Assembly (NCBI RefSeq): GCF_024499055.1 | Contig: NZ_CP071249.1 | Location: forward strand, 186,001 to 250,000 | Direction: 5' to 3' | Source of the DNA: Turicibacter bilis | Lineage (GTDB): Bacteria > Bacillota_I > Bacilli_A > MOL361 > Turicibacteraceae | DNA length: 64,000 nt | Part shown: positions 1 to 64,000 of the stretch, piece after piece | Layout: each line of letters starts with the position of its first letter | Position numbering within the stretch: position 1 is the first letter of the stretch | Notes under the pieces: model-generated | The model's input: only the letters and a program-made list of their open reading frames with translations | What the model was told of the DNA's origin: nothing | The model's database searches: none | Made by a program: the position numbers and the translations under genes

Positions 1-714
1 GGGAAACATGTTAAGAAATCTAAGGTCATATAAAAGGAGTAGACAAGAGCAACGTTCTTTAAAAACGATAAAAATCTATCCAGATCGTGTGAAATATTTC
101 CTAGAGATTTGATTTAACTTTAAAACTTATAGTGTGGATGCATAAATACGGAACGTCATTTCTAAATTCGAATAGATTTCTACTCCATACATACTAGTCG
201 GAAAGAGAATCGTCACATTCATACCGAAAAGAATATCAAATTGTTCGTTTCATTCCTATTTAATATTAAGATTTACTTGTCATTAGTCGTTTTAACTCAA
301 ATTCCTTCATTATGAAGATAAGAATGAAACAAATCTTTCATGATCGGAGGCTCAAGATTACTACTTTTAAATCATTTGATTTGGTCTTACTATCCTACTA
401 TTCGTTTCACGTTCAGTAGCGGGAATTGTTAAAATGATTGTGATAAGTAAACATGAATAAGTAATACAAGAACCTCAAACAAGCTCAATCAGCTGCATGA
501 TAAAGTATAGTCATTTGCAATAATTTGAGTAGAATGGATAAGAATTTAATGATGACTAGTTAAAATCCTGTTATATGCCTCATCGCGCGGATAAGAAGAT
601 TGAACGGTTGATGAGGAAAAAAGATTAAGGTGCTTACAAATTTTAACTGAAATACTAGCCAAAATGTATGGAATAAGATAAGATATTATAACGATAATAA
701 TGTAAAGTGATAGA
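1..714. other. No gene seen; left-edge non-coding stretch
   Basis: All six frames are broken by stops and I recognise no gene remnant. The only structure I see is an inverted repeat with arms CCTCATC (578-584) and GATGAGG (610-616); it is followed by A-rich rather than T-rich sequence, so it is not a clear terminator. AT-rich sequence at 660-712 probably holds the promoter of the next gene. Confidence 0.5.
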
Positions 715-729
715 ATGGAGTCGTTGTTG

Positions 730-1908
730 ATGCTTACTAAATGGTTAACGAAACACTTAATTAAAAATAGTGATCAAGTCCAAGATGAAACGGTTCGAGA
801 ACGATATATTTATGTGGCGGGCATGGTCGGAGTAGTGGCCAATGTCTTATTATTCATCATTAAATTTATCGTTGGAATGTTAGCAGGAAGTATTGCGGTG
901 ATGGCAGATGCCTTTAATAATTTCTCTGACATGGCCTCATCTGTTATTACGATGGTCGGAGTTAAGTTAGCGAATCGTCCAGCCGATAAGGAACATCCAC
1001 ATGGACATGGGCGTATTGAATATATTTCGGCTTTAATTGTTGCTTTTATGGTTATGTTAGTTGGCGTACAATTTATTCAATCGTCGATTAATCGTATTTT
1101 AAATCCAAGTGAAATCAAGTTTGAATGGATTTCTTTTATTTTATTAGCAGTTTCTGTGTTAGTCAAACTGTGGCTGAGCCGATTTAACAAACAAATGGGA
1201 GAAACGATTCATTCAACAGCCTTAAAGGCCGCTTCTGTTGATGCGTTAGGGGATGTATTTACCTCAAGTACGGTGTTACTTTCATTTTTAGTGGCACGTT
1301 TTACAACGTTCCCCATTGACGGATATGCTGGGGTATTAGTAGCATGCTTTATTTTGTATGCGGGGTATTCATTAGTCAAAGAAACGATTAGTCCTTTACT
1401 AGGCGAAGCACCTGATGAAGAATTAGTGAATCAAATTTATGAACGTTTGTTATCGTTTGAATATGTCACAGGGGCACATGATTTAATGATTCATAACTAT
1501 GGTGTTGGACGTATCATTGCTTCAATCCACGCTGAAATTCCAGCTGATATCGATATCATGACGATTCATGATGTGATCGATGAGGCCGAGCGTCAAATCT
1601 CAGAGGAATTAAATTTACATTTAGTCATTCATATGGATCCTGTTTGTATTGAAACAGAAGAGATTAGAGTGATGAAAGCTGAATTAGAGAACATCATTAA
1701 CGAGCATGATGTGATTATGTCGATGCATGACTTTAGAATCATTGGGCACGAACCGAATAGAAATTTAATCTTTGACTTAGTTGTTGATGGTTCAAAGTTA
1801 ACAAAAGAAATCACGGAACAGAGTATCAAAGATGAAGTCACTCAGCGTATTCAAATGTCACATCCAAGCTATCGTTGTGTCATTGTCATTGATAAAATTT
1901 ATACGTAA
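730..1908 (+). CDS. Cation diffusion facilitator (CDF) metal transporter
   Basis: A membrane antiporter of the CDF family, which exports divalent metals (Zn, Fe, Mn or similar) in exchange for protons. About six membrane segments fill residues 25-225, with the metal-site signature ADAFNNFSD in the second helix and the HPHGHGR loop typical of the family. The soluble C-terminal domain (from about residue 230) carries histidines as in cytoplasmic metal-sensing domains, and it is longer than in minimal CDF proteins because the last ~80 residues add a second ferredoxin-like stretch. I place the start at 730 because GGAG at 717-720 lies 9 nt before it; an ATG at 715 overlaps that site. The gene stands alone and ends at a bidirectional terminator. 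The metal is not predictable from the sequence. Confidence 0.93.
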   Translation: MLTKWLTKHLIKNSDQVQDETVRERYIYVAGMVGVVANVLLFIIKFIVGMLAGSIAVMADAFNNFSDMASSVITMVGVKLANRPADKEHPHGHGRIEYISALIVAFMVMLVGVQFIQSSINRILNPSEIKFEWISFILLAVSVLVKLWLSRFNKQMGETIHSTALKAASVDALGDVFTSSTVLLSFLVARFTTFPIDGYAGVLVACFILYAGYSLVKETISPLLGEAPDEELVNQIYERLLSFEYVTGAHDLMIHNYGVGRIIASIHAEIPADIDIMTIHDVIDEAERQISEELNLHLVIHMDPVCIETEEIRVMKAELENIINEHDVIMSMHDFRIIGHEPNRNLIFDLVVDGSKLTKEITEQSIKDEVTQRIQMSHPSYRCVIVIDKIYT

Positions 1909-1910
1909 TA

Positions 1911-1959
1911 AAAAACTCATAGACTTACACATTAGGGTGTTTAGTCTATGAGCTTTTTA
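1911..1959. terminator. Bidirectional rho-independent terminator
   Basis: Inverted repeat with arms AAAAACTCATAGACT and AGTCTATGAGCTTTTT around a 17-nt loop. It lies between two convergent genes, with T runs usable on both strands. Confidence 0.85.
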
Positions 1960-2439
1960 TTATAATGAGCAGCTTTCTAATACTGCTTCAATGTGACCAG
2001 CCACTTTTACTTTACGATAAATTTTTGTGATAATTCCCGCTTCATCAATTAAGAAGGTTGAACGCTCAATACCAATGGCTTTTTTACCGTACATATTTTT
2101 TTCTTTTAAAACATCATATAAATGGCAGACGATTTCTTCATGATCAGAGAGTAAAATGAAGGGTAACTCATGTTTAGCGATAAACTTTTCATGACTAGCG
2201 ACACTATCACGACTAATTCCTAAAATCACCGCATTTTGTTCATTAAAGGATTCGATAGCATCACGGAAAGCTTTCGCTTGATTTGTACAACCAGGTGTAT
2301 TATCACGTGGATAGAAGTATAAAATCACTTTACGTCCACGATAATCGTGTAATGAATGTTGTTGATGATCAGATCCCATTAAGGTAAAGTCAGGAGCTTC
2401 CATTCCTTCCGTTAAAATAACTGGTTCCATAAAACTCAC
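1960..2439 (-). CDS. bcp: Thioredoxin-dependent peroxiredoxin, BCP/PrxQ type
   Basis: Reduces hydrogen peroxide and organic hydroperoxides in the cytoplasm using thioredoxin. The AhpC/TSA fold is complete at 159 residues. The peroxidatic cysteine is in the motif PRDNTPGCT, just after the YFYP strand; there is no CxxxxC resolving pair, since the residues after it read TNQAKAF, so it is probably a 1-Cys or atypical enzyme. An upstream GTG (at 2439) and an ATG three codons in (2430) are both possible starts; AAGTGAG precedes the ATG closely. It is convergent with the CDF gene and divergent from yaaA, another peroxide-linked gene, which suggests a small oxidative-stress neighbourhood (inference). 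Confidence 0.92.
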   Translation of the reverse strand: MSFMEPVILTEGMEAPDFTLMGSDHQQHSLHDYRGRKVILYFYPRDNTPGCTNQAKAFRDAIESFNEQNAVILGISRDSVASHEKFIAKHELPFILLSDHEEIVCHLYDVLKEKNMYGKKAIGIERSTFLIDEAGIITKIYRKVKVAGHIEAVLESCSL

Positions 2440-2603
2440 TTCTTTCTTGTTAAATTATGTAATGATTTACAAATAATTATGCGCTATAATAGTCGGGTTG
2501 TAAAGAAATATGATAAGATATTAAAGCACTTTGCGCTATCATTGTGAACGAGATAAATAAATTTTATACGTGAATTGAAAAAATGTTGAAGGATGTGTCA
2601 AAA

Positions 2604-3371
2604 ATGTTAATGATGTTATCACCAGCAAAAACATTTAAAACCATTGAATTAGAACCATTAGATTTATCAAATGAATTAATTTTTAAAAATAAAACAAAAC
2701 AATTGGTTAATCAGTTACAAACTTATTCGGTGAGTGAGTTATCAACTTTAATGAAAATGTCTGAAGCGCTTGCAGAGGTAAATGTAACAAGGTTCGCTCA
2801 ATTTTATGAAAAAAATCAACAAGGCATGTATGCCATTCATGCCTTTGAAGGAGAAGCTTATAAAGGGTTAGATTCGTTAAGTTTAAATCAAGAAGCACTT
2901 GAATTTTCAAAAGAGTCGCTTCGAATTTTATCTGGACTTTATGGAGTATTAAAACCATTTGATGTGATGAATCCTTATCGCTTAGAAATGGGATTATCAT
3001 GGTCAGGAGAGCATGGGAAAGATTTATATCAGTATTGGAAAGAAGATTTAACGGTTCATTTCTTAAATGAATTAAGTGAAACAAAAGGGGATCAAGTCCT
3101 ATTAAACTTAGCATCAAAAGAGTACAGTAAAGCTTTAAATTTAAAACAAATTGAGAAAACGTATCCTGTGATTACGATTGAATTTAAAGAGCAAAAAGGT
3201 GAGGCGTTTAAAGTAGTGGGGATGTATGCTAAACGCGCACGCGGTCAAATGGCGCGTTATATTTTAAACCATCAAATTCATGAGGTTGAACAAGTTAAAG
3301 CATTTAATGAAGGAGGCTATACGTTTAATCCAGATTTATCAACCGAAAAAACATGGATTTTTACCCGTTAG
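2604..3371 (+). CDS. yaaA: Peroxide stress protein YaaA (UPF0246)
   Basis: YaaA-family proteins lower intracellular unincorporated iron and protect DNA from peroxide in E. coli; the biochemical activity is DNA-binding in nature and not fully resolved. The start MLMMLSPAKTF matches the family's ISPAK opening, and the conserved RILSGLYGVLKP, YRLEMG, LLNLASKEYSKA and KRARGQMARY blocks are all present. From this start the protein has 255 residues, the normal length. An ATG 21 nt upstream is in frame, but AAGGATG at 2589-2595 places the ribosome on the start given here. Divergent from bcp. Confidence 0.93.
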   Translation: MLMMLSPAKTFKTIELEPLDLSNELIFKNKTKQLVNQLQTYSVSELSTLMKMSEALAEVNVTRFAQFYEKNQQGMYAIHAFEGEAYKGLDSLSLNQEALEFSKESLRILSGLYGVLKPFDVMNPYRLEMGLSWSGEHGKDLYQYWKEDLTVHFLNELSETKGDQVLLNLASKEYSKALNLKQIEKTYPVITIEFKEQKGEAFKVVGMYAKRARGQMARYILNHQIHEVEQVKAFNEGGYTFNPDLSTEKTWIFTR

Positions 3372-3470
3372 CTTGACTGTCATAGCGATAAAATGGTGAA
3401 ATTTTCAATAAATAAAGGGTGAGATTTTTATCCGAAGAGAGATCGGGTGAAATTATTTGAGATTAAAAGA

Positions 3471-3590
3471 GGGGAGAGGCAGCTAATGAAGATTAACTGC
3501 ACGCTTTGCTAGTGGACCGCCCATTCTAATGCACATTTAGAATGGGGTTACGATAAAGTAGCTCCATGTTAATTAACGACATAGGAGTGA
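3471..3590 (+). promoter_or_regulatory. Structured leader upstream of the MFS pseudogene
   Basis: A non-coding leader of about 120 nt with several stacked hairpins. There is an imperfect GCAG...CTGC stem (3479-3500), a perfect 10-bp stem CCCATTCTAA/TTAGAATGGG (3520-3546), and a final stem in which CTCC-ATGT (3562-3569) pairs with ACAT-A-GGAG (3579-3587). The last stem buries the GGAG ribosome site of the downstream gene. I do not recognise a known riboswitch consensus; TGGACCGCC only loosely recalls the T-box core. A translation-controlling leader is inference. Confidence 0.45.
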
Positions 3591-3595
3591 AGAAA

Positions 3596-4740
3596 ATGAA
3601 ACGTAATATAGGAATTGATTATATTTACCGATTTTTATCATCATTTGATATAACAGCAGCGATTTGGGTCTTATTTTTGGCGTATAAAGGGATGACACTC
3701 ATTGAAATTGGGTTATTAGAGAGCATTTATCATAGTTGCAATTAAATTTTTGAAATTTCAACTGGAGCGATGGCAGATTTGCTCGGGCGTAAAAAAATGA
3801 TTATTCTTTCACGCTTAGCAGCTATGATCTCGTCCATCGTTTTACTAGTCTCCAGTCTTTTGTTAGATTTGCGATTGGCTTTATTTTCTCAGCTTTTAGC
3901 GGAAATTTAAATTCAGATTCTGAAGAGGCGCTCGTTTACGATAGTTTTATTTCGATTAATCAAACTGAAGAGTATTTGCCATTTAATAGTCGATTAAATG
4001 TATTGATTGAAGTGGCTCAAGCGTTAGCTGTTTTTATTGGAGGTCTTTTAGCTGAAGTTAGTTTTGAGTTAAGCTATCTGATTGCAATTTTAATGGCGAT
4101 AGGGTCCTTGAGTGTCGCTTTACAATTTAAAGAACCAATGATTCATGAAACTCAAGAGCGTTCATCTGTGAAAGATCATTTTCAACAATGCTTTATCATG
4201 ATGAAATTAAATCGTCGTCTGTTAGCTATGCTACTTTATTTTCCGTTAATGATGACATTTACAACGGTCATCTATTTTTATGCTCAAGCTTATTTTTCAG
4301 ACTTTTCTTATTCAAAATCGACTATCTCCCTCATTTTTTTAGTGAATGGATTAGTGAGTGCACTTGGTGCATTACTAGCTGAAAAAGTTGAAAGGTGGTG
4401 CCAGGGAAAGGCCTGGTTATTTGTACCGCTTAGTATGAGTGTGATGATTTGTATATTTGGATATGTTGAGGCTAAAGTTGGCATTTTTGTTTTTTGCTTA
4501 ATTAATTTCTTAAGTGCTATTTTATATCCGATTAGCAGTGTTTATATGAATGAAGAGACGCCATCTGAAAAGCGAGCAACGATTATTTCAGTAAGTAGTA
4601 TGATGTTTTCCCTTATGATGATTTTAATTTTTCCGCTTTGTGGATGGTTAGGAGAAAGAGTTGGGTTAGCCCAAGCATTTCAAGTCATTGGTTTATTAAA
4701 TCTTTTGATTGTAGGAACGATTGCTCTAATTAGAAAATAA
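3596..4740 (+). pseudogene. Disrupted MFS transporter
   Basis: The reading frame from ATG 3596 (AGGAG at 3583-3587) encodes the first helices of a major-facilitator permease, then meets an in-frame TAA at 3743. The same frame continues with STGAMADLLGRKK, the conserved loop after helix 2, and then needs a frameshift near 3855-3868 to join the long 3' frame that runs to 4740. That frame has seven or eight more membrane helices. The full product would have about 380 residues, like drug-exporter-type MFS proteins. Two lesions in the first third make it a pseudogene, or two assembly errors. The substrate cannot be told. Confidence 0.85.
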
Positions 4741-4781
4741 AAGCATAAAACGTGACTCAATGAGTCACGTTTTATGCTTTT
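4741..4781. terminator. Bidirectional terminator
   Basis: Near-perfect inverted repeat: AAGCATAAAACGTGACTCA pairs with TGAGTCACGTTTTATGCTT, flanked by A/T runs on both sides. It serves the MFS locus on one strand and overlaps the stop codon of the small gene on the other. Confidence 0.88.
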
Positions 4782-5017
4782 AAGAGATTTAGTTGTTGCT
4801 TGAGTTCATGAATCACTTGTGATTCGATTTCATATTTTTCATATTGTTCATTTAACATTCGATCAACATAATTGGCTTTATGGGGAATTCGATTTTCTTT
4901 TTTGATTTGAGTTAAGTGAATTAAAAGCTGTTCTGTTTGTTTCAGCTGTCGTTGTGAATCTTCATATTGAGCTTTTAAGTCTTCATAATTAGTTAAATCA
5001 TATACAGTTTTTGACAT
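4772..5017 (-). CDS. Small coiled-coil protein, unknown function
   Basis: An 81-residue hydrophilic protein with heptad-like Leu/Ile spacing (LKAQYEDSQRQLKQTEQLLIHL and the C-terminal LKQQLNLLKA), so probably two helices that pair. A perfect GGAGG ends 8 nt before the ATG at 5017; an upstream in-frame GTG sits inside that ribosome site and is not the start. No membrane segment or signal peptide. I do not recognise a family. Divergent from the flavodoxin/ferredoxin gene. It is convincing as a gene because of the ribosome site and terminator. Confidence 0.75.
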   Translation of the reverse strand: MSKTVYDLTNYEDLKAQYEDSQRQLKQTEQLLIHLTQIKKENRIPHKANYVDRMLNEQYEKYEIESQVIHELKQQLNLLKA

Positions 5018-5158
5018 ATAAATCACCTCCTAATTAGAATACTCCCTGTTTTTTGTATATTTTATGCAAGAAATGTTGTTTCATACAGTAATTTGCAGCA
5101 TTTTTAAGGTATAGTACTGTAGAGTATGTCGTATAAATAAGAAAAAGGAAGGTATCGT

Positions 5159-5950
5159 ATGATTTTTTATTTTAGTGGAACTGGAAACTCACAAGCAGTG
5201 GCGAATGAAATTGGAAGTTATCAAAACGAACGACTAGTCTCGATTGCTCAAGCCATGAAATTAGAACAATTGACTTATTCATTGGAGTCAGAAGAAAAAG
5301 TTATTTTTGTGTTTCCTATTTATGCATGGTCACCGCCTCAACTAGTTGTTGATTTTATAAAAAAACTTTCTTTTAATGGAAGTGTGCCAAGTTATTTAAG
5401 TGTCGTTGTCACATGTGGTGAAAATATAGGAGAAACTGAACGTGTCATTCAACGTTTATTTGAACAAAAAAGTTGGGCATTACAGAGTTTTTATACGTTA
5501 GTCATGCCTAATAATTATCTGATTTTAGGAACAGTGGACTCTAAAGAAGAGAGGAGAGAAAAGCTTCACTTAGTTAAAGAGAAGATTCTTCACTTAAATA
5601 AAAGTATCGCTCATTTAAAAGTTGAGAGACAGCTTATTAAAGGGTCACTACCTAAACTTTTAACGACTGTAGGAGGACGCCTCTTTCATTCATTTGGCAG
5701 AAGTGTTAAGCCATTCTTTGCCAATGACCACTGTATTTCTTGTAAGGTCTGTGAAAAAATATGTCCTACGGGATGTATTACGGTTGAAGGGAAGCCAATG
5801 TGGGAGGGAGAGTGTACTCAATGTTTGGCCTGTTTGCATTATTGTCCTAAATCTGCGATTCAGTATGGGCACCACATGGGAAATAAATCACGATATACCC
5901 ATCCCGATATTTTATGGTATCAGTTAAATCAAACTCAAGAAGTCGAATAA
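5159..5950 (+). CDS. EFR1-type flavodoxin-ferredoxin fusion
   Basis: A two-domain electron carrier. Residues 1-165 form a flavodoxin-like fold whose FMN phosphate loop is FSGTGNSQ at the very N-terminus. Residues 185-240 form a bacterial ferredoxin with two [4Fe-4S] motifs, CISCKVCEKICP and CTQCLACLHYCP. The order and the 263-residue length match the EFR1 family of gut Firmicutes. It should shuttle low-potential electrons in the cytoplasm; the partner enzyme is unknown. AAGGAAGG precedes the ATG. The gene is single, with its own terminator overlapping the stop codon. Confidence 0.92.
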   Translation: MIFYFSGTGNSQAVANEIGSYQNERLVSIAQAMKLEQLTYSLESEEKVIFVFPIYAWSPPQLVVDFIKKLSFNGSVPSYLSVVVTCGENIGETERVIQRLFEQKSWALQSFYTLVMPNNYLILGTVDSKEERREKLHLVKEKILHLNKSIAHLKVERQLIKGSLPKLLTTVGGRLFHSFGRSVKPFFANDHCISCKVCEKICPTGCITVEGKPMWEGECTQCLACLHYCPKSAIQYGHHMGNKSRYTHPDILWYQLNQTQEVE

Positions 5951-5967
5951 ATATCGGCTTCTTTTAT
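5936..5967 (+). terminator. Rho-independent terminator
   Basis: Stem AAGAAGTCGA / TCGGCTTCTT (one G-U pair) followed by a T-rich tail; its left arm contains the end of the EFR1 gene. Confidence 0.75.
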
Positions 5968-6472
5968 TTATTTCTTTACTAATAAATGTTAAAAATTAAC
6001 TCGTTTCCACAAAGGATATAATTAATCATTAAGGATGATACATATTTTTTATCATTTTAAAAGATTGTATTCGTTTAATGCAGTCTTTTTTTAGTGAGCC
6101 AATAACGTATATATTCGAACAGAAAGCAAATAATTTTAATGTTAAATGTTATTTATTAGACATAAATCAATTTTAGGTCATAGCGGGTCGTTTGAATAAA
6201 AAGTAGTTAAAAAGACGCTCAATAAGTTATATTAACATGACCAAAAATGTAGAAAAATTGATGTAAAAAAAACAGTTTAATGATGTTAAAAAAACCATAA
6301 AACTGTAAAAAAAACGTAGGTAACCGGTTACCTATTTAATGAAAGGGATATTAAATTGTGAAAAAATATAATATAATCATACATGTAAGCAATGTGGCTA
6401 ATATGATGAAAGTTCACATTTGATATCGAATTAAATAATGGTTTTATGGTTACTTAGGAGGAGGATTTAAGT
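5968..6472 (+). promoter_or_regulatory. Long leader/promoter region of the PTS gene
   Basis: About 500 nt without a gene. It contains a TATAAT-like cluster at 6366-6373, the palindrome listed separately at 6317-6334, and AGGAGG just before the PTS start. I see no clear antiterminator (RAT) hairpin of the GlcT/LicT kind, so regulation is more likely transcriptional. Confidence 0.4.
6317..6334. promoter_or_regulatory. 18-bp perfect palindrome, probable operator
   Basis: TAGGTAACCGGTTACCTA, centred on CG. LacI-family operators typically have a central CG within such dyads, so a sugar-responsive LacI-type repressor or activator of the PTS gene is plausible. It lies about 140 bp before the start codon and upstream of the best -10 candidates. 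Role inferred. Confidence 0.6.
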
Positions 6473-8152
6473 ATGTTTAAGTATTTACAACGTACAGGGA
6501 AAGCCTTAATGCTTCCAATCGCTGCCTTACCAATCGCTGGTATTTTATTAGGAATTGGTGGAGCATTTTTAGGTATCGCTGGAATGACTGATGCACCAGC
6601 TATTTATCAATCAATTGCAAATATAATTAATAACTCAGATTTCTTAACAGCACTTTTAACAATTATGAATGATATTGGAAATATTGTTTTCGGAAACTTA
6701 CCAATTTTATTCGCTATTGGGGTAGCAGCTGGTTTAGCTAAAAAAGATAAAGCAACTGCTGCGTTAGCTGCTGTATTTGGTTTCTTAGTAATGAACCAAG
6801 TTATTTCAACATTATTAACATTAGGAATGACTAAATTAGGTGTCGTAACTGCTGACAATGTTGGAGAATATGGAACTTACGTAACAACAAATGTCGGAAT
6901 CTTTACATTAAACATGTCAGTGTTTGGTGGGATTATTACAGGGATGGTAACATCTGCGTTACATAACAGATTCTTTAACATTCAATTCCATCCTGTATTA
7001 TCATTCTTTGCAGGATCTCGTTTCGTACCAATCATTACTTCATTAGTAATGGCATTAGTTGGGGTGGTTTTAGCCTTTGTTTGGCCATTCGTTCAAGATG
7101 GAATTGGAGCATTAGCAAATGTTGTTAATTCATCAGGAATTTTTGGTTCATTCTTATTTGGATTAGTTGAACGTTCATGTGTGCCATTCGGATTACACCA
7201 CGTATTCTATACACCATTCTGGTATGGATCTTTCGTTGAGGCTAACTTATTAATTGGTGGACAAGATGTTCTTGTTCAAGGAGCAAACACTGCTTACTTC
7301 GTTCAATTAGGTTCAATGGGAGATTTAGTAGGTTTAGATTCAGAAAGAATGCATGAAATTGTTATGGGAACAACAAGTTTCTTAGCTGGTAAATTCCCAT
7401 TCATGATGTTCGGTTTACCAGGTGCGGCTTTAGCAATGTACAAATGTGCTAAACCTGAAAAACGTCAAGCTGTGGGTGGTTTATTAGGAGCTGCTGCATT
7501 AACAACTATTTTAACTGGTATTACTGAACCATTAGAATTCACATTCTTATTCGTTGCACCAGTGTTATTCGTTGTACATGCTGTATTTGCTGGATTATCA
7601 TTCATGTTAATGGCAATGTTAGATGTATTCATCGGGATGACATTCTCTGGTGGATTAATTGACTTCGTTTTATTCGGATTATTACCTGCAGGAGCTGGTG
7701 TAGCGACTCATTGGTACTGGGTATTAGTTGTTGGTGTTGTTTACTTTGCTTTATACTTCGTTGTATTTAGCTTCTTAATTAAAAAATTAAACTTAAAAAC
7801 ACCAGGTCGTGAAGATGATAACGAAGAAGTAAAATTATTCTCTAAAAAAGACTTCCAAGAACGTAACGGTGGATCTGCAGAAGCAACAACAGCTACAGCT
7901 GGAACTGATGAATGGAAAGAAAAAGCACCATTAGTATTAGAAGCATTAGGTGGAGCAGAAAATATTGAGAACTTAGATGCATGTATTACACGTTTACGTG
8001 TTGAAGTTGGAGATACTTCTAAAGTTGATAAAGATCGCTTAAAAGCTTTAGGTGCGGCAGGAGTTATGGAAGTTAAAGGTGGAGTTCAAGCAATCTTCGG
8101 TGGAAACTCAAATACTCTTAAAAACCATATTTTAGATATTATTGGTGACTAA
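6473..8152 (+). CDS. PTS sugar transporter IIBC, glucose/glucosamine family
   Basis: Membrane permease of the phosphotransferase system; it takes up a hexose-type sugar and phosphorylates it. The EIIC domain (about residues 1-430, ten or so membrane helices) has the family marks [12 protein letters not shown] near the N-terminus, [22 protein letters not shown] and the sugar-site GITEPLEF. A linker leads to an EIIB domain (about 480-559) with the phosphocysteine in [10 protein letters not shown]. There is no EIIA domain, so phosphate must come from a separate EIIA. Glucose is the usual substrate, but maltose and N-acetylglucosamine permeases are close relatives, so I give no symbol. It is monocistronic and ends at a strong terminator. 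Codon use is highly biased, as expected for an abundant protein. Confidence 0.95.
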
Positions 8153-8180
8153 TCAATAGAATAATAACACTTCAAATGAA

Positions 8181-8211
8181 AATGACTAACCATTCGGTTA
8201 GTCATTTTTTT
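8181..8211 (+). terminator. Rho-independent terminator of the PTS gene
   Basis: Stem AATGACTAAC / GTTAGTCATT with a six-base loop CATTCG, followed by T6. Confidence 0.9.
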
Positions 8212-8277
8212 ATAGTAATGGTTATAGAACGGAGTGTTATTTAAGTGATTGAATGATTTACTGTAAATCTATTATTG

Positions 8278-8420
8278 ATATATAAGTTCAGATCAGTTTT
8301 TCATATTGTAAAAACTAAAGCCCTAGCAGTAGAGGAATAGATTTCTTTCAGAAATCGCTAGGTGACCCAAGCCCTAGTCATGGAGGAATAGATTTCTTTT
8401 AGAAATCGCTAGGTGACCCA
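8278..8420 (+). repeat. Compound dispersed repeat: hairpin module plus 51-bp tandem doublet
   Basis: Positions 8278-8318 carry a module starting TATATAAGTTCAGATCAG with an AGTTTTTC...AAAACT hairpin. It is followed by two tandem 51-bp units (8319-8369 and 8370-8420). Each unit opens AGCCCTAG, has GAGGAATA in a bulge, an inner stem GATTTC/GAAATC, and closes CTAGGTGACCCA so that CCTAG pairs with CTAGG. The same compound element occurs reversed at 51676-51816. It is not part of any gene. Confidence 0.85.
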
Positions 8421-8556
8421 AGGACTATATGACGTCTTAGTATGAAAGCTAATGTTTAACTAAAGCTGCTATAAAATAGTAACATACATTTCTGCTTTTA
8501 TATAAGTTAATAAAAAATTACATATCGATCATATTGATGATCTAAAAAGTAAAGAA

Positions 8557-8586
8557 AAAAGACCAGTCTATGAAGACTAGTCTTTA
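8557..8586 (-). terminator. Terminator of the CotD-like gene
   Basis: Read on the minus strand, AAAGACTAGTCT pairs with AGACTGGTCTTT (one G-U pair) around a short loop and is followed by T6. Confidence 0.85.
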
Positions 8587-8600
8587 TAATCTCCCTCACT

Positions 8601-9131
8601 TTAAATTAAGCTTTGCCCCATCATTTGGTCTAAAAGAGATTGACTCATCAATGGTGCTTGATTAGTTAAAGTACTTTGAGGGGTAACTGCTGGTTGTCCC
8701 ACCATTTGTTGCATATAAGCTGTTTGATTCATCATTGCAGGCTGTGTTGTAACAGGTGCTTGCGTTGCCATTTGAGCCATTGCTTGAGTTGGTTGAGCAT
8801 AAAGCGTTGGCTGGTTAATAACGGTTGGACCTGCTAAGTATTCATCATAACGATATGATTCAACACTTTCTTGTCGATTTACGACATAATTGTGTTGGTT
8901 ATGGTGATGGTGGACATTACGAACCACAACTGGAATGACATGATCGACACGGTGATAATGATGTTGCTGAGGAACACAAGTAACAGTTGGCTCAACGACT
9001 TGGCAACAAGTTTCATATTGACCCATTGGTGGCATAGTTGGCATCGGTACACTTCCCATAGGTGCACCACCCATCACAGGTGCACCTCCTACAATTGGAG
9101 CACTACCTGGACATCTCATATTTTGTTTCAT
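8601..9131 (-). CDS. CotD-like spore coat protein
   Basis: A low-complexity 176-residue protein rich in Met, Gln, Pro, His and Thr. The middle (residues ~40-90) has CCQVVEPTVTCVP followed by QQHHYHRVDHVIPVVV and a HHHHNQH run. This resembles the cysteine plus histidine-rich core of the CotD family of inner spore-coat proteins in Bacillus. The N-terminal GGAP/PMP repeats and the Gln/Thr-rich tail (APVTTQPAM, QPTQAMAQM) look like structural, cross-linkable sequence. It has no signal peptide, as expected for a coat protein made in the mother cell. The AGGATG ribosome site is good. Assignment to CotD rests on composition and the core motif, so it is probable rather than certain. Confidence 0.75.
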   Translation of the reverse strand: MKQNMRCPGSAPIVGGAPVMGGAPMGSVPMPTMPPMGQYETCCQVVEPTVTCVPQQHHYHRVDHVIPVVVRNVHHHHNQHNYVVNRQESVESYRYDEYLAGPTVINQPTLYAQPTQAMAQMATQAPVTTQPAMMNQTAYMQQMVGQPAVTPQSTLTNQAPLMSQSLLDQMMGQSLI

Positions 9132-9302
9132 AATTTGCTACATCCTTTCACTTTGTAATTCAGTTACAGTATAGTATATTATTTTTTCCTAAAAAGGCAT
9201 TGACTCTTGCCCAAATGTTTCATTTACAAAATAATATTCGTGAAAGTAGATTATGGATTGAAAAATGTTTTATAATATAAGGGAAATAAATGAGGTGACA
9301 AG

Positions 9303-10454
9303 ATGAAAAATATTATCTATCCAAACTATAATTGTTGTATTTTAAATACAATTGCAACTGTAATGAAGTATTATGGACTTCCATGTGAATATAAGGTATT
9401 ACCTGAGCTTGAAGCAGCTCTTGCTAAGAAATATAAAACGATTGTTTTAATGGTGTTTGATGGAATGGGCATTGACGCCTTAGAGAAAAACTTAAAACCA
9501 ACTGATTTTTTAAATCAACACATTAAATCTGAACTAACATCAGTCGTTCCATCGACAACAACAGCGGCGATGACTGCATATTATGCTGGAAAATCTCCAC
9601 TTGAACATGGTTGGTTAGGATGGTCTTTATATTTTAAAGAATATGGACGCTATATCGATACTTTTATCAATACTGATAGTCATACTGGAGAAAAATTAGA
9701 ACTTCCTCATGCCGGGCATGAATTAATGCCATATGCTCATATTCTTGATCAAATTGAACAGGTAACCCATCATCAGACAAAGGCTTATATGGTAGAACCG
9801 GCCTATATTGATTACAAAGGTAAAAATCAAAAAATTGGTGTTGAAGATGCTAAAGGATTTTTTGAAGAGGTAGAAAAGCTTTGTCAAACAAATGAAGAGA
9901 AGTTCATCTTTGCTTATTGGACGGATCCAGATAAAACGATGCATGGAACTGGATGTTACTCAGAAGAAACAAAACAAAAATTACAAGAAATCAATGATTT
10001 ATTAGCGTCGTTATCAAAGACGCTAGAAGATACCTTAATTATTGTTTCTGCTGATCACGGTTTAATTGATGTAGAGAATAAAACGTATTTAAATGAGTAT
10101 CCTCAATTAACCGATTGTTTTTTAATGCCACCATTCATTGAAGGACGTTTAATGTCATTCTTCATTCGCGAAGATTTACGTGATACGTTTAAGCAACGCT
10201 TTAATGAGTTATTTAGTGATGATTTCATCTTACTAACACGACAGGAAGCATTACAGAAGCAATTATTTGGTCCTGGAGAACCTCATAAAAAAACATTAGA
10301 TTTTATTGGTGATTATATTGCTTGTGCAACCGGGCGTAAATTATTTGATTACATGCCGCTGACTAAAACGAAGAAATTTGAATTTACAGCGACTCATGCG
10401 GGTTTAACACGTGAAGAAATGTTAGTCCCATTAATCCTAGTTGAATCAAAATAA
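9303..10454 (+). CDS. Type I phosphodiesterase / nucleotide pyrophosphatase family protein
   Basis: A cytoplasmic metallo-hydrolase of the alkaline-phosphatase superfamily (383 residues). The metal-binding start LMVFDGMGID, the catalytic Thr region SVVPSTTTAAMTAYYAGKSP, the HGW(L)GW segment, YWTDPDKTMHG and the second metal site SADHGLIDV appear in the expected order. Two zinc-like ions and a threonine nucleophile would cleave phosphodiester or phosphomonoester bonds. There is no signal peptide. The start follows GAGGTGACAAG. The true substrate is unknown; relatives are annotated as alkaline phosphatase-family proteins. Single gene with its own terminator. Confidence 0.9.
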   Translation: MKNIIYPNYNCCILNTIATVMKYYGLPCEYKVLPELEAALAKKYKTIVLMVFDGMGIDALEKNLKPTDFLNQHIKSELTSVVPSTTTAAMTAYYAGKSPLEHGWLGWSLYFKEYGRYIDTFINTDSHTGEKLELPHAGHELMPYAHILDQIEQVTHHQTKAYMVEPAYIDYKGKNQKIGVEDAKGFFEEVEKLCQTNEEKFIFAYWTDPDKTMHGTGCYSEETKQKLQEINDLLASLSKTLEDTLIIVSADHGLIDVENKTYLNEYPQLTDCFLMPPFIEGRLMSFFIREDLRDTFKQRFNELFSDDFILLTRQEALQKQLFGPGEPHKKTLDFIGDYIACATGRKLFDYMPLTKTKKFEFTATHAGLTREEMLVPLILVESK

Positions 10455-10458
10455 AATG

Positions 10459-10507
10459 AAAAGAACCTAGTCCAGAAGAACGATTTCTGTCTCTAGGTTC
10501 TTTTTTT
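10459..10507 (+). terminator. Rho-independent terminator
   Basis: AAAGAACCTAG pairs with CTAGGTTCTTT; T7 follows. Confidence 0.88.
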
Positions 10508-10873
10508 AGTCTTTCACAATGGGGGCATTGTCCGTAATTTATTCCCCGTCAAATGATTGTAAATCAGCGAAGCATCGAAGTAATATTGATTTTTAATCAC
10601 CATATTTTTCGTCAATAATCCCGATGTATGATGCATTTAAGTAAAAACAAACAGCTTTTAAAACGATATTATTTTGATAGGATTTAAATGGTGAATAGAC
10701 ATTTAACTTATTGATTTCTTCTAACCCTCATAGGTATATGGTGCTTCAATCTTAGTAAAGAAATTGGATAAGCTGGGGATGATAGTTTAGAAAAAGAAAA
10801 GAAGATTGCCTTTACATGTTTATACTCACCGACATATGATGAAGTATAGCATAATAAAGAGGTGTAGTATTCT
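10508..10873. other. Intergenic region, no gene seen
   Basis: No supported reading frame or strong repeat. The last 60 nt before yabG should hold its promoter (possibly a sporulation sigma-factor type, which I cannot verify by eye). Confidence 0.45.
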
Positions 10874-11698
10874 ATGCAAGTAGGTGATGTCATTGTTAGA
10901 AAGTCTTATCAGAAAGACATGAAATTTACAATTGTTAAAATTATCAATCATCAGGCTATCTTGAACGGTTTAAATTATCGCTTAATTGCAGATGCAGATC
11001 TGGATGATTTAGAATGTGTTGAATCAAGGTTATTGATTTCAAATAAATGGTGTAAACTAAAAAATAAAGATTCAAAATTAATTGATTCACCACCTAAGCT
11101 ATTAAAGCAATACCCTCATTATCAAACCATCTCGAATCATCAAAATATGAAGTTTGGTCGAATTCTGCATTTAGATGGAAATATGTTATATTTTAAAAAA
11201 TGTTGTTCATTGTATAAGAAGTTAAACTTAACAGTTGATGCTTACTGTATCAAAGAATGCCATCAACCGCTGTTTATTTCAGAATTACTTAGCTTGCATC
11301 ATCCAGATATCTTAATCCTCACAGGTCATGATTCAATGACAAAAGAGAAGCGTTACTCTATGACACCGTCTGATTATAAAAATTCCCGATTTTTTGTTGA
11401 ATCGATTAAGGCGGCACGGAAGGTCTATAAAGATTATGATGATCTTATTATATTTGCTGGAGGGTGTCAATCGAATTACGAAGCTCTGATGAATGCAGGA
11501 GCAAACTTTGCAAGTGCTCCTAAACGATCACTGATTAATATTTATGACCCAGTTTATGTTGCCTCTATCCTTTCTACTTCTTCAATCTCAACCGTTATTG
11601 ATTTGAATGTCCTACTAGAAAGTGGTTTGTTCACAGATACAGATATTGGTGGTTTAGAAACGAGAGGGAAAAGTCGAATCATTAAACCTGGATATTAG
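10874..11698 (+). CDS. yabG: Sporulation-specific protease YabG
   Basis: YabG is a mother-cell cysteine protease that processes spore-coat proteins. The 274-residue protein shows the family's pattern: an N-terminal small domain (VGDVIVRKSY), then FGRILHLDGN, HPDILILTGHDSM, NSRFFVESIKAARK, IIFAGGCQSNYEALMNAGANFASAPKR, INIYDPVYVAS and the C-terminal GGLETRGKSR. It is slightly shorter than the Bacillus protein (about 290). GAGGTG precedes the ATG. Its presence, with the CotD-like gene 1.7 kb away, indicates that the host makes spores. The convergent transporter gene begins only 3 nt beyond its stop. Confidence 0.95.
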   Translation: MQVGDVIVRKSYQKDMKFTIVKIINHQAILNGLNYRLIADADLDDLECVESRLLISNKWCKLKNKDSKLIDSPPKLLKQYPHYQTISNHQNMKFGRILHLDGNMLYFKKCCSLYKKLNLTVDAYCIKECHQPLFISELLSLHHPDILILTGHDSMTKEKRYSMTPSDYKNSRFFVESIKAARKVYKDYDDLIIFAGGCQSNYEALMNAGANFASAPKRSLINIYDPVYVASILSTSSISTVIDLNVLLESGLFTDTDIGGLETRGKSRIIKPGY

Positions 11699-11701
11699 TC
11701 A

Positions 11702-13008
11702 TCAAATCGTAATCGCAATATAAATTACTATATAAAGGGCAGAGAATAAGACCATAAAAAGAGCGAATGGAATCGAGAAGACAAGATAATTTTTTAAGAC
11801 AAAGATTTCTTCAAGCTCTTTTTTCTCGTGGGGTAACATTCTAATATGTTTAATAAATCGTTTAGTTTGGCTCAGTAACACGGGTCCACCGGTAGCCGAC
11901 CAAGGGAGCATACTACTGCCTGATAAAATACCAAGTGCTAAAGCAGCATAAATTAAGTGAAAAGGAACGAGCGAAGATAAAGATGTACAAATGGGTAATA
12001 AAGTGGCTGCAGCAGGTCCATCTGATAAAAATGTGGCAATTAGAAAGGATAATCCTAAAATAGAGAGACACATTAAATAAGGATTTTGTTGTGTAGCTGC
12101 TAAAATATATTCGGCGATAGAAGATAGAATTCCACATTGTTCTAAAACACCACCAATTAAAAATAAAGCGATTAAGAAAGCAATCGAGTCCAGTAGTGGC
12201 AAGTCGTTAAGAAGATCCATAGATTCTTTATGATTTGAAAGTAAGGCTAATCCCCCAAAGAATAAAGAAACGTAGGCAATCGAGACATTAAAAAAGGGAC
12301 CCACACATAAACCAATAATATAATCAACGAATAGGATTAATGGAATACGTAATTCTTTCCATTTAATAGGTTCTTTCTTAATGACCGGCGATTCACGCCA
12401 GTGCTTTGAAAAAAAACGATACCAAATATATGTATAACCGCAAAGGAAAACAATAAATAAGAAACAAGGGAATAACATTATATTTAAGAAATCAAAAAGT
12501 GAGAAATCAGTGTATAGAGTCAGAATCACAGCAGGGGTGTCAGCCCATGGAAGGGCTGCTCCTCCAATATTAGAAGAAACAACTAAACTAACTAAGATAG
12601 GAGTAATCGGGATATGATATTGATTAGCTAAATAGATGGTAGTATAGGTAAAGAGTAGAACGACACTTAGATTATTCATAAATAAGGAACTAAAGAAAAT
12701 AAGGAAGGGCAGAACGAGAATAATAAAAGTTTGACTTCCTTTCGAGAGCTCGACAAAAATTTATAGCTGATCCGATTCATGACACCGCAACGTTCAAATA
12801 TATCCGTAAAAAGTGAAAGAACGATCAGAAGAATGATAATCTCAGAAGGAAATGAGGTAAAAGCTTTTGCAACATCAAAGGAAGATGTTAGTGTTCCTAT
12901 GAGTAATAATGTTCCAGCACCTAACAGTGCAGTAGCTGTTCTTTTTTTGGTGTTGAGGATCATGAGAATATAAACACAAATAGTAATGATAATAAGAATA
13001 ATATTCAT
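11702..13008 (-). pseudogene. Frameshifted SLC13/ArsB/NhaD-type ion transporter
   Basis: Two overlapping frames on the minus strand together encode one ion-transporter-superfamily permease of about 435 residues. The first part (start 13008) gives helices 1-3 ending in SYKFLSSSRK. The second part restarts at 12679, but its frame reads backwards without a stop through GSQTFIILVLPFLIFFSSLF, the normal continuation. The frames therefore meet at a one-base indel near 12745-12760. Conserved features include NNLSVVLLF, ALPWADTPA, SDGPAAATLLP and GSSMLPWSATGGP. Arsenite, dicarboxylate or Na+/H+ exchange are all possible in this superfamily. A single lesion could be an assembly error. Confidence 0.85.
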
Positions 13009-13236
13009 TGCTATACCTCTTTTTTAATAGACTTTCTGTATATCATATTGAAAGAAGGATAAATCTGTGTTATTGAATCAGGATAAAATTCCTCGTTTTT
13101 TACTTTTAGACATTTTTTGAATCTCCATTTGAGAAGTTTCTTATTTTTGCATAATATAGACTGTATACAGGGTGTTATTTTATGAAAAGGGTAATATATT
13201 AAAAAATAGTAGGTAGAAAAAGGAGTGAGAAATAAA

Positions 13237-13956
13237 ATGAAAAATTCACCAATCATTGGATTAGCTCCATTATGGGATGATGGAAAGCAGTGCGTTTGGA
13301 TGGAGCAAGATTATCTTGAGGCTATTACCTTAGCGGGAGGTATGCCTATCATTCTACCTCTTGTACAAAATGAAGCTATGATTGAAGAGATTGCTTCAAA
13401 AATTGATGGATTGTTTTTAACAGGAGGACACGATATCAATCCGAACATTTATCATGAAAAAGCTACTGATTTATGTGGGAAAATGTGTGATTCTAGGGAT
13501 AGATTTGAGTTGAAATTAGTAGAAAAAATAATAGAGCAAAATAAACCTATTTTTGGGGTTTGTCGAGGACTACAACTCTTAAATGTTTTCTTTAAGGGGA
13601 CACTTTTTCAAGACATCCCAACACAATATAAAAAAGATCGCAACTTCTCACATCGACAACAAATCCCGTATGATCAACCGGTTCATGAAGTTTTTTTTGT
13701 CGAAGGTGGCTTGTTAGCTCAGTGGTTAAATGTGAATACTTTACAGGTGAATAGCAGACACCATCAGGGCATTAAAAAGTTAGGTGAAGGACTAATGGTT
13801 GAAGCTCTTTCAAGCGATGGCTTAATAGAAGCGATTCATCATTCTAATTACCCCTTTTTAGTGGCTGTTCAATGGCATCCTGAATCGAGATGTAAAACAA
13901 ATGAACAAGAAAGAATGCTCTTTGAACAGTTTGTGAATAGTTGTAAAAGAACATAA
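13237..13956 (+). CDS. Gamma-glutamyl-gamma-aminobutyrate hydrolase family (peptidase C26)
   Basis: A class-I glutamine-amidotransferase-like hydrolase of 239 residues. The nucleophile cysteine sits in FGVCRGLQLLNVFF, the oxyanion/TGG segment in LFLTGGHDINP, and the catalytic His-Glu in VQWHPESR. This is the PuuD/YvdE-like group, which cleaves gamma-glutamyl amide bonds of small molecules such as gamma-Glu-GABA. An upstream in-frame GTG lies within the AGGAG ribosome site, so ATG 13237 is taken. No linked polyamine genes are present, so the physiological substrate is unclear. Divergent from the broken transporter; ends at a terminator. Confidence 0.92.
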   Translation: MKNSPIIGLAPLWDDGKQCVWMEQDYLEAITLAGGMPIILPLVQNEAMIEEIASKIDGLFLTGGHDINPNIYHEKATDLCGKMCDSRDRFELKLVEKIIEQNKPIFGVCRGLQLLNVFFKGTLFQDIPTQYKKDRNFSHRQQIPYDQPVHEVFFVEGGLLAQWLNVNTLQVNSRHHQGIKKLGEGLMVEALSSDGLIEAIHHSNYPFLVAVQWHPESRCKTNEQERMLFEQFVNSCKRT

Positions 13957-13986
13957 ATTAAAGTCTGCACATGTATGAAATTTGAA

Positions 13987-14025
13987 GGGAAAGGTATCCT
14001 AAAAAAAGACACCTTTCTCTTTTTT
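13987..14025 (+). terminator. Rho-independent terminator
   Basis: GGGAAAGGTATC pairs with GACACCTTTCTC (G-U pairs), followed by T6. Confidence 0.75.
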
Positions 14026-14048
14026 GTTGGTCCATTAGATAAAATTTA

Positions 14049-14077
14049 TTGACAGTTTCTGCAAAGAGGAGTAGAAT
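14049..14077 (+). promoter_or_regulatory. Sigma-A type promoter of the Fur-family gene
   Basis: TTGACA (14049-14054), 17-bp spacer, TAGAAT (14072-14077). The -10 box overlaps the palindrome at 14075-14097. Confidence 0.85.
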
Positions 14078-14097
14078 TTGAAACTGAGTTTCAAATT
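14075..14097. promoter_or_regulatory. Perfect 23-bp palindrome, probable Fur-family operator
   Basis: Arms AATTTGAAACT and AGTTTCAAATT flank a single central G. The inner TGAAACT-G-AGTTTCA has the 7-1-7 layout of Fur, PerR and Zur boxes. It covers the end of the -10 box and the likely transcription start, so a bound repressor would block transcription. The nearest gene encodes a Fur-family regulator, so autoregulation is the simplest reading (inference). Confidence 0.8.
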
Positions 14098-14117
14098 TAT
14101 GAGAATGAGGTGTGAAT

Positions 14118-14531
14118 ATGACCGAGTCAAAAGGCTATAAGACGAGGCAACGGAGCTTAATTTTAAGCTATCTAGCTTCAAATCGGGATCGACATATTAC
14201 TGCAGAAGAGATTATTAGCCATTTTCGTTCTAAAGGAACAAAGATAGGCAAATCAACGGTGTATCGATATCTTAATTTATTATTAGAAAAAGGGATTATT
14301 CGAAAGTATTTACGTGGTGATGGACCAACAGCATGTTATCGTTATGTGGACGAACAATCAACCGAGGCATTCGTCTGTCATGTAAAGTGTGAACGCTGTG
14401 GTAAAGTTGAAAATATTTCGTGTGAAGAAATAAAAAAAATCAGTGCAATCTTCGAGCAAAAATCTGCCTTTAAATTAGATTTAAGTCATACGATCTTTTA
14501 TGGACAATGCAGGGATTGTAAAATAGAATGA
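14118..14531 (+). CDS. Fur-family metal-dependent transcriptional repressor
   Basis: A 137-residue regulator of the Fur/Zur/PerR family. Residues 1-80 form the winged helix (TRQRSLILSYLASN, TAEEII, STVYRYLNLLLEKGIIRK). The C-terminal half has the dimer/metal domain with two CxxC pairs, CERCGK and CRDCK, that form the structural zinc site. The usual His-rich regulatory site is weak: only CHVKCERC and the later HTIFYG histidines are visible. Which metal it senses is therefore not clear, with Zur- or PerR-like roles both possible. ATG 14118 is preferred because GAGG lies 7 nt before it. It is followed after 26 nt by a YhgE/Pip gene and is probably co-transcribed with it. Confidence 0.92.
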   Translation: MTESKGYKTRQRSLILSYLASNRDRHITAEEIISHFRSKGTKIGKSTVYRYLNLLLEKGIIRKYLRGDGPTACYRYVDEQSTEAFVCHVKCERCGKVENISCEEIKKISAIFEQKSAFKLDLSHTIFYGQCRDCKIE

Positions 14532-14557
14532 GTTAGTTAAGAAGGAAGAGATTTAAA

Positions 14558-16711
14558 ATGATAAAAAATATTTGGACGATTTATAAAGAGGACCTTAAGC
14601 GTATTTTTACAAATTATGCCGCTCTTATCGTTATTTTAGCCTTATGTATATTACCGTCACTTTATGCGTGGTTTAATATTAAAGCATCGTGGGATCCTTA
14701 TGGTCAGCAAGCAACGAGTCAAATTAAAATTGGTGTGATTAATAATGACAAGGGAACTGAGTTCAATGGAAAACTCATTAATATTGGAGATCAAGTGGTT
14801 GATCAATTAAAAGAAAATGATTTAATGGGATGGCAATTTGTTGACGAAGCAGAAGGAGAGAAGGCATTAGAAGAGGGAACCTTCTATGCAACGATTACGA
14901 TTCCTGATAATTTTTCACAAGATATTACATCTTTAGTGACAAGTGATGTAAAAAAAGGACAAATGATTTATCGAGTGAATGAAAAAATTAATGCTATTGC
15001 TCCTAAGTTAACTAGTAAAGGGGCTACTGGTGTTCAAGAGAATATCAATCAAACAATTGTTGAAACGGTTAGTGGTATTTTGTTTGAAGCGGGAAAAGGA
15101 TTAGGTTTAGAAATTCAAGAAACCGTATTACCTCAGTTATCGCATGTTTATGATCAATTAGAAGAATTAATTTCAAAATTTGGCGATATGAATAGTTTAG
15201 TGCAAACAGCTCATAATGGTGGAATTCAATTAAAAGACTTAATTGCCTCAATTCAGACCGATTTACCATTGATTGAAACGACCATTACTTCTGCAAAGAC
15301 AACGATTACTTCTTTAGAAAGTTTCATGGATACTTCAAAATCAGCGCTAAGTGATTTCATGCCGACCTTAAAAAATGATCTGTTATTAATTCAGACGATT
15401 GCTGATGAACTAAATACTTATGTGAGTCAAATAGAAGAGGCCATTCTAAGTGGGTCAGACAAAGCTCCTGAATTGATTGAGAACTTAATTACAAAAGTAG
15501 AAAGTACTCAAAGTTTAGTGCGATCATTTGTTAAAGTATTAGAGAGTTTCAATAAATTCCCAGCTGGGAGATTTGATGATTTAATTTCACAGTTACAGGG
15601 TGTGAATGGAGAATTAGATAAAGCTAAAGACTTTTTACAACAATTACATGATACTACTGTTAATGGTGGAGAACCTAATTTAACGGTTTTAAATAACATC
15701 AAAACTTTATTAAGTAGTGTTTCAAGTACAGCGAGTTCCATTTATAATCGTTTTGATAGTGCTATTGTGCCATCTTTAAATAATGTCATTGATCAGGCTT
15801 ATAGTACAGCAACTAATGTCTTACAAGTTTTAAAAGAGGCTGAAACAAAATTACCAGATGTTGCTTCCTTATTAAATACAGCGTATGAAGGAGCAGATAA
15901 AGGAATTGACGCCATTGAATATATCAACTCAAAATTACCTGAAGCAGAGAATAAAGTAAGAGAAGTGACTGCAAAACTTGGTGATATTAATGAAAGCCAA
16001 AGTTTACAAGAGGTGTTAACGTTACTTCAAGAAGCAGTGACGGAACGTCAAAACTTTATGTCATCTCCCGTCGATTTAGTTGAGGAAACCATCTTCCCAA
16101 TGCATAACTACGGTACTGCGATGACACCATTTTATAGTGTACTCGCTCAGTGGGTCGGAATGACGTTATTAATTTCAATGTTATCGGTTCATGCAAAAGG
16201 CGAATATCGTCCAAGTGAAGAATATTTTGGAAAGTTCTTGTTGTTTGCAACAATTGCACTTGTTCAAGGTCTTATTATTGCATTAGGTGATTTATATCTT
16301 TTAAATATCTACTGTGTCAATCCAGGTTTATTTATTGTTGGAATTTTATTCACGAGTATCACATTTACTTTTATCGTTTATTCACTCGTTTCAGTATTTG
16401 GTAACGTTGGAAAGGTTGTCTCAATTATTCTATTAGTCTTACAAGTGGCAGGTTCAGGAGGAACTTTCCCAATTCAATTAACACCTAAGTTCTTCCAAAT
16501 TATTAATCCATTTTTGCCTTTTACATATGCGATTTCTTTTGCACGTGAATCGATTGGTGGAATCGTGGAAAATGTTTTAGCAAAAGATATTATCATTATG
16601 TGTATCTATAGTGTGGGGGCAGTTCTTATTTCATTATTTTTAAAGAAACCAATTAATAAGTTATTACAAGGATTTGCTGAGAAATTTGAAGAAAGTGGGT
16701 TAGGGGAATAA
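14558..16711 (+). CDS. YhgE/Pip family membrane protein
   Basis: A 717-residue protein with one N-terminal helix (IVILALCILPSLYAWFNI), a long extracytoplasmic coiled-coil region (about 180-490, rich in heptads such as LEELISKFGDMNSL) and five or six C-terminal helices of the ABC-2-permease type from about 510 on. This is the YhgE/Pip domain arrangement seen in phage-infection proteins of lactic bacteria and related to the EsaA component of type VII secretion. AGAAGGAAGAG precedes the ATG. Its position after a Fur-family repressor suggests metal-linked expression of an envelope or export function. No WXG100 genes are nearby, so a type VII link is not supported here. Confidence 0.9.
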   Translation: MIKNIWTIYKEDLKRIFTNYAALIVILALCILPSLYAWFNIKASWDPYGQQATSQIKIGVINNDKGTEFNGKLINIGDQVVDQLKENDLMGWQFVDEAEGEKALEEGTFYATITIPDNFSQDITSLVTSDVKKGQMIYRVNEKINAIAPKLTSKGATGVQENINQTIVETVSGILFEAGKGLGLEIQETVLPQLSHVYDQLEELISKFGDMNSLVQTAHNGGIQLKDLIASIQTDLPLIETTITSAKTTITSLESFMDTSKSALSDFMPTLKNDLLLIQTIADELNTYVSQIEEAILSGSDKAPELIENLITKVESTQSLVRSFVKVLESFNKFPAGRFDDLISQLQGVNGELDKAKDFLQQLHDTTVNGGEPNLTVLNNIKTLLSSVSSTASSIYNRFDSAIVPSLNNVIDQAYSTATNVLQVLKEAETKLPDVASLLNTAYEGADKGIDAIEYINSKLPEAENKVREVTAKLGDINESQSLQEVLTLLQEAVTERQNFMSSPVDLVEETIFPMHNYGTAMTPFYSVLAQWVGMTLLISMLSVHAKGEYRPSEEYFGKFLLFATIALVQGLIIALGDLYLLNIYCVNPGLFIVGILFTSITFTFIVYSLVSVFGNVGKVVSIILLVLQVAGSGGTFPIQLTPKFFQIINPFLPFTYAISFARESIGGIVENVLAKDIIIMCIYSVGAVLISLFLKKPINKLLQGFAEKFEESGLGE

Positions 16712-16737
16712 TCGCATGAAAATCATGCGATTTTTTC
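16710..16737 (+). terminator. Rho-independent terminator
   Basis: AATCGCATGA/TCATGCGATT stem with a two-base loop, then T6. Confidence 0.88.
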
Positions 16738-16768
16738 TTGGAATTTACTGTGATAGCGGATTAAAATG

Positions 16769-16797
16769 TTGACACCAAATTTAGGGTATGATATATA
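16769..16797 (+). promoter_or_regulatory. Promoter of htpG
   Basis: TTGACA at 16769-16774 with a TATATA -10 at 16792-16797 (17-bp spacer). The CIRCE element lies directly downstream. Confidence 0.7.
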
Positions 16798-16810
16798 TTT
16801 GATATGGGTG

Positions 16811-16837
16811 TTAGCACTCTAATGATGAGAGTGATAA
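16811..16837. promoter_or_regulatory. CIRCE element (HrcA operator)
   Basis: TTAGCACTC, nine bases, GAGTGATAA. The consensus is TTAGCACTC-N9-GAGTGCTAA, so only one base differs. It lies about 14 bp after the -10 box, the normal position for HrcA repression of class-I heat-shock genes. Confidence 0.93.
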
Positions 16838-16861
16838 AAAAAGAACAGAGGAGCGATTAAA

Positions 16862-18727
16862 TTGAAACAATTTAAAGCAGAGTCAAAACGATTATTAGAT
16901 TTAATGATTAATTCAATTTACACACATCGTGAAATTTTCTTACGTGAGTTAATTTCGAATGCAAGTGATGCGATTGATAAACTATATTATAAAGCCTTAA
17001 CAGATTCAGATTTAAGCTTCAATGCAGATGATTACTTTATTAAAATTTCTATTGATGAAGAAAAGCGTCAGATTACGATTTCTGATACAGGAATCGGTAT
17101 GACAGAAGCGGAGTTGGATGAACATTTAGGGGTTATCGCTAAAAGTGGTTCATTACAATTTAAAAAAGATACAGAGTTAGAAGATGGTCATGATATTATT
17201 GGACAATTTGGGGTTGGATTTTATTCAGCTTTCTTAGTGGCTGATAAAGTGACTGTCATTTCAAAAGCTTTAGGAGCAGAAACAGCTTATAAGTGGGAAT
17301 CATGTGGAGCCGATGGATATACGATTGAGCCATGTGAAAAAGCAACGGTTGGAACAGACATCATTTTAACAGTAAAAGAAAATACAGAAGATGAAAACTT
17401 TGATGAGTATTTAGATGTCTATAAATTAAAATCAATTATCAAAAAATATTCAGACTTCATTCGTTATCCAATTAAAATGGATTTAACACGCTCACAACTA
17501 AAAGAAGGTAGTGAAAGTGAATATGAAGAAGTCACAGAAGAACAAACAGTTAATAGCATGGTTCCAATTTGGAAGAAAAATAAACGCGAATTAACTGATG
17601 AAGATTATGAAAACTTCTATAATGAAAAACACTTTGGATTTGATCAACCATTAGCACATATTCATTTAAGTGTAGATGGAACAGTAAGCTATAATGCTAT
17701 TCTTTATATTCCAGAGAAGATGCCATACGATTTCTATACAACAGAGTATGAAAAAGGATTAGAACTTTATTCAAGTGGTGTCTTAATCATGAATAAATGT
17801 GCCGACCTATTACCAGATTACTTTAGTTTCGTCAAAGGAATTGTCGATTCAGAAGATTTATCGTTAAATATTTCTCGTGAAATTTTACAGCATGACCGTC
17901 AATTAAAATTAATTGCAAAGAACATTAAAACGAAAATTAAAAATGAATTAGAAAAAATGATTAAAAATGATCGTGAAAAGTATGAAACATTCTATCAATC
18001 ATTTGGACGTCAATTAAAATATGGTGTTTATTCAGACTTTGGAGCAAACAAAGACGTGCTACAAGATTTATTAATGTTTGCTTCATCTCATGAAGATAAA
18101 TTAGTGACATTAGATGAATACGTGTCTCGTATGAAAGAAGATCAAACGCATATTTACTATGCCGTAGGAGATTCTATTGATCGTATTAAAAAGTTACCAC
18201 AATCAGAGGCTGTGTTAGATAAAGGATATGAGATTTTATACTTCACAGAAGATATTGATGAATTTGCGATTAAAATGTTAATGTCATACCAAGACAAAGA
18301 ATTTAAATCAGTTTCTAGTGCGGATTTAGGATTAGATACAGATGCAAAAGAAGAGGAAGCAACAAAAGAGTTTGCAACGTTATTTGAAAATATGACGTCA
18401 GTATTAAGCGGAAAAGTTAAAACTGTTCGTGCAAGCCGCCGTTTAAAATCTCATCCTGTTTGTTTAGCTAATGAAGGGGATTTATCAATTGAAATGGAAA
18501 AGGTATTAAACTCAATGCCAAATGGTCAGCAAGTAAAAGCTGATAAAGTATTAGAAGTTAATGTTAACCATGATGTGTTTAAATCATTACAAGCTGCATA
18601 TGAACATGACAAAGAGAAGTTTGATTTATTTACAGATGTCTTATATAATCAAGCACGCTTAATCGAAGGTTTAGATATTGAAGATCCAGTGGCCTTTACA
18701 AATAATGTTTGTCGATTAATGAAATAA
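16862..18727 (+). CDS. htpG: Molecular chaperone HtpG (bacterial Hsp90)
   Basis: ATP-dependent cytoplasmic chaperone. The 621-residue protein has the three Hsp90 parts: the GHKL ATPase domain (1-220) with [20 protein letters not shown] and [14 protein letters not shown]; the middle domain (about 230-490) with the catalytic-loop arginine region [12 protein letters not shown]; and the C-terminal dimer domain. Translation starts at TTG, with GAGGAG 8 nt upstream; the next residues [25 protein letters not shown] match the family start, so this rare start is well supported. The CIRCE element shows control by HrcA, whereas htpG of Bacillus subtilis is not under CIRCE. Single gene with its own terminator. 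Confidence 0.97.
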
Positions 18728-18732
18728 AAAAA

Positions 18733-18764
18733 TGGGTGACTATCAATGATAGTCGCCTTTTTTG
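18733..18764 (+). terminator. Rho-independent terminator of htpG
   Basis: GGGTGACTATC/GATAGTCGCC stem with an AAT loop (G-U pair) and T6. Confidence 0.85.
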
Positions 18765-18990
18765 ATAGGATAAAAAGTTGTTTAATGAATTAATAGAAAT
18801 GGAACTTTAATCAAAAGAATTAAATCCAGTGATATTAAGTTGTCTTTTGAATTGCTATTAAAAAATGTAGGGTAATGCGGGTTTAATATGCTTTGGTAGA
18901 GTAAAGACGAAACAAAGGAATTTTTAAAACTTTATTTTCATAGACTTACAATAACGATGATAAACTAGCAAAATTAAGTAGGGGATAAAA

Positions 18991-20064
18991 ATGATAAGGG
19001 TAATCCTTTACAGTGTTTTCACTTTATGTTTGATAGCTGTCGTTTATGTCATGATCTATCAGTTTCTATTTAGATATGATGAAAGTTGTTCAAAATTAAA
19101 AGTATTGAATTTAGAAAAAGCAATCGACGATTTTTATTTATCAGAAGAAGATTATATAGAAAATATGACTAAATATGTGTACCCCAAACTAGAGAAGTAT
19201 AGAAAAAGTGAGAGCTTTATGAATGATGGACATACGATTGTGTATGAAAGTTATCTTCTCGAAGAACCTAAAGCGACGATTATTATGATACATGGAAACT
19301 GTGAGAAAAAAGAGAAGTATCAAGAAGCAATTTATTATTTTTTAAATATGAACTATCAAGTCTATATCTTTGATCAATATGGTCATGGAGAGTCAACCCG
19401 TAGTCCAAGTGATAGAAATTTAGTTGATGTAGATCATTATGCTGTTTATGTGAATGATTTGCGTTATTTAATCGAGGAGATTGTTATAAAAGAAGTGAAG
19501 ATGACTCAAATCGTTTTATTCGGACATTCGATGGGCGGGTGTATTGCTGCCTTATTAGCTGAGCAGTATCCAACGCTTATCGATGGCTTGATTTTATCAT
19601 CACCAATGTTTCAAGTAGATACTGCAGGAATTTGGGAAGGATTTGCTTATCCGTATATTAAGTTAGGTTGCCTATTAGGAAAGAAAACAGATTACTTAGT
19701 GGGAGAACCTTATCGTCAAGAATTAGAGCAAGAAATCACTTCAACTCACTTATTAACCAATAGTCAAAAGAGAGGAAGTTTTATGTATCAACAACGATTT
19801 ACAAGTAGCACTTCTCCAACATTCGGTTCTTCTTGGCAATGGGTAAGAGCATCAATCGATGCCATTCATCAAGCACTTAAGAAAGAAAATATTGCTTTCA
19901 TAGACGCTCCAATCTTATTATTTCAAGCAGAAGAGGATAGAGCTGTGCTGCCATATGGTCAATATTCTTTTGCAAATTCAGCTCATGAAATTGATTTTTA
20001 TTTAATTGAGAATGCACAGCACGAGTTGTATATAGACCATCACGCCCTAGAGGCACCACAATAA
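18991..20064 (+). pseudogene. Alpha/beta hydrolase (serine aminopeptidase S33 type), 3' end cut by IS110
   Basis: A membrane-anchored lysophospholipase/monoacylglycerol-lipase-like hydrolase. A hydrophobic helix (VILYSVFTLCLIAVVYVMIY) is followed by IIMIHGNCE, the nucleophile elbow FGHSMGG, the acid region LLFQAEEDRAV and the catalytic His in NAQHELYI. After ELYI (about 20034) the frame enters IS110 sequence and adds only a few foreign residues (DHHALEAPQ). A fitting C-terminal helix, KDEIIQSYFNQMKEFIE, is found beyond the IS (21683-21750). All catalytic residues lie before the insertion, so a shortened enzyme might still be made. Calling it a pseudogene is therefore cautious. Confidence 0.8.
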
Positions 20065-21675
20065 ACGAAAATAAAGTGTGCGTTGAATGAGATGGCTTAG
20101 GTTCACTCACAATATGTTGTACAATCAAGGACGATGTTTCTTGGATCGAATAGACCGATATATAGACTGTTCTGACAACTTCTCTTTGAACCACATTTTG
20201 TCCCTGAGGACGTATAGTAGAATAATAATCATGAAGTTGGCATTGTACGTAAATTATATTCAAAGGAGAATTCAGACCATGGATGTTCTTTACAAAACTT
20301 GTTGTGGGATTGACGTGCATAAGATGAAATTGGTTGCCTGTTTGTGTAAAGGCCACAAGCAAGAAATCAAGGAATTTAGTGCCAAAACAAAAGATATCAA
20401 AGCAATGGCTAATTGGCTTGAAGAGAATCAATGTGAAATGGTAGCGATGGAATCGACTTCTGTTTATTGGAAACCACTGGTTAACATCTTTGAAATGCGC
20501 GGTTTAAATTATATGATCGTGAACGCCAAAGACTTTAAAGCTGTTCCTGGTCGGAAGACAGATGTTTTAGATAGTGCTTGGTTAGCCGATTTACTTCGCC
20601 ACGGTTTACTTAAATCAAGCTTTATTCCAAGTCGTGAACAACGTGAATTAAGAGAGGCGACAAGGTATCGCAAAGCGATAACTGAAGAAAGAGCTCGTGC
20701 CCTTAACAGACTTCAAAAATTATTAGAAGGTGCAAATATTAAAATTGGTTCGGTTCTTTCAACTATTACAGGTAAAACAACGATGAATCTACTGGATTAT
20801 GTTCTAAACAATGATGAAATGATGGATGAAAAAACAGCTGAAACCTTAATTATCAGTCGGATATCGGCTTCTGTTAAAGAGGTGACAGAGGCGATGGAAG
20901 GAATTATGACCCCTTTTCAAAAAATGATGATGAAACAAGTTCTCACGCATCTTCATGAATTATCTGAAAGAATTGAAGAGATGGATATCATCATTGAGAC
21001 GTATATGGCAGAATATTGGGAAGCGATTAAGAAGCTTGAACAAATTCCTGGAGTCGGAAAGAAAAGTGCGGAAATTATTTTAGCTGAAATCGGATTGGAT
21101 ATGAATCAATTTCCAACTGCGGGGCATCTAGCTTCATGGGCAGGTGTAGCTCCTGGAAATAATGAAAGTGCGGGCAAAAGAAAAAGCGGGCGAACCCGCA
21201 AAGGAAATAAGATACTAAAATCGACCCTCGCACAGGCTGCGAAATCAGCAGCTAAGAATAAAAATAGCTTCTTTCATGCTCAGTATCAACGAATTGCCAT
21301 CAGAAGAGGAAAAAATAGAGCCACCATGGCGGTCGCTCATTCCATCCTAATCGCCATCTATCATATGTTGAAAGACGACCAGGAGTTTATTGATTTAGGA
21401 TCCGACTACTACCATCAATTTAATACCGAGAAAAAAATCAACTCATACCTGAAAAAGTTAGCTGCTTTAGGATACAGAGTTGATGAGCATTCTACGATAT
21501 CACCAGTCGGATAATTTATTATCGTAAAAAACAAGTGATTTAAAACATAAAAACACAAACAATTGTTGTTGAAAGTTGCCTTTATTTCGACAGTAATTTA
21601 TGACATGATTCGAGGCCTACAAGGGAGGTCTTTTCAAAGCTGACCTCACGGAGGGAGTTTGTATTTATTTTCATA
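20036..21675 (+). mobile_element. IS110-family insertion sequence
   Basis: Bounded on the left by the point where the hydrolase frame breaks (about 20036) and on the right by where its tail resumes (about 21675); the exact ends are estimated, because IS110 elements often lack clear terminal inverted repeats and target duplications. It holds one transposase gene. About 240 nt lie before the transposase and about 160 nt after it. In the IS110 group the longer left non-coding end encodes the bridge RNA that pairs with target and donor DNA, so 20036-20278 is the candidate bridge-RNA region. I have not solved its fold. Confidence 0.75.
20279..21514 (+). CDS. IS110-family transposase/recombinase
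   Basis: A 411-residue recombinase, apparently intact. The N-terminal DEDD (RuvC-like) domain starts CCGIDVHKMKLVACL, with the acidic residues in VAMEST and RKTDVLDSAWLADLL. The C-terminal Transposase_20 domain has LEQIPGVGKKSAEIILAEIG, a helix-hairpin-helix, and SWAGVAPGNNESAGKRKSGRTRKGN with the conserved serine used as nucleophile. I start it at ATG 20279 (AAGGAG at 20262-20267); the open frame extends back to 20087, but this upstream part is the IS non-coding end. Such enzymes use a bridge RNA to choose targets. Confidence 0.93.
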   Translation: MDVLYKTCCGIDVHKMKLVACLCKGHKQEIKEFSAKTKDIKAMANWLEENQCEMVAMESTSVYWKPLVNIFEMRGLNYMIVNAKDFKAVPGRKTDVLDSAWLADLLRHGLLKSSFIPSREQRELREATRYRKAITEERARALNRLQKLLEGANIKIGSVLSTITGKTTMNLLDYVLNNDEMMDEKTAETLIISRISASVKEVTEAMEGIMTPFQKMMMKQVLTHLHELSERIEEMDIIIETYMAEYWEAIKKLEQIPGVGKKSAEIILAEIGLDMNQFPTAGHLASWAGVAPGNNESAGKRKSGRTRKGNKILKSTLAQAAKSAAKNKNSFFHAQYQRIAIRRGKNRATMAVAHSILIAIYHMLKDDQEFIDLGSDYYHQFNTEKKINSYLKKLAALGYRVDEHSTISPVG

Positions 21676-21750
21676 GTAGAAAAGGATGAAATTATTCAAT
21701 CTTATTTTAATCAAATGAAAGAGTTTATTGAAACTAAAATTTTAAAATAG
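21676..21750 (+). pseudogene. Probable displaced 3' end of the alpha/beta hydrolase
   Basis: In one frame this reads VEKDEIIQSYFNQMKEF followed by IETKILK and a stop at 21748-21750. It has the look of the C-terminal amphipathic helix that follows the catalytic His in S33 hydrolases, and it would rejoin the gene interrupted at about 20034. An alternative is that it is the N-terminus of the DUF1919 remnant, which continues in the same frame after the stop. Confidence 0.5.
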
Positions 21751-22305
21751 AAAGATGTAGCAATTATTAGTAATAATTGTACAGCTGATTATGTTTATTA
21801 ATTCTTTGGATTAGCATATTTTATTCCTATAGTAGGATTGTTTTTTCAACTGAAAATTATTTGAAGTTTATGGAGAATTTGAAAGAGTATATATCTAAAG
21901 ATATTAAATTTATAACTGTAAGTGAGAGGAAAAATGAGTTCATTAGAAATAATAAAGACTTAATCAATTATCCAATAGGAAAAATAGGGAATGTTGAAAT
22001 TTATTTTACGCATTATTACTCACAAGAAGAGGCACACAGGAAATAGTTAAATCAGATTAGATGAATTGATTTAAATAAAACTATTTTCTTGTTAACAGAA
22101 AATGAATTGACGGAAGAAATACATATAGACAAGCTTTTGAAAATAAAACTTATAAAAAAGATTTGTCTAACGTACAATAAATACAATTGTGAGAATACTT
22201 ATCATTCTGAAAGAGTTAGCCAGATGGAGAATAAATCTTGATTACCTAAAATTGTACTTAATCTAGTAGACTGGCATTTAATTATTAATGATAATAAAGA
22301 CTAGA
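21751..22305 (+). pseudogene. DUF1919-family remnant (exopolysaccharide-associated)
   Basis: Degenerate coding sequence. One frame reads KDVAIISNNCTADYVY, stop, FFGLAYFIPIVGLFF. After a frameshift at about 21855 the second frame gives YLKFMENLKEYISKDIKFI, NYPIGKIGNVEIYFTHYYSQEEA and, beyond three stops, TIFLLTENELTEE. This order matches DUF1919 proteins, which are common in polysaccharide biosynthesis loci (NNCWGG, SPTVGLFF, YPIGKL, HY..EEA in intact members). It precedes a polysaccharide-type operon, which may have been its original partner. Confidence 0.65.
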
Positions 22306-22320
22306 TATTCGAAATAAATA

Positions 22321-22553
22321 GCAGCTATCAGACGAAGCAAGTATTGATGTATGGAAGTGGCGATGTAAAGGTAAAATGCAGTGAAGAATGAGATGCTGTT
22401 TACCATTTATGTGACATTTGTCTAGAACCACACATCTGGCGTGAAGCTTATGAGTTTTCAGAATAGGCAGTATCGTTAGTTTTAATCTACAATATAAAGT
22501 CGACGATGATTGTCACTAAATCTTCATTATTTAAAAAGTATTTGATTCGTTAG
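22321..22553 (+). pseudogene. Decayed coding sequence, family not recognised
   Basis: One frame, with two internal stops, reads like protein: QVLMYGSGDVKVKCSEE, stop, DAVYHLCDICLEPHIW, then VSLVLIYNIKSTMIVTKSS. I do not recognise the family. It may be the end of the upstream remnant's neighbour. Confidence 0.3.
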
Positions 22554-22599
22554 AGAGGATTAAAAAACTGCTTTACCATCAAATATTCATCGATATTTT

Positions 22600-22632
22600 A
22601 AAACCTTAGTGAATGATTCATTAAGGTTTTTT
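22600..22632 (+). terminator. Rho-independent terminator
   Basis: AAAACCTTA pairs with TAAGGTTTT across a 12-nt loop, followed by T6. It separates the decayed region from the polysaccharide operon. Confidence 0.8.
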
Positions 22633-22715
22633 ATGGAGTTAATATGTTGAGGATATGTAAATAAGGAGCTTAGAACTCAGCATATTTGTAGAGAAGCATT
22701 ATACTATTTGAAAGG

Positions 22716-22760
22716 TTGATATTATTTATAAATAATGTATAATAATGTATAATAATGTAT
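22716..22760 (+). promoter_or_regulatory. Operon promoter with three tandem 10-bp repeats over the -10 box
   Basis: A -35 box TTGATA (22716-22721) is 16 bp from a TATAAT at 22738-22743. The 10-bp unit AATAATGTAT is repeated exactly three times (22731-22760), which recreates TATAAT at 22748 and 22758. Copy number would change promoter geometry by one helical turn per unit. Confidence 0.65.
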
Positions 22761-22818
22761 AATATGTAATACCAATTTTTTCTAATAAAGAAAGAGGGGG
22801 ATTAGAATTAAATGCTTA

Positions 22819-23595
22819 ATGTTGAGCAGCTGTTTACTTTTATGTTTGATGGGATGTGAATATAAAGAACAGCCTAAACTCAATCGGAACCAAACGTGTT
22901 ATGAGTTAAATCATTTTTTATTTGGGGTGAAGGATTCTGATGGGAAACGAGTTGGCCCAGGAAACAATATTTTCTCGGATTCAAAAGAAGTTGTCTTTCA
23001 AGATGAATCAGGAGGCATTCATTTACGATTAATGGGGTCTAAGAACGAAGTCCTGGCAGCTGAGATTGTGAGCTTAGATGCTAAAGGATGGGGGCTATAT
23101 GAATTTGTCTTAGAAGGAAATCTAGATCAAATTCCAGCTCATGTCATGGTGAGTCCATTTTTGTATGCTGATGATAAAAATGAAGTTGATATTGAGTTTT
23201 CCGCATGGGATGAAACTGACAATGAACAGGAAAGTCCGTGGTTAAAAGAAGGGAATTATCAGTTTATCGTTCAGCCCTACAATCAAGTGGGAAATTCTAT
23301 TCGTCCAACTGAACGGTTAGTTTTAGATTGTGAAGAGGGAATTCCACTAACGAGTTATCGTATTTATAACTTGGAAGATAAAGTTCAAATTGAGATGTAT
23401 GAGGGACGCTTTGAAGCTGGACGCTTAATTGATAGGTGGGACTATCCGCATGGAATTTTAGAAGGTGATGAAATGAGATTTCACCTTAATGTTTATGTAA
23501 AAGATGGAAACTTATCTAAAGTACAGGAATTAAGTGAGCCAATAGAGATTATTCTAAAAGAGTTTAATTTTATTGACGCTTCAGATTTACATTAG
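22819..23595 (+). CDS. GH16-like beta-glucanase-fold lipoprotein
   Basis: A 258-residue predicted lipoprotein, first gene of the polysaccharide operon. The lipobox is LMGC at residues 10-13. The rest is a beta-sandwich with the GH16 layout: WGLYEFVLEGN (the strand before the active site) and NEVDIEFSAWD, which fits the catalytic ExDxE motif of this family, so hydrolase or transglycosylase activity on a beta-glucan is possible. The start is doubtful: from ATG 22819 the signal peptide lacks a positive charge and the GAGGGGG site is 18 nt away, whereas ATG 22812 is better placed but out of frame. A one-base error between them, or a longer N-terminus (RIKCLMLSS...), is possible. Twelve nucleotides separate it from the next gene. 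Confidence 0.75.
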   Translation: MLSSCLLLCLMGCEYKEQPKLNRNQTCYELNHFLFGVKDSDGKRVGPGNNIFSDSKEVVFQDESGGIHLRLMGSKNEVLAAEIVSLDAKGWGLYEFVLEGNLDQIPAHVMVSPFLYADDKNEVDIEFSAWDETDNEQESPWLKEGNYQFIVQPYNQVGNSIRPTERLVLDCEEGIPLTSYRIYNLEDKVQIEMYEGRFEAGRLIDRWDYPHGILEGDEMRFHLNVYVKDGNLSKVQELSEPIEIILKEFNFIDASDLH

Positions 23596-23607
23596 GGAGG
23601 GAATGGT

Positions 23608-24300
23608 TTGATTGTTAATCGACGAGAAATCAAGTATTCCATTAGTGAGGTAGATTATTATCGTTATTTAAATTTATTTAATACTATTTTAAAGGTCGAT
23701 CCGCATTCTAAAGAGGGAAGCTATACGATTCGAAGCTTATATTTTGATACACCGATGAATGATGATTATTATAGTAAGATGAGTGGCGAAGAGGTCCGAA
23801 AAAAAATTCGCCTTCGCCTTTATGATGTTCACACGGATCGTGTCAAACTCGAGCTGAAACGTAAAATAAGTGTGAATCAAGTTAAGGAAACGGTTTGGAT
23901 TAGTGCATCAGATGCGAGAGCGCTGATTGAGATGAAGTATGATGTTTTATTGAAGTATGAAGAAAAAACAGCTCAGACCATTTATAATATTATGAGCCTC
24001 GGACAATATCGACCAGTTGTTCTCATTGATTATGATCGACGAGCATTTTATCATGAAGAAAATAATATTCGGATTACGTTAGATAGTCAAATTCGAAGTA
24101 GTGAAACAGATTTTGATTTGTTTTCTGAAGATGTATTGATGGTTCCAGCCTTTACAACTTATAATGCTATTTTAGAGGTGAAGTTTAATGGAGACTTATT
24201 TTGTTGGATTACAGAGGTTTTAAAGGGGCGTGATACCGTTAATCAATCATTGAGTAAGTATTGTTTGTCACGATCATTATTTGATCAATATTTAGCATAA
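23608..24300 (+). CDS. VTC-domain protein (polyphosphate polymerase-like)
   Basis: A cytoplasmic tunnel-fold protein of 230 residues related to the catalytic domain of the yeast vacuolar transporter chaperone, which makes polyphosphate from ATP. Visible family marks are NRREIKYSI at the start (Arg/Lys/Glu pairs lining the tunnel), SLYFDTP, KIRLRLYD, VKLELKRK, PVVLIDYDRRAF and the late EVKFNG. It starts at TTG with GGGAGGG about 8 nt upstream. In bacteria these proteins are repeatedly found beside DUF4956 and CotH genes, as here. True polyphosphate synthesis in this context is unproven; it could phosphorylate or prime something else. Confidence 0.9.
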   Translation: MIVNRREIKYSISEVDYYRYLNLFNTILKVDPHSKEGSYTIRSLYFDTPMNDDYYSKMSGEEVRKKIRLRLYDVHTDRVKLELKRKISVNQVKETVWISASDARALIEMKYDVLLKYEEKTAQTIYNIMSLGQYRPVVLIDYDRRAFYHEENNIRITLDSQIRSSETDFDLFSEDVLMVPAFTTYNAILEVKFNGDLFCWITEVLKGRDTVNQSLSKYCLSRSLFDQYLA

Positions 24301-24313
24301 TTAAAGGAGAGAT

Positions 24314-24985
24314 ATGATGAAAGAGATGTTATATGAATATTTAGTGACACGTAGTGGGGAGATTAATATATTTAAATCGATTGAAATATTAATAGTGGCG
24401 TTACTATTAGCCGCGATCGTGTTTTGGACGTATAAATTTACGTTTAGCGGGGTGTTATATAACCGAAAATTTAATGTGTCATTGATTATGCTAACGTTAA
24501 TTACAACGATGGTTATGATTGTCATTGGAAGTGATATCGCTTTATCACTTGGAATGGTTGGAGCATTATCTATTGTTCGATTTAGAACAGCCATTAAAGA
24601 CCCACGAGATACGGCATATATTTTTTGGTGTATTGGTATTGGATTAAGTGTGGGAACACAAAACTATATGGTTGCTTTAGTAGGGTCAATCTTTTTAGCG
24701 ATTGTTTTAATTGCATTTAGTTTTGGAAGCTTTGGAGCAGAAGATCGCTATTTACTCATTATCCGAGGCGAGCGTCGTTGTGAAAGCGAGGTTATGTCGT
24801 ATTTATTTAAGCAGTTTAAAGGAGCACAACTTCGTGGTAAAAACTCAACCGATCAAACGATGGAAATGATTTATCAAGTGTCATTAAAGAATGACCAACA
24901 AAAAATGTTACTGGATACATTTTATCAAATCGAAGGGATACAAAGTGTCAATTTAGTGGCTCAAAACGGTGAGACGATTGGATAG
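24314..24985 (+). CDS. DUF4956 membrane protein
   Basis: A 223-residue protein with about four membrane helices in residues 20-145 (EILIVALLLAAIVFWTY, VSLIMLTLITTMVMIVIG, and a pair around FWCIGIGLSVG) and the DUF4956 signature GMVGALSIVRFRTAIKDPRDTAYIFW. The last 75 residues form a soluble ferredoxin-like domain. No catalytic activity is known for the family. It is strongly linked to VTC and CotH genes, probably acting as their membrane partner. GGAGAG precedes the ATG pair at 24314; the gap to the upstream gene is 13 nt. Confidence 0.9.
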   Translation: MMKEMLYEYLVTRSGEINIFKSIEILIVALLLAAIVFWTYKFTFSGVLYNRKFNVSLIMLTLITTMVMIVIGSDIALSLGMVGALSIVRFRTAIKDPRDTAYIFWCIGIGLSVGTQNYMVALVGSIFLAIVLIAFSFGSFGAEDRYLLIIRGERRCESEVMSYLFKQFKGAQLRGKNSTDQTMEMIYQVSLKNDQQKMLLDTFYQIEGIQSVNLVAQNGETIG

Positions 24986-24992
24986 GTGAATC

Positions 24993-26492
24993 ATGATGAA
25001 AAGATTGTTCGCAGGATGTATGACGGTATTGTTATTAGTGTTAATTACCGTTGTGATTGCGCTAATTCAAGAATCTGATGCCAAAGAAGTAAAAGAAAAA
25101 GTGAAGACAACGTTAACCTTACCTGAAGACGTCTTAGCCGAATCCTCTTTACCGATTGTCGTCATTGATACGAAGGGCCAGGAGGTCATCTATAGGAAAA
25201 AAGGTGAGAGTTCTGGAGAAAGTGTTCAAGGGAGGCTCAGTCTCTATGTTCCTGAAGATTTTCAAGCTGGGAATTTAGCAGCCCAATTGGAGATGAACAT
25301 TGATATTGGGGTTCGAGGAAATACCTCGCGATTATTACCTAAAAAGCAATATACTTTAACACTTTTAAATAAAGAGGGTCAGGAACAGGCTAAATCGTTA
25401 CTGGGGATGCCAAAAAGTGAAAAATGGATTTTAAACGCCTCATTTGAAGATCAATCCTTGCTTCGAAATAAGCTAGCTTATGATATTTCAAGGGAAATTA
25501 TGGAATATGCACCTCGTTCAGAGTTTTGTGAGGTCTATTTAATTGATGATGAACAGCCGTTGACAACTGCTCATTATATGGGAATTTATTTATTAGTTGA
25601 GAAAATTGGGCGTGATGAGTCACGAGTAGATATCTCACAAACCATGAATCATCTCGCTGAGACTAGTTTTATTGTTTCACGTAACCGAATTAAGCCGTCA
25701 GATAATTTGTTGAAAAATTATGGATCTCAAATCTATTTGTATGATTATAACATGATTGTGGAGTATCCAAAGTCGGAATTGACAGATGAGAAGCAGATTT
25801 ATATTAATCAGACGATTAGTGAGTTTGAACGAGTGCTTTATTCCGATCGATTTGATGATCCGATTGAGGGGTATGTAGCTCATATCGATGTAGATTCTTT
25901 TATTGATTATTTTATTATTAATGAATTTTTTAAGAATACGGATGCCGGAATTTTTAGTACGTATTTATATAAAGATTATGAGAGTAAGATTAAAGCGGGA
26001 CCGGTATGGGATTTTGATTCAGCTATGGGAAATAGTACGCATTTATTTCCATATTATGATGAAACTGGATTTTATATGCCTCGAACCGCTTGGTTTGAAC
26101 AGTTATTAAAGGATCGAAAGTTTGTAAAGCAAATGATTAATCGGTATCACCTCTTACGTAGAACCTATTTAAGTGAGGAGTATTTATTCACTCAAATCGA
26201 TAATTATGTCGAGGAGTTAGGTAAGGCTATACAGCGAAACTTTGAAAAATGGCCGGTTGAGCTATGTAATCAATCTGAAATGTTGAAGAAGTATTATCAA
26301 GTGATTAAACCGTATGAACGTGATGTTCATGCGTTGATGACATTTTTAGAAGAAAATCCTCAATATACCGTTGACACGCAAAATCGAGCACAGTCTTATG
26401 ATAGCGAAATTGATAAATTAAAGAAATTTATTAGTGAACGTGGAACGTGGATTGATGATCATATCGACAGCTTATTAAAATGGGCGGAATAA
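24993..26492 (+). CDS. cotH: CotH-family protein kinase-like protein
   Basis: CotH proteins are atypical protein kinases that phosphorylate spore-coat or cell-surface proteins. This 499-residue member has an N-terminal membrane anchor/signal (MTVLLLVLITVVIALI) and then the CotH fold: IDIGVRGNTSRLLPKKQYTL, WILNASFEDQSLLRNKLAYDI, GIYLLVEKIG (nucleotide-site lysine region), DSFIDYFIINEFFKNTD and the metal-binding PVWDFDSAMGN. The start overlaps AGGTGA, which itself overlaps the end of the upstream gene, so translation is probably coupled. The target on the outside of the cell is unknown; in this operon it is more likely an envelope or polysaccharide-assembly protein than a spore coat. Confidence 0.9.
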   Translation: MMKRLFAGCMTVLLLVLITVVIALIQESDAKEVKEKVKTTLTLPEDVLAESSLPIVVIDTKGQEVIYRKKGESSGESVQGRLSLYVPEDFQAGNLAAQLEMNIDIGVRGNTSRLLPKKQYTLTLLNKEGQEQAKSLLGMPKSEKWILNASFEDQSLLRNKLAYDISREIMEYAPRSEFCEVYLIDDEQPLTTAHYMGIYLLVEKIGRDESRVDISQTMNHLAETSFIVSRNRIKPSDNLLKNYGSQIYLYDYNMIVEYPKSELTDEKQIYINQTISEFERVLYSDRFDDPIEGYVAHIDVDSFIDYFIINEFFKNTDAGIFSTYLYKDYESKIKAGPVWDFDSAMGNSTHLFPYYDETGFYMPRTAWFEQLLKDRKFVKQMINRYHLLRRTYLSEEYLFTQIDNYVEELGKAIQRNFEKWPVELCNQSEMLKKYYQVIKPYERDVHALMTFLEENPQYTVDTQNRAQSYDSEIDKLKKFISERGTWIDDHIDSLLKWAE

Positions 26493-26511
26493 AAAAGGAG
26501 AGAAATAAACG

Positions 26512-28572
26512 ATGAAAAAATTTTTAATGATTTGTACGCTTCTTTTTATCCTCCTTTTCCTGTTGATCACCAATCAATTTTATTATTTGATGGATGATGA
26601 AAAGATGCTGAAGATACCTTTTAGTATTTCAAATCAACAAATTTATCAAAATGTTCAAGGGGAGTTAGAGCCATTTGACATGATTGGAATGAATTTGACG
26701 TCAGCTCTTCCAGGAAGTTTTCCTAATGAAGAGGAATTGGAGGAATCCCTTTATTTAGAATGGTTAACCTTAATTCAACAATTGGGGGTAACGGTTTTAC
26801 GGTTACCTGACTTGATGCCGCTGACCTTTTATGAAGCTCTGTTAACGTTTAATGAAACACAGTCAACGCCCCTTTATCTTTTACAAGGTATAGCTTTTGA
26901 TGAGATCGCATTGGCAGATGGTATGGACTTACAAGCGTTGCGTGAGCCTTATGTAACAAAAATAAAAGGAATGATTGATTGTTTGTACGGTGGAGCATAC
27001 CCTGAAAGTGAAGAGTTGCCACTCTCAAATCAGAGCGTGGACGTATCCCCTTATTTACTTGGTTATAGTTTAGGAATGGAATGGGGGAGCCATGATCTTA
27101 TTTTTTCTGAGATTATGGGAGAGTTGACCCCTTATGAAGGAATATATTTTTATACAACAAACGAGGCTTCTAGTGTGGAATCATTTTTAGCGGAACTGAT
27201 GGATGAGTTAATCCGCTATGAATTCGATCACTATGGAACTCAACATTTAATTACTATGGTAGGTTCAAATATTGAAGAAACATTGAACTATTTAATGAAA
27301 CATAAAAAAGAAGGAATGAGAGGGGAACAAACAATCAAAAAAATTGTTGATTTAAATCAAATTAAAACAACGGATGCACTCGAAAGTGGTTATTTTGCTT
27401 CATATCACTTATATCCAGTGTTTGGTGAGGGAATGAAAGATTCCGTTGCCTCGATGTTAGTAGCCCTTGAGAATACTCATGAGATACCAGTCGTTATCTC
27501 TGAATATGGGCTTCCATCAGCTAAAGTCATTTATAAAGAGACAACTGAAGAGTTAGTGGGGATTAATGAGGAAGAACAGGCAAATGCATTGGTCATGATT
27601 TATGAAACCCTTAAGCAATCCAATGTGATGGGAAGTTTTGTATCAGATTGGCAAGATCGCTGGGATCGAACAGCCTGGACGACCGTCGAGGAAATCATTT
27701 TAGATCGTAGTCCTTATTGGAAAAATGAACTGACGTATTTACAGTCAGGGGGCTTATATACGTTTGATTCCTCAACCAGTTATCCAGATAATCGAACCGA
27801 TGATTGGAAGGATGAAAACGTGTTAATCGAAAATGAGCAGGTTCAATTGTCCGTCAAGTCAGATGAAGCAGGACTGTTCTTTTTGATACAGTGGAACGAA
27901 ACACCTCCGGCAGATGTTTCGTATTGGATTGATTTAGATGTCACCCCGAATTCTGGGAGTATTTCTTATGAGAAAGAAGGATTAAGTTTTGATCGACCAG
28001 TCGATTTCATTGTTAATATTGATGCCAATAACCAGAGTCGTGTGTTAGTTCAGCGATATTATCACACTTATGAATTTTTACAAAATCGTCAAAGTCTTCA
28101 AATTCGTCCTGATCAAATCGAAGTTTCTTCAGATATGGATGAGTTTGAACCGATTTTAATGGAGGTCAAATCAAGGAAATATGATGAAAATCAAGAATGC
28201 TTTATCGACCCGGTGGTGCAAGAAGCAGGGCGTTTACTTGAAGGAAATGCAAATCCATCTGCCCCTGACTTTAATTCATTAGCTAATTATTATAGAGGAG
28301 AAGGTTATGTGGAAATTAAAATTCCATGGGGGATTTTAAATTTTGCTGACCCAAGTACATGTCAAATTCATCATGACTATTATGAAAACTTCGGTATTTC
28401 ATCGTTTCAAATTAGTGCTATAGGCATTGGATTAACTATTAAGTCTCAAGACTCAGAAATGATGCATCTATCTTCAAAAAATTATAGTTTAACATCATGG
28501 ACGTCACCAACATACGAGCCACGATTAAAATTAGCGTATAATTTATTACAAGAAGCGTTTTTATCAGATTAG
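26512..28572 (+). CDS. Membrane-anchored glycosidase-like protein (TIM barrel plus beta domain)
   Basis: A 686-residue extracytoplasmic protein with an N-terminal signal anchor (FLMICTLLFILLFLLITN). The first 380 residues look like a glycoside-hydrolase TIM barrel: GMNLTSALPGSFP, GVTVLRLPDL, LGYSLGMEWG (candidate acid/base Glu) and IPVVISEYGLPSAK (candidate nucleophile Glu at a strand end, as in GH2/GH5/GH17-type clans). The C-terminal 250 residues look like a beta-sandwich, beginning near the SSTSYPDNRTDDWKDE segment. I cannot name the family. Its position before the HEAT and synthase genes suggests trimming or anchoring of the secreted polymer. Confidence 0.7.
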   Translation: MKKFLMICTLLFILLFLLITNQFYYLMDDEKMLKIPFSISNQQIYQNVQGELEPFDMIGMNLTSALPGSFPNEEELEESLYLEWLTLIQQLGVTVLRLPDLMPLTFYEALLTFNETQSTPLYLLQGIAFDEIALADGMDLQALREPYVTKIKGMIDCLYGGAYPESEELPLSNQSVDVSPYLLGYSLGMEWGSHDLIFSEIMGELTPYEGIYFYTTNEASSVESFLAELMDELIRYEFDHYGTQHLITMVGSNIEETLNYLMKHKKEGMRGEQTIKKIVDLNQIKTTDALESGYFASYHLYPVFGEGMKDSVASMLVALENTHEIPVVISEYGLPSAKVIYKETTEELVGINEEEQANALVMIYETLKQSNVMGSFVSDWQDRWDRTAWTTVEEIILDRSPYWKNELTYLQSGGLYTFDSSTSYPDNRTDDWKDENVLIENEQVQLSVKSDEAGLFFLIQWNETPPADVSYWIDLDVTPNSGSISYEKEGLSFDRPVDFIVNIDANNQSRVLVQRYYHTYEFLQNRQSLQIRPDQIEVSSDMDEFEPILMEVKSRKYDENQECFIDPVVQEAGRLLEGNANPSAPDFNSLANYYRGEGYVEIKIPWGILNFADPSTCQIHHDYYENFGISSFQISAIGIGLTIKSQDSEMMHLSSKNYSLTSWTSPTYEPRLKLAYNLLQEAFLSD

Positions 28573-28584
28573 AAAGGGGGAGAA

Positions 28585-29676
28585 GTGATGAATGTCTTTA
28601 TTATTGTCTTAATGGTTGTATTCTTTATTTATCTCATTTTCTGTACCGAATTGTATTTAACTTGGTGTGTTCATCGAGAACATCGATATGAAAAAAAGTT
28701 AAGACGACATGACAATTTTAAATTAGAAATTCAAAGTCAGCTCGAAGCCGTTAAAAACAATCAACCCCTTTCACCTACTCAATTGAAGAGAGTTCTTTCT
28801 TTATTAAAAAGGCAGGTCTATTTTGATTTGTTTAATGAAGTCATTATTGAAACCTATCAATCAGAAGACTATCGTCCTGTTATTCGTCAATATATGAATT
28901 ATTTTGATAAACTATTAGAGCGATTAATAAAGAAAAAGTTAGGAGCAAATGATCTTTTTAAATTAAAACTATCTAAATTAATTGGCTATTATCAGGTCGA
29001 TTCACCTCAAGTCCATCTGTTTTTATTAGACTGCTTAAAACAAAACTCGATGTATTTGAAGTTAAATGTTTTAATGTCATTATCACAAATTGGAAATGTT
29101 ACATCATTTTATGATGCGCTATGTTATATTTCTAAGGAATATGTTCTTTATAACGAAAAATTATTAATTGATATCATGGCAAAATTTACTGGGGATCAAA
29201 CTCGCTTAAATAATCAGCTGTTAGAGTATTTTAGTGAGTTTACAAAGGAATTTCAAATAACTTTAATCCACTATTTTACGCTCAAATCTTGGCAGCCTAT
29301 TGAACCATTATTACTTGATTTATTGGAAAGAGGAGAAGAAAAGGAGAAAGAACTGCATTTAGGTGCAATTAAGTATTTTACAAATTACCCCAGTTCAATG
29401 ACCAAGTCACTGTTTTTACATTATTTAAAGCATGCTGATTGGGAATATCGAGCCCTTAGTGCAAAAGCTTTACAACATTTTTCACAAGACGACGTTATTA
29501 ATCACCTATTTGCGGCAAGTCGGGATCGAAACTGGTATGTCCGATTTAACTCAGCTATGACTTTGTGTTCGTATCATATAGATGAGAAAATTCTGAGTTA
29601 TATCGAACATACGGAAGATCATTATTCAAAAGATATTTTGTTATATGCATTATCCTTAAAGCAACAGGCTAGCTAG
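28585..29676 (+). CDS. Membrane-anchored HEAT-repeat protein
   Basis: A 363-residue protein with one N-terminal helix (VFIIVLMVVFFIYLIFC) and a long all-helical cytoplasmic part. HEAT-like repeats are visible at YLKLNVLMSLSQIGNV, LHLGAIKYFTNYPS, WEYRALSAKALQHFSQDD and WYVRFNSAMTLCSY; the tryptophan/tyrosine-arginine starts are typical. HEAT repeats mediate protein binding, so this probably docks regulators or the neighbouring synthase at the membrane. HEAT proteins next to processive glycosyltransferases occur in several exopolysaccharide loci. AGAAAGGGGGAG precedes the start. No enzyme motif is seen. Confidence 0.82.
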   Translation: MMNVFIIVLMVVFFIYLIFCTELYLTWCVHREHRYEKKLRRHDNFKLEIQSQLEAVKNNQPLSPTQLKRVLSLLKRQVYFDLFNEVIIETYQSEDYRPVIRQYMNYFDKLLERLIKKKLGANDLFKLKLSKLIGYYQVDSPQVHLFLLDCLKQNSMYLKLNVLMSLSQIGNVTSFYDALCYISKEYVLYNEKLLIDIMAKFTGDQTRLNNQLLEYFSEFTKEFQITLIHYFTLKSWQPIEPLLLDLLERGEEKEKELHLGAIKYFTNYPSSMTKSLFLHYLKHADWEYRALSAKALQHFSQDDVINHLFAASRDRNWYVRFNSAMTLCSYHIDEKILSYIEHTEDHYSKDILLYALSLKQQAS

Positions 29677-29710
29677 TAGGAGAGAAGTTATTAAGAAAGT
29701 AGGTGAGTAG

Positions 29711-31138
29711 ATGCTAGAATTCGTGGTCGATAGTATTAATTATTTTTTCATGATTTATATTGTTATTTATGCTATTATTTTCTTTATTTCGACAATTTCA
29801 TCTATCATTGAGTTAGAGAAAAATAGAGTTTATCGTAAATATGAGTATACATTTGGCTTAAAAAGTGAAGAGAATTCGATTCCCATTTCTATTTTAGTTC
29901 CAGCTTATAATGAATCACAGACTATCATTGATTGTATTGAATCTAATATTTATCTGGATTATCCAGAGTTTGAAATAATTGTAATTAATGATGGGTCAAC
30001 GGATGAAATGGGAGAATTGGTTCGTCAGCATTTTAAGTTAAAAGAAATAAATCGCCCGATCAAACGTGTTGTCCCTTGTCAAAAAGAAATAAGCATTTAT
30101 GAAGGAAAGATTCGAGAAGGCATCAATCTAATTTTAATCAATAAAGTTAATGGAGGAAAAGCAGATGCTTTAAACATGGGAATCAATGTAGCTAAGTATC
30201 CGTTGATTGTGTGTCTAGATGCAGATTCTGTTTTACAGTATGATTCACTGAGTGAGATTATTGTTTCTTTTATGAAAGATAGTCGAACCATTGCCGTTGG
30301 TGGAAATGTAAAAGTCTCTAATCAAGTCGTATTAGATAAAGGACGAGTCATTGAGTATCTGTCGCCTAAAAAGTTTATTGTGATGATGCAGCTCATTGAG
30401 TATTATCGCGTTTTTTTAAATACAAGGGTTTGGTTTAATCAGTTTAATGGGAATTTGATTATTTCAGGGGCCTTTGGGTTATTTCGTAAAGATGCTGTGA
30501 TTGCAGTTGGAGGCTATGATACCAATAGTGTCGGTGAGGATATGGATTTAGTCTTAAGATTACATTCTTTTTATCGTAAAAACCAATTACCTTATCGAAT
30601 TGGCTATGAGCCACGTGCAATTTGTTGGTCCCAAGTTCCTTCGAGTTTAAAAGATATAAAAAATCAGCGTCGACGTTGGCAAATTGGATTGATGACCTCA
30701 CTGTTTAATCATCGTTATATGGCATTCAATTTTCACTATGGATTTATTGGTCTATTTTCGTATAGCTATTTTATCGTATATGAAATGTTATCGTGCTTAG
30801 TCGACATTTTTGGGTTAATTTTTATTATGATTTCCTATTTTACCGGATTTTTAAATTTCTCATTTTTTATTACTTTTATGCTGATTTATATTATATATAA
30901 TATGGTGATATCTATTGTAGCCATTAAATGCGAAGAATTTATGTTTCAAGGTTCGTTATCATTTTGTGATAAAATGAAGCTCATTTTATTTAGTATAATT
31001 GAGAATTTCGGCTATCACCAGCTTCTTTCTTTTTATCGGTTAAGTGCTTTTATTGGCTATCGTCAGCAAAAGCATCAATGGAAAAAAATTAATCGAGTTC
31101 AACATAATAAACTCAAGCCGCAAATTTATAAAACATAA
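29711..31138 (+). CDS. Processive family-2 glycosyltransferase (polysaccharide synthase)
   Basis: A 475-residue integral-membrane synthase of the hyaluronan/cellulose/poly-GlcNAc type. One N-terminal helix precedes the GT-A domain: ISILVPAYNES, VINDGSTDE, NKVNGGKADALNMG, CLDADSVL (metal-binding DxD), SGAFGLFRKDAV, VGEDMDLVLRL (catalytic-base ED) and NQRRRWQIGL (the Q/RxxRW product-site motif). Four or five C-terminal helices from about residue 345 would form the export channel. The set is what a single protein needs to polymerise and secrete a beta-linked glycan. The sugar cannot be read from the sequence. It is the last gene of the operon. Confidence 0.93.
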   Translation: MLEFVVDSINYFFMIYIVIYAIIFFISTISSIIELEKNRVYRKYEYTFGLKSEENSIPISILVPAYNESQTIIDCIESNIYLDYPEFEIIVINDGSTDEMGELVRQHFKLKEINRPIKRVVPCQKEISIYEGKIREGINLILINKVNGGKADALNMGINVAKYPLIVCLDADSVLQYDSLSEIIVSFMKDSRTIAVGGNVKVSNQVVLDKGRVIEYLSPKKFIVMMQLIEYYRVFLNTRVWFNQFNGNLIISGAFGLFRKDAVIAVGGYDTNSVGEDMDLVLRLHSFYRKNQLPYRIGYEPRAICWSQVPSSLKDIKNQRRRWQIGLMTSLFNHRYMAFNFHYGFIGLFSYSYFIVYEMLSCLVDIFGLIFIMISYFTGFLNFSFFITFMLIYIIYNMVISIVAIKCEEFMFQGSLSFCDKMKLILFSIIENFGYHQLLSFYRLSAFIGYRQQKHQWKKINRVQHNKLKPQIYKT

Positions 31139-31147
31139 AAATATAAG

Positions 31148-31395
31148 AAAGAGGGGCTGTCTCAAAATAAAATGTAACCTATAGAATAGATACTGTAAAA
31201 AGAGGCTACTCTATGAACTACTACGTGTCAAGTAGATAATAATAAAAAACTAGGTTATAGATCAAAATGTTGAAATTGAAGCATCTCCTACATTGATTTA
31301 AAGAATTAATCACTTTTTTAAATCAAATCATCGTTGGCACAAGCCATTTTATTATCAACAAAATTGCTAATACATTTTAATAAAAAAAGAACTTT
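31148..31395 (+). mobile_element. Insertion-sequence remnant, family uncertain
   Basis: Starts with GGGGCTGTCTCAAAA, a form often seen at IS termini. One frame with stops then reads VEIEASPTLI, stop, RINHFFKSNHRWHKPF, which resembles a transposase end. Too short and broken to assign a family. Confidence 0.4.
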
Positions 31396-31442
31396 ATACG
31401 GCACGAAGTCTATACTTTATTGGACTTGTGCCGTATTTTTTG
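31396..31442. terminator. Strong inverted repeat / terminator
   Basis: ATACGGCACGAAGTC pairs with GACTTGTGCCGTAT (G-U allowed) across a 12-nt loop, followed by T7 on the + strand. It can end rightward transcription from the operon side and overlaps the 3' end of the leftward IS3 remnant. Confidence 0.75.
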
Positions 31443-32567
31443 AATTCGTTTTGAGGTATAATAGTGAATGTAGTCAATAATGAATTGTTTAACTTTTGCT
31501 AAAGTTTGTGGTGAACTCAAGGGTGGCATCTCAACATTGAGATAACTAAAGAAGTTTTCGATACAAGCATTCTCCCAGCAGTTACCTTTGCGGGACATCG
31601 ATTCTATCACTTTCATTTTAGCTACTTTTTTTATGTATTGAGGATGAGTAAATTGAAATCCTTGATCGGTATATAAAATGGCCTCGGCCTCTAATGGCAA
31701 TTGTTCTAATTGCTTTAAACAGTCGTAAATAAGTTCCAAATTATTGGGTACTCCAAAGGAATACGCAATAATTTGGTTATGATATAAATCTTTAACCGTA
31801 CATAAATAAATCCAATTTTTATATGGTTTTTTCACTTGAATATAAGTCATATCTATCGTTAATTTTTGAAGAGGCTTATCGCTTTGAAAATGTCGATTCG
31901 AGATATTTTCAATCGTCCCATGAGGTTACTTCGCATGTTTAAAACGTGCTTTTCTTATTTTACAAACAAGTCTATATTTATGCATAATCCGACGAATATA
32001 TTTGTAATTAACGATAAGGCCGAATTCTTCTAATAAACCATGTTTCATCTTAATCACGCCTATAATTCCTTGGTGTTACTCAAAAAGTTGATGAATCAGT
32101 TGAAATAAAGCTTCATCTTTTGTTTGTTTAGGTGAAGAACCAACTGTTTTAAGTCATTTATAATAACCTGAGTGTGAAACCTCTACTAGTTGAAGTAAGA
32201 GGTTTAGTTTGAACTGATTTAGATAATCATGAATCAATTGAAATCGTTCGAATTTTGTTAACATCCCCTTTTTTGCTTGATTGACTTTTTTAAGTATAGT
32301 ACCTCAGCACGTAGATATTTAACTTCTTCCTCTAGGGACATAAAGGATGAATTCTTAGGTCTTCCTGTTGACTGTGTTCCTCGTCGTTCAATGAAGGCAT
32401 CACTTCCATTATCATTGAATTATTTAACCCAAACATTCACCCATTTTTTATCCTTGATTCCTAATTCATTAACAATTATTGAGCGTGGAATATCGGCTTG
32501 ATACATTTTAACAGCTTTCATTTTTAGTTGAGAAGAATAGGTGTAATTTTTATTGATTAATTTTAAA
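31410..32567 (-). mobile_element. Decayed IS3-family (IS150-like) element, orfA and orfB broken
   Basis: On the minus strand orfA begins MSLKLINKNYTYSSQLKMK at 32567 (helix-turn-helix), meets a stop after VNVWVK, and continues FNDNGSDAFIERRGTQS to the end of a leucine-zipper-like tail (VKYLRAEVLYLKKSI). orfB (from about 32264) has stops after HSGYYK, HQLFE and RFKHAK. The integrase core is readable: LTIDMTYIQ (first D), ILYTDQGFQFTHP (second D) and SRKGNCWENACIENFFSYLN (catalytic E). The normal C-terminus is altered. Ends and target duplication were not found. Confidence 0.8.
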
Positions 32568-32597
32568 GACATAAAAATGCCTCCATCATAGACATTT

Positions 32598-32634
32598 AGA
32601 CTCCCTATTATGGTCAATAGAGAGTCTTTTTATT
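32598..32634. terminator. Terminator-like hairpin
   Basis: AGACTCCCTATT pairs with AATAGAGAGTCT around ATGGTC (internal mismatches), with a T5 tail. It lies just outside the IS3 remnant. Confidence 0.55.
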
Positions 32635-32904
32635 TTTTGTCTACAATAGAGCTACTATATCAATCATACTGTTCTTTTTATATAGTTATAGATGAATATT
32701 ATGAGAGAGGGGAACTCTTTGTATTTTTTGAATTTTGTGATATAGAAGAGTTATATCTAGAGGAATATACAGGCAATCGTTTGGGGCACATTGTCAAAGT
32801 TGGTCAGATTGTTTATAATTATGTAATAAAGCGTTATTATGGAAAAAAATTTAGTTCATGTAAATAATGTTAAATTATGTAATTAGAAAGGGTGTTACCA
32901 CATA

Positions 32905-33657
32905 ATGAAAAAGCGGGTAAAGGAAAATATTATAATAGGAGCAGGATTAGTTACCTTATCATTGTTATTACATTTTGTTCATGTCCTTATCTTTAAAGAT
33001 ATTCATCATACGATGATTTTTTTAGTTGCTGATATTGCTTTTATTCCAATGGAAGTTTTCTTTACTAGTATGATTTTAGAGCGTATGTTGGAAAGACGTG
33101 AAAAAGAACATGATAAAGAGAAACTAAATATGCTTGTTGGTGTATTTTATGCAGAAATTGGGACACAATTATTAGCATACTTTGTTGATCAAGATGATCG
33201 AGTTGCCATTTGTAAAAAATTACGTATTCAAGACCCATCGATTTGGAATGATGCCTATTTTAAACGTTTACAACAATTGAACTCATCTTATCACTATGAA
33301 GTTCAATTAGCCAAAATTGAATTAGGCGATTTAAAACATATGTTGCATGAAGGAAAGAATTTATTAATCACTTTAATGACAACAGAAAGTTTACATGATC
33401 ATGAGACGTTTACTGAAATGTTAATGTTAATTATGCATTTAAAAGAAGAGTTAGATGTGAGAGATATTACTTCTTTATCTGAAGCTGAACGTCAGCATTT
33501 AGAGCAAGACATGTCGGCGTTATATCGCTATTTAACTTATGAGTGGTGTTATTATTTAGATTATTTAAGTAAACATTATCCAGGATTATTCAATACCGCT
33601 ATTATGTTAAGTCCATTTAACAAAAAGCATCAACGTTGTAGTTTAGAAACTAACTAA
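32905..33657 (+). CDS. Conserved-looking protein with two N-terminal membrane helices
   Basis: A 250-residue protein of unrecognised family. Two hydrophobic segments (IIIGAGLVTLSLLLHFVHVLIF and MIFLVADIAFIPMEVFFTSMIL) are followed by a charged stretch (ERMLERREKEHDKEK) and a helical cytoplasmic domain rich in His, Leu and Glu. AAAGGGTG precedes the ATG by about 10 nt. The next gene starts 16 nt later, so it is probably co-transcribed with the S66 peptidase gene. No enzymatic motif is visible. Confidence 0.75.
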   Translation: MKKRVKENIIIGAGLVTLSLLLHFVHVLIFKDIHHTMIFLVADIAFIPMEVFFTSMILERMLERREKEHDKEKLNMLVGVFYAEIGTQLLAYFVDQDDRVAICKKLRIQDPSIWNDAYFKRLQQLNSSYHYEVQLAKIELGDLKHMLHEGKNLLITLMTTESLHDHETFTEMLMLIMHLKEELDVRDITSLSEAERQHLEQDMSALYRYLTYEWCYYLDYLSKHYPGLFNTAIMLSPFNKKHQRCSLETN

Positions 33658-33672
33658 GAAGGGGCGATAGGT

Positions 33673-34560
33673 GTGACCTTATTAAATCAGCATCAAGCCG
33701 TTGGGATTATTGCTTTATCGAATGGATTAAGTGAAAGTCAACGTCAAACAATTGAACAATTAGAAGTTGTATTAGCTAAACTAGGGTTAGAAATGAAGTG
33801 GCCAGCTTCTTTATTTAAAAAGGACAGCATTTATCATGCAACGGATCAAGAACGTGCAAAAATGTTAATGGATTTTTATGAGGATAATCATATTCAAGCT
33901 ATTTTTGATGTTTCTGGTGGTGATTTAGCCAATGGAGTATTACCTTATTTAGATTATGATATCATTCGCAGTCATCCAAAGTTGTTTTTTGGCTATAGTG
34001 ATTTATCGGTTGTAGTCAATGCCATTTATGCTAAAACGAGTCATCCAACGTATCTTTATCAACTTCGAAATTTAGTTGGATCCATGGCAGAGATTCAGCA
34101 AGGAATGTTCCAAGAAACGTTGATGCAAGGAGGAAATACACTTTTTAATTTTCAACCCACATGGATTCAAGGGAAGAAAATGAAAGGTGAGGTTGTTGGT
34201 GGAAATATTCGCTGTTTCTTAAAATTAGCTGGAACTGAGTATCTACCATCTTTTGATGGAAAAATCTTATTACTTGAAAGTTATAGCGGCGATGTGGCGA
34301 AGATGGCCACTTATTTAAATCAATATAAACAACTTGGAGTTTTTGATCAAATTAATGGTTTGATTTTAGGCCACTTCACAGAAATGCAACAAAAAGGATA
34401 TGAGCCCGATATTGTTTCATTAGTCCAAGAGATTGTCGGTAATCAAGATTTACCCATTGTGAAAACGGATGATATTGGACATGGCCCAGATTCAAAGTGT
34501 GTCATTATTGGTGAACTTTTGACACTAGGACGTGAGGAGGGGAATGGAAATGAAGGATAA
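33673..34560 (+). CDS. S66-family peptidase (LD-carboxypeptidase/MccF-like)
   Basis: Cytoplasmic serine peptidase of 295 residues that in known members cleaves L,D-bonds in recycled cell-wall peptides or detoxifies microcin C. The S66 triad is present in order: Ser in FFGYSDLSVV (about 115), Glu in ILLLESYSGD and His in DIGHGPDSKC. The N-terminal VGIIALSNGLSES and DVSGGDLANGVLPYLD are also typical. It starts at GTG with AAGGGG upstream. The next small gene overlaps its last 11 nt, which suggests translational coupling. Whether it acts on murein tetrapeptides or an antibiotic cannot be told. Confidence 0.92.
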   Translation: MTLLNQHQAVGIIALSNGLSESQRQTIEQLEVVLAKLGLEMKWPASLFKKDSIYHATDQERAKMLMDFYEDNHIQAIFDVSGGDLANGVLPYLDYDIIRSHPKLFFGYSDLSVVVNAIYAKTSHPTYLYQLRNLVGSMAEIQQGMFQETLMQGGNTLFNFQPTWIQGKKMKGEVVGGNIRCFLKLAGTEYLPSFDGKILLLESYSGDVAKMATYLNQYKQLGVFDQINGLILGHFTEMQQKGYEPDIVSLVQEIVGNQDLPIVKTDDIGHGPDSKCVIIGELLTLGREEGNGNEG

Positions 34561-34726
34561 ACAAAAACAAAGTCATTGTGGGACTTGTGAGTACAATGTC
34601 AATAATTATTGTACGAGTCATCATGGCTACTATTTTCATGGAGAAGCCATTTCTGATGAAGAGGTTGAGTGTGAGGATTGGGTGAAGAATGTTCATGCTT
34701 ACCCATTTTTGATTCAAGAAAAATAA
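34550..34726 (+). CDS. Small cysteine-rich protein
   Basis: A 58-residue protein with a possible zinc site: HCGTCEYNVNNYCTSHHGYYF followed by CEDW near the C-terminus. GAGGAGG lies 10 nt before ATG 34550; an earlier ATG within the upstream gene lacks a ribosome site. It overlaps the end of the S66 peptidase gene by 11 nt and shares its operon. The family is not recognised with certainty; function unknown. Confidence 0.7.
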   Translation: MKDKQKQSHCGTCEYNVNNYCTSHHGYYFHGEAISDEEVECEDWVKNVHAYPFLIQEK

Positions 34727-34773
34727 TCAAATAGAGACTTTAATGATATAGGTGAAACTTAACGATTGGATGA

Positions 34774-34808
34774 AGCCATAACTCCTGAAAAGGATTATGG
34801 TTTTTTTG
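34774..34808 (+). terminator. Rho-independent terminator
   Basis: AGCCATAA pairs with TTATGGTT around a 13-nt loop, followed by T7. Confidence 0.75.
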
Positions 34809-34877
34809 TTGTCATTTTACAGAAAATAAAGACATAAAATTTTAGTGTTAGACTATTTATGGGGGAGGATGATTTTC

Positions 34878-35291
34878 GTGTATTGTCGTCATTGTGGGAA
34901 AGAATTGAATGAAAATGCTGATTATTGTACAAGTTGTGGAGTGTCAACGAACAAAGGGAATGCTTACTGTTCGTTTTGTGGAGCAGAGACGAATGAGGCA
35001 GCTGACGTTTGTGTAAAATGTGGAGCCAAGTTAAAAAAATTAAATGGAGAGCCTAAGTCAAAAATTGTAGCGGGACTATTAGGAGTGTTCTTAGGAGCAT
35101 TTGGGATTCATCGTTTTTACTTAGGCTATACAACAATTGGAGTCGTTCAATTAATATTAAGTGTTCTACTTGGATTTTTTACATGTGGTGTGACAACTGC
35201 GATTGTTGGTCTATGGGGATTTATTGAAGGTATCTTAATTATTTGCGGAACAGTAATTACGACAGATAGCGATGGAAATTTACTACAGTAA
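34878..35291 (+). CDS. Zinc-ribbon TM2-domain membrane protein
   Basis: A 137-residue protein. Residues 1-55 hold two zinc ribbons (YCRHCGKEL...YCTSCG and YCSFCGAET...CVKCG). Residues 65-125 form a TM2 domain with two helices and the signature GVFLGAFGIHRFYLGYTTIGVVQLIL. GTG 34878 is chosen because GGGGGAGG ends about 10 nt before it, whereas the in-frame ATG at 34869 is too close. TM2 proteins are often linked to envelope homeostasis; no specific role is known. The DUF2752 gene follows 3 nt after the stop, a common partner for TM2 proteins. Confidence 0.88.
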   Translation: MYCRHCGKELNENADYCTSCGVSTNKGNAYCSFCGAETNEAADVCVKCGAKLKKLNGEPKSKIVAGLLGVFLGAFGIHRFYLGYTTIGVVQLILSVLLGFFTCGVTTAIVGLWGFIEGILIICGTVITTDSDGNLLQ

Positions 35292-35294
35292 CCC

Positions 35295-35654
35295 ATGATG
35301 AAATTTCGGTATTATCGACTCATATGTTATGTTGTAGGACTCATTGTTATTTATTTGATTCCATTAGGAGCTATTGAAAACCATCGATTATGTCTATGGT
35401 ATCATTTATTTCAAGTCGATTGTTTTGGGTGTGGGTTTACCCGTTCCTTTTTTTGTTTCATGAACGGGGAGCTTTTGAAAGCTATTAGTTATAATAAAAT
35501 GGTCCTATTCGTTCCATTGGGGTGGGCAATTGTGATTCAAGATAGTTGGATGATCATGACCAAATCAAATCGATTGAGTTTACTGGAACGAACCTTTATG
35601 CATGGAGCACGATGGTTATATCCTAATTTGAATCGCTTTAAAAAACTTAACTAA
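35295..35654 (+). CDS. DUF2752 membrane protein
   Basis: A 119-residue membrane protein. The DUF2752 signature is the cysteine loop VDCFGCGFTRSFFCFMNGE (usually CPGCGxTR), placed between an N-terminal helix (LICYVVGLIVIYLIPLG) and a third helix (MVLFVPLGWAIVIQDSW). Function is unknown. It follows the TM2 gene almost without a gap and has only a weak ribosome site of its own, so it is probably translated by coupling. Confidence 0.88.
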   Translation: MMKFRYYRLICYVVGLIVIYLIPLGAIENHRLCLWYHLFQVDCFGCGFTRSFFCFMNGELLKAISYNKMVLFVPLGWAIVIQDSWMIMTKSNRLSLLERTFMHGARWLYPNLNRFKKLN

Positions 35655-36160
35655 ATCTACTTCAGATGCAATGTTATTAATAGAAACATCATCTATATCC
35701 TATGATTTAGCTAAGAAACCGATGGGTTCATGATACGTAGCTGGATTTTAATTATTTTGTCGATGAATCATTTCATCGACTTTTTTTATCGTGAATGATA
35801 AAAACGTTCTTGGCGAATTTTGTTATTAAAATGAACTTATTAAGCTGGAGCATCGAGCTCTAATGGCTTATGTTTCATCAGTTCGTTCATCTATCAAGGA
35901 GAATTTACGTAAAAATCTTTAGAAATAAATGATTAGAAAAAGCCCCCTTTCGAGTCTCTATCGTGAAAATCAACTGTCCATTTGAGATGAATCGTTAAAT
36001 GGACTGGATATCAGGAAGCGAAAAGTCATTGAATTCTTGTTATTCATTAATGATCCAATCCATCCTATTCATCCTTCATCTATAGCACGCTATAAAATGA
36101 ATAGATGTTGAATGAAAAAATGTCAAACAGGTAGAATTTCTACTTGTTTTTTTATATCAA
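35655..36160. other. Intergenic region with two hairpins, no gene seen
   Basis: Contains a hairpin GTCGATGA/TTTCATCGAC at 35759-35780 followed by T7 (probable terminator of the TM2-DUF2752 unit) and a second at 36126-36153 (AACAGGTAG/CTACTTGTT, T7) just before the birA promoter. Nothing coding is evident between them. Confidence 0.6.
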
Positions 36161-36214
36161 ACGTTAACTTTGATTTTCAAAATAGTTGACAATAAAAATA
36201 TTGGGTGTTAAGAT
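36161..36214 (+). promoter_or_regulatory. birA promoter with probable BirA operator
   Basis: TTGACA (36186-36191), 17 bp, TAAGAT (36209-36214). Over the -35 box lie the half-sites GTTAAC (36163-36168) and GTTGAC (36185-36190) separated by 16 bp, close to the GTTAAC-N-GTTAAC layout of BirA boxes in Firmicutes. Autorepression by biotinyl-AMP-bound BirA is inferred. Confidence 0.6.
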
Positions 36215-36239
36215 GTAAACTATTGGAAGGTGAAATATC

Positions 36240-37202
36240 ATGGGATTAAAACAAGAGATATTGAAATTATTAGAGGAAAATCGTGAACAATATTTATCTG
36301 GACAAGAGATTGCGAATCGCCTCTCCTTTAGTCGAACAGCTGTCTGGAAGTCTATAAAGGCATTAAAAGAGGATGGATATGAGATTGATGCTATTTCAAA
36401 TAAAGGATATCGATTAGATACGACGTGTGATTTATTATCAGCTGAAGGAATTCGATGTTATTTATCATCGGATTATCACAACGTACCTATAGAGGTGCAT
36501 CAACAGATTGATTCAACGAATACGGAAGCAAAGAAACAAGCGATGAATGGAGCACCTCATGGGACTGTGATATTAGCCGAAGAGCAAACAGCTGGACGTG
36601 GACGTTTAGGAAGAACGTTTTATTCTCCTAAAGGAACAGGCATTTATATGAGTATGATTTTACGTCCCAATTTACATCTTAGTCAATCGATTCACGTCAC
36701 GACTTCAGTTGCGGTGGCCATCTGCCAAGTGATTGAAAGGTTAACGAATCAAAAACCACAAATTAAATGGGTCAATGATATTTATTTAAATCAACAGAAA
36801 ATTTGTGGGATTTTAACAGAAGCAGTGACAGATTTTGAAAGTGGGAATGTAGAATATCTGATTTTAGGGATTGGTTTGAATGTTCATACTAAACACTTTC
36901 CAGTTGAGCTACAAGCGATTGCAGGCTCTTTGAATCCAGAGGTAGTCACTCGCAATCAAATATGTGCTCATTTGTTAAATGAAATTTTTCCACTTTGTGA
37001 GGATTTCAGTCATCCATTTTTACTCGATGAGTACAAATCAAGATCTAATGTATTAGGGAAGTGGATCACATTCATGCAAAATCAACAGAGGTATGAAGCT
37101 TTAGCAGAAGATATTGATGCTCAAGGAGGACTAAAAGTTCGATTGAAAAGTGGAGAGCAGATGACCTTGAATTCAGGTGAAATTTCAATTCAATGGATAT
37201 AA
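36240..37202 (+). CDS. birA: Bifunctional biotin-protein ligase / biotin operon repressor BirA
   Basis: Attaches biotin to carboxylase carrier proteins and, when charged with biotinyl-AMP, represses biotin genes. The 320-residue protein has the N-terminal winged helix (SGQEIANRLSFSRTAVWKSIKALKEDGYEI, residues ~18-50), the ligase core with DSTNTEAKK and the biotinyl-AMP loop EEQTAGRGRLGR, then KWVNDIYL (catalytic lysine region) and GILTEA. The C-terminal SH3-like domain completes it. GGAAGGTG precedes the ATG. The full DNA-binding domain supports a regulatory role, and bioY follows about 100 nt later. Confidence 0.96.
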   Translation: MGLKQEILKLLEENREQYLSGQEIANRLSFSRTAVWKSIKALKEDGYEIDAISNKGYRLDTTCDLLSAEGIRCYLSSDYHNVPIEVHQQIDSTNTEAKKQAMNGAPHGTVILAEEQTAGRGRLGRTFYSPKGTGIYMSMILRPNLHLSQSIHVTTSVAVAICQVIERLTNQKPQIKWVNDIYLNQQKICGILTEAVTDFESGNVEYLILGIGLNVHTKHFPVELQAIAGSLNPEVVTRNQICAHLLNEIFPLCEDFSHPFLLDEYKSRSNVLGKWITFMQNQQRYEALAEDIDAQGGLKVRLKSGEQMTLNSGEISIQWI

Positions 37203-37306
37203 ATTTAATAATTGAAAAATTAGAAAGTTCTTTAATTATTTTACTTACAAGTGAAACAAAACGCTGATTATTAGGTGATTTACGAATCAAAAAGTGAGGG
37301 ATAGTG

Positions 37307-37858
37307 ATGAAAACAAAGGATTTAACAAAAATGGCAATTTGTATAGCCTTACTGAGTGTATCGTCGTATTTATCATTTCCATTACCATTTACACCAACGA
37401 TGGTTACCGCACAAACAATTATGATTAATGTAAGTTCGTTACTACTCACGCCACAACAAGTATTTATAACTGTAATGTTATATCTTTTGATGGGGTTGCT
37501 TGGATTTCCAGTTTTCGCAGGAGGCGGTTCAGGATTAGCTTATATTGTAAGTCCAAGTGGAGGCTTCCTCTTAGCCTTTTTAATAGCTGCTCCTGTCATA
37601 AGTCTTATGAGGCAAAAAGTAGCTGTTAACTTTAAACGTTATTTACAAGTGACAGTCTTTATTGGGATGCCAATTATTTATTTCATAGGTGCTGTTTGGA
37701 TGAGTGTGGTTACCCATATGGGTTTGATTGCGACATTAAATGCTGCGGTTCTTCCTTTTGTGATTGGCGATACGCTGAAGTGTATCATTGCTAGTACACT
37801 AGCCTTGCGATTAGAAAGATTAACTTCTAGTACAAAATGGGTGACTTCCTATGAATAG
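37307..37858 (+). CDS. bioY: Biotin transporter substrate-binding subunit BioY
   Basis: S-component of an energy-coupling-factor (ECF) importer for biotin, with six membrane helices in 183 residues. BioY marks include SSLLLTPQQVFITVMLYLLMGLLGFPVFAGG, GLAYIVSPSGGF and the late FVIGDTLKCIIA. ATG 37307 follows GAGGGATAGTG; the codon before it is a GTG that is less well spaced. No EcfA/EcfT genes are nearby, so it would share a general ECF module or act alone. With BirA next door, the cell probably imports rather than makes biotin. Confidence 0.95.
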   Translation: MKTKDLTKMAICIALLSVSSYLSFPLPFTPTMVTAQTIMINVSSLLLTPQQVFITVMLYLLMGLLGFPVFAGGGSGLAYIVSPSGGFLLAFLIAAPVISLMRQKVAVNFKRYLQVTVFIGMPIIYFIGAVWMSVVTHMGLIATLNAAVLPFVIGDTLKCIIASTLALRLERLTSSTKWVTSYE

Positions 37859-37913
37859 CGTTTCATTCTATGGATGAAAATAGAACTCGTACTAGTGGAT
37901 ATCAATGTAAAAA

Positions 37914-37946
37914 GATGAGAGCAATCTAAATAACTCTCATTTTTTT
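37914..37946 (+). terminator. Rho-independent terminator of bioY
   Basis: ATGAGAG/CTCTCAT stem with a 12-nt loop and T6. Confidence 0.75.
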
Positions 37947-38215
37947 CCATATAAGTGATCTCATGTTATCTATTATTTTTAAAATAATGCTATGTTTAAG
38001 TATAGGGTTGAAATTTTATAAACGTTACAGACCACAAGTTTTTTCAGTCTTTAATGAATATACTCTAAACATTGTTTGGCGTTATTAGGAAAGAAAATTA
38101 GATTTTATGATGGTATCGAAACGTCGATGCATCGTTTGATTTTTTATGTTGAAAAACGACTCTTTTTGAGCGATGATTTTTATAAAATGGTTCATCCTAT
38201 AAATAGGTGATAAAA

Positions 38216-39982
38216 GTGAAAAAAAATCGCAAAGATAATCGAGAGTTTAAACAATTAAAAGAGCAATTAATCGGGACACGTCAAGTCGTTAAGCATACAA
38301 AAATCGGAAACCTTTGGACACATGAATCAGCGGTCCGAAAAAAGCTAAAGCAACTTTCTCAGATGGATGGTCGCTCCATTAAAGGGTTTGATAACTTGGT
38401 GATGGATTATCGTGAGCTTCTTGATGAGATTTCACAACGACTACTTGCAGATTATAATGAAAAGAACCAAACACAATTTAAGTTCGATGAAATTGCTCAA
38501 GAATATGAAACTGAATATTTATCATCAGGTATTTTAACGGCTTTAGTAAGTAGTCACATCCCAACACTAATGGCTGAAGCCTTTCAAACACATTTTCCGC
38601 ATAATCCTAAAGATGAGTATCCAGAAGCAAGAGCACTTAAGCGAAAAGTCTACCTCCATTTAGGCCAAACAAATACTGGAAAAACATATCAAGCCATTCA
38701 ACGATTAAAACAAAGTACAAATGGAATTTATTTAGCGCCCTTAAGAATTTTAGCGTTAGAGATTTTTGAGCGTTTGAATGAAGAAGGTATTTCATGTGAT
38801 TTATTAACAGGTGAAGAAGAAGTACTCATTGAAGGTGCGAATCATCAAAGTTCGACCATCGAAAAACTAAACCTTAATGAGACGTATGAAGTTGCTGTGA
38901 TAGATGAAATCCAAATGATTGGTGATTCTCAACGCGGGGCAGCTTGGACACGAGCTTTACTTGGTTTAAGATGTCCAGAAATTCATCTCTGTGGTGCACT
39001 CAATTCAAAAGAGGTACTAGTGGAAATTTTAAAGGATTGCGGGGATGACTATGAAATTATTGAGTACATACGTCAAGTTCCACTTGAGATTGTTAAAGAG
39101 CCCTTTAAGTTAAGTGATGCGCAAGTTGGAGATGCCTTTATTCTATTTTCTAAACGAAAAGTATTAGAGTTAGCAAAGTTCTATCGTGAAAGTGGGATTA
39201 AGGCAAGTGTTATTTATGGTGATTTACCTCCAGAAGTACGTAAGATGCAATACCATGATTTTATTAATCAACAGAATATTATTCTTGTTTCAACTGACGC
39301 CATTGGGATGGGGGTCAATTTACCGATTAGACGAATTATATTTATGAGTCTTCAAAAATTTGATGGAGAAGAAGAACGTTGGCTAACATCCCAAGAAGTG
39401 AAGCAAATTGCAGGACGTGCAGGACGAAAAGGGCTTTATGAAGTGGGTTATGTTTGTTCGTATGGAAGAGGATACTCCTTCTTAAAAGAAAAAATTGAAA
39501 TGGAAGATGACCCGATTCAAGAGGCAGTCATGGGACCAAGTGAAGCCATTTTAGAAATTGAGGGGCTACCTTTAAAAGAAAAACTCGCCCTTTGGAGTAC
39601 AACGGCTATTGATGTTGAATGGTACCGAAAAATGGATATCCGAGATTACATTTTGATTTTAGATAAAATTAGACGCTATCATTTAAGTGAAGAAGATCAG
39701 TGGCGTCTGATGAAATTACCAATGGATGTTCATAATGAGGAGATTATCGCAACCTTACTTGCCTATATTGAGAATTATTTTATTCAAGATCAGGATGAAC
39801 TTCCAAAACCTTATCAAAAAGAAGAAAGTTTACGAACACTTGAAACGTATTATCAGAAAGTAAATCTGTATTACTCTTTCTGTAAAAATTTCGACATTCC
39901 CTTTGATTTAGACTGGGTATATGAAGAACGACTTCGAGTAAGTGAACGAATCAATGAATTTTTAGTAAATGGTAAATATTAA
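38216..39982 (+). CDS. SUV3-like superfamily-2 RNA helicase
   Basis: A 588-residue helicase of the Suv3 group, best known from the mitochondrial RNA degradosome and rare in bacteria. Motif I is LHLGQTNTGKTYQA (family form GPTNSGKT), then IYLAPLRILALEIFERLN, LLTGEEE, motif II VIDEIQMIGD, the Suv3-specific RGAAWTRALLGL and HLCGALN, and motifs V/VI VSTDAIGMGVNLP and QIAGRAGRKG. An N-terminal 140-residue region precedes the core, and a helical C-terminal domain follows. I start at GTG 38216 because AGGTGA is 6 nt upstream; GTG 38207 is the alternative. It should unwind RNA with ATP, perhaps with PNPase or RNase R. No partner gene is adjacent. Confidence 0.9.
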   Translation: MKKNRKDNREFKQLKEQLIGTRQVVKHTKIGNLWTHESAVRKKLKQLSQMDGRSIKGFDNLVMDYRELLDEISQRLLADYNEKNQTQFKFDEIAQEYETEYLSSGILTALVSSHIPTLMAEAFQTHFPHNPKDEYPEARALKRKVYLHLGQTNTGKTYQAIQRLKQSTNGIYLAPLRILALEIFERLNEEGISCDLLTGEEEVLIEGANHQSSTIEKLNLNETYEVAVIDEIQMIGDSQRGAAWTRALLGLRCPEIHLCGALNSKEVLVEILKDCGDDYEIIEYIRQVPLEIVKEPFKLSDAQVGDAFILFSKRKVLELAKFYRESGIKASVIYGDLPPEVRKMQYHDFINQQNIILVSTDAIGMGVNLPIRRIIFMSLQKFDGEEERWLTSQEVKQIAGRAGRKGLYEVGYVCSYGRGYSFLKEKIEMEDDPIQEAVMGPSEAILEIEGLPLKEKLALWSTTAIDVEWYRKMDIRDYILILDKIRRYHLSEEDQWRLMKLPMDVHNEEIIATLLAYIENYFIQDQDELPKPYQKEESLRTLETYYQKVNLYYSFCKNFDIPFDLDWVYEERLRVSERINEFLVNGKY

Positions 39983-40060
39983 AGAAAAAAGATGATATAA
40001 GTAATAATAGGTGAGAAATTAAATACTGAAAAATAATAAAAAGAAGCAACAGCTCCTTAA

Positions 40061-40113
40061 AAAAGAACCTATAAGATAGATACTTGAAAAAGTGTGAGCT
40101 TATAGGTTCTTTT
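40061..40113 (+). terminator. Rho-independent terminator
   Basis: AAAAGAACCTATAAG pairs perfectly with CTTATAGGTTCTTTT. The IS66 target duplication begins inside its T tail at 40109. Confidence 0.85.
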
Positions 40114-40260
40114 ATTGTAACTATTCAGCCACCAAGTAAACAACATCCGTTTCTTGGTGGTTTTGTTAATGATATGTAGTTCTATTGACCTACTTACCTA
40201 CTTGTAAAATTTGAGTTATAATATCCTTACTATTCCAACTTTAGAAGAAGGTGTCATCTC

Positions 40261-41281
40261 ATGTCAGAATATGAAATCATCAAAGTTTATCAGGAGGGGA
40301 TTCAATCCGTTATTAGTTTAGTTCAAGGACTTTCCACTCAAATCTCTGAGTTATCTCAGACTGTTTCAGATTTAGATGCTCGCCTTAAAAAACTTGAAAA
40401 ACAATCAAATAAAACAAGTAAAAACAGTAGTGGGTTCCCTGCCATTTATCGTCGATAAATGTTTCTACCACTAGTAGGGTAATGACCTCCCTCAACCGAT
40501 GGTTTCAAAAAGACAAAAAGTTTACGTCAACCTTCAAACAAAAAAACGGGTGGTCAAGTCGGGCATAAAGGTTCAACCTTAAAAATGGTAGAAAATCCGA
40601 ATCATGTTGTGACACATCATCAACAAACTTGCCAAGGGTGTGGATGCCGTTTGGAAGATGTTAAGCCTGAAAAAACGATGAAGCGTCAAGTCTTCGATTT
40701 ATCCTCCTTAAACTTTCAAAGGAACCGTCATCCATGATCATTGGACACCGTATTTTAAATATGATGATTGCACTCATGCTTTATGTAACGTTCATCATTT
40801 AAGAGAATTCAAAGGAATCATCGAGTTTGAGAACCAACAGTGGGCAAAGGACATGACGGAATTATTGCTTGAAGCTAAAACTTATTCAGAAGAGACTGAA
40901 TATCCTTTACCACGAGATAAGGTTCAAGAATTTGGGCAGCGATATCAAACAATCATTGAAGAAGGCTATCTGGCGAATCCTTTAAAAGCTCATGAAAAAA
41001 ATACAGATCCAGTTCGATTACTCAATCGTTTATCGAAACGACAAGAAGAGGTGCTAGAATTTCTATATCAAGTTGAAGTTCCATTTGATAATAATTTAGC
41101 TGAGCGTGATGTCCGAATGACTAAAACGAAACAAAAAATATCAGGCTGTTTTCGAACAGAAAAAGGGGCTCATTGTTTCGCACGAATCAGAGGATTCATT
41201 TCAACTTGTCAAAAGCAAGGATTAACGATCATTGAAAGTATTGAAACCATTTTAAGAGGAAATACGATTCAATTTTCATAA
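40261..41281 (+). pseudogene. IS66 transposase (tnpC) fragments
   Basis: The N-terminal part (40261-40431) has a leucine-zipper (LSTQISELSQTVSDLDARLKKLE) and SNKTSKNSS. A 49-bp dispersed repeat then interrupts it. Coding resumes at about 40485 with PPSTDGFKKTKSLRQPSNKKTGGQVGHKG and the zinc-finger segment HHQQTCQGCGC. Around 40705-40730 there is a deletion that removes the middle of the catalytic domain. The C-terminal part (to 41281) has HALCNVHHLREF and VPFDNNLAERDVRMTKTKQKISG, which carries the catalytic Glu, and GFISTCQKQG. The product cannot be functional. Confidence 0.88.
40432..40480 (-). repeat. Dispersed ~50-bp hairpin repeat inserted in IS66 tnpC
   Basis: Reads GGGTTCCCTGCCAT on the + strand and ends CTAGTAGGGT; on the minus strand it has the CCCTA start, the GTAGAAA bulge, an inner CATTTATC/GATAAATG stem and the AGGGAACCC end of the family at 8319-8420. 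It separates NKTSKNSS from PPSTDG of the transposase, which are contiguous in intact IS66 proteins. Confidence 0.8.
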
Positions 41282-41400
41282 AATACAAGAGGGGGACTTC
41301 ATGAAATGGGTACCTCTTTTTAGCTTACCCTCTTGTACTAGGCTGAATAGTTACCTTTTATTTTATAATAGAAAAAAAGATAACTTAAGAGAAGTATGGT

Positions 41401-42735
41401 GAAGAGAATGAGTCAAAAGAAGTTTACAGATAAAGAAATCAACATTTTAAATAAAAACCCTTATGTTAAAAAGGTATCAGAAAAAGCAATTATTTGTCAT
41501 GATGAATTTAAACGTTTATTAGTTGTACAACTAGATGAAGGAAAAACTCCTCGTATGTTTTTTTAACAAGCAGGATTTAATGTTGAGATGATCGGCATGA
41601 AACGGATTGGATCTGCTGTTTTTAGTTGGAAATTGGCTTATGAAAAACCTGGATTATTTGGATTAAAAGATACGCTTCCGATGAATTCGGCACGTCGTTT
41701 AAATAGAGAGTTAACCGCTCAAGAGCAGACAGCTAAGCTTGAAGCTAAAATTAAATTATTAGAAGCAGAGAATGAATTATTAAAAAAGGTATATTTGATG
41801 GAGAGGGGGAGACTAAAGTAGTTAAATCCCTCACTCCTTCACAGAAATATGAGTTAATTACACAAGTCATTGAACACTTTAACTTAAAAGGTGTCATCGG
41901 CTATTTTTGTGATACCTTAAACGTCTCACGCTCAGGCTATTATCGCTATTTTAGTGGTGATGCAAAATAGAATCGACTAAAATGTGAAGAAGTGGATTTA
42001 ATGGTTAGGGATCTTATTTTGAATATTTTTAATCATCGTGGATACAAAAAAGGATCTCTTCAAATTAAAATGACATTAGAAGGTGAAATGGGGATTGTTT
42101 ATAGCCTTAAACGAATTAGACGCATCATGAAAAGATAGAGAATTATCTGTCCCCATCGTCGAAGGAAACCCTATTTAAAACAACTAAAAGCAACAGAAGA
42201 ACATCGCGTTTTTAAATCGAGAATTTAGAGAAGAAACACCAGGTAAAGTCTTACTCACTGATATTACTTATTTATATTATGGAACTGGAAAAGTAGCCTA
42301 TCTATCGATTATTTTAGATGCCTCTACCATTAAAATTTTATCTTATCATGTTTCGGATAGTTTAGGGATGCCATTGGGGACTGAAACCATTGAAAAACTA
42401 TTTAGGAATAAACGAATCCCACTTCATCCAGAAGCGTTTATCCACTCTGATCAAGGAGCCATGATACCAGCCCAACCTTCCAAGCTCTATTAAAGAAAAA
42501 GGGATTAGGTCAATCCATGTCTCGAAAAGGAAACTGTTGGGATAATGCACCACAATAATCTTTCTTTGATTACTTCAAAGATGAATCCCTATTAAAGAAT
42601 GCCAAACATTAGATGAGGTAAAATACGAAGTCAAACGATATAAGATGTATCATAATATAGCACGTTATCAATGGAATTTAAAAAAGATGACTCCTGTGGG
42701 GTACAGAAATCATCTTTTAAATGTAGCTTAACTCA
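41401..42735 (+). mobile_element. Decayed IS3-family element
   Basis: orfA starts at ATG 41408 (MSQKKFTDKEINILNKNPYV), meets a stop near 41565 and continues FNVEMIGMKRIGSAVFSWK with a leucine-zipper (EAKIKLLEAENELLKKVY). orfB, from about 41815, reads VKSLTPSQKYELITQVIEHF and has stops and frameshifts. The integrase core is still visible: LLTDITYLYYG (first D), IHSDQGA (second D) and SMSRKGNCWDNAPQ followed by a stop where the catalytic Glu region begins. The tail NLKKMTPVGYRNHL is the normal IS3 end. It begins right after the IS66 target duplication. Ends not resolved. Confidence 0.82.
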
Positions 42736-42841
42736 TGTTTTTTTGAAATGTCCTTGACATAGGTTCCAGATTACCTTATTATTACGCTTCTTAATTCATA
42801 TCAAGTGATAAATACTGATTGAAAAAAAGAGTGTTAGAAAT

Positions 42842-43435
42842 TTAAGGATATAAATAATTTAAAAAAGTTAATACAGTATCTTTATTTGAACAATTTTTAA
42901 TTATTCCTAAATATAGATTCCCATTAAAATTAAATTTGGACATTAAAGGGCTATTCGTTATCTCGATAACAGAGGAAGTGTCGTCAATAGTTAATAAGTG
43001 GTTTTGTAGAGAACTATTAGAACTTAATTCATCCAGAGAATATAGGAAATCATTTTCACTAAAATAATTTAGAGAAGAATCATCCATTATGACTATGTCT
43101 AACTGTTGAGCATTGATTGTTGCTAGAAGTTTTAAATGTGAGGCATAGGTGATTTCGTATTCTTCTTGAGTTGGATTATTTTTAATATAAAGATTATCGT
43201 AAAGTTGTACTTTAGCATCATCAATAGTAAGAGTAGTAATAAAATTATCACTTATAACAAGTGATGCTTGATCACTTAAATTAACATTAACTAAACCGAT
43301 ATTAAGAATGATATCTTTTCTAAATAGGAGGCCGTGAGTTATATTAATGACGAAGTATAGTAGTAGGATAATAGCTAAAACATGAAATTTATAATAGTCA
43401 TAAAAATATCTTAATTTATTAAATTCCACACTCAT
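42842..43435 (-). CDS. Single-pass membrane protein of unknown function
   Basis: A 197-residue protein with a cytoplasmic N-terminus (RYFYDYYKFH), one membrane helix (VLAIILLLYFVINITHGLLF) and an extracytoplasmic domain of alternating strands and helices. The YYK-H-helix opening followed by a domain with INAQQLDIVIMDDSS is reminiscent of proteins encoded beside DUF624 genes in carbohydrate ABC loci. Last gene of the leftward LacI unit, 22 nt after the DUF624 gene. I do not know its role. Confidence 0.72.
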   Translation of the reverse strand: MSVEFNKLRYFYDYYKFHVLAIILLLYFVINITHGLLFRKDIILNIGLVNVNLSDQASLVISDNFITTLTIDDAKVQLYDNLYIKNNPTQEEYEITYASHLKLLATINAQQLDIVIMDDSSLNYFSENDFLYSLDELSSNSSLQNHLLTIDDTSSVIEITNSPLMSKFNFNGNLYLGIIKNCSNKDTVLTFLNYLYP

Positions 43436-43457
43436 TTATATATTTCTCCTTTATTTT

Positions 43458-44099
43458 CTAGACTAGTTTTTGTTCGTCAAGCCTTTTAGTTTTCTGTTCA
43501 CATTGAAGTATAATATTAGACATTAAATAAGAACTAATTAATGCTGTGATTCCCATGCCAAAGATAATAAGTGGTGTGAAAATAAATATAATTGTATAAA
43601 AAATGATAAAATGAATGAAAGTGATAACAGCGCTACACATTAAAAAACGAAGTCCAATTATTAAAGCATTTTTAAATACATAGAGTGTTTTATTTTCAAA
43701 TTTAGAAATTAATGGATAAATATAAAGGCTAATGAGAAGATAAGCTACACAAGCTACGAAATACGAGGCTAATAGGATGGTCCAAAAAATATTATCTAGA
43801 CCTTTATGATATAAAATGTAACCATCAATTAAAAGAAGGGTACCTAAAAGTGTTAAAATTATCCAAACAGAAGTACTTTGTTTAAAATTTTGTTTAAAAG
43901 ATTTAATGAAATCTTTAGTAAGATTACCTTCTTCATTACGAACAATTTTTAGTGAGACACTATATAAAGCTGTCGTTGAGGCTCCGATAGTAAAGATAGG
44001 AATTGAAAATATAAACCATAAAATATTTAAATAAGCACTGTAGCAGATGTTTGTGAGTGCTTTTGAAACAGGACTGTTATACTCGAATAGATTACCCAT
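43458..44099 (-). CDS. DUF624 (YesL-like) membrane protein
   Basis: A 213-residue protein with about five membrane helices and the DUF624 opening NPVSKAL-type sequence (NSPVSKALTNICYSAYLNILWFIFSIPIFTIGASTTALY). YesL-family proteins are encoded next to carbohydrate ABC transporters of the LplB/LplC type, as here, but their function is not established. GGAGAG precedes the ATG. It lies 25 nt after the LacI-family regulator gene and is probably co-transcribed with it. Confidence 0.9.
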   Translation of the reverse strand: MGNLFEYNSPVSKALTNICYSAYLNILWFIFSIPIFTIGASTTALYSVSLKIVRNEEGNLTKDFIKSFKQNFKQSTSVWIILTLLGTLLLIDGYILYHKGLDNIFWTILLASYFVACVAYLLISLYIYPLISKFENKTLYVFKNALIIGLRFLMCSAVITFIHFIIFYTIIFIFTPLIIFGMGITALISSYLMSNIILQCEQKTKRLDEQKLV

Positions 44100-44124
44100 G
44101 AAAAATCTCTCCTTTTTAATCTCA

Positions 44125-45192
44125 TTAGTGATTTGTTGATTCTCTAAGTATGAGTGTTGTTTCGGTATACATCTTACGGTAATTTAAAGTAGGTTCTTTA
44201 ATTCTTGAAAATAATAGTTCAGCAGCACAAACCCCCATTATTTGACTGTGGATATGAATAGTTGTTAGTGGAGGAGATATAATCCTTGATTCAGGAGAAT
44301 TATCAAATCCACATAAAAGAACATCATCGGGAACCTTATAGCCTTTAATTTTTAAAACGCTAATAACATCTAATGCAATAAAATCATTTGCACATATAAA
44401 TAAATCAGGTAACTCATCTAAATTATCAAGGCAATTGTGCAAGTATTCCAAATATGAACTTTGTGTTTGAAGCGATTTATCTACATTATGATTTGTAAAA
44501 CAGAATTTATCATAATACTCTATATTATGAAACAATAGACCATTACGAAATGCTAGGTAGCGTTCATAGAAAGATTGACAGTGATTAATTTCTCCAATGA
44601 AACCTATTTTTCTTTTGCCACGATGAACCATTTCTGAAATAAGTTGTTGAATTCCTGATGTGTTTTCCATATACAGGAAATCGGAATTGATAGGATTTGA
44701 TGTTAGAACATGTGAATCTACGAATAAGATAGGGATATTTAAATTACTAATCATATGATTATAATCTTTATCAAACATTTCAAAACAAATAATCCCAGCA
44801 CAAGTATGTTTGTTAAAAGAAGAGGGAAGTTTTAATGAGCTTAATTCTTCAGGTAAAACTCTGATGATTGTAAGCGTATAATTTAATTGTGATAATTCAC
44901 GTTGAAATTTATCAAGCATTAATGATGCAAAGTGTGAATTATTTAAGAAGGTGGATGTTAATAAAATGATTTCACTTTGTTTTATAGAATTAGAAACTAG
45001 ATCGTTGAAATTATTAAAGTTTGAAAATTCTGCGATTGAAAATTGTTTATATCCCATTTCTATAGCTTTTTGCATAACTTTTTCCCTAGTTGCTTCTGCT
45101 ATAACTCCAGTATTATTAAGTGCTTTAGAAACAGTATTTCTAGAAATACCTAAAGCATCAGCAATATCTTGAATTGTTACTCTATTTGACAT
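44125..45192 (-). CDS. LacI-family transcriptional regulator
   Basis: A 355-residue repressor with the N-terminal LacI helix-turn-helix and hinge (VTIQDIADALGISRNTVSKALNNTGVIAEATREKV) and a periplasmic-binding-protein-like ligand domain (GKRKIGFIGE, DLFICANDFIALDVISVLK, VLLCGFDNSPESRIISPPLTTIHI). It is divergent from the ABC importer-GH32 operon and should control it in response to a fructose-containing sugar (inference from context). Its GGAGGATAT ribosome site is good. Operator candidates are in the intervening 500 bp. Confidence 0.93.
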   Translation of the reverse strand: MSNRVTIQDIADALGISRNTVSKALNNTGVIAEATREKVMQKAIEMGYKQFSIAEFSNFNNFNDLVSNSIKQSEIILLTSTFLNNSHFASLMLDKFQRELSQLNYTLTIIRVLPEELSSLKLPSSFNKHTCAGIICFEMFDKDYNHMISNLNIPILFVDSHVLTSNPINSDFLYMENTSGIQQLISEMVHRGKRKIGFIGEINHCQSFYERYLAFRNGLLFHNIEYYDKFCFTNHNVDKSLQTQSSYLEYLHNCLDNLDELPDLFICANDFIALDVISVLKIKGYKVPDDVLLCGFDNSPESRIISPPLTTIHIHSQIMGVCAAELLFSRIKEPTLNYRKMYTETTLILRESTNH

Positions 45193-45344
45193 ATATCCTC
45201 CTTATTTTTATCATTCTAATATTGATATTTTTATCAGAATGATTTTTTATATTTATATAAGTAGTGAAATATATTTCATAATCTCAGAATCAGGTTTATC
45301 CTATCAATATTTTTGACAGAAAGATCAACTATTGTCATGCTAAA

Positions 45345-45382
45345 ATTTTCTCAGTTATGAAAACTTATCAGGACTTATATAT
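45345..45382 (-). repeat. Isolated copy of the TATATAAGTCC hairpin module
   Basis: On the minus strand: ATATATAAGTCCTGATAAG followed by a TTTTC...GAGAAAA hairpin. It matches the module that accompanies the doublets at 8278 and 51816, but no 51-bp unit is attached here. Confidence 0.65.
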
Positions 45383-45458
45383 TTAGGTTTAGTGAATGAT
45401 TGGGTATCGGAAAAATATAGAAATATATAATTATTATAATATACGAATAAAAAATAGT

Positions 45459-45645
45459 CAATTGCACAATGTTTGCGCTTTATAATGTAACAAAAATTGT
45501 GCAAACGACAAAAGATAATTTGTGCAATTAATGGTGTTGTAGATGTAAAATTTGGGATATTTTTTGGTTAAAAATAACAATATTTATTGACAATGTGTAA
45601 AAACACTGATATAAATACTAATGTAAACGGTTGTAGTGTTACATT
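45459..45645 (+). promoter_or_regulatory. Control region of the ABC-GH32 operon
   Basis: A promoter TTGACA (45587-45592), 17 bp, TATAAA (45610-45615) lies before the operon. Just after it TGTAAACGGTTGTA (45622-45635) fits a LacI/CcpA-type operator (one mismatch to the cre consensus), inside a wider dyad AATGTAA-N12-TTACATT. Upstream are three copies of TTGTGCAA (inverted at 45462-45469, direct at 45497-45504 and 45520-45527), probably extra regulator sites. Confidence 0.65.
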
Positions 45646-45691
45646 TGTAAAAGTATTGTGGAGTGAATTAATTTTAGAAAGGAGAAGAGTC

Positions 45692-46660
45692 ATGGAAAAT
45701 AGCGCACATGTTTTGGGAAATAACCAAGTGAAAAAGCGTGGTAGACAACTGAAAAAGCGTGGTAGATCAAAAGAAACAATATTATATATAAAATCCCACT
45801 GGCAGTTATATGTGATATTTCTTTTACCAGCTTTATTATTAACATTGGTATTTAAATATTTACCAATGGGAGGGGTATTAATTGCATTTCAAGATTATAA
45901 TCCGATAAAGGGGATATTGGGAAGTGAATTTGTTGGTTTTGAACACTTCATAAGATTTATGAAATCTCCAGATTTCATTTTATATCTAGTTAATACCTTA
46001 AAGTTGAGTATATATGGCCTACTATGGGGGTTCCCAGTACCTATTATCTTAGCTTTCCTATTAAATCGGATTAGTAGTTCTAAAATAAGACAAAAAGTTC
46101 AATTGGTATTATATTTACCTAATTTCATATCTGTTATCGTATTGTGCGGTATTATACGAATATTATTATCAGTAAATGGGCCGCTTAATTTATTCTTTAA
46201 TACAGATATAGACTTTATGACTATGCCCTCAGCATTTCGTACAATTTATATTGCCTCAGGTATTTGGCAAACTGCTGGATGGGCTTCGATTATGTACACG
46301 GCTGCACTTTCGAATGCAAGTAAAGAGTTGAAGGAAGCGGCGATTATCGATGGAGCTAATATTTTTCAACAAATTAAGGCTGTTGAATGGCCAGCGATTA
46401 AAGATATCGTTGTGATTCAATTTATCTTAGCAGCAGGAAATGTTATGAGTATCGGCTTTGAAAAAGCATATGCGCTGCAAACAGATTTAAACTTACAAGC
46501 TTCTGAAATAATATCTACATATGTTTATAAAATCGGATTGCTACAGGGTGATTATGGATTCTCAACAGCAGTAGGATTATTTAATACAGTAATTAATATT
46601 ATTTTATTAGTTTTAGTGAATAAAATTATTGCTAAAATGAATGACGGAAAAGGATTGTAG
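45692..46660 (+). CDS. Carbohydrate ABC transporter permease 1 (LplB/CUT1 type)
   Basis: Inner-membrane permease of an oligosaccharide importer, 322 residues with six helices. A positively charged N-terminus precedes LYVIFLLPALLLTLVFKYLPMGGVLIAFQDYNP, typical of the LplB group. The cytoplasmic EAA loop that contacts the ATPase is ELKEAAIIDGANIFQQIKAVEWPAI. ATG 45692 with AAAGGAG upstream is the start; the frame is open further back only because the promoter region lacks stops. It pairs with the next gene. No ATPase gene is present, so a shared MsmK-like ATPase is expected. Confidence 0.94.
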   Translation: MENSAHVLGNNQVKKRGRQLKKRGRSKETILYIKSHWQLYVIFLLPALLLTLVFKYLPMGGVLIAFQDYNPIKGILGSEFVGFEHFIRFMKSPDFILYLVNTLKLSIYGLLWGFPVPIILAFLLNRISSSKIRQKVQLVLYLPNFISVIVLCGIIRILLSVNGPLNLFFNTDIDFMTMPSAFRTIYIASGIWQTAGWASIMYTAALSNASKELKEAAIIDGANIFQQIKAVEWPAIKDIVVIQFILAAGNVMSIGFEKAYALQTDLNLQASEIISTYVYKIGLLQGDYGFSTAVGLFNTVINIILLVLVNKIIAKMNDGKGL

Positions 46661-46669
46661 GTGAATAGT

Positions 46670-47569
46670 ATGGAGAGGATAAAAAAATTTCATAAGCTAT
46701 GTGTTAGTGATAAGTTATTTTTACTGCTATCGTTTTTGGTATTGGGGTTATTTTTATTAGCTATTATAGTACCTGTATTATATATTATCTTTGCATCATT
46801 TGTTGATCCAGTAACTTTACAAAATCAAGGAATTACTTTTGATTTCAGTAAATGGACCTTAACAGCATATGAAAGGGTAATTGATAATGCATCAATTTGG
46901 ACAGGATTTAAAAATGCTATTATTTACTCAGTGTTATTTACTGTCATTTCGGTTATAGTGACGTTGCTAGCGGCTTATCCTATGTCAAGAGAAGATTTTA
47001 AAGGTAGAAAGATTTTTAATCTAATATTTATGATTACAATGTTTTTCGGGGGAGGATTAATTCCAACATATTTATTAATAAGTGATCTAGGATTATTAGA
47101 TTCAATTTGGGCCATAATTTTGCCAGGGGCTTTTAGCGTATGGAATATGATTATTGCTAGAACGTATTATAAAGGTATTCCAAGTGAGTTAAGAGAAGCT
47201 GCAGAAGTAGATGGTGCTAATGAATTAGTCTATTTCTTTAAAATCTTATTACCAGTTTGTTTTCCAATTATTGCAGTATTATCATTGTGGCAATTTGTTG
47301 GAATGTGGAATAGTTATTTTGATGCAATGATTTATTTAAATGATGCATCTAAGCAACCATTACAACTTGTATTGCGCTCGATATTAATTCAAAATCAACC
47401 TGAGTCTGGAATGATTTCAGATATACAAAGTACGGCTGAAAGAGCTCAGCTAGCGGAGTTATTAAAATATTCTACAATTATTATTTCGAGTTTACCCTTA
47501 ATTGTGATGTATCCATTTTTCCAAAAATATTTTGATGGAGAAATCATGTTAGGATCGATTAAAGGGTAA
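46670..47569 (+). CDS. Carbohydrate ABC transporter permease 2 (LplC/YtcP type)
   Basis: Second permease of the importer, 299 residues and six helices. The EAA loop is ELREAAEVDGANELVYFFKILLPV, preceded by FNLIFMITMFFGGGLIPTYLLI, and the protein ends in GEIMLGSIKG as is usual for this group. ATG 46670 is used because AGGTGA (overlapping the upstream stop) is well spaced; an in-frame GTG lies at 46661. It forms a heterodimer with permease 1. Confidence 0.94.
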   Translation: MERIKKFHKLCVSDKLFLLLSFLVLGLFLLAIIVPVLYIIFASFVDPVTLQNQGITFDFSKWTLTAYERVIDNASIWTGFKNAIIYSVLFTVISVIVTLLAAYPMSREDFKGRKIFNLIFMITMFFGGGLIPTYLLISDLGLLDSIWAIILPGAFSVWNMIIARTYYKGIPSELREAAEVDGANELVYFFKILLPVCFPIIAVLSLWQFVGMWNSYFDAMIYLNDASKQPLQLVLRSILIQNQPESGMISDIQSTAERAQLAELLKYSTIIISSLPLIVMYPFFQKYFDGEIMLGSIKG

Positions 47570-47600
47570 TATAAAATACAAAATTTATGGAGGGGAAAAA

Positions 47601-49262
47601 ATGAAATGTAGAACAGTTATGCAGGGAATTAGTCTTTTTTTAGCGTCATCTATAGCCTTAGTCGGTTGTAGTGGGAATAAAGTAGAGTTAAGAAGTCAAA
47701 CGGATTTTCAAGAGGTTGATGTAGCAACTCTGCAATTTCCTTTACAAGAAACGACGACTATCAAAGGAATGACAACGTTTCCAGCTAATACGGAATCTAA
47801 TCCAAATAACCGCACAATTTTTAAAAGGTTACAGGAGGCTACTAATGTAGAGGTGGAGTGGACAGCCATTCAATCAGATCAATGGGGAGATAAAATCACA
47901 TTAGCAATGTCAGATGTTAATACATTACCTGATTTTGTAATGAATGCAGGATTTTCTACAAGTGATTTATTAAGATACGCACAACAAGGAGTTATTCTTC
48001 CATTAGAAGATTATATTGAAGCGTATATGCCGAACTTGAGTAATATATTAAATAAATATCCAGAATATAGAACTATGATTACTGATTCAGAAGGACATAT
48101 TTGGTCTCTACCTTGGATTGAGCAATTAGGTAGCGGGAAAAAAGCTATTCAAACAGTTGGAAATATGAGTTTTATTAATCAAAAATGGCTTGATTTCTTA
48201 AATTTAGAAATACCTGAAACGGTAGAGGAATTTGAAGAGATATTAATTGCCTTTAGAGATAATGCGGAAGCTTTACAAAAAGAATTTAATATAGATGGAG
48301 ATATTATTCCAATGTCTTGTATTATTAATGATGGTGATCAAGATCCTTCAATATTAATTAATGGATTTGGGGAAGGATACGGCGATCCAGATAAAAGTAG
48401 ACATATTGCAGTAACAGATAATCTAGAAGTCATTAGTACTGCTGTACAAGAGGGGTACAAAGAAGGTATTCAATGGCTACATTCTTTATATGAGCAAGGT
48501 TTAATTGATGCAGAAGCGTTTACTCAAGACTGGTCTACATATGTCTCAAAAGGGAAATCAGGACGTTATGGAGTTGCTTTTAGTTGGGATATTGCAAACA
48601 TTGATAATCTTAATGATTGGGTTCCATTACCAGTTCTAACTGCTGATGTGACAAATTTAACAGCTCAAAATGGTTCATTTACTAGTGGTGTAGATGTTGG
48701 GCGTGCAGTAGTGACAGCTGCAGCTGGAAATCCAGCATTAGTATGTGCATATTTAGATCAAATGTATGATCCATTTCAATCTCCACAAAACAATTGGGGA
48801 ACTTATGGTGAAGATGATGAGTTTGATATCTTTGAATTAGGGAAAAATGCAGATGGTGAAGAAATGTTACAACATGCGCCTCTAGGTGATGCATCACCTG
48901 TTGAAGTTCGTGAAGCTGAGTCTGTTGGTGGCCCATTGGCTATTCTTGATGAGTATTATGGTGTTTATGTTACTACACCAGCTGATGCACAATATCGTTT
49001 AGAGTGGATTGAAGAGTACTTTACACCAGATATGAATCATGAATATGTATATCCTGTAGTTTTTATGGATCAAGAAGATACTAAACGCTTAGCAAATCTT
49101 CAAACTGATTTGGAAAAATTAATAAATACTAAAAAAGCTGATTGGATTAAAAATGGTGTTACTGATGAAGAGTGGAGTCAGTACCTGAAAGATTTAGACG
49201 CTTATGGACTACAAGAATATTTAGAAATTCATCAAAAATATTTAGATGCAGCTTATGAATAA
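47601..49262 (+). CDS. Extracellular solute-binding lipoprotein of the ABC importer
   Basis: A 553-residue family-1 binding protein that captures the sugar outside the cell. It has a lipoprotein signal (LFLASSIALVGC, lipidated Cys at residue 23) and the large two-lobed fold. NPNNRTIFKRLQEATNVEVEWT and LPDFVMNAGFSTSDLLRYAQQGVILPLEDYIE are standard segments of the LplA-like group. GGAGGGG precedes the ATG. The following GH32 enzyme suggests that the ligand is a fructan oligosaccharide or sucrose-like sugar (inference). Confidence 0.93.
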   Translation: MKCRTVMQGISLFLASSIALVGCSGNKVELRSQTDFQEVDVATLQFPLQETTTIKGMTTFPANTESNPNNRTIFKRLQEATNVEVEWTAIQSDQWGDKITLAMSDVNTLPDFVMNAGFSTSDLLRYAQQGVILPLEDYIEAYMPNLSNILNKYPEYRTMITDSEGHIWSLPWIEQLGSGKKAIQTVGNMSFINQKWLDFLNLEIPETVEEFEEILIAFRDNAEALQKEFNIDGDIIPMSCIINDGDQDPSILINGFGEGYGDPDKSRHIAVTDNLEVISTAVQEGYKEGIQWLHSLYEQGLIDAEAFTQDWSTYVSKGKSGRYGVAFSWDIANIDNLNDWVPLPVLTADVTNLTAQNGSFTSGVDVGRAVVTAAAGNPALVCAYLDQMYDPFQSPQNNWGTYGEDDEFDIFELGKNADGEEMLQHAPLGDASPVEVREAESVGGPLAILDEYYGVYVTTPADAQYRLEWIEEYFTPDMNHEYVYPVVFMDQEDTKRLANLQTDLEKLINTKKADWIKNGVTDEEWSQYLKDLDAYGLQEYLEIHQKYLDAAYE

Positions 49263-49311
49263 TTAGGATAATAACGTATCTCAATATGTCTGGGAAATGA
49301 GGATATCAAAT

Positions 49312-50784
49312 ATGAATATAATTTTAAATAAAGCTAGAGAGTATGAGATGAATCATGAGGGTGCAATTAAGCTACAAAAACCTGACTTTCATTTAGCATC
49401 ACGAGTTGGGTGGATGAATGACCCTAATGGATTTAGTGTTTATAATAATGAATACCATATGTTCTATCAATATCACCCATATAGTGCTTCATGGGGACCG
49501 ATGCATTGGGGACATGCTAAAAGTAAAGATTTGATTAATTGGGAGTATCTGCCTACGGCGTTAGCACCTGATCAAGAGTATGATCAATTTGGATGTTTTT
49601 CTGGAAGTGCTGTAACGTTAGATGATGGTAAGCACCTACTTATGTATACAGGTGTGAAAAAAGTAAAACTTCCAAATGGTGAGGAAACCGATATTCAAAC
49701 ACAATGTATTGCCATTGGAGATGGTGTTAATTACAAAAAACATCCAAATAATCCAGTTATCACAGCAGATATGCTACCTGAAGGATGTAGTAAAGTAGAT
49801 TTTAGAGATCCTAAGATATGGAGAAAAGAAGATGGTAGCTATTTATGCGTAGTAGGAAATAGACCAGCAGATGGTAGTGGACAAGTTGTTCTATTTAGTA
49901 GTAAAAACGCAATTGATTGGAAATATGAAGATATTTTATCTTATAATGGAAATAGGCTAGGGAAAATGTGGGAGTGTCCTGATTTCTTTGAGTTGAATGA
50001 AAAAGGTGTATTATTAATTAGCCCACAAGATGTTTTACCACAAGGATATGAATATGGAGGTGGGAATGTAACGGCTTGCTTAATCGGTGATTTTGATAAT
50101 GAGAACAATATCTTTAAAGAAGAAATTAATCATGCAATTGATTATGGGTTAGATTTCTACGCTCCACAATCTGTTCTTACTGAGAGTCAAAGACGGATTA
50201 TGGTAGGATGGATGGCAAATTGGGACACAAATGGTTTACAAAATCCAGGTAGAGAATGGTTTGGACAAATGAGTATACCAAGAGAACTACACGTTATAAA
50301 TAATCGATTAATTCAAAACCCAGTTAAAGAAATTGAAAATTACCGAAAAAATAAGGTTGAATATCAAGAAGTTACATTCAAAGGTAATAAAACATTTGAG
50401 GCTGTTAAAGGACGAAGAATTGATTTAGAAGTTATCGTTAAACCAAGTATCAACTGTGATGAATTTTCAATTAAACTCGCACAAGATGAAGTATGCTATA
50501 CTGCAATTAAATACGATGTGAAAAAATCCTTATTAACAATGGATAGAAAATTTTCGGGTTGTAGAAGAGCTGTTTTGAATGAAAAAAGTGCAATAGTACC
50601 ATTAAAAGATGGTTTGTTAAAACTCAGACTCATTTTAGATAAACAAAGTATTGAGACATTTATTAATGATGGTGATAAAGCAATGACTATGTTAATCTTT
50701 ACTGATTTAAATGCTGAGGGAATTTCATTTTTTAGCGATGAAGAGATAACGCTAAATCTTGTAAAATATGATTTAGTGAAATAA
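49312..50784 (+). CDS. GH32 beta-fructosidase (sucrose/fructan hydrolase)
   Basis: Cytoplasmic glycoside hydrolase family 32 enzyme, 490 residues. The three catalytic motifs are clear: WMNDPNGF (nucleophile Asp), FRDPKIW (transition-state Asp) and WECPDFF (acid/base Glu). The five-bladed propeller is followed by the C-terminal beta-sandwich. It releases fructose from sucrose, inulin- or levan-type oligosaccharides. The partner importer does not phosphorylate its substrate, so hydrolysis of free oligosaccharides fits better than sucrose-6-phosphate. ATG 49312 has GAGG 9 nt upstream; an ATG at 49297 lacks a ribosome site. No signal peptide. Confidence 0.94.
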   Translation: MNIILNKAREYEMNHEGAIKLQKPDFHLASRVGWMNDPNGFSVYNNEYHMFYQYHPYSASWGPMHWGHAKSKDLINWEYLPTALAPDQEYDQFGCFSGSAVTLDDGKHLLMYTGVKKVKLPNGEETDIQTQCIAIGDGVNYKKHPNNPVITADMLPEGCSKVDFRDPKIWRKEDGSYLCVVGNRPADGSGQVVLFSSKNAIDWKYEDILSYNGNRLGKMWECPDFFELNEKGVLLISPQDVLPQGYEYGGGNVTACLIGDFDNENNIFKEEINHAIDYGLDFYAPQSVLTESQRRIMVGWMANWDTNGLQNPGREWFGQMSIPRELHVINNRLIQNPVKEIENYRKNKVEYQEVTFKGNKTFEAVKGRRIDLEVIVKPSINCDEFSIKLAQDEVCYTAIKYDVKKSLLTMDRKFSGCRRAVLNEKSAIVPLKDGLLKLRLILDKQSIETFINDGDKAMTMLIFTDLNAEGISFFSDEEITLNLVKYDLVK

Positions 50785-50853
50785 TTAAAGATTAATTTTT
50801 TTAGACTAACGAATTGTTAATACAACTGTGACACTTTCTCATGAAATAGCTCG

Positions 50854-50895
50854 ACTCCTACCAGAGAGGGATACCACTTCGTGGGGAGGTGACCT
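50854..50895 (+). repeat. Possible divergent copy of the ~50-bp hairpin repeat
   Basis: CTCCTACCAGAGAGGGATA, an inner stem CCACTTCGTGG, then GGAGGTGACC. The layout and the GGTGACC end match the repeat family at 8319, but identity is lower than for the other copies. Confidence 0.45.
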
Positions 50896-50934
50896 ATGCA
50901 GTTTTCCACCCTAAACATTTTTGTAGTCGATGAT

Positions 50935-51065
50935 TAATGAGGCACTCTGCCTCATTAATCTCTTCATTACTTCCTCTTTGCCAAGACGAATAGGCATCTG
51001 CGAAATAAACAGTAACTTTTAAATCAGCTTCTACTTTGGAATAACAAGCAAACGCTTTTCCTCAA
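50935..51065 (-). pseudogene. IS30-family transposase remnant
   Basis: Minus-strand frame KAFACYSKVEADLKVTVYFADAYSSWQRGSNEEIN matches the catalytic region of IS30 transposases, where the usual form is YFADPYSSWQRGTNENtN. Only this fragment remains. Confidence 0.7.
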
Positions 51066-51374
51066 TCGGAAGTACGTCATATAAATATGTCTATTTTGAC
51101 CTCTAACTTTGAGCTATACTGTAGCTATCAAAGATAAGGAGGTCAATTTTTTATGAAAGAAAATCATATTATAGTTCCAGTCACATTGAGTGACCCTAAT
51201 TTAAAGTCTTAGTCAGCATCTACGACCGGTAAGGATATGCCTGCCTGTTACTTTAAAATTAAGGATACTGAAGTCACGTTTTACAATGGGGAAATAAGAG
51301 TATATTTTAGATGAAGTTTTAATGGAGCTGTTTAAGTATGCTTATTAATTTTACTACGATTCAAAATATCTTTA

Positions 51375-51423
51375 AGCCCTACTAATGGGGGGAGGCATTT
51401 ACTTCGTAAATGGTCGGTGATCC
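51375..51423 (+). repeat. Dispersed ~50-bp hairpin repeat inserted in IS66 tnpB
   Basis: AGCCCTACTAATGG, an inner stem CATTTAC/GTAAATG around TTC, then GGTCGGTGATCC. It separates TIQNIF from CRHNDMR of tnpB, which adjoin in intact IS66 TnpB proteins. Confidence 0.75.
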
Positions 51424-51675
51424 ATTGTTTGTCGCCACAACGATATGCGTTGTGGGAATGAGGGTTTAACTAATGTCCTCACTGATAAATATGATTTAGA
51501 TTTATTTAATCAGACTATCTTCTTATTTTGTGGGAGAAAAAAGATTGAGACAAAGCTTTATACTAGGATCGTGACGGATTTATGTTGTTATATATAGAAA
51601 CAGAAATGTATTTCATCATTCTACATCAGTCTTAGTTAATCGATTGCTTTAATACTAAGACAGACTATCGTCCAG

Positions 51676-51816
51676 GGGTCACCTAGCGATTTCTGAAAGA
51701 AATCTACTCCTCCTTTGCTAGGGTATGGGTCACCTACCATGCGAAGCATGTTTCCTCCATTAGTAGGGCTTAAAAGTTTTCCGATATGAAAAACTTATCT
51801 GGACTTATATATATTA
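51676..51816 (-). repeat. Compound dispersed repeat (reverse copy of the 8278-8420 element)
   Basis: Two tandem units with a 51-bp period (51676-51724 and 51727-51771) plus the hairpin module at 51772-51816 in the same relative order as at 8278-8420. The first unit has the CCTAGC/GCTAGG outer stem; the second has CCTAC/GTAGG and a different inner stem (CATGC/GCATG), so pairing is kept while bases change. Confidence 0.85.
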
Positions 51817-52317
51817 GAATCGAAAATGAAAATTTACAATGACCACAAAATCAAGATGTAAAACAGGTTGCTTATACTAATAGAAATAAGCGTTTTTTTC
51901 GATAAAATCCCTTATTTCTATTTTTTTATGATTACTTATACTAGTTGTAATGATAAACCCTTTTCAAAGTAGGCGACTTGGATGACAGAACTTGAACAAC
52001 AATTAATAGAACGAAATAAAGCTTTATTCACTAAAAATCAATCACTCGCAGAAAAATTTCGCCAACTAACTGTGCAGATTCAGTATATGAATAAAAAGAG
52101 ATTTGAATTTTCTAAGTGAGAAGACGAAGGTAGCTGATGCTCAAATTTCATTATTTTAATCCGATAATGTTCAGAATTTGGTGTGGTAACTTCTTTATGA
52201 GTTTTTTTATGGGTCACATACAATATTACAATCTATCTGATAAAAATTAAGTAATGGCGTCAAAAAGACAAATAAGTGATATAATAAAAGATAGTAATAA
52301 TTAAAAGAGGTATAAAG

Positions 52318-53757
52318 ATGACAACATTTAATGAATTCAAACTTAGTTCAGACATTTTAAAAGCATTAAATGGACTGGGGTATCATGAAGCTACAGAGGT
52401 TCAAGCCCAAGTTATTCCAACCATTTTAAATAAAGAAGATCTAATGGTTCAATCAAAAACGGGAAGTGGGAAAACAGCATCTTATGGAATTCCAGTTTGT
52501 GAACAAATAGATTGGGAAGAAAATAAGCCTCAAGCACTTATTTTAACTCCTACTCGAGAATTAGCCGTTCAAGTTCAGGAAGAACTGATGCATATTGGAC
52601 GCTTTAAGCGATTAAAGGTAGTTGCTGTTTATGGGAAGTCTCCGTTTAAAGATCAAGTTCGAGAATTAAAACAAAAAACACATATTGTTGTTGGAACACC
52701 AGGGCGAGTATTAGATCATATTGAGCGTGGAACATTAAACTTACAAAAAATTAAGTGTGTTGTGTTAGATGAAGCAGATGAAATGTTAAAAATGGGGTTC
52801 ATTGAGACAGTGGAAATGATTATTAAAATGACACCAAGTACTCGTCAAATGATGCTATTTTCAGCAACGATGCCTAATCGTATTAAAGAATTAGCACAAA
52901 ACTATTTAACGCAACCGATTGAAATTAAAATTGAATCTGAGCATGTGACAACGGAATTAGTTGAACATGAATTATATCCAGTTCGTATGCAAGAAAAAGT
53001 TCGTTTACTTCAAGACTTATTAACCGTACAAAATCCAGAACGTTGCATTATTTTCTGCTCAACACGAGAAGCGGTCGATGCTTTATATCAAGGATTAAAA
53101 GCGAAAGGTTATCCGGTGAATCGTCTTCATGGAGGGCTTGAACAAAAAGATCGTCTCGATATTATGCGTCAATTTAAAATGGGACGTTTTGCATATTTAG
53201 TGGCAACCGATGTAGCTGCTCGTGGAATTGATGTCAGTGGAATGACTCATGTCTTTAACTTTGATTTGCCAGAAGAAAAAGACGCCTTTGTTCATCGTAT
53301 TGGACGTGCTGGTCGTGCGGGAGAAAAAGGAAAAGCTATTACATTTGTGACACCATTTGAAACGAAATGGTTAGAAGAAATTCAAAACTATATTGGATTT
53401 GAGCTACCGGTTGCCGAACGTCCAGTGGCGACTGAAGTTGAAAAATCAAGAGCTGCATTTGAAGCCAAGTTAAAAGCAAAACCAAAGATGAGAATGGAAA
53501 AACGCGCGGATGTAAATCGTGAAATCATGAAGATTTATTTAAATGGTGGGAAGAAAAAGAAACTTCGTGCCATCGACTTTGTAGGAACCATTTTATCAAT
53601 TGAAGGCATTGAAAAAGAAGATATCGGAATTATTGATATTCAGGAAAATGTTACTTATATTGATATTTTAAATGGTAAAGGTTGGAGTGTCATTGATGGC
53701 TTAAAAACGAAGACCATTAAAGGGAAAAAACTAAAGGTTCAAAAAGCGTATAACTAA
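52318..53757 (+). CDS. dbpA: DEAD-box RNA helicase DbpA
   Basis: ATP-dependent helicase acting in assembly of the large ribosomal subunit. All DEAD-box motifs are present: Q-motif region [23 protein letters not shown]-type Walker A ([16 protein letters not shown]), [57 protein letters not shown] and [10 protein letters not shown]. The last ~75 residues ([22 protein letters not shown] to the end) form the DbpA RNA-binding domain, which recognises hairpin 92 of 23S rRNA. At 479 residues it equals the Bacillus protein. A TATAAT lies at 52280-52285. Single gene with its own terminator. Confidence 0.95.
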
Positions 53758-53779
53758 ACGATTTAAAAGATGAAAAGTA

Positions 53780-53808
53780 AGGTCGGCAAATTCGCCGATC
53801 TTTTTTTG
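53780..53808 (+). terminator. Rho-independent terminator of dbpA
   Basis: AGGTCGGC/GCCGATCT stem (one G-U pair) followed by T7. Confidence 0.88.
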
Positions 53809-53871
53809 ATATGATTAATACGTTGGTAAATGGACGGAAATGCTAGTTTATTGCATAGCAAAGCCATCAAT

Positions 53872-53933
53872 TTGTCATACTAGTTTTATTAAGATATAAA
53901 AGCAGACGGGGAGGATTTCGTCTGCTTTTTTTC
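53872..53933 (+). promoter_or_regulatory. Promoter and hairpin before the DUF434 gene
   Basis: TTGTCA (53872-53877), 17 bp, TATAAA (53895-53900). A terminator-like hairpin AAGCAGACG/CGTCTGCTT with T7 (53899-53933) overlaps the promoter and start site and ends 17 nt before the gene. It probably stops incoming transcription from upstream rather than acting as an attenuator, because transcripts from this promoter would lack part of its left arm. Confidence 0.6.
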
Positions 53934-53949
53934 AAAATGAGGTGTAAAA

Positions 53950-54678
53950 ATGGTACGACGTGGGTACGATAACCAAGACGAACGCTGGTTTTCCCAAGTA
54001 GAATTGGAGAAGTTAAAACAGGCAAATCATGATATTACTTGGCTTATCAATCGAGGGTATAAACTAGAAGGAAGTGTTACTTTTGTTAGTAATCGCTTTT
54101 TATTTTCAAACCGCCAACGTGAAGCATTAAAGCGTGTGATTTGTTCAAGCACATGTTGTTTAAAACGTATGAAAAAAGAGTTACCATTAGAGCAGATGAA
54201 AGGAAAGACACTCTATATTGATGGGTTCAATTTGATTATTACGCTTGAAGTAGCATTAAGTGGTGGTACCTTAGTGTTTGGGAATGATGGGAATATTCGT
54301 GACTTAGCAGGACTTCGAGGAAGTTATCGAATGATTGAAGAAACTGAACGTGCTCTTCAACTACTGGGACAATTTTTAAAGAGGTATGAAGTTTCTCATG
54401 TCATTTTTTATTTAGATGCACCCGTTTCAAACTCTAAACGGTTAAAATCCAGTATTTTATCGATCATGGAGGCGATGTCTCTTTCTGTTGAAGTGGAATT
54501 GGTTCCTAATGCAGATGTGCTACTTGTAAACAAAGGACATGTCGTCAGTACGGATGCTGCTGTTTTAGATTCGTGTCTTAGTTATTTCAATCTATCAAAA
54601 GCGATAATTCGAGAGAACCAAGTGAGTGCCATGATGGTTGATTTTAGAACGAAAGAAAGAGGGAGTATCGATGATTGA
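53950..54678 (+). CDS. DUF434 family protein
   Basis: A 242-residue cytoplasmic protein with the DUF434 opening (VRRGYDNQDERWFSQVELEKLKQANHDITWLINRGYKLEGSVTFV) and a C-terminal nucleotide- or phosphate-binding-like domain (LYIDGFNLIITLEVALSGG, DLAGLRGSYR). The aspartates in YIDGFN and YLDAPVS would suit a PIN-like nuclease fold, but that is my inference. GAGGTG precedes the ATG. Its stop overlaps the start of the DUF3793 gene (ATGATTGA), so the two are translationally coupled. Confidence 0.85.
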   Translation: MVRRGYDNQDERWFSQVELEKLKQANHDITWLINRGYKLEGSVTFVSNRFLFSNRQREALKRVICSSTCCLKRMKKELPLEQMKGKTLYIDGFNLIITLEVALSGGTLVFGNDGNIRDLAGLRGSYRMIEETERALQLLGQFLKRYEVSHVIFYLDAPVSNSKRLKSSILSIMEAMSLSVEVELVPNADVLLVNKGHVVSTDAAVLDSCLSYFNLSKAIIRENQVSAMMVDFRTKERGSIDD

Positions 54679-55225
54679 ATTTATCATTAACTATTGTGCG
54701 CCAACACTTGCTCATATTAAAGTCGCTAATTTATTTAGCTATCCCCTCACATCTCTGGAAACTCTCAAAGAAGAGTTAAGGGCGGTCAATGAACAGATGA
54801 ACCCATCTGGTATTTACGCCACATTACTTAAAATCGGAAAGAAAAGAGCCTTAATTTATGTCTATCAGCAACAAGCGTTAGAAATCGAATTAAGAAAATT
54901 GAAAGTAAAACAATTTTTGAGGTCAATCGGGTATCAATCCTTTAAGCTTAAAGATTGTTTAAGCCTTTTAAAAAAACGTTTGATGATCAGTGAAGAATTT
55001 CCACATGAAATAGGATTTTTCCTGGGTTATCCGTATGATGATGTAATTGGATTTATTGAACATGAGGGGAAAGACTATGCTTACAAAGGATACTGGAAGG
55101 TCTATGCAAACGTTGAGGAAATGAAAAATCTATTTCAAAAATATGCAGATTGTAAACAATACTACCTTAAGCAATATAAAGAAGGAATATCGCTACAATG
55201 TTTGTGTGATAAAATAATAGATTAA
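54671..55225 (+). CDS. DUF3793 family protein (first copy)
   Basis: A 184-residue soluble protein of a Firmicutes family without known activity. Shared family blocks are NYCAPTLAHIKVANLFSY, LIYVYQQQALE, EFPHEIGFFLGYPYDDVIGFI and KGYWKVYANVEE. The start is ATG 54671 with AGAGGGAG close upstream; it overlaps the DUF434 gene by 8 nt. A paralogue lies at 58293. DUF3793 genes are often near flavodoxins and iron genes, which holds for the second copy but not for this one. Confidence 0.88.
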   Translation: MIEFIINYCAPTLAHIKVANLFSYPLTSLETLKEELRAVNEQMNPSGIYATLLKIGKKRALIYVYQQQALEIELRKLKVKQFLRSIGYQSFKLKDCLSLLKKRLMISEEFPHEIGFFLGYPYDDVIGFIEHEGKDYAYKGYWKVYANVEEMKNLFQKYADCKQYYLKQYKEGISLQCLCDKIID

Positions 55226-55360
55226 TAGATAAGAAGTAGTCATTGTTGTAAATTATAAAAATTTTTATTAATTGTATCGTCGGTTTGTATGAAGGAAGGT
55301 TGATGATTTTACAGTTTTTCTACTCTTTTATTATTAAACCTGAATTATTCATGACCATTC

Positions 55361-55409
55361 AAAAAAGCTGTGGACAGACTAAATTTTAGTCTAAACCACA
55401 GCTTTTTAT
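55361..55409. terminator. Bidirectional terminator
   Basis: AAAAAGCTGTGG pairs with CCACAGCTTTTT, with a second inner stem AGACTAAA/TTTAGTCT. Confidence 0.85.
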
Positions 55410-55528
55410 CGTTTTGATTTTAAATTTGAGTCAATTGATACTCCAAATCTCTAAAAAAGGGTAGACTCCCCCCTTGGTGATGTGTTTCTCTAAAAAATAT
55501 CTCATTTTCAAAGAACGACTTCAGTCAC

Positions 55529-56836
55529 TTACTCTAACTGAATGGCCTGAATCGTTTTTAAACAATGATGGAAAACTTCTTTGTAAGGATGGTGACTACA
55601 GAGTTTGAACATGATTCTTCGTGATTGTTTCACTCGCTTGGCAGCGATTTTAATGAGTTTGATCCGTAAGGTTTCAATCTGCATCTTAGAAAACTCATGA
55701 GGTAATGTTAATCGTCTGAATCCATTGATGAGATTGTAAGCTAACACCATGAGTTGAATTCGGTTAACATTTGTCATCCAGTGCTGATGACTGACTTTAT
55801 CCATTCTAAATCCATTTTTACACTCTTTGATATAGTTTTCCATCGTCCCACGTTTAGCGTATAGACTGATAACCATCTCCGGTCTTGTTTCCATGTTCGT
55901 CACTAAAAATAAATAATCGGGAATAAGTTCGCCTGCTTTTCGTCTCACTTGAACGATGACACGTCTTGGCCGATCCCAACTTTTTGCTTGATACTCAAAC
56001 TCCCCATAGAATTGTTGAGAATATTGAAGTGAACACTCTTCCAAAAAAACATCCATTACTTCTTTAGCTAAACGATAGAGAGTAGCATTTGCCTTTAAAC
56101 GGATCACATAGTTTGTGTTTAACGTTTCGCATAACTTATACAGTTCCTTATGAGCAAATCCACTATCTCCGCGAACGATTCGATAGCTCGATGGAAACCT
56201 CTTTTGATAGTGTGATAATAAGGGACCGATAAAAGAAACGATATTTCGTGAGGTATAAACATTCCCCGCACGAAGCTCAACTTTTAAACAGTCTCCAGTC
56301 ATTCCATCAAAAACCATGAGAGGATGAAAGCCTTGTGCTTGATAGTGGGCATTAAAGGCCTTCCCATATTGATGACCATAGGTTTGAAAATGAGTGGAAT
56401 CCACATCAAAAATAAAATGATGAGGCGTTTCGACTTGATAAAATTGCGATAATAGTTTTTGATTGATGAGTTCAAATTGCTTGCTTGTTTCCTTCGTCAA
56501 TCGATGAGTAAAACGAGATAAAGTCGGTTGAGAAGCTAACGAGGGCTTATCAAGCAAAGTAGTTAATAAAGGGTCAACTCGTAACTCATCCGCATCATCA
56601 GCACAGTGATAACCAGCAATGGTTTGATAAATTTGTTGGAGACAGAGGTCGTGATTCGTATGAGTTCGAATCGCCTGATCAGTCTCTAAATAAAAATACT
56701 GTTTTAAGAGTTCTGGAAACTTCATGTGATGCATAAATTCTTGGATTAACAACAGTCCTGCATCCGACGTTAAATCCCCACCCTTGAAATTAAATTTAAT
56801 CTTTTTATTGAAACGAAGTTGTTCTTGATGTATCAT
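55529..56836 (-). CDS. IS1380-family transposase
   Basis: An intact 435-residue DDE transposase. The start NKKIKFNFKGGDLTSDAGLLLIQEF, the first catalytic Asp in FIFDVDSTHF, the second in RIVRGDSGFA, and the Glu in YAKRGTMENYIKECKNGF are those of IS1380. The flanks (roughly 55410-55528 and 56837-56945) should hold the element ends, but I could not define the inverted repeats or the target duplication. It is the least damaged IS gene in the window apart from the IS110 one, so it may be a recent arrival. Confidence 0.92.
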   Translation of the reverse strand: MIHQEQLRFNKKIKFNFKGGDLTSDAGLLLIQEFMHHMKFPELLKQYFYLETDQAIRTHTNHDLCLQQIYQTIAGYHCADDADELRVDPLLTTLLDKPSLASQPTLSRFTHRLTKETSKQFELINQKLLSQFYQVETPHHFIFDVDSTHFQTYGHQYGKAFNAHYQAQGFHPLMVFDGMTGDCLKVELRAGNVYTSRNIVSFIGPLLSHYQKRFPSSYRIVRGDSGFAHKELYKLCETLNTNYVIRLKANATLYRLAKEVMDVFLEECSLQYSQQFYGEFEYQAKSWDRPRRVIVQVRRKAGELIPDYLFLVTNMETRPEMVISLYAKRGTMENYIKECKNGFRMDKVSHQHWMTNVNRIQLMVLAYNLINGFRRLTLPHEFSKMQIETLRIKLIKIAAKRVKQSRRIMFKLCSHHPYKEVFHHCLKTIQAIQLE

Positions 56837-56945
56837 AAAAAATGTAATCTCTCCTTAGTTTTGGTTTGGCGATTAAAACGATATCAAAAGAGAGATTATT
56901 TTCATAGTAAAATGCTTCACTTAAAAGGTGAAATAAAAAATAAAG

Positions 56946-56982
56946 AAAAAGCGTTGATTCCACTAAGGACTCAACGCTTTTT
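56946..56982. terminator. Bidirectional terminator-like hairpin
   Basis: AAAAAGCGTTGA pairs with TCAACGCTTTTT across a 13-nt loop. Confidence 0.8.
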
Positions 56983-57129
56983 ACATTTTTATAGTGAATA
57001 ATTTAGGTTAAATATTGATTATTTTTCGATATGATAGATAAGTGAAAATGGATAATTAGTAGAGTTGGTGTCGAATCATGATACTGAAATATTGATGATA
57101 TTGACAGCAAGAGTAAGGAGGCAGAGATT

Positions 57130-58017
57130 ATGAGGAAACAATATCTAATCGGAGTCCTTATTTTACTCCTTCTGATAAGTATGGGTTTGACGTGGAAACT
57201 AAAGATGTTTGTTCGGCCTCCTTTAGCGAAAGAGCTACTAGATTTACCTTATATCGTCAATGAGGTCGACGAGCTTGGAGGCGATAACTTTCAACTTAAT
57301 TGGCAAGAAATCGTGGCGATAATTGCAATGGACCCGAAAAAAGATTTAAGTCAAATTTCAGAGGAAGAATTACAGCAACAAGCTTCACTTTTTATCAGCC
57401 ATCATCGAGTCTTATCCTTTGATGAAGTTCTCAATCAATTAGATTTAAATGAGAAAGATAAGAATATAGCTTATGATAACCTGAATCAATTAAAACAGTA
57501 TGGTTATATTCCTTCTAAGACGGATCCCCAATCTTTTGAGATGAGATTTATTGAGTCAATTAAAGCAGGGGCGATTGAAAACTATGAGTTATATGGAATT
57601 TTGCCGTCTATTACGATTGCCCAAGCGATATTAGAATCTGATTGGGGGCAATCAGATTTAGCAAATCAAGCGAATAATTTATTTGGAATTAAAAAAGGGA
57701 CGAATTGGTCAGGTGAAGTCATGAGTTTTGAAACGAAAGAAGGCTTTGATGAGTATATTATCGATGAGTTTAGGAGTTATCCATCGCTTAATGCATCCAT
57801 CATTGATCATGGTCAATTTTTAGTAGCCAATCCTCGTTATACTAAAAGTGGTGTTTTTGAAGCTAAGACTTATAGAACACAGGCAAAAGCATTAGAAGAA
57901 GCGGGATATAGTACCGCTAAAGATGAAAATGGGGATAAAATTTATGCTGAAATGCTAGGTCAATTAATTCGTCAATATAATTTACAATTAATTGATCATG
58001 CTGTTTTATATTCATAG
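57130..58017 (+). CDS. Membrane-anchored N-acetylglucosaminidase (GH73)
   Basis: A murein hydrolase of 295 residues held in the membrane by an N-terminal helix (LIGVLILLLLISMGLTW). The first 130 extracellular residues are a helical domain with LSQISEEELQQQASLFI, found in similar cell-wall lytic enzymes. The catalytic GH73 domain follows: LPSITIAQAILESDWGQSDLA (catalytic Glu), NNLFGIKKG, FRSYPSLNASIIDHGQFL and the late YAEMLGQLIRQYNL. It would cut the glycan strand during growth or sporulation. AAGGAGG precedes the ATG. Single gene with its own terminator. Confidence 0.92.
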   Translation: MRKQYLIGVLILLLLISMGLTWKLKMFVRPPLAKELLDLPYIVNEVDELGGDNFQLNWQEIVAIIAMDPKKDLSQISEEELQQQASLFISHHRVLSFDEVLNQLDLNEKDKNIAYDNLNQLKQYGYIPSKTDPQSFEMRFIESIKAGAIENYELYGILPSITIAQAILESDWGQSDLANQANNLFGIKKGTNWSGEVMSFETKEGFDEYIIDEFRSYPSLNASIIDHGQFLVANPRYTKSGVFEAKTYRTQAKALEEAGYSTAKDENGDKIYAEMLGQLIRQYNLQLIDHAVLYS

Positions 58018-58018
58018 A

Positions 58019-58048
58019 AAACCTTTATTTTTAAATAGAGGTTTTTTT
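58019..58048 (+). terminator. Rho-independent terminator
   Basis: AAAACCTTTATT/AATAGAGGTTTT stem with T7. Confidence 0.82.
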
Positions 58049-58116
58049 GATTATATTTAGAACTTCATCGTTGAGGCTTTTCAATCATTGATAAACATGC
58101 TATAGTTTAAGTATCG

Positions 58117-58270
58117 AGTTAGTTATTGCTAACTTGGTGTGGGGATATTGATAACTACTTTTTATTTTTAAAGATTAGTTAGCTTATGCTAACTCGTTGA
58201 AAAAGATATTTTTTAAATAAAGATTGAGAAGTGTCTTTTATTTTTAAGATTAGGTTAGCATAAGCTAACT
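58117..58270 (+). promoter_or_regulatory. Three RGTTAG-N6-CTAACT operator-like sites
   Basis: Sites at 58117-58134 (AGTTAG-TTATTG-CTAACT), 58177-58194 (AGTTAG-CTTATG-CTAACT) and 58253-58270 (GGTTAG-CATAAG-CTAACT). The TTAG-N6-CTAA core has the spacing found in DtxR/IdeR-type metal boxes. The second and third lie in a partial duplication that also includes TTTTATTTTTAAGATTAG. They precede the DUF3793-flavodoxin genes, so metal (probably iron) control is inferred. Confidence 0.7.
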
Positions 58271-58292
58271 TGAATAAAGTGGAGGGATAAAG

Positions 58293-58841
58293 ATGCAGAA
58301 GTATTTAGTTGAACATTGTGCACCCACGTTAGCGGGGCTAAAGACAGCGAGTTTATTTAATTTATCTTTTTCAACTCGTGAAGAGTTGGATCAAAAGGTG
58401 TTGATGGCGAATCAAATGTTAAATGATAAAGGTCTTTATTGTGAAGTTTTACGACTGCGTCAAACCTCAGCTTTGATTTATGTGTATCGTCATCAACAGT
58501 TAGAAATGGATTTATCAAGATTAGAGAGTCAACAACTCTTATTAAAAGTTGGTTATTCTAGTGTAATGCTAAGACCATGCCTAGAATTATTAAAGGAACG
58601 TCTTTGTTATCAAGAAACATTTCCACATGAAATAGGATTATTTCTTGGCTATCCTGTAGAAGATGTCGTTGGATTTATAAGGCATCAAGGGAAAAATAGT
58701 AAGCACACAGGATATTGGAAGGTGTATGGGGATGTAGTGGAGAGTATTAAGCTCTTTACAAAGTTTAAAAAGTGTAAGCATATCTATAAGCAACGATTTG
58801 GAAGTGGTGTTTCGATTCAGCAATTAATTGTTGCTGATTAA
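58293..58841 (+). CDS. DUF3793 family protein (second copy)
   Basis: A 182-residue paralogue of the protein at 54671. It shares EHCAPTLAGLKTASLFN, ALIYVYRHQQLEMDLSR, ETFPHEIGLFLGYPVEDVVGFI and HTGYWKVYGDV. GGAGGG precedes the ATG. It lies 20 nt before a flavodoxin gene and behind the three operator-like sites, an arrangement that recurs in iron-responsive loci of clostridia. Its activity is unknown; a role in handling iron or flavodoxin is inference. Confidence 0.9.
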   Translation: MQKYLVEHCAPTLAGLKTASLFNLSFSTREELDQKVLMANQMLNDKGLYCEVLRLRQTSALIYVYRHQQLEMDLSRLESQQLLLKVGYSSVMLRPCLELLKERLCYQETFPHEIGLFLGYPVEDVVGFIRHQGKNSKHTGYWKVYGDVVESIKLFTKFKKCKHIYKQRFGSGVSIQQLIVAD

Positions 58842-58861
58842 TATAATTAAAGGAGAGTGGA

Positions 58862-59290
58862 ATGATGAGTAAAGTTGCAGTTGTGTTTTGGAGCGGAACA
58901 GGAAATACGGAAGCGATGGCAAACCAAGTAGTAGAAGGTGCAAAGCGTAAAGGAGCCGAGGTAGATTTATTTACAGCTGCTGAGTTTGAGAAGAGCTTAG
59001 TTGCTACGTATGACGCTATTGCATTTGGATGTCCGTCCATGGGCGTGGAACAGTTAGAAGATAGTGAGTTTGAACCGATGTTTGAAGCTTGTTTACCTGA
59101 GCTTGCGCATAAGAATATTGCATTATTTGGTTCATATGGCTGGGGTGATGGTCAGTGGATGGAAGAGTGGGAGTCTACTTGTTCAGAAGCTTCAGCAAAT
59201 CTAGTTTGTCAAAGCGTGATTTGTAATGATTATCCTGATGAAGAAGCATTAGATGCCTGCTACCATCTTGGACAGTCATTAGTAAAATAA
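58862..59290 (+). CDS. Flavodoxin
   Basis: A 142-residue short-chain flavodoxin that carries FMN and replaces ferredoxin when iron is low. The phosphate-binding loop is VVFWSGTGNTEAMA at the N-terminus, the FMN loops are FGCPSMGVEQLE and LFGSYGWGDGQWMEEW, and the C-terminal ends normally. Two adjacent ATGs (58862, 58865) follow GGAGAG; either is possible. It is the second gene of the DUF3793 pair and ends at a terminator. Confidence 0.95.
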   Translation: MMSKVAVVFWSGTGNTEAMANQVVEGAKRKGAEVDLFTAAEFEKSLVATYDAIAFGCPSMGVEQLEDSEFEPMFEACLPELAHKNIALFGSYGWGDGQWMEEWESTCSEASANLVCQSVICNDYPDEEALDACYHLGQSLVK

Positions 59291-59296
59291 GAGGAA

Positions 59297-59323
59297 GGAG
59301 CGGAATATTCCCGCTTCTTTTTG
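59297..59323 (+). terminator. Rho-independent terminator
   Basis: AGCGG/CCGCT stem with an AATATTC loop and T5. Confidence 0.7.
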
Positions 59324-59392
59324 TCATTTAATCACTTATTTTAAAGATATGTCATACGATAGCAAAAGATAGAGTGAAAGGTGTGAGTAGTT

Positions 59393-60226
59393 TTGAGTGA
59401 AGACATGAGAGCGCCAATTAATAAATATACCATCACGAATCTTAATTTGCGAAAAGAGCCCTCTAAATCGGCCACGATTATTACGGTGATTCCAGCCTAT
59501 TCTCGATTTGAGCTCATAGACTCAGATGATGAATGGTTGAAAGTATTATACGATAACCAAATCGGTTATGTTTATAAAGATTATGTCTCGGTGACGAAGG
59601 TCACCACAAGTAATGTTCATTTAAGAGCCAAACCATCGAAAAACTCTCAGTCCATGAAAGTGATAAAAAAACATCAAGAAGTTGAAGTCGTTGATCAAGA
59701 TGGACTTTGGAGTCAAGTTTTTTATAATGGAAAGCTTGGATTTATTTATAGCGGGTATTTAAGTGATGATGGGGCGAAGTCAGACCCAGATAAATTAGCC
59801 GTATTCTACACTGATATGACGAAATATGTCAATGACAATAAAATTAAAAGTCCAACTCCATTTCTCTTAGCTACAGACTTAAAGGCAAAACAAACCTATG
59901 TCTTTGAAGATGATAAAGGGACTTGGAAAGAATTATATCGTTGGCCAAGTACAATTGGTGCACCGGCTACGCCAACGATTACAGGAACTTTTCATATTAA
60001 TGGTCGTAAACCTTCTTTTGGAACCGACCGTTATCAAGTGAAACATGCGACCCGAATTAAAGATGGTTATTATTATCATTCCATTTTATATGATCCAAGT
60101 GGCACACGAATTATCGATGATCGGTTAGGGGAGGCACTGAGTCATGGCTGTATTCGATTAGCTCCGGAGAATGCGAAATGGATTTATGATAATATCTTAG
60201 ACGGTACCACAGTTCTTATCCATTAG
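59393..60226 (+). CDS. L,D-transpeptidase with two SH3 domains
   Basis: A YkuD-type enzyme that cross-links or modifies cell-wall peptides. Residues 10-65 and 70-130 are bacterial SH3 domains (NLNLRKEPSKSATIITVIPAY and NVHLRAKPSKNSQSMKVI). The catalytic domain fills about 145-277 with GTFHINGRKPS and the active site LSHGCIRLAPENAKW, which has the essential His, Cys and Arg. It starts at TTG 59393; an in-frame stop 9 nt before rules out a longer protein. There is no signal peptide or membrane segment, which is odd for an enzyme acting on murein outside the cell; it may be packed in the spore or leave by another route. Confidence 0.92.
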   Translation: MSEDMRAPINKYTITNLNLRKEPSKSATIITVIPAYSRFELIDSDDEWLKVLYDNQIGYVYKDYVSVTKVTTSNVHLRAKPSKNSQSMKVIKKHQEVEVVDQDGLWSQVFYNGKLGFIYSGYLSDDGAKSDPDKLAVFYTDMTKYVNDNKIKSPTPFLLATDLKAKQTYVFEDDKGTWKELYRWPSTIGAPATPTITGTFHINGRKPSFGTDRYQVKHATRIKDGYYYHSILYDPSGTRIIDDRLGEALSHGCIRLAPENAKWIYDNILDGTTVLIH

Positions 60227-60253
60227 AAAACGCCCAATACAGGGCGTTTTTTA
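60227..60253. terminator. Bidirectional terminator
   Basis: AAAACGCCC/GGGCGTTTT stem with a six-base loop between convergent genes. Confidence 0.88.
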
Positions 60254-60901
60254 CATGATCACCTGCTGTTTGTTGAGTAAATCAATGTAAGACTTCATTT
60301 GTTCTTCTGTCACTTGTGGAAACGATTTATAGTAAGCGCCAACTGAAGTGAAGCGATCAATGGAATGAAGACAGATGATGTCATCTACAAATTGTCGGAA
60401 CGCTTCAATCGTTTCAGTTGGGGCGACAGGGACAGCCAGAATAAGTTTTTTAGGGGCGTGAGCATGAATGGATTTAATGGCAGCAAGTAAGGTGAAGCCT
60501 GTGGCGATCCCATCATCAATTAAGATAACCGTTTGATTCGTCACAGGTGGGAACGTTTCACTTCCTCGATACTGCTGGAGTCGGCGTTTAATTTCAATCA
60601 TTTCTTGTTGAATTTGTTCTTGAATATAGTCAGAAGAAACGTGGATTTGATTAACATATTCTTCATATAATAAATAATTTCCATCCATCGTGACGGCACC
60701 GATGGCAATTTCTTTATTATGAGGGGCACCGATTTTTCTCGGAATCATAAAATCCCAATCTAGTTGATAACGGCGAATAGTCTCGAGCCCAACTTCAACG
60801 CCTCCACGTGGAACGAGTAAGATGAGAGGATGATCATTCTCAAATCGTTTAAGTTGATTAGCCAGTTGTTGGCCTGCATCGAATCGGTCTTTAAAAAGCA
60901 T
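60251..60901 (-). CDS. Phosphoribosyltransferase-family protein
   Basis: A 216-residue type-I phosphoribosyltransferase-like protein. FKDRFDAGQQLANQL is the usual opening of the group, LVPRGGVEVG and DFMIPRKIGAPHNKEIAIGAV follow, and the PRPP loop is VILIDDGIATGFTL. Members have no settled substrate and are sometimes found with dienelactone-hydrolase or cell-stress genes. GAAGGAA precedes the start. It is convergent with the L,D-transpeptidase gene. Confidence 0.9.
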   Translation of the reverse strand: MLFKDRFDAGQQLANQLKRFENDHPLILLVPRGGVEVGLETIRRYQLDWDFMIPRKIGAPHNKEIAIGAVTMDGNYLLYEEYVNQIHVSSDYIQEQIQQEMIEIKRRLQQYRGSETFPPVTNQTVILIDDGIATGFTLLAAIKSIHAHAPKKLILAVPVAPTETIEAFRQFVDDIICLHSIDRFTSVGAYYKSFPQVTEEQMKSYIDLLNKQQVIM

Positions 60902-61085
60902 CTAAATTCCTTCTTTCATTAAAAATGCTTTGATTATTATGTGAATTTTTGGTGATTCATATCATCAAAAACTAACGATTCAAAAAAAGTAACAAGGTGA
61001 GGAAAGATTTAAAAATTCATCGGTAACAAATTCAAAAAATTAGCATAAAATGCATTGAAATGTCATTAGAAAGGATGAATTTAAA

Positions 61086-61343
61086 GTGAAAGTTTTGAAA
61101 CACCACATGTCTGTCTATCAATATACATGGACAAGTTTAAAATTACGAGCGGAAAAATCAATGATTGCTGAAGTTTTAACAGTAATCCCATGTCATACGA
61201 AATTTGAGGTGATTGATGTTGATGGCTTGTGGTTAAAAGTAGTATATGAAGGTCATATTGGTTTTGTCATTAAACAATCGGTTTCAGTCAGTGGGCTAGT
61301 CGAGAAATCATTGCAACTTAATTTTCAAAAAGAGGTTATTTAA
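61086..61343 (+). CDS. Small single SH3-domain protein
   Basis: An 85-residue protein that is nearly all one bacterial SH3 domain: YTWTSLKLRAEKSMIAEVLTVIP, FEVIDVDGLWLKVVYEGHIGFV. This closely resembles the first SH3 domain of the L,D-transpeptidase 1.7 kb upstream and probably arose from it. GTG start with GAAAGGATG upstream. No signal peptide. It may be a remnant or a free wall-binding domain. Confidence 0.75.
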   Translation: MKVLKHHMSVYQYTWTSLKLRAEKSMIAEVLTVIPCHTKFEVIDVDGLWLKVVYEGHIGFVIKQSVSVSGLVEKSLQLNFQKEVI

Positions 61344-61349
61344 ATGATG

Positions 61350-61380
61350 GAAATCCTTATCTTTTAGATAAGGATTTTAT
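61350..61380 (+). terminator. Rho-independent terminator
   Basis: AAATCCTTATC/GATAAGGATTT stem with a TTTTA loop and T-rich tail. Confidence 0.8.
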
Positions 61381-61455
61381 TGTATGTAAAAGTCGAATCA
61401 AGTAAGATAATAGTATGTTATATTTTGGGATTTGATAGTAGGATGAGGTGTGAAA

Positions 61456-62418
61456 ATGTACGATAAAAGTACACGTGTTTTGTATTTATTACAACAATTA
61501 TTAGAAGGAAGAACGGTGAATAAATCAGAGATTCAAGCATTATTCGAAATTGATAGTCGAACGTTTGAACGAGATATCGCAACGTTAAGGACATATTTTG
61601 GTCAACGAATGAATCAGAGTGTAACAAATGACATTGAATATGATCACCAGCAAAAATGTTACTATTTAACACAAGTAGATCATTCAAAATTATCAAAAGA
61701 AGAGGTCTTATCACTATGTAAACTATTACTTGGGAGCCGAGCTTTTGCTCAAGAGGATTTAGATGAGCTCATTAAGCATTTACTTAATCATCTTCATGAA
61801 TCTGAGAAAAAACAAATTCAATCATTTATAGGAAATGAGCGTCTTCATTTTACACCGCTTAAGCATGGTGAGCGACTCATTCCTCGACTTTGGGATTTTA
61901 GTACGGCAATCGAAGCCAATAGACAAGTACAGATGGAATATAAAAAAGCGAATCATAGCATTAGTACGTATACGATTTGTCCAGTAGGATTGGTGTTTTC
62001 AGATTATTATTTTTATGCGGTCAGTTATGTCGTGGGGAAATCAATTCCTTATCCGATTTCTTTCCGATTAGATCGCATTTTATCGTATAAGATTTTAACT
62101 GAAACATTTAATATTCCCTATTCTCAACGATTTGAATCGGGTGATTTCAGAAACAAAATTAATATGATGTATCAAGGTGAATTAATAAAGTTTACGTTCC
62201 GATTTACTGGACATTCAGTCGAAGCTGTTTTAGATAAGTTTCCAGTTTCACGAGTGATTGAAGATGGAGACGGTTATTGTATTATTGAGGCGGTGTCTCA
62301 TGAACAAGGATTATTGATGTGGCTGTTGAGTCAGGGGGAATGGGTACAAGTTTTAACCCCTCATCATTTAGTTGAGAAAATGAAAGAGAAATTGATGAAA
62401 ATCATAAATTTATATTAA
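61456..62418 (+). CDS. WYL-domain transcriptional regulator
   Basis: A 320-residue regulator. Residues 1-75 form a winged helix (STRVLYLLQQLLEGRTVNKSEIQALFEIDSRTFERDIATLRTYF). The WYL domain lies at about 140-230 with VQMEYKKANHS, TICPVGLVFSDYYFYAVSYVV and PISFRLDRI, followed by the WCX extension (VSHEQGLLMWLLSQGEWVQVLTP). WYL domains sense nucleic acids or small ligands, often in stress or phage responses. ATG 61456 follows GAGGTG; an in-frame GTG 6 nt earlier overlaps that site. Target genes are unknown. Confidence 0.92.
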   Translation: MYDKSTRVLYLLQQLLEGRTVNKSEIQALFEIDSRTFERDIATLRTYFGQRMNQSVTNDIEYDHQQKCYYLTQVDHSKLSKEEVLSLCKLLLGSRAFAQEDLDELIKHLLNHLHESEKKQIQSFIGNERLHFTPLKHGERLIPRLWDFSTAIEANRQVQMEYKKANHSISTYTICPVGLVFSDYYFYAVSYVVGKSIPYPISFRLDRILSYKILTETFNIPYSQRFESGDFRNKINMMYQGELIKFTFRFTGHSVEAVLDKFPVSRVIEDGDGYCIIEAVSHEQGLLMWLLSQGEWVQVLTPHHLVEKMKEKLMKIINLY

Positions 62419-62457
62419 AAAATATAAAATCCGACAAAATCTGTCGGTTATACTGAC

Positions 62458-62620
62458 TATAATAAAAGGGTAAGGGAATACGAAAGAAAAAATTAGAAAA
62501 TCAATGTGGGATAGCATTTTCTAATTAGAGAGTCAAAAATGGGTAGATGTATCATGTTCTTCGTTAGAAACTTTACGTAAAAGTCATCTGAAGAGATTTT
62601 TCTTCAGGTGGCTTTTTAAT
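62458..62620 (+). ncRNA. Possible small RNA with its own terminator
   Basis: After the WYL gene a TATAAT (62458-62463) is followed by about 150 nt without a reading frame. It contains a stem ATTAGAAAAT/ATTTTCTAAT (62494-62527) and a strong terminator stem AAAGTCATCTGAAG/CTTCAGGTGGCTTT with T5 (62577-62617). No gene follows directly, so an independent RNA or a terminated leader is possible. No good -35 box is visible. Confidence 0.35.
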
Positions 62621-62623
62621 TTT

Positions 62624-62659
62624 GTATATAAGTCCGGATAAATTTTCTTGAGAGAAAAT
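62624..62659 (+). repeat. Isolated copy of the TATATAAGTCC hairpin module
   Basis: TATATAAGTCCGGATAA followed by a perfect AATTTTCT/AGAAAATT hairpin. Same module as at 8278, 45382 and 51816, with altered but still paired stem bases. The rest of the gap up to 62977 shows nothing I can assign. Confidence 0.65.
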
Positions 62660-62977
62660 TGAAAGTGTTTAGTAATCCTTGAACTATAGATTTTGATATG
62701 AAAAAGTTATTAGTATTTTTTATTTATTACGTGAGATGTAGAATACATATCTGTTGACATGGATTGGAAGACATGGCTGCGCTGAATTCCATGTTCGTCG
62801 AATCACCCTCCTATTATTTTTAGCTATGTTAGTATAATCGGGTGGAAAATAGTTAAAAAGTAAAGTTGTTGTTGAACGAAAATCTAAGATTCATTCCATA
62901 AAGCATTGGTATAAATATAGGTTATTTGTTAGATACTATTGAGAGTTTTATTAGAACAGTAGATTTGAGGTGGTCAG

Positions 62978-63661
62978 ATGAATGAGCAAAGAAACGAGGC
63001 AGTATGGTATTTCGTCATGAGTGTGTTGATAGGATGGATTTGTCTGAAGACGTTCTATGTTTTAGGCATTGTCGGTCATTTTTTATTAGTCATTGCTATA
63101 GGATTAATGGCGATTGGATTTATCAAATTACCGATGATCAAAAATAGACAACATGAAAGATATAATCATCGACTTCATCAAGGAATGCAATTAAATGAAG
63201 TTTATCAAAAGTTGAAACTAAGTTTTGATGAAGAAATGGGAGATGATAAGACGACCATTTATGTAGATAGTCGACATAACAAATGGTTTGTGATTCAAAA
63301 AGAAAAGGTTATGCCAGATTATGAAAGGATACATATTTTTGATTTTTGTGATATTGTCTCAGTCGAGTTAATAAATGAACGAATTTTTCAGATGAATCAT
63401 CGAAATCATCAAAACACTGATGAGGTTTGTACACGACTTGAAGTTCAAATGATTACTCGAAATATCAAGATGCCAGAGGTTAACTTAATATTTATCACTT
63501 CAGAGATTTCATGTGCTTCAAAGCAATATCGAAGACTTTTGAGAGAAGCTGAATATATTAAAGCAATCCTAACAAGCATGAAGTATCAAGGAAATGATGA
63601 ATTATATGGATGGGGGACTAATGAAAAATATGAAGAGGGGGAAGGTGAAGTTATTGAATAA
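62978..63661 (+). CDS. Two-helix membrane protein of unknown function
   Basis: A 227-residue protein. Two N-terminal helices (YFVMSVLIGWICLKTFYVLGIVG and FLLVIAIGLMAIGFI) precede a cytoplasmic domain of alternating strands with KWFVIQKEKVMPDYERIHIFDFCDIVSVELI, a pattern like small DUF4428/SHOCT-neighbouring or PH-like domains. The C-terminal end is acidic. GAGGTGG lies before the ATG. I do not recognise the family. Single gene ending at a terminator. Confidence 0.75.
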   Translation: MNEQRNEAVWYFVMSVLIGWICLKTFYVLGIVGHFLLVIAIGLMAIGFIKLPMIKNRQHERYNHRLHQGMQLNEVYQKLKLSFDEEMGDDKTTIYVDSRHNKWFVIQKEKVMPDYERIHIFDFCDIVSVELINERIFQMNHRNHQNTDEVCTRLEVQMITRNIKMPEVNLIFITSEISCASKQYRRLLREAEYIKAILTSMKYQGNDELYGWGTNEKYEEGEGEVIE

Positions 63662-63666
63662 AAATA

Positions 63667-63698
63667 AAGCTAGAGGAAATCCTCTAGTTTTATTTTTG
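63667..63698 (+). terminator. Rho-independent terminator
   Basis: AAGCTAGAGGA/TCCTCTAGTTT stem followed by T-rich sequence. Confidence 0.82.
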
Positions 63699-63770
63699 TC
63701 GTAGATCGATTGAGGAATACTGTGCTAAAATGATCTTATTGTAAGTGAAATGTTGTAAGGAGTGTCAGAG

Positions 63771-64000
63771 ATGGAACAAGAGACAGTATTTATTCGAAAC
63801 CAAGGTGGCGTGACAGTACTGAGTGACTTACTTCAATCACTGGATCAGTGTGAAGGTTTTTGTTTTACGGTGGCCTTTATGACGTTTGGTGGAGTTCAGC
63901 TATTAGTTCAAAAGTTAAGTGAATTGGAACAACGTGGTATTTATGGTCGCGTTTTGACATCAACATATCAGCAATTTTCAGAACCGAAGGCGATTGAGAA
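63771..64000 (+). CDS. PLD-domain DEAD/DEAH-box helicase, 5' part only
   Basis: The gene starts at ATG 63771 (AAGGAGTG upstream) and runs off the window. The visible 76 residues, with FIRNQGGVTVLSDLLQSLDQCEGFCFTVAFMTFGGVQLL and GRVLTSTYQQFSEPKAIE, match the N-terminal phospholipase-D-like nuclease domain of large helicases that end in DUF3427. Such proteins combine a PLD fold with a superfamily-2 helicase and are suspected of DNA repair or defence roles. Assignment rests on the RVLTSTY...EPKA motif. Confidence 0.75.
   Translation, partial: MEQETVFIRNQGGVTVLSDLLQSLDQCEGFCFTVAFMTFGGVQLLVQKLSELEQRGIYGRVLTSTYQQFSEPKAIE

Follow-up and report, generated by a model that had tools for sequence, protein, structure and literature searches.

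We find that seven genes of Turicibacter bilis probably constitute the operon of an exopolysaccharide synthase which in its wider family is linked to c-di-GMP, and which is equipped with a phosphate-handling accessory cassette. The window, a 64,000-nucleotide stretch of contig NZ_CP071249.1, holds seven open reading frames on the + strand, occupying exactly positions 22819-31138 with spacings of 12, 13, 7, 19, 12 and 34 bp (Table 1), and the close packing of the genes noted in an earlier sequence-only reading is thus real, all gaps being 7-34 bp. The same reading had proposed a machine for a surface polymer, and a synthase operon of this kind is borne out by a six-gene set that is conserved among relatives and by the conserved motifs of the GT2 protein. 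Turicibacter is a gut bacterium, and c-di-GMP is a biofilm signal. New here are the c-di-GMP link, the distinction between a HEAT-GT2 core and a separable cassette, and the placement of gene 5 in glycosidase clan GH-A nearest to GH157.

Table 1. Features of the operon and the DNA upstream of it (window positions)
Feature	Position	Strand	Basis and remarks
Degraded DNA 5' of the operon	21515..22818	+	DUF1919 gene remnants at 21861-22046
Candidate promoter, TTGATA-16-TATAAT	22716..22764	+	11/12 consensus match only; about 75 bp 5' of gene 1
Gene 1, lipoprotein, 258 aa	22819..23595	+	LMGC lipobox, EVDIE motif; perhaps a GH16-like beta-sandwich
Gene 2, VTC (polyphosphate-polymerase fold), 230 aa, TTG start	23608..24300	+	PF09359, 2.9e-38
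Gene 3, DUF4956, MgtC-like	24314..24985	+	PF16316, 2.6e-11; at least 3 hydrophobic membrane segments by hydropathy
Gene 4, CotH kinase family, one N-terminal membrane segment	24993..26492	+	PF08757, 1.9e-60
Gene 5, membrane-anchored clan GH-A TIM barrel with C-terminal beta domain, 686 aa	26512..28572	+	AF2 model, pLDDT 88.8
Gene 6, membrane-anchored HEAT-repeat protein, predicted cytoplasmic	28585..29676	+	PF13646 (HEAT_2), 3.7e-9
Gene 7, processive GT2 synthase	29711..31138	+	Glycos_transf_2, 1.7e-26; D, DxD, GED and QRRRW motifs

Gene order and the HEAT-GT2 pair

The six genes VTC-DUF4956-CotH-GH-A glycosidase-HEAT-GT2 are complete in 48 of the 83 loci compared, a fraction that is no census of VTC-DUF4956 pairs, as the relatives were picked by similarity to the window operon and most of the loci are the 80 best matches to its DUF4956 protein. 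The carriers comprise Turicibacter, Clostridia, Erysipelotrichia, Paenibacillus and others as well as one Planococcus plasmid, and the six-gene order is far beyond chance, even if in one of the 48 (L031) the VTC gene is found at the end of the set instead. A further 16 of the 83 loci contain a larger, cellulose-type GT2. The association of VTC-DUF4956-CotH with a synthase suggested by the sequence-only reading is therefore supported for two types of GT2, HEAT-linked in the 48 and cellulose-type in the 16, and the converse notion that the cassette might always be found without a GT2 is contradicted by the same 48 + 16 loci.

The D, DxD, ED and QxxRW motifs of the GT2 are invariant in 30 sequences, and this protein would polymerise the glycan and push the chain through the membrane. 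In a tree the HEAT-linked GT2s form one clade (98/96; 99% of bootstraps), which includes members from Deinococcus and Erythrobacter whose loci have HEAT and GT2 and are devoid of VTC, DUF4956 and CotH. Since these belong to the same clade without the cassette, HEAT-GT2 is, as judged from sequence, the synthase core of the operon, and VTC-DUF4956-CotH is a separable addition to it. The HEAT protein would be a co-polymerase or control subunit of the GT2. It probably faces the cytoplasm, as a positive charge follows the anchor in all 44 anchored members. A Pfam search found no PilZ domain on the window GT2, in agreement with the earlier statement that a PilZ receptor is missing. HEAT accompanies the PilZ-less GT2s and occurs in none of the 16 loci with the larger type, where PilZ is present on both of the synthases examined, and this distribution fits the notion that HEAT may stand in place of PilZ. 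The same role had also been considered for VTC, but is unlikely there, because VTC is found with both synthase types.

The glycosidase and the lipoprotein

Neither gene 1 nor gene 5 matched a Pfam family when the seven proteins were searched. The predicted structure of gene 5 is nevertheless that of a clan GH-A glycosidase, with GH157 as the nearest structure (Z 24.3) and other GH-A families scoring just behind, and the LaGH157 beta-1,3-glucanase (PDB 9fz9) is its best relative both structurally and by sequence profile (4e-5). The GH157 substrate is not implied by this likeness, for the two proteins share 12% identity, and gene 5 differs from GH157 by an extra C-terminal beta domain and a membrane anchor. 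Both candidate catalytic residues, Glu190 and Glu331, are present in the window protein, but about 20% of its relatives lack one of them, and hydrolysis may therefore be dispensable. A cognate glycosidase is characteristic of synthase-dependent exopolysaccharide operons, and with its clan GH-A barrel gene 5 provides one; it would trim, release or re-attach the emerging chain outside the cell.

Gene 1, which among the loci compared is present in the Turicibacter copies only, is a lipoprotein by its lipobox as previously proposed, but the accompanying GH16-like label is unproven and has the EVDIE motif as its one sign. No match, GH16 included, was found to profiles or sequences from Pfam, NCBIfam and the PDB, and hhalign against 16 GH16 proteins gave a probability of 0.2%, equal to that of the reversed control. 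The AF2 model, built from 3 sequences, is poor (pLDDT 41.7) and resembles mixed beta-sandwich folds at VIA Z of at most 8.5, with GH16 chains at 6.8.

The phosphate cassette and c-di-GMP

The VTC protein of the window aligns with yeast Vtc4 (7.7e-11) and has all basic tunnel residues and the catalytic glutamate of the fold intact: Arg68, Arg70, Lys84, Lys86, Lys93, Arg144, Arg155, Glu190, Lys192 and Lys217 are invariant in 82 sequences, and Ser216 is found in 81. At the cytoplasmic side of the membrane, VTC would form polyphosphate or some other phosphoryl product, with DUF4956 as its probable membrane partner; the MgtC match of the latter (0.0034) is below the Pfam cut-off. CotH can be aligned to the structure 5jd9 and the active-site motif residues Lys117, Asp153, Arg158, Asp317 and Asp340 are kept in 69-71 of 71 sequences. 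The acceptor of phosphate from CotH may be the polymer or a component of the machine outside the cytoplasm; the positive-inside rule gives an ambiguous signal across the family for the side of both CotH and gene 5. The three proteins presumably act in handling phosphate, and their gene neighbourhoods indicate that they form a cassette associated with three or more types of synthase, as it also adjoins cellulose-type loci with PilZ-GT2, MBOAT, AlgX and GH5. In this way the synthase core is set apart from a phosphate-handling cassette common to cellulose-type and Pel systems, and the roles of bacterial VTC, DUF4956 and membrane-anchored CotH become directly testable. One might go further and suppose that VTC-made polyphosphate is passed through the membrane by DUF4956 to an extracytoplasmic CotH, for which ATP would be in short supply, and that CotH draws on it to phosphorylate exopolysaccharides made by several unrelated synthases, with HEAT replacing PilZ as the c-di-GMP-responsive subunit in the HEAT-GT2 type, but we consider this extended scheme rather improbable.

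In 14 relatives the VTC gene is preceded by a class I or class II c-di-GMP riboswitch, which ends 27-210 nt ahead of it, and in the subset searched genome-wide, 4 were observed directly upstream of VTC against 0.0016 expected. GGDEF/EAL genes are found within 5 kb in 31 of the 48 complete loci and HD-GYP genes in 11, and some c-di-GMP element is present in 34 of the 48. The HEAT-GT2 type is hence tied to c-di-GMP via both riboswitch classes and via GGDEF, EAL and HD-GYP enzymes, and while the GT2 indeed lacks PilZ, the apparent lack of c-di-GMP control in the earlier reading does not extend to the system, but seems to be a property of the window copy only. In the window, neither Rfam nor a model built from the relatives' riboswitches detected a riboswitch, and tblastn with the relatives' GGDEF proteins found no GGDEF remnant or operonic GGDEF gene. 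Two other Turicibacter retain a GGDEF-EAL gene, which is absent from the corresponding site in the degraded DNA upstream of the window operon, and the local c-di-GMP input may here have been lost or relocated. Three copies of a 10-bp repeat, each with TATAAT, overlap the candidate promoter. A paper considered as precedent for a riboswitch at cotH (PMC4448311) was discarded, as it deals with the B. subtilis cotH leader and not with c-di-GMP.

Alternative explanations and known loci

That the operon is a known exopolysaccharide system of the Pga/Ica or Ccs/Bcs cellulose kind with extra genes is suggested by PgaC_IcaA (TIGR03937, the synthase family of pgaABCD/icaADBC) being the best NCBIfam model for the GT2, but the score of 155 bits is far under the curated cut-off of 422, CelA scores 45.6 against a cut-off of 699, and the GT2 clade is apart from both PgaC and the Ccs-type synthases. 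Furthermore, Pfam found no PilZ, MBOAT or DHHW gene and no PgaB/IcaB-type deacetylase in the operon. The clostridial ccsZABHI locus is likewise a Gram-positive case in which a GT2 synthase is paired with its own glycosidase of clan GH-A, but CcsA carries PilZ, has MBOAT/DHHW acetylation genes alongside and comes without HEAT (PMC7710045); the cassette adjoins Ccs-like loci too (L044, L056), and the Ccs-like GT2s form a separate clade. We therefore find identity with a known system unlikely, and the GT2 is by sequence a PgaC/IcaA-like yet distinct processive synthase, representing a widespread Gram-positive type without a name in the curated libraries used. It is less probable still that the operon serves polyphosphate or phosphate storage, with the glycosyl genes as passengers or makers of a polyphosphate carrier: VTC-DUF4956 pairs lacking both CotH and GT2 do occur, one of them near 2297018 of the same genome, but the synthase core exists without VTC and forms its own clade, and the cassette is repeatedly found beside exopolysaccharide genes, in the six-gene type with c-di-GMP control.

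A possible, if somewhat doubtful, alternative is that the cassette is a regulatory phosphorylation relay, in which export is turned on or off through phosphorylation of the synthase or glycosidase by CotH, VTC/DUF4956 acts as a sensor or buffer of phosphate, and the polymer itself is unphosphorylated. The occurrence of the cassette with chemically different synthases would suit a general regulator, and Whitfield et al. have proposed regulation of Pel by CotH (PMC7112168), but in most loci regulation is already supplied by c-di-GMP, and every VTC tunnel residue is conserved in 81 or all of the 82 sequences, which argues for catalysis over mere sensing. The Gram-positive Pel clusters in question have the accessory genes cotH-PPP-DUF4956-DUF4832, and thus share VTC (PPP), DUF4956 and CotH beside an exopolysaccharide synthase, the bifidobacterial ones also carrying a DGC/PDE gene, but their synthase is pelDEADAFG and not HEAT-GT2, and a DUF4832 protein takes the place of gene 5 (PMC7112168). 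Positions 22819-31138 hold the one GT2 and no other synthase gene.

Our literature search, which left preprints and many subscription journals outside its scope, returned no characterised HEAT-GT2 or VTC-DUF4956-CotH system, only the accessory genes noted for Pel and the gene lists of NELoc-2. This locus of Clostridium perfringens (CP4_0460-0468), associated with necrotic enteritis strains, was described in 2010 with the same gene order and without function or mechanism (PMC2879425). Its members are VTC, DUF4956, a CotH of 497 aa, a 685-aa hypothetical protein, a HEAT protein of 377 aa and a GT2 of 466 aa ("chitin synthase"), where the "tubulin/FtsZ" entry probably corresponds to DUF4956 by size and place, and unlike the window operon it has a resolvase and carries VTC-DUF4956 twice. 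With the synthase reading preferred here, NELoc-2 gains a function that can be tested.

The operon and its relatives

Solid family evidence indicates that the operon (22819-31138) encodes an exopolysaccharide synthase. The seven open reading frames placed here by the sequence-only reading are all found at exactly those coordinates on the plus strand, and encode a lipoprotein (gene 1), VTC, DUF4956, CotH, a glycosidase (gene 5), HEAT and GT2 (gene 7), separated in this order by gaps of 12, 13, 7, 19, 12 and 34 bp. A Pfam search of the operon proteins matched five of the seven (VTC 2.9e-38, DUF4956 2.6e-11, CotH 1.9e-60, HEAT 3.7e-9 and Glycos_transf_2 1.7e-26) and gave no family for genes 1 and 5. 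Among the compared loci, gene 1 is confined to three Turicibacter copies, and a good promoter-like site lies approximately 75 bp 5' of it. A repeat overlaps the -10 region of this likely operon promoter, and a changed copy number could alter operon expression. Mobile-element genes flank the operon on both sides, and directly 5' of it lie DUF1919 remnants interrupted by stop codons (see table).

Features in the window and in compared loci
Feature	Location	Strand	Remark
Window	bases 186001-250000		single-contig genome, 2.79 Mb
IS110-family transposase	20087-21514		upstream of operon
DUF1919 gene remnants	21861-22046 and around (21515-22430)	+	PF08942, 4e-11
10-bp repeat, three copies	22731-22764		TATAAT in each copy
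IS3-type integrase fragment	31410-31850		downstream of operon
Sugar nucleotidyltransferase gene	L013:15962-16846		Turicibacter relative
Second VTC-DUF4956 pair	L022:6986-8439		source genome, near 2.297 Mb
Second gene 5-HEAT-GT2 set	L092:1-5300	-	adjoins full operon
c-di-GMP-I riboswitch	L092:8716-8798	-	before second gene 5-HEAT-GT2 set
Response regulator-TPR-HEAT-GT2 set	L104:5349-9242		alphaproteobacterial

Relatives were taken from a DUF4956 alignment search of 84,980 genomes, of which the best 80 loci, the window and two loci from another search make up a sample of 83 that is ranked by similarity to the window operon and is not a census. In this sample genes 2-7 are complete in 48 loci and partial or cut at contig ends in 6, while 16 combine VTC-DUF4956-CotH with a larger, cellulose-type GT2, no GT2 was seen in 8 that have CotH, and CotH was not found in 5. 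The hosts include Turicibacter, Peptostreptococcaceae, Clostridium, Lachnospiraceae, Oscillospiraceae, Christensenellaceae, Holdemania and Paenibacillus, the six-gene set is also present on a Planococcus plasmid, and a Carnobacterium copy is cut at a contig end. The operon's closest named relative lies in Turicibacter sp. UBA7094, with a DUF4956 protein 81% identical. Three observations make horizontal transfer likely: the window GT2 clusters with Peptostreptococcaceae and Clostridium copies (95/91, maximum-likelihood tree), the genes around the operon are not the same in two Turicibacter genomes, and two further Turicibacter genomes lack gene 5. A recurrent protein of approximately 270-300 residues touches the operon at either end in 11 loci (L042, L045, L046, L048, L064, L065 and others), and the three examined have no Pfam match. 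The source genome also holds a second, more distant VTC-DUF4956 pair with neither CotH nor GT2 beside it.

The gene order was already printed in 2010 for NELoc-2 of C. perfringens, its parts named VTC, tubulin/FtsZ, CotH, hypothetical, heat repeat and chitin synthase (PMC2879425), and subsequent publications restate this gene list or describe the expression of some of its members (PMC5964661, PMC4983038, PMC11677781). In the literature library searched we found no paper tying this order to c-di-GMP, defining a HEAT-GT2 clade or proposing a mechanism for the operon.

The synthase core and the glycosidase

The D, DxD, GED and QxRRW-type motifs of GT2 are invariant in 30 relatives, and the window GT2 has no PilZ domain. 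Its top NCBIfam model is PgaC_IcaA, at 155 bits against a cut-off of 422, and its score with the cellulose model is 46 bits, where the cut-off is 699. The HEAT-linked GT2s all fall into a single clade of the maximum-likelihood tree (98/96, 99% of bootstraps), separate from PgaC, NodC and Ccs-type enzymes, and those of the six-gene sets are nested within it as a clade of their own (99/99). Linkage and tree together indicate that HEAT is a steady partner of GT2, and positive charges after the anchor in all 44 anchored relatives make it very likely that HEAT faces the cytoplasm. The HEAT-GT2 core is furthermore separable from VTC-DUF4956-CotH: on a Deinococcus plasmid a TPR-fused homologue of gene 5 is followed by HEAT and GT2, with no VTC, DUF4956 or CotH beside them, and an Erythrobacter plasmid carries response regulator, TPR, HEAT and GT2 within a flagellar cluster. 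The alphaproteobacterial set of L104 lies within a flagellar cluster and close to a PilZ gene, and suggests that HEAT-GT2 synthases occur outside Gram-positives. In eight loci (L053, L061, L067, L073, L084, L089, L091, L097) a conserved coiled-coil protein of approximately 170 residues lies directly 3' of GT2, between it and an EAL gene; its start presumably resembles DivIVA, and it might position the synthase in the cell.

Gene 5 is predicted to be a clan GH-A glycosidase, as judged from its model, fold matches, profile match and candidate glutamates. The AlphaFold model (47 homologues) is confident (pLDDT 88.8, pTM 0.88), showing a membrane helix at the N-terminus that is followed by a TIM barrel and, at the C-terminus, a beta domain. 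Its closest VIA-align matches are GH157 beta-1,3-glucanases (Z 24.3, 2.6 A over 307 residues), followed by GH2 beta-glucuronidases (Z approximately 21) and a GH5 mannanase (20.9), and its sequence profile matches GH157 structure 9fz9 (4e-5). The candidate catalytic Glu190 and Glu331 are both present in the window protein and in all seven stand-alone relatives. Among 40 operon relatives, Glu190 is kept in 31 and Glu331 in 32, the candidate pair being lost in some members. These nearest fold relatives hint that the polymer may be a beta-glucan. In a Turicibacter relative (L013) a divergent sugar nucleotidyltransferase gene adjoins the GGDEF-EAL gene of the operon; the product is GalU-like by sequence, a weak hint of possible UDP-glucose use.

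The VTC-DUF4956-CotH cassette

VTC aligns to yeast Vtc4 (7.7e-11). Across 82 sequences there is no or almost no variation at the positions aligned with the Vtc4 tunnel, or at a Glu and a Lys close to the C-terminus; we equate these with the catalytic residues seen in the Vtc4 structure. In CotH, residues are conserved in motifs aligned with the solved CotH structure 5jd9, and every member examined has one N-terminal membrane segment, for which charge rules gave no clear side.

HEAT is absent from all 16 larger-GT2 loci. The two examined, L044 and L056, have cellulose-synthase-like GT2s with PilZ and neighbouring MBOAT, AlgX, GH5 cellulase and metallo-beta-lactamase genes, a layout close to the clostridial cellulose operon (PMC7710045) to which the cassette is an addition. 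The cassette also accompanies Pel clusters (PMC7112168). Its occurrence beside three synthase types argues that it performs a task shared by all three, which we infer to be either polymer phosphorylation or export control.

Linkage to c-di-GMP

Linkage to riboswitches and to c-di-GMP enzymes argues that c-di-GMP controls the operon family. Just 5' of VTC lies a class I riboswitch in L041, L057, L061, L069, L074, L080, L081, L084, L089, L097, L100 and L102 and a class II c-di-GMP riboswitch in L040 and L067, ending 27-210 nt from the likely VTC start. A whole-genome search of 31 genomes found 34 class I riboswitches, 4 of them within 300 nt 5' of VTC against approximately 0.0016 expected by chance. 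Of the 48 complete loci, 31 have GGDEF/EAL genes within 5 kb and 11 have HD-GYP-like genes, and any c-di-GMP element is found in 34 of 48 as compared with 2 of 16 larger-GT2 loci (Fisher p = 7e-5), although the loci are related to each other and the counts are therefore not independent events. No c-di-GMP riboswitch was found in the seven larger-GT2 loci scanned. The two larger-GT2 synthases examined, out of the 16 loci, have PilZ instead.

In the window copy of the operon no riboswitch was found and no GGDEF gene lies near, while nine GGDEF matches and one PilZ protein are encoded elsewhere in the source genome. Its local c-di-GMP input has probably been lost, since two other Turicibacter copies carry a GGDEF-EAL gene just 5' of the operon where the window has degraded sequence that contains a DUF1919 remnant and lies behind the IS110 element. 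In L092 a second, divergent gene 5-HEAT-GT2 set adjoins a full operon and is itself preceded by a c-di-GMP-I riboswitch.
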